Assembly (NCBI GenBank): GCA_016868455.1
Contig: VGGV01000020.1
Location: 1-39,415, forward strand
Direction of reading: 5' to 3'
DNA: 39,415 nt
From: Bacteroidota bacterium
GTDB lineage: Bacteria > Bacteroidota > Bacteroidia > Chitinophagales > Chitinophagaceae
Each line of letters begins with the position of its first letter. Within the stretch, counting starts at the first letter, position 1. Below the pieces are notes generated by a model. The model was given only the letters and a program-made list of their open reading frames with translations, was not told where the DNA came from and did not search any database. Below are positions 1-39,415 of the stretch, one piece after another. Position numbers and translations under genes: made by a program.

Positions 1-14
1 TTGGCATTTTTGCT

Positions 15-22
15 TATATTTG
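15..22 (+). promoter_or_regulatory. Promoter -7 box of tRNA-Arg
   Basis: TATATTTG matches the Bacteroidota -7 consensus TAnnTTTG exactly and lies 9 bases upstream of the mature tRNA, which fits a start just before it. The -33 element would fall at or beyond the window edge. Confidence 0.6.
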
Positions 23-31
23 CCGCCCGTT

Positions 32-105
32 GGTCCCGTAGCTCAACTGAATAGAGCATCTGACTACGGATCAGAAGGTTTCAGGTTTGAATCCTGACGG
101 GATCA
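32..105 (+). tRNA. tRNA-Arg (anticodon ACG)
   Basis: A full cloverleaf can be folded by eye. The 7-bp acceptor stem pairs 32-38 with 98-104 and includes one G-U pair. The anticodon stem flanks the loop CTACGGA, giving anticodon ACG, which is expected to be modified to ICG and to read CGU, CGC and CGA. The T arm pairs 81-85 with 93-97 around a 7-nt loop. A105 is the discriminator and CCA is not encoded. A promoter box lies just upstream and a terminator just downstream, so it is probably a single-gene transcript. Confidence 0.95.
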
Positions 106-106
106 C

Positions 107-136
107 AAAAGGTCAACTCACAGGTTGGCCTTTTTT
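107..136 (+). terminator. Rho-independent terminator of tRNA-Arg
   Basis: GGTCAAC (111-117) pairs with GTTGGCC (124-130) around a 6-nt loop, followed by six T. An A-run precedes the stem, so it may also work for the minus-strand TPR gene, whose stop codon (135-137) overlaps the T-tract. Confidence 0.8.
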
Positions 137-575
137 AATTATTTCTCCAGTTTGGAATATACTGATCCAGTATATCCTGAAAACCTTTCAGGTTTTTCAG
201 GAGTTCAAAATCCGGATCATCCAGCAGGGCTTTGTAATTCTTGTAACCCCTTTCTATGGCCTGCCGGATATACAGTATGGCCTGTTCCGGCTGGTTAGCC
301 AGGGCATAGCTGGCAGCCAGTTCATAGTAGGCTTTGTTTTTGGAGGGGTCGTTCAGGATGGCTTTTTTCAGGTAATAAATGGCCCTGTCGTATTGTGCCA
401 TGGCATGATACAGCAACCCGAGGTTATGAGCAGGAGCATAAGCCGTGCTGTCGAGATGATAGGCCTGCTGAAGATAGGATTTGGCTTCATCATACATCTC
501 TAATGCCATATATGCCTGCCCGGTATTGGTATAAGCTGCCGTAAACTTGTTGTCTTCTGCAATCGCTTTCTTAAA
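135..575 (-). CDS. Tetratricopeptide-repeat protein, 5'-truncated
   Basis: This is the C-terminal part of a TPR protein, a helical-repeat scaffold for protein-protein contacts. An ATG at 509 would give 124 residues, but the same frame stays open upstream with clear TPR sequence (FKKAIAEDNKFTAAYTNTG), so the real gene began further upstream. About three repeats are visible, for example AYTNTGQAYMALEMYDEAK, APAHNLGLLYHAMAQYDRAI and KAYYELAASYALANQPEQAI, then a tail ending NWRNN. Near 575 the TPR sequence stops and the opposite strand becomes the middle of an M16 peptidase, so the 5' end of this gene has been lost. The cause may be a rearrangement or a mis-join. The partner and function are unknown. 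Confidence 0.8.
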   Translation of the reverse strand, partial: FKKAIAEDNKFTAAYTNTGQAYMALEMYDEAKSYLQQAYHLDSTAYAPAHNLGLLYHAMAQYDRAIYYLKKAILNDPSKNKAYYELAASYALANQPEQAILYIRQAIERGYKNYKALLDDPDFELLKNLKGFQDILDQYIPNWRNN

Positions 576-1339
576 AGATGATATGAAAAACTGGAAACAG
601 GCAGACCTCGAACGATATTTTAAAACATACTATGCACCGAATAATTGTGTAACCGTTATTTCAGGTAATGTAAAATTTGATGAGGTAAAAAAACTGGCGG
701 AGAAACATATTGAACCCATACCTTCTCAGCCGGAGCCTCCCAAAGTGCATATTAAAGAACCTCCCCAAACCGGCGAAAGAAGAGTGATGGTGCAAAAAGA
801 TGTGGCCACGCCTTACCTCGCCGTGGGCTGGCATGTGCCGGAGGCCAGGCATGAGGATTATTATGCCCTCACTTTATTGGGCGATATCCTTTCCGGCGGC
901 CGCTGCTCAAGGCTCTACAGCTCATTGGTAGATAAGAAACAACTGGCCACACAGGTGTTCACCAATTTCGGCGAAAGCTTTGACCCTACCCTGTTCATCA
1001 TCGCCGGGGTAACTGCCAGGAACGTAAATGAACTTGACCTGGAAAAAAACGATTTATGAGGAACTGGACAAGATTAAAAAAGAAGGCGTAACCGAAACTG
1101 AGCTGCAGAAAGTAAAAAACCAGAAACTGATGGAGTTTTACGGGCAGGTGGAAACCATCAACGGCAAATCCAATAATATCGGCACCTACGAAGTCTTCTT
1201 TGGTGATTACCGAAAAATGTTTGACGCCCCAGCCGCTTTTAATAAAGTAACCGCTGCTGATATTCAAAAAGTGGTGACAAAATATTTTTCCAAAGCCAAT
1301 CGTACGGTGGGCATTTTAAAATCAAATACTGAAGAATAA
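576..1339 (+). pseudogene. M16 (insulinase-type) peptidase, N-terminus missing and frameshifted
   Basis: This encodes the second half of a zinc-peptidase of the pitrilysin family. Recognisable blocks are DLERYFKTYYAPNNCVTVIS, the LAVGWHVPEARHEDYYAL strand and the GDILSGGRCSRLYSSLV segment. Everything before about KDDMKNW is absent, including the HxxEH zinc motif. A run of seven A at 1043-1049 shifts the frame; with six A the reading becomes DLEKTIYEELDKIKKEGVTE and continues to the TAA at 1337-1339. The gene directly downstream is the non-catalytic partner of the usual M16 pair, so this was presumably the catalytic subunit. Whether both defects are real, or whether one is an assembly join and the other a homopolymer error, cannot be told from the sequence. 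Confidence 0.85.
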
Positions 1340-1358
1340 ATAATCAAAAAGAAGTTAT

Positions 1359-2726
1359 ATGCAACGCATATCCGCAATACTGGTAATGTGTATACTGACA
1401 AGTCTTGGTCTTTCAGCGCAGAGCTATAAACCGCCCCCGTATCAAAAATTCAAATTAAAAAAAGGTTTGACGGTTTATCTCATGGAGCAGCATGAAGTGC
1501 CCGCCATCAGCGTTTCGGTGATACTGCCCGCCGGGGCCATTTATGACGGGGAAAAATCCGGTTTGGCTTCGCTTACTTCAGCAGCCCTAAAACATGGCAC
1601 AAAAAACTATACCAAAGAAAAACTGGATAACGAACTGGATTTTCTTGGCGCCAGCATCACTGCTTCCGCCTCCAAAGAGTCGGCCGGATTGTCGGCAAGA
1701 ATGGCTGCAAAGGATCAAGACAAAGTGCTGAACCTGCTGAAAGAAATATTACTGGAACCCACTTTTGACACTGCACAGTTTGAAAAGGAAAAGAAACGTT
1801 TACTGGTAAGCCTCGAGCAACAAAAAGAAAGCCCCCGTTCGGTTATTGGCTCCTACTTCGACAAATTCCTTTACGGCGACCATGTATATGGCAATATGGT
1901 GCAGGGCAGGATCTCAACAGTAACTCCGCTTACTGCTGATGATATACGAAAATTCTATACAGAAAATTATCTGCCGGAAGGTTCGGCTATGGCAGTGGCC
2001 GGCGATTTTAAAACGGCAGAAATGAAAACCCGGATCACTGATTTATTTTCAGGCTGGAAAAAAGAAACAAAACCCCAGGCGAACCTTGCTTCCAAACCCA
2101 TCAGCAGGCTGGATAAACAACAGGTGCTGCTGGTGAATAAGGATGACGCTAAAGAAACCACTTTCTATATCGGCGCACCCGGTATCAGCCGCAACAATCC
2201 TGATTTTGTGGCTGTGGACGTCATCAATACATTATTTGGCGGCCGCTTTACTTCCATGCTCAATGATGAACTGCGGGTGAATACCGGCCTCACTTATGGC
2301 GCCAGCAGCCGCTTTTCCGCCCTGAAGAACGGCGGCAGTTTTGTTATCTCCACTTTTACCGAGGGCAAAACAACCGAACCTGCCATTGATAAAGCGCTGG
2401 AGGTACTGAACAAACTGCACAAAGACGGCATCGACGAAAAATCGCTGACCTCTGCCCGAAACTATGTAAAAGGACAATTCCCTCCCCGCTATGAAACAGC
2501 GGGTCAGCTGGCCGGGCTTATGACACAGATGTTCTGGTACAATTTTGAAAAGAATGTGGACGGATTGACACTGGACAAAGCCAAAGAGATCATCGCCAGA
2601 TATTTCCCGAAAGACAAACTGCAGTTTGTGCTGGTTGGCAAAGCGGCCGACATTAAAAAGATTGCAGAGAAATACGGACCTGTAACCGAAGTGCAAATCA
2701 AGGAAGAGGTGAAAAAAGGTTTTTAA
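1359..2726 (+). CDS. M16 family peptidase-like protein, non-catalytic subunit
   Basis: A full-length 455-residue M16 protein with a signal peptide (MQRISAILVMCILTSLGLSA), so it is predicted to be periplasmic. The N-terminal insulinase fold starts at about residue 30 (KFKLKKGLTVYLMEQHEVPA). At the position of the catalytic HxxEH the sequence is GLASLTSAALKHGT, with neither the zinc histidine pair nor the glutamate, so this copy should not bind zinc. The C-terminal M16 domain is well kept, including the NTLFGGRFTSMLNDELR block. In many bacteria an active and an inactive M16 protein are encoded side by side and act together. It lies 19 bp after the broken active-type gene, in what looks like the same operon. 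Confidence 0.88.
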   Translation: MQRISAILVMCILTSLGLSAQSYKPPPYQKFKLKKGLTVYLMEQHEVPAISVSVILPAGAIYDGEKSGLASLTSAALKHGTKNYTKEKLDNELDFLGASITASASKESAGLSARMAAKDQDKVLNLLKEILLEPTFDTAQFEKEKKRLLVSLEQQKESPRSVIGSYFDKFLYGDHVYGNMVQGRISTVTPLTADDIRKFYTENYLPEGSAMAVAGDFKTAEMKTRITDLFSGWKKETKPQANLASKPISRLDKQQVLLVNKDDAKETTFYIGAPGISRNNPDFVAVDVINTLFGGRFTSMLNDELRVNTGLTYGASSRFSALKNGGSFVISTFTEGKTTEPAIDKALEVLNKLHKDGIDEKSLTSARNYVKGQFPPRYETAGQLAGLMTQMFWYNFEKNVDGLTLDKAKEIIARYFPKDKLQFVLVGKAADIKKIAEKYGPVTEVQIKEEVKKGF

Positions 2727-2797
2727 GCCGGCTATATAAAAACACAATAATTTAGCCCTGACAGTCCTGTTGGGGTTTTGAATTCAAATCATATAAT

Positions 2798-3271
2798 ATG
2801 AAGATCCGGCTTTGGAGTATTGGCAAAAATCATGAGCCGTATGTAAAAGCAGGTGTGGAAGATTTTACGAAGCGCATCTCCAAATACTACCCGGTGCAGT
2901 GGAATAGTATTCCCTTGCCCAAAAATGCCGGCATGATGAGTGAAATGGACCTGAAGAAAAAAGAAGGAGAAATAATACTCGGTTGGCTGGGCAAAGACGA
3001 TTACCTGGTGGCGCTGGATGAAAGAGGTAAACAAATGAGCAGTGAAGGACTGGCAGAGTTCATTCAGAAAAGAAGTAACGAAAGTGTAAAAAATCTGGTG
3101 TTCCTTATCGGCGGAGCATTCGGACTGGATGATGCACTATTCAGAAGGGCCAATTACAGGTGGAGCCTTTCACAATTGGTGTTCCCGCATCAGCTGGCAC
3201 GGCTGATACTGGCCGAACAGGTGTACCGGGCCTGCACTATTCTTAAGAATGAGAAGTATCATCATAAGTGA
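2798..3271 (+). CDS. rlmH: 23S rRNA (pseudouridine-1915-N3) methyltransferase RlmH
   Basis: RlmH is a small SPOUT-class methyltransferase that uses S-adenosylmethionine to methylate pseudouridine 1915 in helix 69 of 23S rRNA, on assembled ribosomes. The 157-residue length is typical. The SAM-binding knot is visible as VFLIGGAFGLDDALF, and the C-terminal signature runs LSQLVFPHQLARLILAEQVY, then RACTILKNEKYHHK. The ATG start is followed at once by the conserved KIRLWSIGK. The gene stands alone between the M16 genes and the rhomboid gene on the same strand. Confidence 0.95.
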   Translation: MKIRLWSIGKNHEPYVKAGVEDFTKRISKYYPVQWNSIPLPKNAGMMSEMDLKKKEGEIILGWLGKDDYLVALDERGKQMSSEGLAEFIQKRSNESVKNLVFLIGGAFGLDDALFRRANYRWSLSQLVFPHQLARLILAEQVYRACTILKNEKYHHK

Positions 3272-3310
3272 TCTTTTGGGAAATTAGTTTTTCACATTTA
3301 GATTTATAAA

Positions 3311-3964
3311 ATGGAACTGTCCATAACACTCATCATCATCATCATTACAACCCTGGTTTCTTTCGGTGGTTTTAATAATGACAAGATCATTAATGACCTG
3401 ATCTTTTATCCGACAGCCATCACACAAAGAAATCAATGGTACCGGTTCTTCAGCTGCGGACTGATACATGCGGATTTTACCCACCTGATATTTAATATGA
3501 TTTCCCTTTACATGTTTGGCGGGTTTGTGGAAAATGCTTTTTCCAGTCCCATCCTCTTTGGTGAAAAAGGAAAGATCCTTTATACTAGTATGTATGTACT
3601 GGCCCTGTTCTTCTGCCTGCTGCCCACTTTTGCCAAACACAAGAACGATTATCACTACCGGAGTCTGGGCGCTTCGGGTGCGGTGAGTGCGGTGGTTTTC
3701 GCAGGGATATTATTTAATCCCACAGCTAAACTTGGATTCTTCTTTATCCCGCCGGTGATACCAGGTTATATTTTCGGTCCGGTATACCTTATTGCTTCCA
3801 CCTATCTTGAAAAGCAGGCTAAGGATAATGTGAACCATTCCGCCCATATCTGGGGCGCCCTGTTTGGCATTGGTTTTTTCATTGCCGCTGCCGCAGCATT
3901 AAAAACAGATTACCAGCCGATGGAGCAGTTTGTGCTGAAAATAAAGGGCAGTTTAGGAATGTAA
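3311..3964 (+). CDS. Rhomboid-family intramembrane serine protease
   Basis: A 217-residue inner-membrane protease that cleaves transmembrane segments. The catalytic serine sits in GASGAVSA (S122) and the catalytic histidine in SAHIWGALFG (H179). The upstream helix has the conserved HLIFNMISLYMFGG block. There are about six hydrophobic segments, starting with LSITLIIIIITTLVSF at the N-terminus. A hydrophilic stretch (FAKHKNDYHYRS) precedes the active-site helix. Its substrate is unknown. The 3' end overlaps the tilS stop on the opposite strand by 12 bp, so the two genes converge with no terminator between them. Confidence 0.92.
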   Translation: MELSITLIIIIITTLVSFGGFNNDKIINDLIFYPTAITQRNQWYRFFSCGLIHADFTHLIFNMISLYMFGGFVENAFSSPILFGEKGKILYTSMYVLALFFCLLPTFAKHKNDYHYRSLGASGAVSAVVFAGILFNPTAKLGFFFIPPVIPGYIFGPVYLIASTYLEKQAKDNVNHSAHIWGALFGIGFFIAAAAALKTDYQPMEQFVLKIKGSLGM

Positions 3965-5311
3965 GCTGAGCTGAAGCACCTTTTTTGTTTTACTGGTTAC
4001 TTTAAAACGTTCATCAATACGGTATGCCACCACCCAAACAATTCGTTTGTTGCTTTCAATTACCCACACTTTTTCTTTTTCTGGTTTTGACAACTTAAGA
4101 TCCATGAGGAAACGGGCAATCTTCTTTTTTCCCTGCCTGCCGGCAGGCTGGTTCATCATTCCCAGCGGGTAGAAATAATCACCGGTCTTCCATTTGCGGA
4201 GAATAAGCGGGTAACGGATCTCTTTTGCATCGAGGCAGGCTGTCAGGTTGCTGGTTGCAGGCTGCAGGCTGCTGGTTTCCTCAATTTGAAGCTTCCCTCC
4301 TTCAAAGACGATACTGGTATCGTTTTTTTCAATGATGATTGTTTCAGCAACTGCCGTTTGCACCGGGCTGATGATGAACCAATGGCGGTGCTTAATGATC
4401 CTGTAATCAGCGCCGGGTGAGTCCATATATTTTCCGGATTCACTGCTTCCCAGTTTAATCACCTCATCCACCTGTTTTTCGGTAAACCCGAAATCCACGA
4501 TTATTTCATACATGAGAGCCCGGTTGTTATAACCCAGCAATTGCTTTACCGGAATATGCAGTTCATTCCCCTTCTTTCTGATCAATTTCGATTTGATGGC
4601 ACCGACTGATAATTTGTACAATGACTCAATTTCCCTGAAGCGGCTGATATTATCCTGCAGGTTCTCGTTTACCTTCGGAAATACTTTCTGCAATGCGGGA
4701 ATCAGTTCATTACGAAAATAATTCCGGGTGTACTTGGAAGAGCGGTTTGAGGAGTCCTCAACATATTCAAGATTATTTTCTTCCGTAAAAGCGATGAGTT
4801 CTTCTTTGGAGAAATGAAGCAAAGGCCTGCGGATATACCCTGATTTTTCCGGAATACCGGTAAGGCCGTGAAGTCCTGTTCCCCTGAAGAAATTCATCAG
4901 CAGTGTTTCATTGTTATCACCGGCGTGGTGGGCGGTGAGGAGCCTGATAGCTGGTTTATTGGTTAATTGGTTCATGAGTTCATGAAACCAGTCATACCTG
5001 AGTTGTCTCGCTGCTTCCTGAACGGAGAGTTTATTATCAGCGGCATATTTTCCCGTTTCAAACCGCTTAACCTTAACCTCCGCTTTGTATTTAAGACCCA
5101 GCTCTTTTACAAAAGCCTCATCCCTGTCACTTTCCTCTCCTCTCAGCCGGAAATTACAATGTGCAATAATAAAATCATATCCTGCCTGCTTGCAGAGTTC
5201 GCATAGCGCCACAGAGTCCACCCCGCCGCTTACGGCCAGCAGCAATTTATCTTTTGGGGTGAAAAGATGCTGCCGTTGAATATGATCCTTGAAGCGCTGT
5301 AACAAACTCAT
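3953..5311 (-). CDS. tilS: tRNA(Ile)-lysidine synthase TilS
   Basis: TilS attaches lysine to C34 of tRNA-Ile(CAU), using ATP, so that the tRNA reads AUA; it is normally essential. The PP-loop motif SGGVDS is at residues 28-33. The TAHHAGDNNETLLMNFFRGTG block and the C-terminal TilS domain (LRKWKTGDYFYPLGM, then KKKIARFLMDLKLSK) are present. Two stretches look foreign. MNQPAGRQG sits between YPLGM and KKK and is coded by a GCCTGCCGGCAGGC palindrome. SSLQPATSNLTA is coded by repeated cagcctgcaacc-type words of the kind found between genes here. Both keep the frame. The start lies 1 bp after the stop of the upstream TPR gene, so they form one transcription unit. Confidence 0.95.
   Translation of the reverse strand: MSLLQRFKDHIQRQHLFTPKDKLLLAVSGGVDSVALCELCKQAGYDFIIAHCNFRLRGEESDRDEAFVKELGLKYKAEVKVKRFETGKYAADNKLSVQEAARQLRYDWFHELMNQLTNKPAIRLLTAHHAGDNNETLLMNFFRGTGLHGLTGIPEKSGYIRRPLLHFSKEELIAFTEENNLEYVEDSSNRSSKYTRNYFRNELIPALQKVFPKVNENLQDNISRFREIESLYKLSVGAIKSKLIRKKGNELHIPVKQLLGYNNRALMYEIIVDFGFTEKQVDEVIKLGSSESGKYMDSPGADYRIIKHRHWFIISPVQTAVAETIIIEKNDTSIVFEGGKLQIEETSSLQPATSNLTACLDAKEIRYPLILRKWKTGDYFYPLGMMNQPAGRQGKKKIARFLMDLKLSKPEKEKVWVIESNKRIVWVVAYRIDERFKVTSKTKKVLQLSLHS
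4135..4148. repeat. 14-bp palindrome inside tilS
   Basis: GCCTGCCGGCAGGC is a perfect palindrome. It codes for PAGRQ in TilS, at a point where relatives usually pass directly from YPLGM to the KKK block. The same CCTGCC/GGCAGG words build the intergenic inverted repeat at 19744-19782, which suggests a repeat element that has entered a coding region. Confidence 0.7.
4243..4280. repeat. Word-repeat tract inside tilS
   Basis: The tract consists of iterated ttgctgg, ttgcagg and ctgcagg words. On the coding strand it reads as repeated cagcctgc and aaccagc units and gives the low-complexity peptide SSLQPATSNLT. Similar words occur between genes at 12320-12341 and 24211-24240. Confidence 0.55.
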
Positions 5312-5312
5312 G

Positions 5313-5624
5313 TTAAAAAATTATTTCCTCGTATGCACTTCTTAATTCGCCAAGAGCATGATTATCCCCTGCCTTCTTCGCTTCTTCCATCCCCTTCTCA
5401 TACACTTTAACGGCCTCATCCGTCTTATCATTCCGTTCCAGCAGTTTGGCAAGGTGGTAATAGCTGCCGGTATAGCCCGGCTCCCTGTTTAAGATTTCTT
5501 CAAAAAGGCGGCGGGCCTCTTCATCATTTCCCAGCTTAATATATTCAAGTGCAAGGGCATGCTGTAAAAAACTATCGGCCGGGTTTTCTGCCAGCATCGT
5601 CTTTATTTTATCCATTCTCTCCAT
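5313..5624 (-). CDS. Small tetratricopeptide-repeat protein
   Basis: A 103-residue protein made of about two and a half TPR units. They are visible as ADSFLQHALALEYIKLGNDE with ARRLFEEILNREPGYTGSYY, then HLAKLLERNDKTDEAVKVYE. It has no signal peptide or membrane segment, so it should be a cytoplasmic protein-binding module. It is transcribed just before tilS with a 1-bp gap, so the two are probably co-expressed, although a functional link is not obvious. The ATG at 5624 gives MERMDK; an internal ATG three codons later is also possible. Confidence 0.85.
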   Translation of the reverse strand: MERMDKIKTMLAENPADSFLQHALALEYIKLGNDEEARRLFEEILNREPGYTGSYYHLAKLLERNDKTDEAVKVYEKGMEEAKKAGDNHALGELRSAYEEIIF

Positions 5625-5671
5625 CTGAATAATTCTTAATTAATAATTATTAATTATTAACTGCACCGCCT

Positions 5672-5679
5672 TACCTTTG
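5672..5679 (+). promoter_or_regulatory. Promoter -7 box upstream of etfB
   Basis: TACCTTTG matches TAnnTTTG exactly, 81 bp before the etfB ATG, in the AT-rich gap between the divergent TPR and etfB genes. Confidence 0.5.
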
Positions 5680-5760
5680 TCTTAGTTGCATAAACAACTA
5701 TCCTCCTCCCGCCTCTGCGGAATCAGGATGACCAAATAAATTTTTGCAAAAAGCAGCTTT

Positions 5761-6504
5761 ATGAAGATCCTTGTTTGCATCAGTAAAACGCCGGATACCA
5801 CGGCAAAAATAGCCTTCACCGATAACAACACGAAATTCGACACAAGCGGTGTGCAGTGGATCATCAATCCATACGACGAATGGTATGCCCTTGTCCGTGC
5901 CATTGAGCTGAAAGAAGCCAATGCTTCCGCTGTTATTCACCTGGTAACAGTGGCCGGGGCAGATGCGGACCCCATCATCCGCAAAGCGCTGGCGTTGGGC
6001 GGTGATGAAGCCATCCGGGTAAATGCCGGCAGCCAGGACAGTTTTTATATCGCTTCACAAATTGCGGAAGTGGCAAAAACAGGCGGTTACGATTTGGTGT
6101 TCACCGGAAAAGAAACCATTGACTACAACGGATCTTCTATCGGCGGTATGGTGGCTGAACTGCTCGACCTCCCCTATGTTTCATTAGCTACCAAATTTGA
6201 AATAAACGGCAGCACATGTACCATTAACCGTGAAATTGAAGGCGGAGAAGAAACCTGTGAAGCAGCATTGCCCCTTGTTGTAAGCTGCCAGAAAGGAATG
6301 GCCGAACAGCGCATCCCCAATATGAAAGGCATTATGGGCGCCCGGACCAAACCGCTGAAAGTGGTGGAACCGGTTGCTGTGGATGCACTCACATCGGTAG
6401 CCGGTTTTGAATTACCGCCTGCTAAAGCCGGCGTAAAACTGGTGGATCCGGAAAATATGGAAGAACTGGTACGCCTTTTACACGAAGAAGCAAAAGCCAT
6501 ATGA
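5761..6504 (+). CDS. etfB: Electron transfer flavoprotein, beta subunit
   Basis: EtfB and EtfA form the soluble FAD/AMP heterodimer that takes electrons from acyl-CoA dehydrogenases and passes them to the quinone pool through ETF:quinone oxidoreductase. The 247-residue protein starts with the usual MKILVCISKTPDT and contains INPYDEWYALVRAIELKE, the VFTGKETIDYNGSSIGGMVA nucleotide-binding segment, and the family signature near EQRIPNMKGIMGARTKPL. etfA follows 71 bp downstream on the same strand, with a palindromic repeat in the gap. An exact -7 box lies upstream. Confidence 0.96.
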   Translation: MKILVCISKTPDTTAKIAFTDNNTKFDTSGVQWIINPYDEWYALVRAIELKEANASAVIHLVTVAGADADPIIRKALALGGDEAIRVNAGSQDSFYIASQIAEVAKTGGYDLVFTGKETIDYNGSSIGGMVAELLDLPYVSLATKFEINGSTCTINREIEGGEETCEAALPLVVSCQKGMAEQRIPNMKGIMGARTKPLKVVEPVAVDALTSVAGFELPPAKAGVKLVDPENMEELVRLLHEEAKAI

Positions 6505-6517
6505 TAAAAATTCCAGG

Positions 6518-6533
6518 CCCGATAGCTATCGGG
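6518..6533. repeat. 16-bp perfect palindrome between etfB and etfA
   Basis: CCCGATAGCTATCGGG is a perfect 16-bp palindrome between two genes of one operon. I recall this motif as a frequent dispersed palindrome in Bacteroidota genomes. In the transcript it would form a short hairpin and may affect the relative amounts of EtfB and EtfA. Confidence 0.8.
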
Positions 6534-6572
6534 TTCAAACTACAAACTACTAACTATAAACTTTAAACTCTT
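6534..6572. repeat. Iterated caaacta/taaact words before etfA
   Basis: The gap consists of near-copies of the words caaacta, aactac and ataaact placed end to end. Similar low-complexity word arrays made of other words recur elsewhere in the window (15898-15995, 4243-4280). Confidence 0.5.
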
Positions 6573-6575
6573 CAG

Positions 6576-7541
6576 ATGTCAGTTCTCATTTTCATAGATA
6601 CAGCAGATGGACATGTAAAAAAAGCTTCGCTGGAAGCGATGAGCTACGGGGCTAAAGTTGCAGAACAACTCGGTACAGTTGCTGAAGGCGTTGTTCTGGG
6701 CACCGTAACAAACGACCTGGCTGCTCTGGGAAAGTATGGTGTAAAAAAGATTCATCATGTGGCGAAAGACACACTGAACCACCTGGATGCGCAGGTTTAT
6801 ACCAAAGTAATTGCTGAGGTGGCCCGGGCAACCAGCGCAACGGTCATCGTATTCTCCAATAATGTGGACGGCAAAGCCATTGCACCCCGTCTCTCTGCCA
6901 GGTTAAAGTCCGGGTTGGTTTCAGGCGCTGTTGCATTGCCTGATACGGGCAAGGGTTTTGTAGTTAAGAAAAATGTTTTCTCCGGCAAGGCATTTGCCAA
7001 TGTAAGTGTAACCACCGATGTAAAAATCATTGCCCTAAATCCCAACGCCTACCCGATCATTACAGGCGATGGAGCGGCAGAAGTAGTTGCTTTTAATGCA
7101 GCGGTTGAGCCGGGTAAAATAAAAGTAACCCAGGTTACCAAAGCCAGCGGCGAAGTGCCGCTGACCGAAGCGGAAATTGTGGTAAGTGCCGGCCGGGGTT
7201 TAAAAGGTCCCGAAAACTGGGGCATGGTGGAAGACTTGGCCAAAACACTGCATGCAGCCCTTGCCTGCAGCCGCCCTGTTGCCGATGCACACTGGCGTCC
7301 GCACAATGAACATGTTGGACAAACAGGTATTGCCATTGCGCCCAATCTCTATATCGCCATTGGTATCTCCGGCGCCATACAGCACCTTGCGGGGGTAAAC
7401 CGCAGCAAAGTGATCGTTGTCATCAACAAAGACCCTGAAGCGCCTTTCTTTAAAGCGGCCGATTACGGCATAGTGGGTGATGCGTTTGAAGTGGTGCCCA
7501 AATTTACTGCAGCTGTGAAGAAACTGAAAGGAGTGGCTTAA
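6576..7541 (+). CDS. etfA: Electron transfer flavoprotein, alpha subunit
   Basis: A 321-residue EtfA, which carries the FAD. The N-terminal domain begins MSVLIFIDTADGHVKKASLE. The C-terminal FAD-binding domain shows the family signature: VVSAGRGLKGPENWGMVEDL, then the GQTGIAIAPNLYIAIGISGA segment followed by IQHLAGVNRSKVIVVINKD. Near the C-terminus ADYGIVGDAFEVVP is also typical. It forms an operon with etfB. No acyl-CoA dehydrogenase or ETF:quinone oxidoreductase gene is in the window. Confidence 0.97.
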   Translation: MSVLIFIDTADGHVKKASLEAMSYGAKVAEQLGTVAEGVVLGTVTNDLAALGKYGVKKIHHVAKDTLNHLDAQVYTKVIAEVARATSATVIVFSNNVDGKAIAPRLSARLKSGLVSGAVALPDTGKGFVVKKNVFSGKAFANVSVTTDVKIIALNPNAYPIITGDGAAEVVAFNAAVEPGKIKVTQVTKASGEVPLTEAEIVVSAGRGLKGPENWGMVEDLAKTLHAALACSRPVADAHWRPHNEHVGQTGIAIAPNLYIAIGISGAIQHLAGVNRSKVIVVINKDPEAPFFKAADYGIVGDAFEVVPKFTAAVKKLKGVA

Positions 7542-7622
7542 TCGTTCAAATTCAGTCAATCAGTCTCAACACACTTGTGTTTGTGGTTTTTTATTGCCAA
7601 CTTTATAGAATAAAGATATTCT

Positions 7623-8405
7623 ATGAAGAAATCCCTCACCCTCCTGTTATTTTCCGGCATCTGCCTGCTCTCTTACAGCCAGAAGAAAAAAAGTAAAGGG
7701 AAAGAAACAACCCATTACGAACAAACTGACTCCCTCCCTCCCGTTGTAAAGGACAGCAAAAAAGGCAAGGACAGTAAAAAAGATAAAAAAGCGCCGGTTA
7801 AAACAGAATATATTTCCGTGGGAGAGGAAAACCCGGTTCCGGATACCGCCACCAGATTCACCGGCATCATCAAATACCGGATGACATCCGACGATCCGGC
7901 AGAAAGAGATTCAATGATTATTTATTTTGGTGAAAACCAGATACGGGTTACCATGTTCATACCCGGTTACCGGGCCGACCAGATCTTTGAACAAACCGCC
8001 ATCGCCCGGTTTGCTGACAGTATGCTGATAACACTTGATCCCCGCACAAAAACCTATAAAACAGAACCCCTTTCGGCCCGTAATGCCGGTACAGAGTTTA
8101 TGCTGCTGAACCGTAAAAAAACAATGCCCATTATGAGTATTACCTGCCCGGAATACAGCGGGGAAATGACGCTCATGGACGGTGAAACTTTTCAAGCGGC
8201 CTGTCTTGTAAGCAAGCAGCACTCCTATATTGCTGCCATGGATTATAACTTTCTGAACATTCAGCCGGTAGTGTTTGGCTATAAGATAGTACTGGGCTGG
8301 CGTACCAAATCAGCCGAAAATGAAAACACTTATATCATTGCTTATAAAATAGAAAAAGGCAGTGTGGAAAGCTATTTTGACCTTATGGGTTACAGGCCTA
8401 AATGA
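7623..8405 (+). CDS. Secreted hypothetical protein with lysine-rich linker
   Basis: A 260-residue protein with a clear signal peptide (MKKSLTLLLFSGICLLSYSQ). A lysine-rich stretch follows (KDSKKGKDSKKDKK, about residues 46-60), then a globular domain from about residue 80 that alternates short strands (RFTGIIKYRMTSDD, DSMIIYFGENQIRVTMFIPG). The shape resembles Bacteroidota periplasmic proteins of the DUF4412 type, which report on material tracked by strand-rich domains, but I cannot confirm the family. It has no recognisable catalytic motif. It sits between etfA and the bifunctional nuclease gene on the same strand. The function is unknown. Confidence 0.8.
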   Translation: MKKSLTLLLFSGICLLSYSQKKKSKGKETTHYEQTDSLPPVVKDSKKGKDSKKDKKAPVKTEYISVGEENPVPDTATRFTGIIKYRMTSDDPAERDSMIIYFGENQIRVTMFIPGYRADQIFEQTAIARFADSMLITLDPRTKTYKTEPLSARNAGTEFMLLNRKKTMPIMSITCPEYSGEMTLMDGETFQAACLVSKQHSYIAAMDYNFLNIQPVVFGYKIVLGWRTKSAENENTYIIAYKIEKGSVESYFDLMGYRPK

Positions 8406-8482
8406 TACTGAATTTGCTCATGAAAAACAGCCGCTAACCTCCTTCATTTTTAAGGTCAAAAGCCGTAGTTTCGTACGGCAGT

Positions 8483-9088
8483 ATGAAAAAAATAGAACTG
8501 GAAATTGTGGCCTTATCTCACAGTATCACACAAACACATTCCTATGCGGTGGTGCTGGGCGAAGTGAATGGTTTGCGCCGTCTCCCCATCGTCATCGGCG
8601 GGTTTGAAGCACAGGCCATTGCCGTGGCGCTTGAAAAAATGCAGCCCAGCCGGCCCCTTACCCATGACCTGATGAAGAATTTTATGAGCGCCTTTGCCAT
8701 TGACCTGCATGAGATCATCATCTGCGACCTTCAGGAAGGGATATTTTATTCCAAACTGGTTTGTTCCACCGAAAACGATACGGTGGAAATTGACTCCCGT
8801 ACCTCCGATGCGATTGCCCTTGCCGTCAGGTTCGGATGCCCCATTTACACTTATGAAAATATACTGGACAGCGCCGGCATACTTATGGAAGATTCCGGCA
8901 GCGGTAAAAAGAAAAAAGGCAAACAGGAAGTGGTGGTGGAAGAAAGTGACAGGGCGGGCAATGAAGATTTAAAAACCATGACGCTGGAAGAACTGAATAG
9001 GCTGCTGAACGATGTGCTGGAAAGCGAAGACTATATCCGTGCCGTCGCCATCCGGGACGAAATCAACAGCCGCAAAAAAGGAAAATAG
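8483..9088 (+). CDS. Bifunctional nuclease (BFN) domain protein with UVR motif
   Basis: A 201-residue protein with an N-terminal BFN/DUF151 domain (about residues 1-140) and a C-terminal UvrB/UvrC-type motif (about 165-200, MTLEELNRLLNDVLESEDYI). BFN signatures visible are RRLPIVIGGFEAQAIAVAL, RPLTHDLMKNF and the DSRTSDAIALAVRFGCPIY block. A charged linker with KKKKGKQ joins the two parts. This two-domain layout is common in Bacteroidota. Proteins with this domain have been described as DNases and RNases, but the biological role is unclear. The ATG lies 15 bases after a TAGTTTCG box that matches TAnnTTTG at all but one fixed position. Confidence 0.93.
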   Translation: MKKIELEIVALSHSITQTHSYAVVLGEVNGLRRLPIVIGGFEAQAIAVALEKMQPSRPLTHDLMKNFMSAFAIDLHEIIICDLQEGIFYSKLVCSTENDTVEIDSRTSDAIALAVRFGCPIYTYENILDSAGILMEDSGSGKKKKGKQEVVVEESDRAGNEDLKTMTLEELNRLLNDVLESEDYIRAVAIRDEINSRKKGK

Positions 9089-9147
9089 CGGCAGCCCGGG
9101 GCCGGCTTCACTTTATTTTATTTTGCTCATATCTAATCCCCTGACCC

Positions 9148-9987
9148 GTGATAATATTTCCCAATGCCAAGATCAACCTCGGTCTCCGTGTTCTGCGGAA
9201 AAGAGATGACGGTTATCATGAACTGGAAACCGTATTTTATCCTGTACCCCTGCAGGATGCACTGGAAATAATTCCGCTGGCTCCGGCTGAAAGAACATCC
9301 TCTTTTCCCTTCTCCCTTTCCGGCGCCGAGGTAAAGGGGCGCCTTACCTCCAATCTCTGTGTAAGAGCCTACAAAATGCTGAAGAAAGATTTTCCCCGGC
9401 TTCCCAAAATAAAAATGCACCTGCACAAAGTTGTTCCTTCCGGCGCCGGGCTGGGCGGCGGCAGCGCCGATGCGGCATTTACCCTTGCATTGCTCAATAA
9501 AATGTTCAGCTTAAATATTTCGCTGGAGAAGCTGATAATGTATGCTGCGGAACTGGGCAGCGACTGTCCCTTTTTTATGATCAACAAACCCTGCTATGCC
9601 ACCGGGCGGGGCGAAGTGCTGGAAGAAATCCGGCTTGACCTTTCCGGTTACAATCTCGTTATTGTAAACCCGGGCATCCATATTGACACCGGTCTTGCCT
9701 TTTTAAACTTCATACCTTCTTTGCCCGGCAAAAAGATAAAAGAAATAATCAACCGGCCGGTTGAACATTGGAAAGATGAACTGCAAAACGATTTTGAAAA
9801 GGGGATCTTTCACACTCACCCCGAAATCGGGGAAATTAAAAACCTCTTGTACAGGGCAGGTGCCCTGTATGCTTCCATGAGCGGCAGCGGCAGTACAGTG
9901 TATGGCATTTTTCCCCCGCCCATAATACCTGGGCTGTCTTTTCCGCCGCATTATTTTGTAAGGCATTTACCCGGCCAGTTGCAATAA
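9148..9987 (+). CDS. ispE: 4-diphosphocytidyl-2-C-methyl-D-erythritol kinase IspE
   Basis: IspE is a GHMP-superfamily kinase that phosphorylates the 2-hydroxyl of CDP-methylerythritol in the non-mevalonate isoprenoid pathway. The substrate-binding N-terminus (PNAKINLGLRVLRKRDDGYH) and the ATP loop (PSGAGLGGGSADAAFTLALL) are intact, and the third GHMP motif is SMSGSGSTVYGIF. Length 279 is normal. The start is GTG: a stop codon lies two codons upstream in frame, and no ATG precedes the conserved PNAKINLG, so GTG at 9148 is the only option. It converges with the VOC gene, and the two ends overlap by 21 bp. Confidence 0.96.
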   Translation: MIIFPNAKINLGLRVLRKRDDGYHELETVFYPVPLQDALEIIPLAPAERTSSFPFSLSGAEVKGRLTSNLCVRAYKMLKKDFPRLPKIKMHLHKVVPSGAGLGGGSADAAFTLALLNKMFSLNISLEKLIMYAAELGSDCPFFMINKPCYATGRGEVLEEIRLDLSGYNLVIVNPGIHIDTGLAFLNFIPSLPGKKIKEIINRPVEHWKDELQNDFEKGIFHTHPEIGEIKNLLYRAGALYASMSGSGSTVYGIFPPPIIPGLSFPPHYFVRHLPGQLQ

Positions 9988-10452
9988 GGCCTGCAGGTGC
10001 AGCGGCTCAGTTACCATTTTCAGTTTTCCCGTTGCATCACGGGGCCATTCCTCTTCCGGTTTATCCCAATAAAGTTCCACGCCGTTTCGGTCAGGATCGT
10101 CAAGGTAAATGGCTTCGGATACCCCATGGTCCGATGCGCCGGTTAACGGGTAATTTGCTTCCAGCAATCTTTTTACAATAACCGCAAGGTCTTTTCTTTC
10201 AGGATATAGAATAGCTGTGTGATATAAACCCGCAGTCCTTAGGGGTGCAGGCCCGGCATTTTTGCTGTGCCAGGTATTCAATCCGATATGGTGATGGTAG
10301 CCGCCGGCAGAAATAAATACGACGCTGTCGCCATAATATTGCTGCACTTCAAAACCCAGCAGGTCACGGTAAAACTTTAACGACCTTTCAATATCCGCTA
10401 CTTTCAGGTGCACATGCCCTATACGGGCGCCTGCAGGAATAGTGTAACCCAT
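9967..10452 (-). CDS. VOC-family (glyoxalase/catechol 2,3-dioxygenase-like) protein
   Basis: A 161-residue single vicinal-oxygen-chelate protein resembling CatE-type catechol 2,3-dioxygenases. Likely metal ligands are the histidine in GHVHLKVADIERSLKFYRDL, the histidine in GLYHTAILYP, and the glutamate in DRNGVELYWDKPEEEW. The motif HIGLNTWHSKNAGP is also common in this group. The substrate cannot be predicted, because VOC proteins include dioxygenases, isomerases and resistance proteins. It is transcribed divergently from queD with a 78-bp gap, and its 3' end overlaps ispE. Confidence 0.88.
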   Translation of the reverse strand: MGYTIPAGARIGHVHLKVADIERSLKFYRDLLGFEVQQYYGDSVVFISAGGYHHHIGLNTWHSKNAGPAPLRTAGLYHTAILYPERKDLAVIVKRLLEANYPLTGASDHGVSEAIYLDDPDRNGVELYWDKPEEEWPRDATGKLKMVTEPLHLQALLQLAG

Positions 10453-10505
10453 CCATTTATTTTTAGCCGCTGAAAAAAATCAGGCGACAGCCAATGCCCG
10501 CCTAC

Positions 10506-10513
10506 TACATTTG
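10506..10513 (+). promoter_or_regulatory. Promoter -7 box of queD
   Basis: TACATTTG matches TAnnTTTG exactly and ends 17 bases before the queD ATG, predicting a short leader. Confidence 0.6.
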
Positions 10514-10530
10514 CAGCAAAATTATACCAG

Positions 10531-10887
10531 ATGGAGATTTATAAAGAATTTGTCTTTGACGCTGCACATTTTCTGCCTCATGTTCCGGACACTCATAAAT
10601 GTAAAAATATCCACGGGCATACCTACCGCCTCAGGGTTTATGTAAAAGGCAGGCCCGATGAAAAAATGGGATGGATCCTTGATTTTAAAGACCTGAAAGA
10701 CCGTGTAAAACCATGGGTGGATCAGCTTGATCATATTCTTATCAATAACATTGCAGGTCTCGAAAATCCGACTGCAGAAAACATAACTGCCTGGTTCTGG
10801 AATCATTTAAAACCTATACTCCCCGGCTTAAGCCGGATTGAACTGAAAGAAACCCCCTCTACCGGCGTCATTTACAGCGGGGAATAG
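10531..10887 (+). CDS. queD: 6-carboxy-5,6,7,8-tetrahydropterin synthase QueD
   Basis: QueD converts 7,8-dihydroneopterin triphosphate to 6-carboxytetrahydropterin, the second step towards preQ0 and queuosine. The 118-residue protein has the zinc histidines in FDAAHFLPH and NIHGHTYRL, the catalytic cysteine in HKCKNIHGH, and the conserved QLDHILIN and PTAENITAWFW segments. The alternative, eukaryote-like PTPS activity, is less likely given the short length and the CxxxHGH arrangement. No other queuosine genes are in the window. Confidence 0.95.
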   Translation: MEIYKEFVFDAAHFLPHVPDTHKCKNIHGHTYRLRVYVKGRPDEKMGWILDFKDLKDRVKPWVDQLDHILINNIAGLENPTAENITAWFWNHLKPILPGLSRIELKETPSTGVIYSGE

Positions 10888-10926
10888 CAGTACTCTCACG
10901 GTCTTTTTGTATCTTGCAGGCGAATT

Positions 10927-11030
10927 ATGAACGGCAGATCAAATATCAGAGATATCCTCGCTGCTAACCTCGACTTACTCAATCACCGAGGATAAACATC
11001 TTCTTTGGCCCAGCTATACCGGGCCTGTTT
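10927..11030 (+). other. Structured leader or small RNA candidate before rocD
   Basis: The 179-bp gap between queD and rocD holds three things in a row. First is a 22-codon open frame, 10927-10995, reading [20 protein letters not shown] then RG and stop. Second, within that frame, is a perfect 8-bp inverted repeat, TATCCTCG (10953-10960) and CGAGGATA (10987-10994). Third is a terminator-like hairpin at 11007-11025. This is the layout of a peptide-coded attenuator, but a small RNA, or plain queD 3' UTR ending in a terminator, would also fit. The short peptide has no run of arginine or other amino acid codons that would give a clear sensor. Confidence 0.35.
11007..11030 (+). terminator. Terminator-like hairpin upstream of rocD
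   Basis: GGCCC (11007-11011) pairs with GGGCC (11021-11025) around a 9-nt loop, followed by a broken T-rich tail. The short stem makes it a modest terminator. It lies 37 bp before the rocD start. Confidence 0.5.
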
Positions 11031-11066
11031 TGCATTTTCTATTCTTCAACCTTTATTTTACATTTT

Positions 11067-12302
11067 ATGCTTTCTACTATTACAATATCAGATAAAACGC
11101 AATATTATCTGAACCTGGAGGAGCAATGCGGCGCTCAGAATTATCATCCCATTCCCGTGGTGCTCAACCGTGGCGAAGGCGTTTTTGTATGGGATGTTGA
11201 TGGTAAAAAATATTTTGATTTTCTCAGCGGCTATTCCGCAGTAAGCCATGGGCATTGCCATCCAAAAATTGTTCAGGCATTTACTGAACAGGCTAAAAAA
11301 ATTACATTAACCAGCCGTGCATTTCACAGCGATCTGCTGGGTGAATTTGCAAGATTTATTACGGAATACTTCGGTTATGATAAAGTGCTGCCGATGAATT
11401 CAGGCGCCGAGGCGGTGGAAACAGGTATCAAGCTTTGCCGGAAATGGGCTTACGAAGGAAAGGGAACCGAAGAAAATAAAGCCGTTATCATTGTATGCGA
11501 AGGAAACTTTCATGGAAGAACTTCCACAATTATTTCTTTCAGCAGCGATCCCAAGGCTAAGAAAAATTTCGGGCCTTATATGCCGGGATTCAAATCCATT
11601 CCTTACAATGATCTGAAAGCACTGGCTGCTGCGCTGGAAGATAAAAATGTTGCGGGTTTTCTTGTTGAACCCATCCAGGGTGAAGCCGGTGTGATCGTAC
11701 CGGATGAAGGCTACCTGAAAAAAGCCAAAGAACTTTGTGAAGAAGCCAATGTGCTTTTTATTGCTGATGAAATTCAAACCGGGCTTTGCCGCACCGGTAA
11801 AATGCTGGCCTGTGACCATGAAAACGTAAGACCGGATATTTTGTTACTGGGCAAGGCCCTTAGCGGCGGTATGATGCCTGTAAGCGCCGTACTGGCTGAT
11901 GATGAAATTATGCTGACCCTTAAACCCGGAGAACATGGCTCCACTTATGGCGGAAATCCCCTTGCATGTAAAGCAGCAATAACAGCCCTTCAGGTTTTGA
12001 AAGATGAAAAGATGGCAGAAAATGCAGCAGCGATGGGTAAGCTGCTTAGAACTGAATTAGAAAAACTTCAATCACCGCATATCAGCAATATAAGAGGTAA
12101 AGGTTTATTCAATGCAATCGTTATTCAACATACCAACAAAGATGCAGCATGGGAACTTTGTTTGCAACTGAAAAAAAACGGATTATTAGCTAAACCAACG
12201 CATGGTGATAAAATTCGCCTGGCTCCACCACTGATCATTACGAAGGATCAAATAATAGAATGTACTGAGATCATTGGTAAATCTTTATCTTCTTTATCCT
12301 GA
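11067..12302 (+). CDS. rocD: Ornithine--oxo-acid aminotransferase RocD
   Basis: RocD transfers the delta-amino group of ornithine to 2-oxoglutarate, giving glutamate semialdehyde and glutamate, in arginine/ornithine breakdown or proline synthesis. It is a class III PLP enzyme of 411 residues. The PLP lysine is in [20 protein letters not shown], and the cofactor aspartate in [18 protein letters not shown]. Conserved [23 protein letters not shown] and [15 protein letters not shown] separate it from most other class III enzymes. The start [20 protein letters not shown] is directly preceded by TACATTTT, one base off the -7 consensus. The leader upstream may regulate it. Confidence 0.96.
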
Positions 12303-12341
12303 AACAAATAAGGAACAAGAAAACAGCAACCAGTAACCAGT

Positions 12342-13086
12342 ATGGACACACACCTGCACCACGACCTGCCCCACAAGGAAGAACACCTGAAAAGCAGCGA
12401 AGCCCTCCGGGATATTGTAATTGGTATGAGCGACGGCCTTACCGTTCCCTTTGCCCTTGCGGCCGGCCTGAGCGGGGCGGTAAGTTCCACTTCCATTATT
12501 GTGATAGCCGGTATTGCCGAAATAGCGGCCGGATCCATTGCCATGGGTCTGGGTGGTTACCTGGCCGGTAAAACAGAACAGGATCATTATAAAAGCGAAG
12601 AGAAAAGAGAGTATTACGAAGTGGATAACCTGCGGCACCGGGAGATTGAAGAAACCAAAGAATTCTTTGCCGGTATCGGCCTCAGCAAAGAACTGCAGGA
12701 AAAAGCCACTGAAGAAATTGCCCGTGATAAAAAGCAATGGGTGGACTTTATGATGAAATATGAACTGGGGCTTGAAAAACCCGACCCCAAGAGGGCCACC
12801 AAATCTGCATTGAACATCGGGCTTTCCTATATTATTGGCGGCCTGGTTCCGCTCAGCCCTTATTTTTGTTATTGACTCACCGCTGGAAAGTTTAAAAATA
12901 TCTTTGGTTGTTACCCTGGCCTGTCTTTTCTTTTTTCGTTATTTCAAAAGTAAGATCACAGGTATTCATCCCTGGAAGGGGACCCTGCGGGTGATGCTTA
13001 TCGGCGCTGCTGCGGCCGGTGCCGCTTTTGGGGTAGCCAAACTTTTTGAAGGATGCGCAATGCTGAACTATAGCTGCAAACCGTGA
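12342..13086 (+). pseudogene. VIT1/CCC1-family iron/manganese transporter, frameshifted
   Basis: This encodes a membrane transporter of the VIT1/CCC1 family, which moves Fe2+ or Mn2+. Family marks are EALRDIVIGMSDGLTVPFAL, the GIAEIAAGSIAMGLGGYLAG helix pair, the cytoplasmic metal-binding helices (residues about 80-150, rich in E and H), and the C-terminal helices. A run of five T at 12863-12867 breaks the frame just after YIIGGLVPLSPYF. With four T the protein continues VIDSPLESLKISLVV and on to the TGA at 13084, giving a normal-length product. The change is one base in a homopolymer, so a sequencing error is as likely as a real mutation. Confidence 0.88.
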
Positions 13087-13100
13087 ATGTCAAAAAAAAA

Positions 13101-13123
13101 GACTGTACTGTTACAGTCCTTTT
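13101..13123. terminator. Terminator between VIT gene and T9SS remnant
   Basis: GACTGTA (13101-13107) pairs with TACAGTC (13112-13118). An A-run of nine precedes it and a short T-run follows, so it can serve both the plus-strand VIT gene and minus-strand transcripts. Confidence 0.65.
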
Positions 13124-13153
13124 CAAAATCCAACAATAGTTATCTCCGCTGCT

Positions 13154-13504
13154 TTATTGTCTTACAAACCTGCCATTCGCTTCGCTGCCATCTTGTCCAA
13201 TTACTTTGATAGTGTAGCTTCCTTTTTGCAGCCTGCTGATGTCGAGCGGCAGGTTATTGTTGCCAGTTTCTACATTCATTACCTGCTGCAGCGCTCCGCT
13301 TGAACTTGGAAATTCAGTATTTGTTGTGGTTTGAGAAGATGTACCTGCATAAATAAGAGTGGAGGATACGCCGTAAACAGCATTTGTCCCTGCTAATGAA
13401 CCTCCCTGATTTAATTGAAAGGTGCCATTTACATTCAATGTCCCACTGTTTGTTAATACAGCAGCCGTCTCATTCATGGCATGACGCAGCAGGCATCCTT
13501 TCAA
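13154..13504 (-). pseudogene. T9SS cargo remnant with type A sorting tail
   Basis: The 116-residue frame joins a fragment of a beta-strand surface-protein repeat (LTNSGTLNVNGTFQLNQGGS, about residues 17-75) directly to the second half of a type A T9SS sorting domain (LPLDISRLQKGSYTIKVIGQ, ending GRFVRQ). There is no signal peptide, and the first part of the sorting domain is missing, so this looks like a large secreted protein that lost its middle and N-terminus. About 100 bp upstream in the minus sense show no coding signal. Collapse of a repetitive gene during assembly is the main alternative. Confidence 0.65.
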
Positions 13505-13612
13505 CAGGGAACAGACGGACTGATTTTCGGGGAAGGTTTCGGAAATAAAAATAAGGGCTTTCCCCTATGCCGCAGGGGCCGGGCGGGTTTTGTGGAAAAC
13601 TATTGACGGAAG

Positions 13613-14020
13613 TTAAGATTCCCGGTTCTGCGGCAGTTCCATATCAGGAAACAGGGCCGATACCAGCATAAGTACCGATGACAGCAGTACCAGCAGCAGG
13701 CCTATTTTTTTTACGGGGCATTCGCCGCCGGCACAGGCGGTAATGATAAAAAAATTACGGGCGGCCCAGGCCAGGTTGAGCGCTGCGGCCAGCAGGTTGG
13801 CCCGCTTGGCCCAAAGCCGCGGTAGAAGGGTAAACAACAGAAAAAAAGCGGTGAAGAAAAAATGAATATATGCCGGCCGGCCATAGTTGGTGCCGGCAGT
13901 ATCCACACCACTGATTATAAGGTTTTTTGATTCAATAATCACCCAAGGAGTAAAGCAGGAAACAACCAGCAGTATGGCAGCGGCAATCCCGGTCCATTTC
14001 AAATATCGGGGCATCAGCAT
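13613..14020 (-). CDS. Small integral membrane protein, hypothetical
   Basis: A 135-residue protein with four predicted membrane helices: WTGIAAAILLVVSCFTPWVI (about 9-28), YIHFFFTAFFLLFTLL (51-66), the segment around LLAAALNLAWAARNFFII (76-93), and KIGLLLVLLSSVLMLVSALF (105-124). The third loop contains the cysteine pair CAGGEC before PVKK. I do not recognise the family. It lies between two decayed T9SS remnants and shows no link to its neighbours. Confidence 0.7.
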   Translation of the reverse strand: MLMPRYLKWTGIAAAILLVVSCFTPWVIIESKNLIISGVDTAGTNYGRPAYIHFFFTAFFLLFTLLPRLWAKRANLLAAALNLAWAARNFFIITACAGGECPVKKIGLLLVLLSSVLMLVSALFPDMELPQNRES

Positions 14021-14052
14021 AGATTAATGCGGGCTGCAAGATAGGGAAAAGC

Positions 14053-14111
14053 ACCTCTCCCCCTGCCCCCTCTCCACAAGTGGAGAGGGGGTGCCGAAGG
14101 CGGGGGTGAGG
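14053..14111. repeat. GC-rich nested inverted repeat
   Basis: CCCCCTCTCCAC (14066-14077) and GTGGAGAGGGGG (14080-14091) form a perfect 12-bp inverted repeat with a 2-nt spacer. Outside it, CCTCtCCCCC and GGGGGtGAGG form a second, imperfect arm. This double palindrome around CTCCACaaGTGGAG resembles dispersed repeats I recall from Bacteroidota intergenic DNA. It stands directly before the T9SS type B remnant. Confidence 0.75.
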
Positions 14112-14186
14112 AGAACCCCTATGTATTGTCGTACCTTGTACCGGGTCGCCTTTTACAGCCCGGCCACGATACGATCACTCACCGGT

Positions 14187-14598
14187 ATGAAGATTCGCCG
14201 CTTTGCATTATTGCTTTTGTACCTGTCTGCCGTAAAATTGCAGGTCCAGGTATGCACTTATTGCGGGCAAACCACCGTGCCGCTGATACGGCCACCCGGG
14301 TGGTACGGGTACTGTCGCATTGCAATATTGGGATTCCCTCGGCATTTACTCCCAATGGTGATGGTAAAAACGATTACCTCTATCCGCTGAATGCACTGAA
14401 AGCTGAAAACCTGCAATTCAAAGTGTATAACCGGATGGGGCAATTGGTGTTTGCCACCAGTTACTGGACGAAGAAATGGGATGGCCGGGTAAACGGAGTA
14501 CTGCAGGAAACAGGATTGTATGTTTGGATGCTTACTTATACCCACCGGGTACAAAACAACCCGTCTTTTTGAAAGGCACTACTTTATTATTCAGGTAG
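14187..14598 (+). pseudogene. T9SS cargo remnant with type B (gliding-motility-type) sorting domain
   Basis: The C-terminal part is a clear type B sorting domain of the gliding-motility-associated kind: GIPSAFTPNGDGKNDYLYPL, then LQFKVYNRMGQLVFATSYWT and KKWDGRVNGVLQETGLYVWM. Convincing similarity starts at about 14270. A signal-peptide-like start (MKIRRFALLLLYLSA) at 14187 is only 83 bp upstream and in another frame, as if nearly the whole protein had been deleted. A missing A near 14551-14556 breaks the end; adding one gives HRVTKQPVFLKGTTLLFR and a stop at 14596-14598, the normal end of such domains. It is not functional as it stands. Confidence 0.75.
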
Positions 14599-14621
14599 CA
14601 GGAGTGTGATGCAGTATGCAG

Positions 14622-15815
14622 CTATTGGGCTGCTTCTATGGTAATGGTCTGCACCATTTTTTTGGCCACGGGTTTATCATGCAGCAAAGCCGGTTTCCAG
14701 GTGCCCATGTTTTCCATGCGTTGTATAAGCTGATCATGGAGTTCGTCAGCATCCTTCAGGCCTTTCAGGATTTTAAAGTTGACAGGCACCCCGTCTGCAT
14801 CAATGATGAACTCAACCTGTACGTAAACTTTCTTTATGGATTCGGGCAGGTAAGCGGCCAGTTCATGTCCCAGCTTTTCCAGGTATTTCATAAACGCCTC
14901 ACCGCCGCCGGGAAACTGGGGCCACTGGTGCACCGCTTCAGCCAGTGATGCGATGGTACGGGTACGATGCTGCATGGCGGGTTTCTTTGGCTTTTTTTCC
15001 TCAGTTGCACCTTTTATTTTTTTAGGCAGTACATCATTAATGATATATTCCCCTGTTTCGCCGGTCATCACCACCGGAAGCTGCTTGTATTTTTCAAAAT
15101 AGTTGTATGCATCTTCCATGGTGGCAGCAAACTTCTTCAGCATAGGGTCATCTTTGGTAAGTCCTTCGAGGTACCTTACACTCTTTTCCACATTAAACCG
15201 TACGGGTAAGATATGCACCGGTATAAAATCCTGTCCCTGGTCTTTGGCATGTGCAGCAATGATGTACACTTCATCAATCTGCTCATCCCGGATGGGTATA
15301 CAGCCAACCGTTACGCAACTGCCATGTATGTATATGTCACCACCGGGGTTGATGGAATCGCTTAAAATTTTATCGGATGCATTGGGATAATTAATGCCCA
15401 ATGACAGGTAATAATTGCTTTGGGGATTGAATACATTCACATAATAAAACCCTTCCGGCACCTGGTAATCGCCCTGCATCCGTTTGGGGCCCAGGGTGCC
15501 GGCCAGTGCGCAAACCCGGTAGGTTTTAAACAGCTTAAACGGTTCCTGTATTTCATTTTTTACCCATACCTCCAGCTGGCTGTCATATTTAAAAGAACGG
15601 ATATAAATATATTTAGCCGGCCACTTCAGCTTTTTTGCCTCAAATTGTTTTTGCAAAGTGTCTTCTTTTCTTTCCAGTGCCTCGCTGGGCCGGGGAAAGC
15701 CCTTCTGGTAATCAATAAAGGAAAAAGAATTACTGCCGCCTTTGTAAGGCGAAGGCTGGGCATATCCTGCAAGCGCAGCGGTAATACAGATAATGGATAT
15801 CAGGTATTGCTTCAT
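14622..15815 (-). CDS. L,D-transpeptidase (YkuD-type) fused to TonB-like C-terminal domain
   Basis: A 397-residue envelope protein with a signal peptide (MKQYLISIICITAALAGYAQ). The YkuD/YafK catalytic domain covers about residues 60-215; its motif is IHGSCVTVGCIPI, with H164 and nucleophile C172. Such enzymes make 3-3 cross-links in peptidoglycan, attach proteins to it, or cleave these bonds. From about residue 300, FPGGGEAFMKYLEKLGHEL and KVYVQVEFIIDADGVPVNFK match the TonB C-terminal domain fold without any TonB transmembrane anchor. The two domains are joined by a lysine-rich linker (KIKGATEEKKPKKPAMQ). The substrate is not known. Confidence 0.85.
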   Translation of the reverse strand: MKQYLISIICITAALAGYAQPSPYKGGSNSFSFIDYQKGFPRPSEALERKEDTLQKQFEAKKLKWPAKYIYIRSFKYDSQLEVWVKNEIQEPFKLFKTYRVCALAGTLGPKRMQGDYQVPEGFYYVNVFNPQSNYYLSLGINYPNASDKILSDSINPGGDIYIHGSCVTVGCIPIRDEQIDEVYIIAAHAKDQGQDFIPVHILPVRFNVEKSVRYLEGLTKDDPMLKKFAATMEDAYNYFEKYKQLPVVMTGETGEYIINDVLPKKIKGATEEKKPKKPAMQHRTRTIASLAEAVHQWPQFPGGGEAFMKYLEKLGHELAAYLPESIKKVYVQVEFIIDADGVPVNFKILKGLKDADELHDQLIQRMENMGTWKPALLHDKPVAKKMVQTITIEAAQ

Positions 15816-15897
15816 CTTAACCAGGTTTAGGATGAACGGCGGGTGGCGGATAATATTATCGAAATGTTGATAAACTATTGGTAAAGATAGCTAATGT

Positions 15898-15995
15898 CGG
15901 GAATTGGGTATTGGTTTATTGGGAAATGGGCTTCTAATGGAAGATGCTTCCCTTTAATTCCTAATACCCAATACCTGATTAACCAATTGACCACT
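15898..15995. repeat. Imperfect inverted repeat of iterated words
   Basis: The left arm consists of ggtattgg, attggg words (gggtattggtttattggg); the right arm holds their complements (cctaatacccaatacctg, ttaaccaatt). The tract fills most of the gap between hppD and the L,D-transpeptidase gene, and its right end runs up to the hppD stop. Related words appear at 34079-34105 and, on the tilS coding strand, near 4955-4985. Confidence 0.55.
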
Positions 15996-17127
15996 ACAAA
16001 TTCCCCCTTTCTGCCTGTTCTCTTTCAATGGCTTCGAACAGGGCTTTAAAATTCCCCTTCCCAAAGCTTTTGGCGCCTTTACGTTGTATGATTTCGAAAA
16101 ATAAAGTGGGCCTGTCCTCAACCGGTTTGGTAAACAACTGAAGTAAATATCCTTCATCATCCCGGTCAACGAGGATGCCGAGTTCCTTTAGTGGCGCCAG
16201 GTCTTCCTCTATATGTCCCACCCTGTCAAGCAGATCATCGTAATAGGTTGATGGCACCTGCAGGAACTCCACTCCCCGGTTTCTCAGTTCTGTTACGGTG
16301 TGTACAATGTTATGGGTGGCCATGGCCACATGCTGGCAGCCTTCGCCGTTGTAAAATTCAAGATACTCCTCCACTTGGCTTTTCTTTTTTCCTTCTGCCG
16401 GCTCGTTGATAGGGAATTTTACATACCCGTTGCCATTACTCATCACCTTACTCATCAGCGCCGAGTATTCGGTGGAAATATCCTTATCATCAAAGGAAAG
16501 AATATTGCGGAAACCCATCACCTCTTCATAAAATTGCACCCGGGGATTCATCTGGTTCCAGCCCACATTGCCCACGCAGTGATCCACATATAACAAGCCA
16601 GTTTCTGCCGGTTTAAAATAAGGATTGTTCCATGCCCGGTAACCCGGTATAAAAGGCCCGCTGTAATTTTCCCTTTCTACAAAAATGTGCACCGTATCCC
16701 CATAGGTATGAATGCCGCTGAGTACCACTTCGCCGTCTTTGTCGGTCAGGCGCTGCGGTTCCATATATGATTTACCGCCCCGCTTTGTTGTTTCCTGCCA
16801 GGCGCTGGTGGCATCATCCACTTTTAATGCAAGCACTTTAACCCCGTCGCCATGTTTGTAAATATGATCGGCCATTTCGTTATTCGGGCGGATGGGGGTA
16901 GTAAGTACAAGGGTCAGTTTATTTTGCCTTACGGCATAGCTGGCTCTGTCCTTTACACCGGTTTCGGGCCCGGCATAGGCCAGGGCCTGAAAACCGAAGG
17001 CGCTCATATAATAATGAGCGGCCTGTTTGGCATTGCCCACATAGAATTCCACATAATCGGTTCCCTGCAAGGGGAGAAAATCGGTTTGAGTATCCTGAAG
17101 TTTTTTCTGAAGTGTTTCTGTCGTCAT
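15994..17127 (-). CDS. hppD: 4-hydroxyphenylpyruvate dioxygenase
   Basis: HppD is a non-haem Fe(II) dioxygenase that turns 4-hydroxyphenylpyruvate into homogentisate in tyrosine degradation. Length 377 is typical. The three iron ligands are in GLLYVDHCVGNV (His), GCQHVAMATHNIV (His) and TLFFEIIQRKG (Glu). The C-terminal helix KGAKSFGKGNFKALFEAIER, which gates the active site, is complete. No homogentisate dioxygenase gene is nearby. It is divergent from purK across a 214-bp gap that contains an exact minus-strand -7 box, giving a leader of about 145 nt with some inverted-repeat structure (17205-17235). Confidence 0.97.
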   Translation of the reverse strand: MTTETLQKKLQDTQTDFLPLQGTDYVEFYVGNAKQAAHYYMSAFGFQALAYAGPETGVKDRASYAVRQNKLTLVLTTPIRPNNEMADHIYKHGDGVKVLALKVDDATSAWQETTKRGGKSYMEPQRLTDKDGEVVLSGIHTYGDTVHIFVERENYSGPFIPGYRAWNNPYFKPAETGLLYVDHCVGNVGWNQMNPRVQFYEEVMGFRNILSFDDKDISTEYSALMSKVMSNGNGYVKFPINEPAEGKKKSQVEEYLEFYNGEGCQHVAMATHNIVHTVTELRNRGVEFLQVPSTYYDDLLDRVGHIEEDLAPLKELGILVDRDDEGYLLQLFTKPVEDRPTLFFEIIQRKGAKSFGKGNFKALFEAIEREQAERGNL

Positions 17128-17277
17128 GATTTTGAAATTTTAGAAATGAAAATTCACCAATTCTTAAAGTTTTCATTCAAAATCAAATATGGTCCATGGC
17201 CAGCGTTTCCATCAGCAGGCTGAAACCGCAGCGTTCATCGGTAAAAAGTTTATGTGGGTAATCAGGCAACATGCATA

Positions 17278-17285
17278 CAAAGGTA
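17278..17285 (-). promoter_or_regulatory. Promoter -7 box of hppD
   Basis: On the minus strand this reads TACCTTTG, an exact TAnnTTTG match, about 150 bp upstream of the hppD ATG. It implies a long untranslated leader. Confidence 0.45.
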
Positions 17286-17329
17286 GAAAATCATTGCCAA
17301 CATTAATATACTCTCTGATGTATGTTATT

Positions 17330-17337
17330 TACTTTTG
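17330..17337 (+). promoter_or_regulatory. Promoter -7 box of purK
   Basis: TACTTTTG, an exact match, ends only 4 bases before the purK ATG. The transcript would therefore start at or next to the initiation codon (leaderless). Confidence 0.6.
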
Positions 17338-17341
17338 CGCC

Positions 17342-18481
17342 ATGTTAAATTCCCCGGCTCAGCTCAGGGCGGGCATCCTCGGCGGGGGTCAGCTCGGCAG
17401 AATGCTCTTACAGGCAGCAGCCAACTATCCCGTAATAACCTATGTGATGGAAAATGACAATGAATGCCCGGCTGCCCACCTCTGCCATCATTTTACCAAA
17501 GGCGATATAAAAAATTTTGAGGCTGTTTACAATTTTGGGAAAGGACTGGATGCTGTTACCATCGAAATTGAAAATGTGAATGCGGATGCCCTGGAAAAAT
17601 TAGAAGCCGAAGGGGTGAAAGTATACCCAAAACCTGCAGTATTAAAGACTATAAAAAATAAAATTTTTCAAAAGCAGTATTACCACAAGCATCTGATACC
17701 TACTGCAGAATTCATTGTTACGCATGACCAGGCCGAATTGCTGCGGCAGGAAAAATTTTTGCCGGCTGTTCATAAACTCGGGGAAGGCGGCTACGATGGC
17801 CGCGGGGTGGAGATCATTCAATCAATCGAGGATGTGGAAAAGGGATTTAACGCACCCGCAGTACTGGAAAAACTGATCCCTATTAAAAAAGAAATAGCCC
17901 AGATGGTGGCGGTCAATGCGGCAGGTGAAACCGTCCTTTACCCGCCGGTGGAAATGCTGTTTGATCCGTTGCTTAACTTACTGGATTACCAGCTTTGCCC
18001 CGCAGAGCTTAATACGCAAACCCTGTACAAGGTTGAAGCTATTGCATTGGCAGTTGTAAAAAACTTTCAATCACCGGGCATTTTTGCCGTTGAAATGTTT
18101 GTGAACAAGAACGATGACGTGTTTGTAAACGAAACGGCGCCCCGGGTGCACAACAGCGGACACCACACCATTGAAGCACATTACAGCTCTCAGTTTGATA
18201 TGCTCTGGAGAATCCTGCTGGGTTACCCATTGGGCAATGCGGATGCTATTCTGCCTTCCATTATGGTCAATATCATCGGCGCTGAAGGCTGCAGCGGGCC
18301 GGTGAAATATGAAGGCCTTGATGAAGTGCTGAAAATGGATAATGCATTCGTACATCTTTACGGTAAAAAAGAAACAAGACCCGGCCGGAAAATGGGCCAT
18401 GTCACCATAATCAGTTCCGAAAAACTGGATTTATTGCATAAGTCCAACCGGGTAAAACATACACTCATCCCCAAATCCTGA
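17342..18481 (+). CDS. purK: N5-carboxyaminoimidazole ribonucleotide synthase PurK
   Basis: PurK is an ATP-grasp enzyme that makes N5-CAIR from AIR, bicarbonate and ATP in de novo purine synthesis; PurE then rearranges the product. The N-terminal GILGGGQLGRMLLQAA motif follows the start after 11 residues. Other marks are KLGEGGYDGRGVEII and the metal/ATP site FVNETAPRVHNSGHHTIEAH. The frame is open further upstream to 17189, but the motif position and the promoter box 4 bp upstream point to the ATG at 17342 (379 residues). purE lies 5.8 kb downstream on the same strand, with an RND efflux operon between them. Confidence 0.96.
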   Translation: MLNSPAQLRAGILGGGQLGRMLLQAAANYPVITYVMENDNECPAAHLCHHFTKGDIKNFEAVYNFGKGLDAVTIEIENVNADALEKLEAEGVKVYPKPAVLKTIKNKIFQKQYYHKHLIPTAEFIVTHDQAELLRQEKFLPAVHKLGEGGYDGRGVEIIQSIEDVEKGFNAPAVLEKLIPIKKEIAQMVAVNAAGETVLYPPVEMLFDPLLNLLDYQLCPAELNTQTLYKVEAIALAVVKNFQSPGIFAVEMFVNKNDDVFVNETAPRVHNSGHHTIEAHYSSQFDMLWRILLGYPLGNADAILPSIMVNIIGAEGCSGPVKYEGLDEVLKMDNAFVHLYGKKETRPGRKMGHVTIISSEKLDLLHKSNRVKHTLIPKS

Positions 18482-18561
18482 CCAGTGCTGTAAAAGCTGC
18501 CTGAAGTCAACAGCACTACGCCAAAAAGGCTTTATTTTAGCGCATTAAACAGGCATATACC

Positions 18562-19671
18562 GTGAAGTTTTATTTAAAGTTTCTCGTTACAGGTTTTATT
18601 GTTTTTTTATCTTCCTGCGGTGGCAATGATAAAAAAAGCAACGGACAGCCTGCACCGGGCGGCCTTCAAAAACAGCCTCCGCTGGCTGTAGAGGCCATGA
18701 TCGTTTCTTCCAAAGTATTAAATACTGACATTGAAGTACCGGGCTCTTTGCTGGCCAATGAATCCACAGAGATACATCCCGAAGTTTCCGGCCGGCTGGT
18801 TTTGCTGAATGTACGGGAAGGCGCTATGGTAGGTAAAGGAACTTTGCTTGCCAAATTATACGATGGCGATTTACAGGCACAGCTTCAGAAACTGGAAGTA
18901 CAACTTAAAAAATCTGAAATACAGCTTAAGATTGCTGAACAAAATGAGCAAAGGTCATCAAAGCTTTTGCAAATACAAGGCATCAGCCAGCAGGATTATG
19001 ATATGAGTGTGCTGCAGGTAAATAATATCAGGGCAGATATAGGGATCATAAATGCTGAGATGGGAGCCATAAGGGCCAATAGGACCAAATTAAATATTTA
19101 TGCCCCCTACAGCGGAAAACTGGGATTAAAAAATGTGAGTCCCGGCGCTTTTGTTACACCCAGCACCATCATCACTACCATCAGCCAGGTAAACCAGCTC
19201 AAATTGCAATTCAATGTACCTGAAAAATATGGTGCCCTGGTGCAGAAAGGACAGACGGTTGACTTTACCGTGGACGGAAGTAATAAAAATTTTACTGCAT
19301 CGGTTTTGGCAACAGAAGATGCCGTGGAAGAAACCACCCGGAGCCTTGCTGTGAGAGCCCTGGTAAAGGAAAATGACCCTGTACTGATACCCGGTGCATT
19401 TGCCAGAATTAAAATTGTGCTCGGCAAAAATGAAGAAGCGCTGATGATACCCAATAATTCCATTGTACCACAGGGAAGAAAAAAACTTGTATATCTGTAT
19501 AAAAACAATAAAGCCGTATCTGCAGAAGTTACAACCGGCGTAAGGGACTCAAGTAATATCCAGGTTTTAACCGGGTTGAATAAAGGGGATACAGTGATTA
19601 CTACAGGTTTGTTGTTTCTGAAACCGGATAGTGAGGTGAAACTGACGAAAGTGAATCCCCAAACCCCATAA
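18562..19671 (+). CDS. RND efflux periplasmic adaptor (membrane fusion) lipoprotein
   Basis: A 369-residue AcrA/MexA-type adaptor that connects the inner-membrane pump to the outer-membrane channel. The GTG start gives a lipoprotein signal (FLVTGFIVFLSSCGG, lipobox LSSC). The halves of the lipoyl domain flank a coiled coil (about residues 90-165: STEIHPEVSGRLVLLNVREG, then LQAQLQKLEVQLKKSEIQLK, and NIYAPYSGKLGLKNVSPGAF). The beta-barrel part has the usual IPGAFARIKIVLGK. It is the first gene of the tripartite operon with the permease and TolC. The transported compound cannot be told from sequence. Confidence 0.93.
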   Translation: MKFYLKFLVTGFIVFLSSCGGNDKKSNGQPAPGGLQKQPPLAVEAMIVSSKVLNTDIEVPGSLLANESTEIHPEVSGRLVLLNVREGAMVGKGTLLAKLYDGDLQAQLQKLEVQLKKSEIQLKIAEQNEQRSSKLLQIQGISQQDYDMSVLQVNNIRADIGIINAEMGAIRANRTKLNIYAPYSGKLGLKNVSPGAFVTPSTIITTISQVNQLKLQFNVPEKYGALVQKGQTVDFTVDGSNKNFTASVLATEDAVEETTRSLAVRALVKENDPVLIPGAFARIKIVLGKNEEALMIPNNSIVPQGRKKLVYLYKNNKAVSAEVTTGVRDSSNIQVLTGLNKGDTVITTGLLFLKPDSEVKLTKVNPQTP

Positions 19672-19743
19672 AGCATTTTGGGAATCATAAAAACAGAAGC
19701 GATAAAGAAATAAATGTTGAACAGATGAACAAAGAATGTTGAA

Positions 19744-19782
19744 CCTGCCTGCCTACCTCCGGTAGGTAAACCGGCAGGCAGG
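19744..19782. repeat. Intergenic palindromic repeat in the RND operon
   Basis: CCTGCCTGCC (19744-19753) and GGCAGGCAGG (19773-19782) form a perfect 10-bp inverted repeat with a smaller hairpin (ACCT/AGGT) inside the loop. It uses the same words as the palindrome in tilS. As RNA it would be a strong hairpin between the adaptor and permease genes and could lower read-through or stabilise the upstream message. Confidence 0.8.
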
Positions 19783-19839
19783 TGATTAAGTATAATACTA
19801 CGGCGTTTATCATTCCATGTTCAGTATTCGATATTCAAA

Positions 19840-22800
19840 ATGAATCTATCGGAGTTAAGTTTAAAACGTCCCGTCTTTGCAATGGTTTGCTCCATTGTGA
19901 TTATCATCTTTGGGGCTATCGGTTATAAATTTTTAGGGGTAAGGGAATACCCTGCCATTGACCCTGCCGTTATCAATGTCCGCACTTCGTATGTGGGAGC
20001 CAGCGCTGAAATCATCGAACAGCAGATTACCGAGCCGCTGGAAAAAGCCATTAATGGTGTGCAGGGAGTAAAAAACATCACCTCCAACAGTTCACAGGGT
20101 TCCAGCAGTATTACCGTGGAATTTGAACTGAACGTTGACCTCGAAAAAGCCGCCAATGATGTACGGGATAAAGTGTCGCAGGCCATTGGTAACCTGCCGC
20201 AGGATATTGATGCCCTTCCAATCGTAACCAAGGCCGATTCTGATTCGGATCCTATCATATTTCTGCAGATTCAAAGCCAGCGGAAAGGGCTGATGGAGCT
20301 TACTGATTTTGCTGAAAATGTGGTGCAGGAACGATTACAGACCATTTCCGGCGTAAGTTCCGTCAATGTTTTTGGGCGGCGTTACTCCATGCGGCTGTGG
20401 ATTGATCCTGCCAAACTCGGCGCTTATAAACTTACCATCAACGACATCCGGGCCGCATTGGACAGGGAAAACATAGAACTGCCCGGAGGAAAAATCCGGG
20501 GCAACACTACACAGCTGATTGTAAAAACCTATGGAAAGCTTACTACTGAAGACGATTTCAATAATCTGATAATCTGGGAAAGCGGAGAAGGGATTGTAAG
20601 GTTCAGGGATGTTGGCGAAGCCATGCTGGGACCGGATAATGAAGAAAGCGCCTCCAGGAAAAATAATGTCCCGTCGGTCAGCATGGGCTTAATCGCCCAG
20701 CCGGGCTCCAACCAGATCGATATTGCCGATGAAGTTTACAACAGGATAGAACAGATCAAAAAAGACATGCCCCCGGATATCATCCTTGAAGTGGGATACG
20801 ACCGGACACAGTTTGTAAAAAAAGCCATCAGCGAGGTAAAAGAAACACTGGCAATCGCCGTGGGCCTGGTAGTGCTTATCATTTTCCTGTTTTTCAGGGA
20901 ATGGAGCATTGCTTTGCGTCCGCTGATTGATATCCCTGTTTCCCTCATTGGCGCATTTTTTATCATGTACCTGATGGGATTTTCCATCAATGTACTTACG
21001 CTGCTCGCCATTGTTCTTGCCACCGGCCTTGTAGTGGATGACGGCATTGTGGTAACAGAAAACATTTTCAAGAAAATGGAACAGGGCATGAACAAGCATA
21101 AAGCTGCCCTTGAAGGTTCCAAAGAAATTTATTTTGCCGTAATCGCCACTTCACTCACACTGGCCATTGTTTTTTTGCCCATTATATTCCTGCAGGGCTT
21201 TGTGGGCCGGCTGTTCAGGGAGTTTGGTATCGTTCTCGCCGGTGCTGTTCTTATTTCGGCATTTGTTTCTCTTTCACTCACACCGGTGCTGAATATTTTT
21301 CTTACAAAAAAAGATCCGCATAAACATTCCTGGTTTTACCGGGTAACGGAACCTTGCTTTACCTGGCTTGAAAATTTTTACCGGCGGAGTTTGCAGGGTT
21401 TTATGGCTATAAGAATGACGGCGACTCCGGTAATTATCACCGCCTGCCTCGCTGCCATTTATTTTATCGGCAAAAAACTTCCTTCCGAACTGGCGCCGAT
21501 GGAAGACCGCAACCGTGTCCGCACCAGCATTACCGGACCTGAAGGCTCTGATTTTGATTTTACCGACCGGGTGAATTATGAAATCGCCCAGCAGTTGATT
21601 GACTCCATTCCTGAAAAATATGTAGTGCTTGCTTTTGCGCCTGGGTTCGGTGGTGGCGGCCCCAATGCTTCTTTCATCAGTATGGGCCTGGTGGATGCCG
21701 GTGAAAGAAAGCGTTCGCAGGACCAGGTGTCCCAGCAAATGAGCCGCATGTTCAGGAGGTATACCAATGTAAGAGTGTTTGCCATACAGGAGCAAACCAT
21801 CTCAGTGGGTTTGGGCGGCAGGGGTTCTTTCCCCGTTCAGTTCGTGTTGCAGAACCTGAATTTCGACAAACTGAAACAGGTGGTGCCGAAATTTATGGAA
21901 GAGGTTTCCAAAAGCCCCGTCTTCCAGGGGTTTGATGTGAACCTGAAGTTCAACCAGCCTGAATTACAGATAATAATTGATCGCTTAAAGGCCAACCAAC
22001 TTGGTGTTTCTGTATTGGATATCAGCAATACACTGCAACTTGCATTAAGCGGCCGCCGTTTTGGATATTTCATAAAAGACGGAAAACAATATCCCGTTAT
22101 CGGGCAGGTGGGCCGCAATGACCGGGACGATCCGCTTGACCTGAAATCTTTTTATGTAAGAAACAACCGGGGTGAACTGATACAGCTCGACAATGTGGTG
22201 AATATGGAAGAAAGCGCCAGCCCGCCCACCATCTTTCACTTTAACCGTTTCAAAAGCGCTACCATCCAGGCTGGCCTTGTCCCGGGCAAAACCATCGGCG
22301 ATGGAATTGATGAAATGAACCGCATTGCAAAAAACCTGTTAGATGAATCTTTTTCCACTTCGCTGAGCGGCGCATCCCGTGACTATGCAGAAAGTTCTTC
22401 CAACACTTCCTTTGCTTTCCTGCTGGCGCTGGTGCTGATATTTCTGGTGCTGGCTGCACAGTTTGAAAGTTTTATTGACCCGTTGATTATTATGGTTACC
22501 GTGCCGCTGGCATTGGCGGGGGCCGTACTGACATTAAAATTATTTGGCCAGACGCTGAATATTTTTTCACAGATCGGTATCATCATGCTGATTGGTCTTG
22601 TAACCAAAAACGGGATTCTGATTGTTGAATTTGCCAACCAGAAAAGAAGAAGGGGCGAAATGAAAATACCAGCCGCAATTGACGCAGCCGTGGCAAGGCT
22701 CCGGCCCATTTTAATGACAACACTGGCAACCACTTTAGGTGCATTGCCCATTGCACTGGCAATCGGTTCAGCCGGCAAAAGCCGGATACCGCTGGGTGTG

Positions 22801-22911
22801 GTGATCATCGGAGGTATGTTGTTTGCCCTAGTACTTACCTTGTACATTGTGCCGGCCATGTATTCGTTCATGTCATCCAAAAAAAGAGCAACGACAGATG
22901 AAGCCGCTTAG
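19840..22911 (+). CDS. RND efflux permease (AcrB/MexB-like)
   Basis: A 1023-residue inner-membrane proton/drug antiporter of the HAE1 type. It opens with MNLSELSLKRPVFAMVCSIV, the normal first helix. Conserved parts include AIDPAVINVRTSYVGASAEI (porter domain), the proton-relay helix with two acidic residues in LLAIVLATGLVVDDGIVVTE, and in the second half the segments MLIGLVTKNGILIVEFANQK and RPILMTTLATTLGALPIALA. A glycine-rich loop (FAPGFGGGGPNASFISMGLV) lies in the second porter domain. The gene overlaps tolC by 14 bp. Length and domain order are normal. The substrate is unknown. Confidence 0.96.
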   Translation: MNLSELSLKRPVFAMVCSIVIIIFGAIGYKFLGVREYPAIDPAVINVRTSYVGASAEIIEQQITEPLEKAINGVQGVKNITSNSSQGSSSITVEFELNVDLEKAANDVRDKVSQAIGNLPQDIDALPIVTKADSDSDPIIFLQIQSQRKGLMELTDFAENVVQERLQTISGVSSVNVFGRRYSMRLWIDPAKLGAYKLTINDIRAALDRENIELPGGKIRGNTTQLIVKTYGKLTTEDDFNNLIIWESGEGIVRFRDVGEAMLGPDNEESASRKNNVPSVSMGLIAQPGSNQIDIADEVYNRIEQIKKDMPPDIILEVGYDRTQFVKKAISEVKETLAIAVGLVVLIIFLFFREWSIALRPLIDIPVSLIGAFFIMYLMGFSINVLTLLAIVLATGLVVDDGIVVTENIFKKMEQGMNKHKAALEGSKEIYFAVIATSLTLAIVFLPIIFLQGFVGRLFREFGIVLAGAVLISAFVSLSLTPVLNIFLTKKDPHKHSWFYRVTEPCFTWLENFYRRSLQGFMAIRMTATPVIITACLAAIYFIGKKLPSELAPMEDRNRVRTSITGPEGSDFDFTDRVNYEIAQQLIDSIPEKYVVLAFAPGFGGGGPNASFISMGLVDAGERKRSQDQVSQQMSRMFRRYTNVRVFAIQEQTISVGLGGRGSFPVQFVLQNLNFDKLKQVVPKFMEEVSKSPVFQGFDVNLKFNQPELQIIIDRLKANQLGVSVLDISNTLQLALSGRRFGYFIKDGKQYPVIGQVGRNDRDDPLDLKSFYVRNNRGELIQLDNVVNMEESASPPTIFHFNRFKSATIQAGLVPGKTIGDGIDEMNRIAKNLLDESFSTSLSGASRDYAESSSNTSFAFLLALVLIFLVLAAQFESFIDPLIIMVTVPLALAGAVLTLKLFGQTLNIFSQIGIIMLIGLVTKNGILIVEFANQKRRRGEMKIPAAIDAAVARLRPILMTTLATTLGALPIALAIGSAGKSRIPLGVVIIGGMLFALVLTLYIVPAMYSFMSSKKRATTDEAA

Positions 22912-24208
22912 TTTATTTATCATATTATTTCCCTTGTTAACAAACGGGCAGAATAAAATACTGACGCTGGAAGAAGCCATTGCCACTGCTTTGCAAAATA
23001 ATTTTGACATCAGACTGTCAAAGAATGATTCCATGGTGGCTGCTCTTGATTATTCATTCCGCAATGCAGCATTTCTTCCCCGGCTGAATGCAAATGCTGC
23101 CGGTGTTTGGAACAACAATGCCCAAAAACAGCGGTTCAATGACGGCACTCAACGGGAACTGAACGATATCCAGTCCAACACATATAATTTGGGTGTGCAG
23201 CTGAACTGGACTTTATTTGACGGAATGAAGATGTTTGCCACAAGGGATAAAGCGAAGGAACTGGTTTCACTCGGCGAACTGGCAATTAAAAACCAAATCA
23301 TCAACACGGTGGCGGCTGTAATTACCAATTATTACAATATCGTTCGGCAAAAGCAGCAATTAAAAGCAGTGGAAGAGCAAATAGGATTAACCGGGGAACG
23401 GGCCAAACTGGCTCAATACAGGTTGGACATCGGAGTTGGCACAAAACCAGAAGTGTTGCAGAGCAAAGTAGACCTTAATGCCCAGAAGTCTGCACAATGG
23501 CAGCAGCAAACCCTGATTGCCCAACTGAAAGAACAACTTAACCAGGTTATGAATGTAACACAGGTTTCCCCGTATGATGTAAGCGATTCCATTCCGCTTA
23601 ACATGAATGTTTTATTGATAGATATAATGGGAGGTATTGAAAATGGCAATCCTGCACTCCAGATCGCCCGGAAGAATATCACCATTGCCGGCCTTACATT
23701 GAAGGAGAGAAAGGCAGAGCGTTTCCCGGTTATCAATTTTAACTCAGGCTACAGTTATGGCAGAAATAATAATAAAGCAACCGTCAACCCCTTTCAGCCG
23801 CTCTTCAGCCGTAATATTGGCCGTAATATCGGGATTACTGCTACCATCCCGATATTGAACAACTTTACGGTAAAACGCAACATCCGGCAGGCAGAACTTG
23901 ATATACAATATCAGCAACTGTTGTATGACAATCAGAAGTCCCTTCTTCAACTGAGTGTGCTTAATGCCTACTATGCATATGAACAGCAAAAGAAAACACT
24001 GGCACTGGAAGAAGAAAATATTTTGCTGGCCAAAGAAAATGTGGACATCATTTTCCAGGTGTATAAACTCGGCGCTACCCCTTATATCCAGCTCCGCGAA
24101 GCGCAAAAAAGCCTCGAAGACGCTTACAACCGCTTAATCGCCGCAAGGTACAATACCAAACTGGCGGAAACAGAATTATTAAGGTTAAAAGGAGATTTGG
24201 TGAAGTAG
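22898..24208 (+). CDS. TolC-family outer-membrane efflux protein
   Basis: A 436-residue outer-membrane channel with a signal peptide (MKPLSLFIILFPLLTNGQ). It shows the two-fold repeat of TolC proteins: ILTLEEAIATALQNNFDIRL and LNWTLFDGMKMFATRDKAKE in the first half, then RNIGITATIPILNNFTVKRN and LGATPYIQLREAQKSLEDAY in the second. The start at 22898 was chosen because residues upstream of it overlap the end of the permease and do not look like a signal peptide. It closes the RND operon. purE starts 52 bp later with its own promoter box. Confidence 0.94.
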   Translation: MKPLSLFIILFPLLTNGQNKILTLEEAIATALQNNFDIRLSKNDSMVAALDYSFRNAAFLPRLNANAAGVWNNNAQKQRFNDGTQRELNDIQSNTYNLGVQLNWTLFDGMKMFATRDKAKELVSLGELAIKNQIINTVAAVITNYYNIVRQKQQLKAVEEQIGLTGERAKLAQYRLDIGVGTKPEVLQSKVDLNAQKSAQWQQQTLIAQLKEQLNQVMNVTQVSPYDVSDSIPLNMNVLLIDIMGGIENGNPALQIARKNITIAGLTLKERKAERFPVINFNSGYSYGRNNNKATVNPFQPLFSRNIGRNIGITATIPILNNFTVKRNIRQAELDIQYQQLLYDNQKSLLQLSVLNAYYAYEQQKKTLALEEENILLAKENVDIIFQVYKLGATPYIQLREAQKSLEDAYNRLIAARYNTKLAETELLRLKGDLVK

Positions 24209-24237
24209 ATTCTTGCTGCATGTTGCTGGTTTCTCGT

Positions 24238-24245
24238 TACTTTTG
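24238..24245 (+). promoter_or_regulatory. Promoter -7 box of purE
   Basis: TACTTTTG, an exact match, ends 15 bases before the purE ATG. It argues for the start at 24261 rather than the in-frame TTG at 24213, because that TTG would lie upstream of the transcript start. Confidence 0.6.
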
Positions 24246-24260
24246 AATATAATTTCTCCA

Positions 24261-24773
24261 ATGAACCCACTTGTTGGCATCATCATGGGCAGCGACAGCG
24301 ACCTGCATGTTATGCAGGCGGCTGCAGATATTCTCAGACAGTTTGACATACCGCATGAGGTAACCGTTGTGTCGGCCCACCGCTCCCCGCACCGCATGAT
24401 TGAGTATGCCCAAAAAGCAAAAGAAAGAGGCCTCAAAGTAATTATTGCCGGTGCCGGCGGCGCCGCACACCTTCCCGGCATGGTGGCATCTGTAACTACA
24501 CTGCCGGTAATAGGCGTTCCCATCAAATCATCCAACTCCATTGACGGCTGGGACTCTGTTCTATCCATTCTTCAAATGCCCAACGGGGTACCGGTAGCCA
24601 CTGTCGCATTGAATGCAGCAAAAAATGCAGGTATCCTGGCTGCTGAAATTCTCGGCACGGCCGATGAAAAAATATCCCTTACCGTCTCTCATTACAAAAA
24701 ATCACTGAACAATGAAGTGATTGAAAAGGTGGAAAAGCTGAAGAAAGAAGGATGGGAGAATAAGTTTGACTGA
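24261..24773 (+). CDS. purE: N5-carboxyaminoimidazole ribonucleotide mutase PurE
   Basis: PurE (class I) converts N5-CAIR, the product of PurK, into CAIR. The 170-residue protein has the substrate-binding GIIMGSDSDLHVMQAA at the N-terminus, VVSAHRSPHRMIEYA, and the phosphate-loop region IIAGAGGAAHLPGMVASVTT. PVIGVPIKSSNSIDGWDSVL and MPNGVPVATVALN are typical of the bacterial octameric enzyme. An adjacent purK would be expected in many bacteria; here the two are split by the RND operon but keep the same direction. Confidence 0.96.
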   Translation: MNPLVGIIMGSDSDLHVMQAAADILRQFDIPHEVTVVSAHRSPHRMIEYAQKAKERGLKVIIAGAGGAAHLPGMVASVTTLPVIGVPIKSSNSIDGWDSVLSILQMPNGVPVATVALNAAKNAGILAAEILGTADEKISLTVSHYKKSLNNEVIEKVEKLKKEGWENKFD

Positions 24774-24800
24774 TTTTGTAAATAATATAAAAATTTGTTT

Positions 24801-24840
24801 GAACCACATAGGCACAATAGAAACATAGGTTAACACATAG
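24801..24840 (+). repeat. Left terminal inverted repeat
   Basis: The 40 bases are made of cacatag-type words (accacatagg, aacatagg, acacatag). They match the complement of 25269-25307 with a one-base length difference. Confidence 0.8.
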
Positions 24841-24845
24841 AATAT

Positions 24846-25262
24846 ATGAGATTAACAAAAAGGTATTTAGATGAGTTAACTTATAAAGTTATTGGATGTG
24901 CCATTGAAGTGCATAAACATCTTGGTCCCGGCCTAATAGAAAGTGTTTATGAGAAATGCTTTCTAAAAGAGCTGACCCTTAGAGGCATTGCATTCAAAAA
25001 CCAATTCTGGGTTCCGGTACGATATAAAGAACTTGAATTAGACGCCGAATAACGGCTGAATGTTTTAGTGGAAGACATTTTATGTGTCGAACTTAAGGCA
25101 CTAGAAGGACTCTTGCCGGTACATGAAGCAATTTTGCTTTCTTATATGCAAATGCTTGGGAAACCAAAGGGAATAATAATAAATTTCCATTGTACCAATA
25201 TTTTCAAAGAAGGTCAAAGAACCCTTGTTAATAATTTATTTTCAATGCTGCCTGCCGAATAA
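24846..25262 (+). pseudogene. GxxExxY family protein with an internal stop codon
   Basis: The frame encodes a protein of the GxxExxY family (named for the motif seen here as GPGLIESVY), about 138 residues. The first part reads TYKVIGCAIEVHKHLGPGLI, then ESVYEKCFLKELTLRG. A TAA at 25050-25052 interrupts the conserved LDAEYRLDVLVED-like stretch where a tyrosine codon (TAT/TAC) is expected. After it the same frame continues with RLNVLVEDILCVELKALEGL and ends FSMLPAE. The family has been linked to a PD-(D/E)XK nuclease-like fold, but its role is unknown. A one-base nonsense mutation or sequence error separates this from an intact gene. Confidence 0.85.
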
Positions 25263-25268
25263 GAAAAT

Positions 25269-25307
25269 CTATGTGACAGCCTATGTACCTATCTTCCTAT
25301 GTGGTTC
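25269..25307 (-). repeat. Right terminal inverted repeat
   Basis: The 39 bases consist of cctatgt-type words and are the inverted partner of 24801-24840. The ATG and first eight codons of the downstream lipoprotein gene lie inside it. Confidence 0.8.
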
Positions 25308-26236
25308 ACCCCTTTTTAAGGGCATTTTGTTTGATATGTTGCTTTTTCTTTCTATCCTGCCGTAACATCCAAATACTTCAGGAAGTAAAACCGCTTCCCC
25401 ACTATCCTTCCGCCTCCGGCATTGAAATTCTGAACAACAGAATATATATCATAGGCGATGATGCCAATAACCTGCTGGTGCTTGACAGTAATTTAAATGC
25501 CATTGATTCCATCTCACTGTATTCATTCCCCGAAAAAAGAATACCCAAAGCGGTAAAACCCGACCTGGAAGCGATCGCCGTTTTACCCGGCGGTAAATTA
25601 TTTCTCGCCGGGTCCGGCTCACTGACCCCCTGCCGCAATACCGCCCTGATCATAGATCCTGTCACACGGCAAATAGACAGCATCCGGCTTGATACTTTTT
25701 ATCAGCGCCTTACTTCCAATAGCATTGAGGAATTAAATATAGAAGGCATGACTGTAATATCAGCTGGAATAATCCTCTCCTGCCGCGGCAGTAAAGGTTA
25801 CCCGGTAAATCATTTGATATTTACCCGGCATAATTTCTGGCTGAATCAATCAAAAACAGAAATAAATGTTACCGTGACCGGCGCAAACACTGACAGCACA
25901 TCCTTCAGCGGTATTTCAGGTCTTGGTTATTCGCAAGAAAGCGATATCTTAATCATGACTCTATCCACCGAAGATACCCGTAACAGATTTGATGACGGCA
26001 CTATCGGTAAAAGTTACCTGTGGATAGTGAAGAACATTTCTTCAAAAAGAATGCACAAGACCATTCTTCCCGATAAAATCATAGATCTGGATGCAATGGA
26101 CAGTCGTTTTAAAGGACAAAAGATTGAATCCGTATGCATCATGAAAGAAACCAAAAAACAGTTTCATCTATTACTTGCAGCAGATAATGATAACGGAAGC
26201 AGCACCCTGTTCAGGCTTACCGTGGGTAAAGAATAA
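25283..26236 (+). CDS. Putative secreted lipoprotein, beta-propeller-like
   Basis: A protein of up to 317 residues. A hydrophobic stretch ending in a lipobox (LICCFFFLSCRN, Cys at residue 26) predicts a lipoprotein. The mature part has strand-turn units such as ASGIEILNNRIYIIGDDANN, LEAIAVLPGGKLFLAGSGSL and GISGLGYSQESDILIMTLST, which look like blades of a propeller; it may belong to the DUF6929/SdiA-regulated-like group, but I am not certain. The ATG at 25283 lies in the right repeat of the upstream cassette and gives the odd start MYLSSYVVH. A TTG at 25331, just before ICCFFFLSC, may be the original start. Confidence 0.75.
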   Translation: MYLSSYVVHPFLRAFCLICCFFFLSCRNIQILQEVKPLPHYPSASGIEILNNRIYIIGDDANNLLVLDSNLNAIDSISLYSFPEKRIPKAVKPDLEAIAVLPGGKLFLAGSGSLTPCRNTALIIDPVTRQIDSIRLDTFYQRLTSNSIEELNIEGMTVISAGIILSCRGSKGYPVNHLIFTRHNFWLNQSKTEINVTVTGANTDSTSFSGISGLGYSQESDILIMTLSTEDTRNRFDDGTIGKSYLWIVKNISSKRMHKTILPDKIIDLDAMDSRFKGQKIESVCIMKETKKQFHLLLAADNDNGSSTLFRLTVGKE

Positions 26237-26298
26237 AGCTGATATTGTGGAAATTCACTATTTTTCTGATGTCTTTTACCGCACTTTAAACCGGAAAT

Positions 26299-27556
26299 AT
26301 GAAAAAGCTGCTCCTGCCGGTCGCTGTTTTTCTTTCAATTGCCTGTTACCAAATTGCTGCACAAGCCCCGCTGAAGTTCAGGGATACCCCCATCAAGGGC
26401 CCTCAATCATTTGCCATTATAGTAGGCATTCCCAAATACAAATATGTGCGGCCGCTGAGCTATGCTGATAAAGACGCTGTACTTTTCAGGGATTTTCTGA
26501 AATCACCCGGCGGCGGAGCGCTGAAGGATGATAATATTTATATGCTGCTGAACGAAGAAGCCCTTGCCTCCGCTTTCTGGACTAAAGGGTTTCAGTGGCT
26601 GCGGGCCAAACAACTGCAAAAAGGCGACAGGCTTTTTATTTACCTCGCCGGGCATGGCGATGCCATTGATGAAGACCAGTATTTCTTTTTAAGCCACGAC
26701 TGCAACCCCGCAGGCGATAAAAACAATTACCTAGTGGGCGGGGCCATTCAGCTGTATAACCTGAAAAAGAAAATTGCCAATGAAACCACCAAAGGTGTGG
26801 AAGTTGTTTTTGTGATGGATGCCTGCCGTTCCAATGAACTGCCGGGCGGGCAACAGGGACTTGATTATCTAAACACGGTCATCTCAGAAAAAAAAGTTGG
26901 CGAGCTCATGATGCTGGCCACTGCAGCCGGCCAGGAATCGCTGGAAGACGCAACTATCGGTAATGGCCACGGCCTTTTTACCTGGTACCTGGTTGACGGG
27001 CTCAGCGGCGTGGCCGACACGGAAGGCGGCCGTGCAGACAGTAAAGTGACATTCGGGAAAATCAAAACTTATGTTGACAAGAATGCCCCATCAGTGGCAC
27101 AGGAACGGTTTAAAAGAAAACAGGACCCTTTCTTCTGCTGCACCGAGTTTAATGACAGGATTGTGAGCCGTGTGGACGCAGCTTATTTGCAAAAATGGCT
27201 TAAAGAAAAAATCGCCGTGGCGGCAACTCATTTGACGGTTTTACACCAACCGGTTATGAAAGATATGCAGCAGATACCAATCTGATTGAAACCTACAACC
27301 GGTTTAACAGGGCCATCAGATCAAATAACCTTACCGGGAGTGCATCAGCAGAAGATTATTACCGGCAGTTAGAAAAAAGGGTTCCCGGAAATCCCCATAC
27401 ACTGGATGCCAAAACAACTTTGGCAGAAGAACTGATCAATGAAGCGGGCTTACCGATATAAAAGATAATGCCGCCACCACACCTTATGCTGTGGCGCTGT
27501 CTTCGCTGAAAAAGAATTTGTTTTCGCTGAATATTTACCTGAGAAAAGGAAGGTGA
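26299..27556 (+). pseudogene. Secreted caspase-family (C14) peptidase, frameshifted
   Basis: The protein has a signal peptide (MKKLLLPVAVFLSIACYQIA) and a caspase-like p20 domain (about residues 35-260). The catalytic dyad is H119 in FIYLAGHGDAID and C176 in FVMDACRSNE. Open frame 1 ends at 27285 after a frameshift: six A at 27206-27211 where seven would give KEKNRRGGNSFDGFTPTGYE. That frame continues with NLIETYNRFNRAIRSNNLTG and is broken again near 27455, where one extra G gives GLPDIKDNAATTPYAVALSS up to TGA at 27554-27556. It then meets the aminotransferase stop with no gap. Related proteins often carry longer C-terminal repeats, so the end may also be truncated. Confidence 0.8.
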
Positions 27557-28747
27557 TCATTTTAGCTTTGCCAGCGCTTTCCCGATGCGCTTCCAGCCTT
27601 CTTCAATATTTTTCATGCTGTTGGCAAAGGAAAAACGTACACAGCGGGGTTCCCCGAAAGCATCGCCCATAACGGAGGATACATGAGCCGTGTTAAGCAG
27701 GTACATGGAAAAGTCCGCTGCATTCTGAATGATGTTTTCACCGTCTGTTTTCCCGAAGAAGCGGCTTACATCCGGAAATACATAAAATGCACCTTCCGGT
27801 TCGGGGCATTGCAGTCCCGGAATATCTTTTACAAGTTCCTGCACTCTTTTTCTGCGCCGGGCAAATTCTTCCTTCATTTCCATAGTTGGGCGCAGGTCTG
27901 ATGTGAGGGCTGTAACGGCAGCTTTTTGTGCAATGGTATTGGCGCCGCTGGTAAACTGTCCCTGCACTTTTTCACAGGCTTTGGCAATGTCAGGATGCGC
28001 TGCTAAATATCCCAGCCTCCAGCCTGTCATCGCAAATCCCTTGCTCAGCCCGTTTACTACCACCACCCGGTCCTGCAACGATTCAAACTGAGCCATGCTG
28101 TGATGTCTGCCTGTAAAATTGATGTATTCATAAATCTCATCCGAAAGGATGAAGATGCCGGAATATTTTACAAACACTGCAGCCAGTGCAGCCAGTTCAT
28201 CCCGGCAGTACACTGCCCCGCTGGGATTGCAGGGTGAAGAAAAAAGAAAAAGTTTGGTACGGGAAGTAATGGCAGCTTCCAGTTGTGCAGCTGAGATTTT
28301 AAAACCCTGGGCAGGAGTAGTATGAATTTCCACCACTTTTCCTCTTGCAATCTTCACCAGCTCACTGTACGTAACCCAAAACGGAGTGGGAATGATGACC
28401 TCATCATCTTCATCCACCAGGGCAAGAATGGCATTGGCAAGGCTTTGTTTGGCGCCGGTGGATACAACGATGTGCTCAGGTTTATATTCAAGCTGATTGT
28501 CTCTTTTGAATTTTTGACAAATAGCTTCCCGCAGATCCGGAAAACCTGCCACAGGGGGATAGTGGCTCCAGTTGTCATTAATCGCTTTGATCCCAGCCTC
28601 TTTAATGTGCTGCGGCGTGTCAAAATCAGGTTCGCCCAGACTGAGGTCTATAACATCAACACCTTTTGCCCGAAGCTCCCGCCCCAGTTTGGCCATTCTC
28701 AGTGTTTCGGGTTCATTAAACCGCTGCAATAAAGATGATAGCTGCAT
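27557..28747 (-). CDS. Class I PLP-dependent aminotransferase (aspartate aminotransferase type)
   Basis: A 396-residue fold-type I aminotransferase of the Ib aspartate aminotransferase group. The N-terminus has DVIDLSLGEPDFDTPQHIKE. The PLP lysine is in VVVVNGLSKGFAMTGWRLGY, with the cofactor residues in SSPCNPSGAVYCRDEL and FILSDEIYEYI. The C-terminal substrate arginine is in GEPRCVRFSFANS. It most likely moves amino groups between aspartate or a similar acid and 2-oxoglutarate; the exact substrate cannot be fixed. Its stop abuts the caspase stop. An exact minus-strand promoter box lies 47 bp upstream. Confidence 0.92.
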   Translation of the reverse strand: MQLSSLLQRFNEPETLRMAKLGRELRAKGVDVIDLSLGEPDFDTPQHIKEAGIKAINDNWSHYPPVAGFPDLREAICQKFKRDNQLEYKPEHIVVSTGAKQSLANAILALVDEDDEVIIPTPFWVTYSELVKIARGKVVEIHTTPAQGFKISAAQLEAAITSRTKLFLFSSPCNPSGAVYCRDELAALAAVFVKYSGIFILSDEIYEYINFTGRHHSMAQFESLQDRVVVVNGLSKGFAMTGWRLGYLAAHPDIAKACEKVQGQFTSGANTIAQKAAVTALTSDLRPTMEMKEEFARRRKRVQELVKDIPGLQCPEPEGAFYVFPDVSRFFGKTDGENIIQNAADFSMYLLNTAHVSSVMGDAFGEPRCVRFSFANSMKNIEEGWKRIGKALAKLK

Positions 28748-28793
28748 TATAACTGATTTGAAAATGGATTACACCGAAAATAATCCCCTGCTG

Positions 28794-28801
28794 CAAATGT
28801 A
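28794..28801 (-). promoter_or_regulatory. Promoter -7 box of the aminotransferase gene
   Basis: The minus strand reads TACATTTG, an exact TAnnTTTG match, 47 bp upstream of the ATG. Confidence 0.5.
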
Positions 28802-28828
28802 ACTTGCCGGAGATAAAGTTTATCGGTT

Positions 28829-30100
28829 TCAGTCAGCATAGTTAAATAAAAAAGAACGAAGAGGCGGTTTCACTTTCCGGCTCCGCTTCAGCTCATAGTC
28901 AGCAATCAGCCGGCCGAGGTTTTTCATAAACGGAAAACCAACGCTGTCATAATCATACCGGTTGTCATTATAAATACCGTCGCTGTTACAATGGATAACA
29001 GCGCTCAGTATAAACTCAGTATTGTTTTTTAAGTCGGTGAAATACGCTGCATCTATCAAAAATCCGTAAGCATCCCCAACTTTGTTGAAAATGCGGATAT
29101 GCGGCTCATGCATACCTTTCTCTGCTCCATAATAAAGAAATTTTACGTAGGTATCCCATGCTTCAGCCGTATCATATTTTGGCCATTTTGATTCCTGCGG
29201 CAGCATGGACATATAGCGGCGGAGAAAAACATAATCTTCTGCAGTCAGGTTAAACAGTTTTTCTTTTTCCACCCATTCAGGAAACATGATACTTTTTAAC
29301 ATGGAGTGAAGGCTGGGTAAAAACAGCCGGTTCTTTTTTGAAAAATCAAATGGTCCATTTACCAGTTGGCCGCCCCGCATAAAGCCCTTCCCCATCCGGG
29401 TGTTTCGTTCGGCATATGGCAACCTGCTTTTTCCCGCAGGTTTATGATAAAGCAGTTTTCCGCTGCTGTCAAAAAAACTAACGGGGTTGGTATGCCGGTT
29501 TTCTTCTTCTGAAAGGCTTATTTCCAGCCGGTGAATGATCTGCACATCCGTATACCCCATACCATGCAGGGTATTGCTGATATACTCCTGCCCCAAAAAT
29601 TCATAGAGGCGGTTGAATGCATCATTATCGCTTACCAGCAATATTTTTTTAATATAATGGGCAATCGTGGGCCTCCCGTCAGGCGCAGTGGGGTCGTTAC
29701 ACACTTCAGTTTGCCTGTCTCCTGCCTCACCGGTGATCATGGTACTGTGCATATTCAGCCCGGGCACATTCAGCTCATTCAGTTTCTGCAGGGCCAGAAC
29801 AGCCACCGGAAATTTTACCGTGGAGGCCGGGTAAAAATATTTTTCATTGTCCACATTGAAATAGTGATCGGTGAATTTTATTTTTCCTTTCCGGGTCCTG
29901 TTAATCTGTGTATAAATAATCTGTACGTTCAAATCATTTGTTGCGGCCAGCACCTGCCCGAATTGATCCAGGTGGCGCCCCATCAGCCCTGCAAGCAGTG
30001 TGTCTTTGGTATTGGGTTGAGTGATGGCAGGCGCTGCAGCTGTCATAAGCATGGTTATTGTGAAAATGCCCCGGGAAATTATACGGCAAAACGCTTTCAT
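28829..30100 (-). CDS. Class A beta-lactamase-like serine hydrolase
   Basis: A 423-residue secreted protein (signal MKAFCRIISRGIFTITMLMT) with a class A beta-lactamase fold. The nucleophile motif SxxK is FYPASTVKFPVAV (S93, K96), the SDN motif is ILLVSDNDAFNRLYEF (S157-N159), and the third motif appears as RIFNKVGDAYGF, with KVG in place of KTG. The protein is longer than typical class A enzymes (about 290), with an insert of about 100 residues between SDN and KVG (HTNPVSFFDSSGKLLYHKPA and beyond). The family includes beta-lactamases and peptidases, and the activity here is uncertain. A perfect palindrome at 30113-30130 overlaps its likely promoter. Confidence 0.85.
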   Translation of the reverse strand: MKAFCRIISRGIFTITMLMTAAAPAITQPNTKDTLLAGLMGRHLDQFGQVLAATNDLNVQIIYTQINRTRKGKIKFTDHYFNVDNEKYFYPASTVKFPVAVLALQKLNELNVPGLNMHSTMITGEAGDRQTEVCNDPTAPDGRPTIAHYIKKILLVSDNDAFNRLYEFLGQEYISNTLHGMGYTDVQIIHRLEISLSEEENRHTNPVSFFDSSGKLLYHKPAGKSRLPYAERNTRMGKGFMRGGQLVNGPFDFSKKNRLFLPSLHSMLKSIMFPEWVEKEKLFNLTAEDYVFLRRYMSMLPQESKWPKYDTAEAWDTYVKFLYYGAEKGMHEPHIRIFNKVGDAYGFLIDAAYFTDLKNNTEFILSAVIHCNSDGIYNDNRYDYDSVGFPFMKNLGRLIADYELKRSRKVKPPLRSFLFNYAD

Positions 30101-30112
30101 AAACGGTAAATT

Positions 30113-30130
30113 AGTTCTAAAATTAGAACT
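30113..30130. promoter_or_regulatory. Palindromic operator candidate of the beta-lactamase-like gene
   Basis: AGTTCTAA and TTAGAACT form a perfect 8-bp inverted repeat with a 2-bp spacer, 13 bp upstream of the ATG. On the minus strand TAATTTTA, one base off TAnnTTTG, lies inside it, so a bound dimer would cover the -7 box. A BlaI/MecI-type repressor is a natural guess; no such regulator is in the window. Confidence 0.5.
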
Positions 30131-30176
30131 GGGAATGGATTAATACCTGAAATTAACAGGCCCTGGTGCAACAGCT

Positions 30177-30350
30177 ATGGCCTTAATGCTTAAAAGCAAA
30201 CCTATCCCGGCCCGGCTTGTGATAACAAGCATATTATTGCGGAAGGCGGACAAAGCAAAAACTTACTTACCGGTTATTTATGCAGGCATTGCCTTCCTAC
30301 TTTTTGCAGGGCTTACTTACTTCATATTTAAAACGCTGAAAACCACCTGA
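30177..30350 (+). CDS. Possible 57-residue membrane protein
   Basis: The 399-bp gap between the beta-lactamase-like gene and secDF holds one reasonable open frame. It encodes a basic N-terminus (MALMLKSKPIPARLVITSIL), a short charged stretch with RKADKAK, one hydrophobic segment (YLPVIYAGIAFLLFAGLTYF) and a polar end. The topology suggests a small single-span inner-membrane protein. No promoter or family could be seen, so it may be chance. Confidence 0.35.
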   Translation: MALMLKSKPIPARLVITSILLRKADKAKTYLPVIYAGIAFLLFAGLTYFIFKTLKTT

Positions 30351-30414
30351 AAAAGGTTTTCTGGCCGGCAAAAATTAGCCCTCTCTGCCTGCACCAGTTT
30401 ACGCCCTGAATCCC

Positions 30415-30422
30415 TATCTTTG
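30415..30422 (+). promoter_or_regulatory. Promoter -7 box of secDF
   Basis: TATCTTTG, an exact match, lies 78 bp before the secDF ATG. The hairpin at 30445-30476 would be in the resulting 5' leader. Confidence 0.6.
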
Positions 30423-30444
30423 CCGTCCTTAAAAATCGTATAAA

Positions 30445-30476
30445 CCCCTTGTACTGTTCAGGATAGAACGCAGGGG
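30445..30476 (+). promoter_or_regulatory. Hairpin in the secDF 5' leader
   Basis: CCCCTtG (30445-30451) pairs with CAGGGG (30471-30476) with one bulged T, and inside it GTTC pairs with GAAC around the loop AGGATA. It lies between the promoter box and the start codon, where a regulatory RNA fold would be expected. No T-run follows, so it is not a normal terminator. Confidence 0.4.
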
Positions 30477-30499
30477 CTAATCTGTAAATCACCCATTGT

Positions 30500-33400
30500 A
30501 TGCAACTGAAAGGCCTGGTTCGTTTTTTTACAGTTCTGCTTATTATTTACTCCCTGTATCAGCTTTCCTATACCTGGTTTGTGCGCCAGCATGAAAAGAA
30601 AATGGAGACCCGTGCCAGGGCATATGTAAAAAAGAATTTTCCATCCGCCCTTGAAAAATTTCCGAACAACAAAGAATTACAAATCAGATACCAGGATAGC
30701 CTGGACAAGATGTACCAGCAGCGTCTTGATAAACTGCTCGACAGTACCAAGGATAAGATCATTACCTACGGCATCAACGGCGCTGTGAGTTACAAAAAAG
30801 CCAAGGCGGAAGAACTGAACCTGGGGCTTGACCTGCAGGGCGGTATGAGTGTAACGCTGGAGGTGGAAATGACCGGTTTGCTCCGCTCCCTTGCCAATGA
30901 TTCCAAAGACCCCAATTTCCTGGCAGCCCTGCAAAATGCCAATAACCGCAAGGCCAACAGCGGCGCTGATTTTGTTACTCTGTTTGTAGAAGAATACGGA
31001 AAGCCGGAAAGGGTTCGTCCGCTTGCATCCCTGTTTGCCGGCGGCGCTTCCGGTCAGATTGATATCAATTCTTCTGACAGTAAAGTAGAAAGCTATAGAC
31101 AGCAGGCCAACGAAGCTTTTGACAGAACGTATAATAAACTTACCAAACGTATTGACCAGTTTGGTGTGGCGCAACCATCCATTAACCCCATTAAAGAAAG
31201 AAGCCTGATCAATGTGGAGCTGCCCGGCGTAAAAGACAAAGAAAGGGTGAGAAAACTGCTGCAGAGCACCGCCAACCTTCAGTTCTGGGAAACTTATAAG
31301 CTTACCGACCTGGGACAGGCGTTTGTGAATTTTGATAACGAATTTGATGCTTACCTGAAAGGGACTTTAACAGATTCCGTTCCCGCTGCTCCCGATACAA
31401 CACCAGGAACAAATCCTGATACAACAAAGAATCAGACACCCGATACAACTAAACATATTCTGTCAAAAAATATTGACACTGCTGAAAAAACCAATGAAGT
31501 AACAGCGCAGAAAAGAAGTATCCAGGAGTTTATTCAGCTTGGCGCCGGCGAAGGCATTGGCCTGGTAAACCTGAAAGATACTTCGGCAGTGATGGAGTAT
31601 CTCACATCAGACCCGTTACGCCGCCATTTTCCGCCTGATGCTGTTTTTGCCTGGGGGGAAGCAAGCAGGGTTAGCACCAAACAATATCCCCTTTATGTGC
31701 TGCGCACCTATAACCGTGAAAAAGCGCCACTGGAAGGCGATGCCATCACAAAAGCTGAACCTCAATACGACAATACCGGCAAGCCCATTGTTTCCATTGA
31801 AATGAACAATGCAGGTGCTATTGAATGGGGTAAGATCACTGAAAAAAGTTTCAGGGATAAAATTCCTATTGCTATCGTACTGGATGGCGTGGTGTATTCA
31901 GCCCCTATAGCCGAAGGTAAACTGGGCAACCGTTCCCAGATCACCGGTAACTTTTCCATTGAGCAGGCTACCGATCTTGCCAATATCCTTAAAATCGGTA
32001 AACTGGATGCCCCGGCCAAGATTGTGCAGGACCAGCAGGTGGGGCCCACGCTGGGTAAAAAAGCAATTTTAGGCGGATCAAAGGCTTTCATCATTTCGTT
32101 TGTTGTAATCTTCCTGCTGATGCTGGTATATTATAACACCAGCGGATGGGTGGCCAATATTGCCCTAATACTGAACCTGCTGTTTACCGTGGGTATCCTG
32201 GCTGGTTTGGGCGCCACACTTACGGCTCCCGGTATAGCCGGTCTGGTACTTACCATCGGCATGGCAGTTGACACCAACGTAATCATTTATGAACGCATCA
32301 AGGAAGAATTGACCAGGGGAAAGGGTTATATACCTGCCATCAATGACGGGTACCGCCGCTCACTGCCGCCGGTGCTTGATGCCCATGTTACCACCCTCCT
32401 TACAGCCATTATCCTGTTCTATTTCGGTTTGGGCCCGGTGAAAGGATTTGCAACAACACAGATAATCGGTATCCTGCTTTCTCTTTTCTGCGGTATCCTT
32501 GTAAGCCGCTGGATAACCGATATTTTCACTAACAAGAAAAAACACCTGCAATATTTTACCGGCATCTCCCGCCGTATTTTCCAGCATGCCAAATTCAAAT
32601 TCATTGAATACAGAAAGTACACCTATGTTATTTCAGTAATTGTGCTGGCGCTGGGTATTGCTTCGTACTTCAATGGCTTTCACTATGGGGTGGAGTTTAA
32701 CGGAGGCCGCAGTTTCCAGGTAAAATTTGACAAACCGGTTGATGTTGAAAAGGCGAGAACCGATCTCCGGGTTGCTTTTGGAGGTGAAAACCCCATTATC
32801 AAAACAGTGGGTGATAATTCCACTCTTGACATTACCACTTCCTACCAGATCGATAACCCAAGTATCACTGCTGATTCCATTGTGGAAAGCAAACTGATGG
32901 AAGGTTTGATAAATCACCTGCCGCAGGGCATTACGTACGAAAAATTTGATACGCAGTACAAACTGGGTTCCAATAAAGTGCTTCCTACCATATCCGATGA
33001 CCTGAAAAGCGGCGCCGTAAAGGCCACTGTCTTTGCCCTGGTAATTATCTTCCTTTACATATTTGTACGTTTCCGTGACTGGAGGTATTCACTCGGCACC
33101 ATTGTGGCATTGCTGCACGACGTATTTGTTACTTTGGCTGTTTTTTCCTTTGCCCGCAATATTGTTCCCTTCCCGCTGGAGATTGACCAGCATTTTATTG
33201 CCGCGGTGCTCACCGTAATCGGTTTCTCTATGAACGATACGGTAATTGTATTTGACCGTATCCGGGAAGACAGCAGCCTGATGCCCAATGCGCCCCGTAC
33301 CGAAGTCATCAACCGGGCCATCAACGAAACTTTGAGCCGTACCATCATGACCTCGCTAACGGTATTCCTCACCATTCTTATTCTCTTCCTGGTGGGTGGT

Positions 33401-33571
33401 GAAGTAACGAAAGGATTTGCCTTTGCTATGCTGATTGGTGTGGTAACGGGTACTTATTCTTCCATTTTTGTTGCAGCGCCGATACTGGTTGACCTCGGTG
33501 GCCGCCGGGCGCTGGGCAAAAAGACAATGGAAGCAGCTCCCAAACCTGAACCTGCTGTTGTAAAGAGTTAA
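30500..33571 (+). CDS. secDF: Fused protein translocase subunit SecDF
   Basis: SecD and SecF use the proton gradient to pull exported proteins out of the SecYEG channel. Here they are one protein of 1023 residues, as is usual in Bacteroidota. SecD covers about residues 1-690: LGLDLQGGMSVTLEVEMTGL (P1 start), LEGDAITKAEP, and the membrane motifs GLVLTIGMAVDTNVIIYERI and DAHVTTLLTAIILFYFG. SecF follows: YFNGFHYGVEFNGGRSFQVK, then TVIGFSMNDTVIVFDRIRED and RTIMTSLTVFLTILILFLVG. A low-complexity Thr/Pro/Asp linker (PDTTPGTNPDTTKNQTPDTT) lies in the periplasmic head at about residues 300-320. A promoter box and hairpin lie upstream. Confidence 0.96.
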   Translation: MQLKGLVRFFTVLLIIYSLYQLSYTWFVRQHEKKMETRARAYVKKNFPSALEKFPNNKELQIRYQDSLDKMYQQRLDKLLDSTKDKIITYGINGAVSYKKAKAEELNLGLDLQGGMSVTLEVEMTGLLRSLANDSKDPNFLAALQNANNRKANSGADFVTLFVEEYGKPERVRPLASLFAGGASGQIDINSSDSKVESYRQQANEAFDRTYNKLTKRIDQFGVAQPSINPIKERSLINVELPGVKDKERVRKLLQSTANLQFWETYKLTDLGQAFVNFDNEFDAYLKGTLTDSVPAAPDTTPGTNPDTTKNQTPDTTKHILSKNIDTAEKTNEVTAQKRSIQEFIQLGAGEGIGLVNLKDTSAVMEYLTSDPLRRHFPPDAVFAWGEASRVSTKQYPLYVLRTYNREKAPLEGDAITKAEPQYDNTGKPIVSIEMNNAGAIEWGKITEKSFRDKIPIAIVLDGVVYSAPIAEGKLGNRSQITGNFSIEQATDLANILKIGKLDAPAKIVQDQQVGPTLGKKAILGGSKAFIISFVVIFLLMLVYYNTSGWVANIALILNLLFTVGILAGLGATLTAPGIAGLVLTIGMAVDTNVIIYERIKEELTRGKGYIPAINDGYRRSLPPVLDAHVTTLLTAIILFYFGLGPVKGFATTQIIGILLSLFCGILVSRWITDIFTNKKKHLQYFTGISRRIFQHAKFKFIEYRKYTYVISVIVLALGIASYFNGFHYGVEFNGGRSFQVKFDKPVDVEKARTDLRVAFGGENPIIKTVGDNSTLDITTSYQIDNPSITADSIVESKLMEGLINHLPQGITYEKFDTQYKLGSNKVLPTISDDLKSGAVKATVFALVIIFLYIFVRFRDWRYSLGTIVALLHDVFVTLAVFSFARNIVPFPLEIDQHFIAAVLTVIGFSMNDTVIVFDRIREDSSLMPNAPRTEVINRAINETLSRTIMTSLTVFLTILILFLVGGEVTKGFAFAMLIGVVTGTYSSIFVAAPILVDLGGRRALGKKTMEAAPKPEPAVVKS

Positions 33572-33600
33572 ATAAATTCATTGAGCGCAACTAAAATAAA

Positions 33601-33623
33601 AACCTCCCGATGGGAGGTTTTTT
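33601..33623. terminator. Terminator between secDF and the Fe-S carrier gene
   Basis: AACCTCCC (33601-33608) pairs with GGGAGGTT (33612-33619) around a 3-nt loop, followed by T's. An A-rich stretch precedes it, so it can end both convergent transcripts. Confidence 0.85.
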
Positions 33624-33642
33624 AATTCAATGAGGTATAATA

Positions 33643-33987
33643 TCAGACCGCAAAACTCGTCCCGCAGCCGCAGGTGCTGCTGGCATTGGGGTTTTTAAAG
33701 GTAAAGCCGCGGTTATTCAGCCCGTCCTGCCAGTCCACCTGCATGCCGTACAAATACAGCTCATGTGCCTTGTCCATAATGCAGGGTATGCCATCAATTT
33801 CAAATCTGTGGTCATTTTCTTTGGGGTGGTTAAAACCCAGCACATAGGTCATGCCCGAACATCCGCCGCCCTTTACACCCACCCGCAGCCGCTGTGTAGG
33901 GTCAAAGCCTTCTGCCACCATGAGTTTTTTTATTTCAGCCAGGGCGCTATCGGTAAGGGTAACCGGTATTGTTTGTAGAGTCTCCAT
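33643..33987 (-). CDS. A-type iron-sulfur carrier protein (IscA/ErpA/HesB family)
   Basis: A 114-residue Fe-S assembly protein that delivers clusters to apo-enzymes. The three conserved cysteines are seen in VKGGGCSGMTYVLGF and, near the C-terminus, STCGCGTSFAV. EIDGIPCIMDKAHELYLYGM and DWQDGLNNRGFTFKNPNA are usual for the family. Subfamily (IscA, ErpA or SufA) cannot be assigned by eye, and no isc or suf genes are in the window. An exact promoter box ends 5 bp before the start codon, so the mRNA may be leaderless. Confidence 0.93.
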   Translation of the reverse strand: METLQTIPVTLTDSALAEIKKLMVAEGFDPTQRLRVGVKGGGCSGMTYVLGFNHPKENDHRFEIDGIPCIMDKAHELYLYGMQVDWQDGLNNRGFTFKNPNASSTCGCGTSFAV

Positions 33988-33991
33988 ACTA

Positions 33992-33999
33992 CAAAAATA
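33992..33999 (-). promoter_or_regulatory. Promoter -7 box of the Fe-S carrier gene
   Basis: The minus strand reads TATTTTTG, an exact match, ending 5 bases before the ATG. Transcription would start at about the initiation codon. Confidence 0.5.
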
Positions 34000-34115
34000 A
34001 AAACTCTTTTGTTGCGATACCAGATCATCGCTTCCGGAAAAAGGAATTTTCCTGTCATTGCCAGGTTAACTTATTTACCAATTAACTAATCACCTGATTA
34101 ACCCCCTCCCTTCCC

Positions 34116-34123
34116 TATTTTTG
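34116..34123 (+). promoter_or_regulatory. Promoter -7 box of the gene at 34146
   Basis: TATTTTTG, an exact match, ends 22 bases before the start codon. Confidence 0.5.
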
Positions 34124-34145
34124 CTGTGCTATACAATGCTTTATT

Positions 34146-34649
34146 ATGGATAATGCTACCGTCAGCCTGATTGTTTCCGTTCTTGCCTTTTTACTGGCCA
34201 TCGCCGCCTTTTTAAAAAAACCGGCAAAGCCTGATGCGGTTTCTCCAAACGGAATATCCAATACAGGGCAACTAAAGCTGCAGGCCTATGAGCGGCTTGT
34301 ATTGCTTACGGAGAGGATTGCATTGCCCAACCTCATCTGCCGGTTAAGCCAGCCCGGCATCTCGGCCTATGAAATGAAGATCATACTGACTGAAAACATT
34401 AAGGCCGAATTTGAATATAACAGCACCCAGCAATTATATGTAAGCCCCGTAAGCTGGGATGCCGTGCGCAACCTGAAGGAGCAGAATATCATGATCGTTA
34501 CTAAAGTAGCTGCCCTGCTGCCGCCTGAAGCATCAGCCGCCGACCTGAATAAGAAAATTCTGGAGCTCATTATGTCGCAGCCCAACGGCCCCATACATGA
34601 ACTGGTATTGCAGGCACTGAACTTTGAAGCAAAAAAACTGATGACATGA
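34146..34649 (+). CDS. Membrane-anchored hypothetical protein
   Basis: A 167-residue protein with one N-terminal membrane helix (SLIVSVLAFLLAIAAFLKK) and a soluble, mostly helical domain (LKLQAYERLVLLTERIALPN, then NLICRLSQPGISAYEMKIIL). The motif NIKAEFEYNSTQQLYVSPVS is striking, and I recall similar unnamed proteins in Bacteroidota, but no function is known to me. The stop overlaps the next start (ATGA), so it forms an operon with the barrel-like protein downstream. Confidence 0.8.
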   Translation: MDNATVSLIVSVLAFLLAIAAFLKKPAKPDAVSPNGISNTGQLKLQAYERLVLLTERIALPNLICRLSQPGISAYEMKIILTENIKAEFEYNSTQQLYVSPVSWDAVRNLKEQNIMIVTKVAALLPPEASAADLNKKILELIMSQPNGPIHELVLQALNFEAKKLMT

Positions 34650-35227
34650 AGAAGGCCCCCCTGATATTGTCGCTGCTTGTGAGTTCAGTAATGATGGGGC
34701 AGCAAAACAGGATTAAGTTTGGTTTTATAGGATTTCCCTCTCAAAGCGGTTTTGGCATTGGTAATATCGGTTATGAACGGTTGGACCAATCACAGAAAAA
34801 ATCCTGGCAAATACTTTACTCCATGTCAGGCGGTTCCGTGGCAGTAGATGCCGAATCGTACCAGCGGAAATGGCTTACGGTTGAACGCCTTTTCTATTTT
34901 ACTGCCATCAGTAAAAAACTGACCTATTTTTATTCGCTTTTTCTTGAAACAGGTGAGAGAACTTCGGAACCGGGGCATATTGCCATTTATGATACTTCCC
35001 GGTATGAGGGGTTCAGGGCTTTTGAACTAAGCCCCGGTGCAGCGCTGGGCCTGAAATTCAATTTCTCAAAAAGGTTGGCGCTGGAAACTGGCGCCGGACC
35101 AAAACTTATATGGCTGAAAGGGAAAAAGGAATATTATAACCGCAGGGATAATATTCATTTCAATACACCCTATCAAGAAACAAGACCGGGCTTCCGGTTC
35201 TTGTTCAGTTGCTCCTGGCAGTTCTGA
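34646..35227 (+). CDS. Putative outer-membrane beta-barrel protein
   Basis: A 193-residue protein with a short signal peptide ([20 protein letters not shown]). Many alternating strands follow ([40 protein letters not shown]), and it ends in an aromatic residue (SCSWQF), as outer-membrane barrel proteins do. The small size fits an 8-strand barrel. It overlaps the preceding gene by 4 bp and lies just before the mutase gene. The function is unknown. Confidence 0.75.
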
Positions 35228-35252
35228 ACTTATTTTTAAAAAAACTCATGCA

Positions 35253-36812
35253 ATGAGTGAGCCAAAAAAATATACGGACAGCGGTATGGAGATCAAACCC
35301 GTTTACGGCAAAGAAGATACGCAGGGGCTGCAGGATGAAAAACCCGGCCAGTTTCCCTTTACCCGGGGTGTACAGCCCAATATGTACCGGGGAAAACTCT
35401 GGACCATGCGCCAGTATGCAGGCTTTTCAACGGCTGAAGAAAGTAATAAGCGTTATCACTATTTACTCTCACAAGGTGTAAGCGGTTTAAGTGTGGCTTT
35501 CGATTTACCCACACAGATTGGTTATGACAGCGACCATCCGCTAGCGGAAGGAGAAGTGGGGAAAACCGGCGTGGCCATTGACAGCCTTGAAGACATGCAG
35601 GTTCTTTTCAGCGGCATAAAACTGGAAGATGTCAGCACTTCCATGACCATCAATGCTACCGGCTTTATATTGCTGGCGCTGTATGCTGCGCTGGCCCGGC
35701 AGCAGGGGGCTGATCTGAAAAAACTTAACGGAACGATACAGAATGATATCCTGAAAGAGTATGCTGCACGGGGCACTTATATCTACCCCCCCAAGCCATC
35801 TATGCGCATCATCACCGACATTTATGAATGGTGCAGCCGGGAGATGCCTAAGTGGAATACCATTTCCATTTCAGGCTATCATATCCGTGAGGCAGGCAGC
35901 ACCGCAGCGCAGGAAATTGCTTTTACCCTGAGCAATGGCAAGGCTTATGTACAAGCCGCACTTAAAAGGGGGCTTGATATAAATGTATTCGGCAGGCGGC
36001 TTTCTTTCTTCTTCAATGCCCACAATAATTTATTTGAAGAAGTGGCTAAATTCAGGGCCGCCCGTAAAATGTGGGCGCAGATAATGAAAGGCCTCGGCGC
36101 CACCGATCCTAAAGCCATGATGCTGCGTTTTCATACGCAAACCGGCGGCAGTACGCTTACGGCGCAGCAACCGCAGAATAATATTGCAAGGGTAACCATA
36201 CAAACACTGGCTGCCGTGCTGGGCGGAACACAATCGCTCCACACCAATGGTTTTGATGAAGCACTGAGCCTGCCTACTGAAGAAGCTGCAAGAATTGCCC
36301 TGCGCACACAGCAGATAGTGGCTTTTGAAAGCGGTGTGGCCGATACGGCAGACCCCCTGGCAGGATCCTACTATACCGAAAACCTTACCCATGAAATGGA
36401 AAAAGCCGCCACTCTCCTTATGGAAAAAATTGATGCCATGGGCGGAAGTGTTGCCGCCATTGAACAGGGTTTTATCCAGAATGAAATAGCCAAAAGCGCA
36501 TACGAATACCAGCGTAAGATTGAAAACGGTGAAAAGATAATTGTAGGAATGAACCGCTTCCAGCTGGAGGAGGAAGAAACCCTTCCGCTGCTGAAAATAA
36601 ACGACCAGGTACGCCAGGCACAGGCCGAAAGACTGGCCCGGTTCCGCAACAGCCGGGACAAAGCCAAATGCGATCAGCTGCTTCAGCTGCTGAGCGATAA
36701 AGCTTCTTCCGCGGAAAATATAATGCCCGTTGTGCTGGAAGCGGTAGAAAACAAATGCACCCTTGGTGAAATAGCCGACACTTTAAGAGAAATATTCGGT
36801 GAGTATAAATAA
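35253..36812 (+). CDS. Methylmalonyl-CoA mutase family, catalytic chain without B12 domain
   Basis: A 519-residue acyl-CoA mutase catalytic barrel. Conserved blocks are [40 protein letters not shown], the [20 protein letters not shown] substrate segment, [11 protein letters not shown], and the [20 protein letters not shown] region. The tyrosine in NMYRG and the arginine in PSMRII agree with methylmalonyl-CoA rather than isobutyryl-CoA specificity, from memory of the family. The cobalamin-binding domain is absent, so a separate B12 subunit must be encoded elsewhere. Only 25 bp separate it from the preceding gene, leaving no room for a cobalamin riboswitch. Confidence 0.9.
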
Positions 36813-36953
36813 GCGTTTCCCTGCCGAATTATTTGTTCTGAACATATTACCGTAAAACAAAGTTTACAGCAACCGGGTTTGCCATTTAAAATATTAAAGC
36901 CCCGTCAATATCTCCGGGTTTCTATTTTCTGTAATTTCATCGCTAAATACAAA

Positions 36954-38717
36954 ATGTGTATGCAAAGTGCTTTTGTTATCAATAAGTATTTCAGAAAGCT
37001 TTTAACAGCCTGTTTCTTCCTGTTTTGCTGCCGGGCGGCAGATGCACAAAACATATCCACCTTTACTTCACCGGACACCACAAAAGTGGTTACAACAAAA
37101 AGGGCAGAAAACCACAAAAAGTATGAAGAGGAGCGGATTCAAGCCGAGGCTGAACAAAAAAAACAGGTAGAGGATTTAAAACGGGAAACTAAAAGCGGGG
37201 TAATATCTGAGTCAATGGCGGTCCGTGAATTTCCTCCAGGCACCCCTTCCTTTGTTACCGACAGCCTTAACGCTTATATAAAACGGGGGATGCAACAATG
37301 GCAAATACCCAGCCTTGCCATTTCCATCATTAAAGACGGGAAAGTGATTTTCAGCTCCGGTTATGGTATCATTGATAAAAACCAAACGAGTAAGGTGAAT
37401 GAAACCACCCTTTTTATCATTGCCTCCAATACCAAACTTTTTACAGGAACCGCCGTGTCCAAGTTAGATCATGAAAAAAAATTATCGCTTAATGATAAAG
37501 TCAACAAATACCTGCCCTGGTTTCGTTTATACGACAGCACGGCTACCCGGCTGGCCACTATCCGCGACATGCTTTGCCACCGGATCGGGCTGAAGACATT
37601 CCAGGGCGATTTTACATTCTGGGATTCTAATCTTGCCAAAGACTCCATTATCTGGAAAATGCGTTACCTGAAACCCTCCGGTGAATTTCGCCAGGATTAT
37701 GGCTATTGTAATTCCGCTTTCCTCGTAGCCGGCCGTGTTCTGGAAAAAGTAACAGGGGGAACCTGGGAAAAATATGTGCAGGACAATATCCTTACCCCCT
37801 TAGGGATGACGGAAACCCATATGAATACTGCTGGTCTGGCACTGCATGACAATGTGGCCCTGCCTTATAATAATCTTTACGGCCCGCTCAGCATTCTGCC
37901 TTATGATAATGTTGATAACCTGGGCCCCGCCACCAGCATGGTAAGCTGTGTGAAAGACCTGGGTAAATGGCTCATCATGCAATTAGACAGCGGCCGGTAT
38001 GAAGGAAGGCAGGTGCTGCCCTGGCGGGTTATTCAAAAAACCCGTGACATCAATATACTCACCGGAAGCCGCAAATCGCCGTATTATCCCACTCATTTCG
38101 AGGGCTATGGCCTCGGCGTTTATTCTGCCGATTACAGCGGAAGACAGGTATATTGGCACACCGGCGGCGCATTCGGGCATGTAACCAATGTATGTTTTGT
38201 GCCCGAGGAAAAATTAGGCATTACCATCCTGACCAATAACGATAATCAAAGCTTTTTCGAGGCCCTCCGCTATCAGTTGCTCGATGCTTACCTCGGTGTG
38301 GCCTATACCGACAGGAGCAAATTTCTATGGGATTTTTATGTGCCGGCTAAAAAAGCGGTTGACGACTCCCTGGCTGCCATGCAGGCAAGGGTGGATAAAA
38401 AAGATGTGCCCCCTTTTAAACTGGAGGATTACACAGGCACTTATTATAATACAGTGTACGGTAAAATTACTATCACCAAAAACAACGATGGTTTGATCTG
38501 CCGTTTCCAGCGCCACCCCGAACTGATTGGGAATATGGATTACATGGACAACAATGAATTCAGGCTGACTTACTCCAATATCGGGTACGGAATATTCCCG
38601 GCTAAGTTTTCACTGAAGAACAGTAAACCATTTTCTGTACAGATCCAGATGAATGATTTTGTTGAAAGCGACGCTTATCTTTTTGTAAAAGACCCTAAAG
38701 GCATAGTAGTAAAGTAA
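36954..38717 (+). CDS. Class C beta-lactamase-like serine hydrolase
   Basis: A secreted protein of about 587 residues from the ATG at 36954 (signal peptide with LLTACFFLFCCRAADAQ). An unusual charged, coiled-coil-like segment follows (KKYEEERIQAEAEQKKQVED), then the class C domain: SxxK in IIASNTKLFTGTAV, YxN in DYGYCNSAFLVAG, and HTG in VYWHTGGAFGHVTN. The C-terminal 100 residues (KLEDYTGTYYNTVYGKITIT) form the DUF3471-type domain often found on these proteins. They are usually esterases or D-aminopeptidases, not resistance enzymes. The frame is open to 36879, but the extra residues do not suit a signal peptide; 36960 is also possible as the start. Confidence 0.87.
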   Translation: MCMQSAFVINKYFRKLLTACFFLFCCRAADAQNISTFTSPDTTKVVTTKRAENHKKYEEERIQAEAEQKKQVEDLKRETKSGVISESMAVREFPPGTPSFVTDSLNAYIKRGMQQWQIPSLAISIIKDGKVIFSSGYGIIDKNQTSKVNETTLFIIASNTKLFTGTAVSKLDHEKKLSLNDKVNKYLPWFRLYDSTATRLATIRDMLCHRIGLKTFQGDFTFWDSNLAKDSIIWKMRYLKPSGEFRQDYGYCNSAFLVAGRVLEKVTGGTWEKYVQDNILTPLGMTETHMNTAGLALHDNVALPYNNLYGPLSILPYDNVDNLGPATSMVSCVKDLGKWLIMQLDSGRYEGRQVLPWRVIQKTRDINILTGSRKSPYYPTHFEGYGLGVYSADYSGRQVYWHTGGAFGHVTNVCFVPEEKLGITILTNNDNQSFFEALRYQLLDAYLGVAYTDRSKFLWDFYVPAKKAVDDSLAAMQARVDKKDVPPFKLEDYTGTYYNTVYGKITITKNNDGLICRFQRHPELIGNMDYMDNNEFRLTYSNIGYGIFPAKFSLKNSKPFSVQIQMNDFVESDAYLFVKDPKGIVVK

Positions 38718-38742
38718 AGTTGCTGAAGAATTAAACAAGAGT

Positions 38743-38773
38743 CCCGGCCATTCAGATGCCGGGTCTTTTTTTT
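38743..38773 (+). terminator. Terminator of the serine hydrolase gene
   Basis: CCCGGC (38743-38748) pairs with GCCGGG (38758-38763) around a 9-nt loop, followed by TCTTTTTTTT. Confidence 0.85.
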
Positions 38774-39230
38774 ATTACCCGCAGAACACAGGACTGACCG
38801 GCATTATTCAGGTAATTATCAGCTGGATCATAAAACTTTAGAAATGGATCATTAAAAGTCCGCAATACCATCGGGATTTTTACCGGGGCACATTAACAAC
38901 TATGCGCCGGAAGGAAATCTCCGTCAGCATCAAAAAACCAGCCATTACAGAGTATTTGCTTGCCCTATGGTTAATTTGAAATCCATGTATTTATTCAATG
39001 GGTAAGCGAACCTCCGGATGTATTGACGGCAGCCAGCCAAAAAAAATAAATACTTATTTCAAGGGACCAGCCGGAAGGATAATAAGAATCAAATTGCATT
39101 GGAACAGTTTGCCGAAACGCCTTATCATGAAATTTAAGGAATCCCTGAACCCCGATTAAGATTTTTACATGCCCTGCGAAAAAGAAGATACCGCCAATTG
39201 CCTTAAACCACGGAATACAAACATTAAAAA
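38774..39230. other. Non-coding gap between two terminators
   Basis: These 457 bases lie between convergent terminators. I see no gene I can support, no repeat and no promoter box with a gene behind it. Short open frames on either strand (such as MRRKEISVSIKKPAITEYLL at about 38902) have no family features. Confidence 0.5.
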
Positions 39231-39255
39231 AGCCCCGGCGCTTTACGCCGGGGCT
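39231..39255 (-). terminator. Terminator of the partial T9SS gene
   Basis: AGCCCCGGCG and CGCCGGGGCT form a perfect 10-bp stem with a 5-nt loop. On the minus strand it is followed by a T-run of six (A-run at 39225-39230), which orients it for the gene entering from the right edge. Confidence 0.9.
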
Positions 39256-39286
39256 TTGTATCAGAAGCCCTTTCACTGTTTTAAAT

Positions 39287-39415
39287 TCATTTCTTCACTA
39301 CGATCTTCCTCGCACCCACCCTCTTTCCGGCAGCGTTGAGCAATTCAACTACATAGATGCCGTCCGGTATGGCAGGTCCAAGATTAACATCAATCCTTGT
39401 GTAAGCCGTAGTGGT
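39287..39415 (-). CDS. C-terminal end of a T9SS type A cargo protein (partial)
   Basis: Only the last 42 codons are in the window: AYTRIDVNLGPAIPDGIYVV, then ELLNAAGKRVGARKIVVKK and stop. This is the second half of a type A T9SS sorting domain, which directs a protein across the outer membrane and is cut off and replaced by a lipid anchor, or released. The passenger part lies beyond the right edge, so its function cannot be judged. A strong terminator follows 31 bp downstream. Confidence 0.85.
   Translation of the reverse strand, partial: TTTAYTRIDVNLGPAIPDGIYVVELLNAAGKRVGARKIVVKK

Follow-up and report, generated by a model that had tools for sequence, protein, structure and literature searches.

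The locus described here raises a simple question: do a GxxExxY gene and the inverted repeats on both sides of it belong together, and if so, what kind of unit do they form? The window, that is the whole stretch of DNA analysed (39,415 nucleotides, from a Bacteroidota bacterium of the Chitinophagaceae), is one entire contig of a genome of 2.64 Mb in 64 contigs. The features in and around the repeats are as follows.

24261..24773, forward strand: purE (TIGR01162), left neighbour of the cassette.
24800..24840, forward strand: left arm, TGAACC and then four iterons (from the sequence, an inverted-repeat search and a gapped arm alignment).
Left-arm iterons: CACATAG at 24805-24811, CACAATAG at 24813-24820, ACATAG at 24823-24828, CACATAG at 24834-24840.
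24846..25262, forward strand: GxxExxY (TIGR04256 / PDDEXK_3) pseudogene, interrupted by TAA at 25050-25052 and with Asn in place of the catalytic Asp.
25269..25308, reverse strand: right arm, the left-arm pattern in reverse complement, ending in GGTTCA.
Right-arm units: CTATGTG at 25269-25275, CTATGT at 25281-25286, CTATC at 25289-25293, CTATGTG at 25297-25303.
25283..26236, forward strand: DUF6929 ORF, right neighbour of the cassette, its called start codon inside the right arm.

The preliminary description had placed the frame within an inverted repeat of about 40 bp, 12 bp of it perfect at the ends, and this was borne out. The outer ends of the arms form a perfect 13-bp inverted repeat (24800-24812 / 25296-25308), and the gapped arm alignment (40 versus 39 nt) reaches a score of 37, the best among 191 control ORFs being 32. 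The matching blocks are ATAG, ACATAG and CACATAG, and each arm has four units, with the ATAG ending in seven of the eight (by eye). Between the arms lies the GxxExxY frame alone, fitted tightly. The inverted repeats of the window are real and chance is ruled out. In the DUF6929 ORF, the N-terminus of which we take to be lipoprotein-like, the right arm supplies the called start codon and the residues that immediately follow (25283-25308), and the same is seen in the genome G008 (locus L041); the repeat arm may have been acquired as the 5' end of this gene. A caspase-like peptidase (PF00656) is encoded at 26299-27285 of the window.

The gene inside these arms is a decayed copy. With the stop read through, the frame matches TIGR04256 at 118.4 bits (cut-off 35), and by this profile match over the curated cut-off it is a member of GxxExxY / PDDEXK_3 (PF13366). 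It is interrupted by the in-frame TAA, and for this reason the listing of window ORFs of at least 80 aa is empty at this frame; moreover, Asn stands where Asp (D69) is invariant across 30 aligned family sequences (by eye). The preliminary description, sound but incomplete, had passed over the stop, and a working gene in the window has to be rejected. The open frame and the full set of catalytic residues (E29, D69, E79xK81) are absent in the window copy; an open frame is present in a second gene of the same genome (G000:C9) and in a relative from a sister species (G015), which is 77% identical and has CACATAG arms. The stop and the exchange of Asp for Asn therefore mean that the cassette is real and the gene inside it dead; within the CACATAG subfamily, the copy in the window is a defunct cassette.

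GxxExxY proteins had been described as having no assigned function. This is not wholly so: Pfam already puts the family in the PD-(D/E)XK nuclease superfamily, and only PDDEXK_3 was over the Pfam cut-off. Folding had been suggested as a check for a PD-(D/E)XK site, and such a fold is indeed predicted for the G000:C9 protein (pLDDT 95.6). The best structural match in the PDB is SSO0001 (4ic1; Foldseek probability 0.99-1.00, TMq 0.49-0.59), which we take to be a Cas4; no Foldseek match of this model reaches E 0.001, and no PDB relatives were found by sequence up to E 10. Residues conserved across 30 sequences are E29, D69, E79-x-K81, Q93 and Y97, and this series (E, D-x9-E-x-K, QxxxY) is presumably that of RecB/Cas4-type PD-(D/E)XK enzymes. 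PADLOC reported Cas4a2 for the G000:C9 protein (E 4e-4) and no match for the window-clade protein. Cas4 proteins have four conserved Cys for an Fe-S cluster; because none of the columns that are invariant or almost so in the 30 sequences is a Cys, there is no sign of that iron-sulphur cluster here.

Pairs of arms flank GxxExxY genes generally. Arms were scored by aligning 250 bp upstream of a gene with the reverse complement of 250 bp downstream. The first set comprised 50 GxxExxY genes with enough flank (one more was too short, and five duplicate loci were dropped) and, as controls, 191 other ORFs in 18-kb stretches. A score of at least 24 was reached by 44/50 genes versus 6/191 controls, and a score of at least 28 by 38/50 versus 1/191. 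The second set was picked on protein similarity without use of the arms, and consisted of the best 80 of 580 named loci by protein alignment together with one viral and one plasmid locus; among the 79 loci with enough flank, 63 scored at least 24, versus 16 of 149 control ORFs. In a third set 24 of 29 scored genes passed, 11 of the 29 being shared with the first set. The arm pair fell below threshold in 6/50, 16/79 and 5/29 genes respectively. Wherever arms were found, they enclose the gene, which occupies the palindrome centre. The proposed cassette, with its arms tied to GxxExxY genes in relatives, is upheld by both comparisons with control ORFs, and the idea is correct in outline. A strict arm-pair pattern, which misses most cassettes (that of the window included) of the 34 stretches searched, gave 14 pairs in their 620,570 bases: 12 were gene-less, one held a GxxExxY gene and one consisted of nested palindromes, so that no other gene was found inside such pairs (reversed control 0).

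The class is not a small one, as had been supposed. The loci of the second set are mostly from Bacteroidota, and also from Chlorobi/Ignavibacteria, Balneolaceae, Planctomycetota, Acidobacteriota and Proteobacteria MAGs; several are MAGs, for which contig binning is a caution. The family occurs in 57 of 97 genomes (relatives together with the genome of the window), a single genome having up to 10 copies, and in 121 of 150 genomes of one sample of the genus Flavobacterium. At least 11 among the 150 family matches listed have an in-frame stop (counted by hand). Cargo of phages or plasmids was considered and rejected, as 0 matches were found in 50,697 phage records and 8 in 72,556 plasmid records (at most 44.3% identity), along with one viral contig. 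As regards orientation, 133 genes were examined and 116 had both neighbours called; 87 of these are co-directional with both and 8 opposite to both, a bias that points to reliance on read-through transcription or to survival that depends on orientation, some of the loci counted being orthologous to one another. At three loci (L165, L143, L133) the outer TAACC of the element, judged by eye, either provides or adjoins the stop codon that ends the upstream gene.

The arms mostly start with AACC or ACC, followed by an iterated unit of about 7 nt, the cores being CACATAG, CACAAAG, CGCAAAG, CACAGAG, CACAGATT, CACGAATT, TGATT and others. The spacing of the iterons, judged by eye, is about 9-12-9 in Flavobacterium hemW cassettes and about 8-8-11 in CACATAG elements. 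These letters diverge together with the protein. The core could be classified in 90 of 107 genes (the other 17 were dropped), and on the protein tree of these 90, AG versus AT core endings need 5 changes versus a shuffled mean of 15.9, and CAC versus CGC among the 73 AG genes 11 versus 24.0, with 0/300 shuffles as low in either case; the division into AAAG, AGAG and ATAG is weaker (16 versus 23.5 changes, 1/300 as low). After 7 of 68 entries had been left out because their arms were weak or their flank too short, 61 genes from 38 genomes remained; in comparisons between genomes, similarity of the proteins correlates with similarity of the arms at a Spearman coefficient of 0.26, some of the pairs perhaps being orthologous by descent. 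Within-genome shuffles of the arms reach this value in 0/2000 cases, and host base composition therefore does not explain the correlation. The arms of the nearest protein neighbour are in the top 10% for 45 of the 60 genes with a near enough neighbour. Homologues without flanks had been named in advance as the finding that would undo the cassette; the idea withstood this test, as among the seven genes at least 54% identical to the G015 protein (this and the window copy included) five have CACATAG arms with a score of at least 28, one has a weak pair (score 18) and one is without arms. CACATAG occurs in the aligned arms of 0/22 other scored genes outside the window clade.

Gene-less arm copies and sites without the gene were found. 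In the window's own genome (G000) the following further copies are present.

G000:C4, 116431-116511: gene-less element with the same core as the window.
G000:C39, about 12830-12923: gene-less element with the same core, and a small palindrome inside.
G000:C3, 40267-40326: gene-less element with the same core, arms facing outward.
G000:C9, 94965-95315: second GxxExxY gene, intact, with arms of other letters and the same form, TTAACCGCAAAG...

Inside-out CACATAG elements, in which back-to-back arms are separated by a short AT-rich spacer, were observed at L305 of this genome and at L310, L311, L313, L319 and L321 of G015, about five in one genome, with L319 incomplete. In 42 genomes of the window's genus the pattern CCACATAGN{1,12}ACATAG gave 54 matches in 12 genomes (reversed control 12), many of them in pairs of arms that are separated by about 80 nt and enclose no gene; G022 has five such pairs. 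Fifty of the 54 fall in genomes where the GxxExxY family was found, while the 18 genus genomes without it hold 4 matches, 0 in an inverted pair, and 3 control matches. In G022, G010, G031, G041 and G008 there are CACATAG matches without a nuclease of the CACATAG clade (best identity at most 48%, none in G008). Five gene-less CACATAG elements fold with z of -3.2 to -5.7, and copies have the iterons in common and not the spacers (by eye).

The tie between palindromes and gene is seen at a larger scale in Flavobacterium, where AACCRCWAAGNNCRCWAAG gave 1254 matches in the 150 genomes, up to 94 per genome, and a single match in the reversed control. Matches are found in 96/121 GxxExxY-bearing genomes (1240 in 448.5 Mb) versus 6/29 GxxExxY-free ones (14 in 87.4 Mb; p = 5.6e-9 for genomes with matches), and, when genomes up to 4.3 Mb are taken, in 62/86 versus 6/29 (p = 1.8e-6). 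Differing cores are perhaps the reason why 25 GxxExxY-bearing genomes have no match. The CACATAG matches without the cognate clade and the AAG arms in the 6/29 GxxExxY-free genomes are either relics or were moved by another agent. In L289 (15431-15769) and the matching stretch of L299, palindromes of different core are nested in each other's centre.

Orthologous sites differ in what they hold. The gap between purE and DUF6929 is 512 nt in the window. Both genes were found on one locus in 15 relatives; in 12 of these the gap, measured to the first aligned residue, is only 46-128 nt and armless, and the remaining three have longer other inserts. The G008 contig begins within a right arm at this same place, the left side being off the contig, which suggests insertion before the split of the two species. 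The Flavobacterium cyclase of the hemW/cyclase site was found in 136 of the 150 genomes, and 70 of these were surveyed with 4 named loci (one duplicate genome), giving 74 loci classed by motif rules. A GxxExxY cassette is present in 20 and a GIY-YIG cassette in 7; gene-less palindromes fill 33 (19 of AAG type, 14 of GAT type), another long insert is found in 7, and the rest are 5 short gaps in which no element was recognised, one gap of Ns and one other short gap. On a quick hemW tree (71 rows) this occupancy needs 32-34 changes, and the starred branches alone force at least 7 GxxExxY, 8 AAG, 7 GAT and 5 GIY-YIG changes. Ten AAG palindromes of one type were aligned at hemW; nine share one orientation and the tenth (L210) is inverted in place. 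Gene-less and gene-bearing AAG palindromes stand at about the same offset in the gap (L238 and L244 versus L141 and L133; by eye). A comparison of G114 with G169 at two more sites, the flanks of which are about 91-96% identical, shows different palindromes at the same place. A clean empty and filled pair with exact ends or a target-site duplication was not found at purE, at hemW or in the two G114/G169 comparisons. The GIY-YIG cassettes of the hemW/cyclase gap (L218, L226, L230, L234, L239, L242, L245) have a GIY-YIG gene, PF01541 being confirmed in the two tested of seven, between arms of the form TTTATGCTGAACTAGTTTCAGCATCT; an arm pair was scored in 6/7, and L239, which gave no ORF under the rule, is unscored.

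Both iterons and gene are under purifying selection in orthologous cassettes. In 12 orthologous hemW cassettes the iteron columns are 95% identical in both arms, compared with 84% and 76% for the spacers and 74% for the UTR; third codon positions are 74% and first and second positions 92% identical. Ten of the frames are intact and two frameshifted, and the median dN/dS among the ten is 0.08. The gene and its arms are therefore kept together. Such strong purifying selection in vertical descent is as compatible with a role for the host as with a selfish one.

The explanation that we consider best, at about even chances of being right, is a palindrome system with a dedicated nuclease, in which DNA binding, cleavage and nuclease-caused spread are the conjectural parts. 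A small Cas4-like PD-(D/E)XK nuclease (GxxExxY) would read the iterated units of its own arms, and the unit of spread would be the palindrome of two iterated arms, one copy of which carries the nuclease gene centrally, many others being gene-less. The nuclease would act in trans on cognate palindromes and most plausibly nick or cut them once they form extruded hairpins on single-stranded DNA; host repair or replication would then copy, invert or re-insert them in intergenic gaps, the nuclease gene being one passenger among the palindromes that it drives. It can be said that the nuclease probably reads the arms and drives the spread and turnover of the palindromes. We infer the binding, cutting and movement; what was observed is that the gene lies inside the arms, that arms and protein diverge together, that gene-less copies go with the gene, that orthologous sites have repeatedly changed their occupant, that one palindrome is inverted in place and that iterons and gene are under selection. 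Several results count against this nuclease model: no clean empty and filled pair among the sites compared, CACATAG matches in five genomes that lack a nuclease of that clade and AAG arms in 6/29 GxxExxY-free genomes, selection that suits a host role equally, arm pairs below threshold in 6/50, 16/79 and 5/29 genes, the moderate size of the protein-arm correlation (0.26), no Foldseek match at E 0.001 or better and no PADLOC match for the window-clade protein.

Homing into palindromes would read the same loci differently: a gene-less palindrome would be an empty target, cut at its centre, into which the gene is copied by double-strand-break repair so that the site is split, the palindromes themselves spreading by other means. 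The constant position of the gene at the palindrome centre fits this, as do the shared offset of gene-less and gene-bearing AAG palindromes in the hemW/cyclase gap, the GIY-YIG cassettes with their own arms in that gap at seven loci and the palindromes nested in one another's centres; furthermore, GIY-YIG and PD-(D/E)XK are both listed among homing-endonuclease families in the available text of PMC3943268. Homing nevertheless leaves unexplained the abundance of gene-less palindromes and their link to the gene, the in-place inversion of L210 and the conservation of iterons after the site has been split, and we regard it as unlikely. A domesticated nuclease serving the host in repair or in self/non-self recognition, with autoregulatory or self-marking arms as its operators or genome-wide binding sites and the palindromes dispersed by another agent, e.g. 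an HUH RAYT transposase, would account for the low dN/dS and the iterons conserved on both sides in vertical descent, for CACATAG matches in genomes without the cognate nuclease, and for the 87 co-directional versus 8 opposite genes, as read-through expression may matter. Its probability is nonetheless low in our judgement, because presence is patchy (57/97 genomes, up to 10 copies), in-frame stops occur in at least 11 among the 150 matches listed, 2 of 12 hemW orthologues are frameshifted and sites turn over rapidly at hemW.

That ordinary intergenic repeats enclose the gene by accident is hardly credible. It is true that some genomes have many more gene-less arms than cassettes, but the excess around GxxExxY genes (44/50 versus 6/191), the co-divergence and the link to gene presence speak against it; chance or ordinary intergenic words are rejected by that excess, by 63/79 versus 16/149 and by 1254 matches versus 1 in the control. 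Returning to the nuclease-driven palindromes, a broader proposal is made tentatively and is rather doubtful: GxxExxY nucleases would drive the dispersal of their own palindromes without a DDE, HUH, serine or tyrosine recombinase or a reverse transcriptase, and the unrelated small GIY-YIG nucleases would independently do likewise, each with a palindrome of its own.

Among known systems, HUH transposases (RAYT) are thought to mobilise REPs. RAYT/REPIN is the closest working parallel, and the present system probably works in a similar way on the basis of a Cas4-like PD-(D/E)XK nuclease. According to the available text of PMC6006769 and PMC3733652, a RAYT enzyme is flanked by palindromes of a family specific to it and persists stably in descent. 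The likeness to the REPtron, as far as that text goes, lies in an enzyme gene with inverted copies of a cognate palindrome family on both sides, which is dispersed in the genome here as well, in the presence of several such families in one genome, every family having an enzyme that is stable in descent, and in dispersed intergenic palindromes that differ in sequence and share their form. The present system does not belong to that class, with no HUH enzyme and no GTAG foot seen: GxxExxY has a PD-(D/E)XK fold in place of HUH-Tyr, its gene sits inside one palindrome, and its arms are iterated behind AACC or similar (aligned arms typically begin AACC or ACC and CNCNNAG, by eye), whereas the RAYT hairpin is GTAG/GTGG-footed. 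The fold match to SSO0001, the conserved E, D-x9-E-x-K and QxxxY and the weak Cas4 profile match bring the protein near Cas4 and RecB; unlike Cas4, it is without conserved Cys, stands alone and is mostly 125-170 aa long. The gene-less units resemble MITEs in being short, dispersed and intergenic, with terminal inverted repeats and hairpin-forming sequence (the five folded elements), but no parent transposase was identified, copies share iterons and not spacers (by eye), and no target duplication was found at the sites compared. With homing endonuclease genes (GIY-YIG, and PD-(D/E)XK such as I-Ssp6803I) GxxExxY has in common a lone small nuclease gene, intergenic and patchy; it differs in having its own iterated arms and many gene-less palindromes in the same genome, and no host-gene target sequence is known for it.

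In the available texts of the literature covered, with subscription journals mostly outside the scope, GxxExxY receives only passing mention. The accessible parts of work on palindromes or MITEs in Bacteroidetes or Flavobacterium, including PMC3733652 and PMC9769881, do not describe the arms, and literature matches to the arm letters, among the matches listed, are chance-like by title and abstract. The class is large and, within this literature, undescribed; it may have been described elsewhere.

With these results a very common nuclease family gains a testable role, and many intergenic palindromes in these bacteria could be explained. There are dozens of natural pairs of nuclease and motif in which the letters differ and the form is kept, and specificity might be readable from the sequence. 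We know of no such mobile system based on the PD-(D/E)XK enzyme class; if the nuclease moves the palindromes, this would be a mobile system resting on an unaccustomed class of enzyme.
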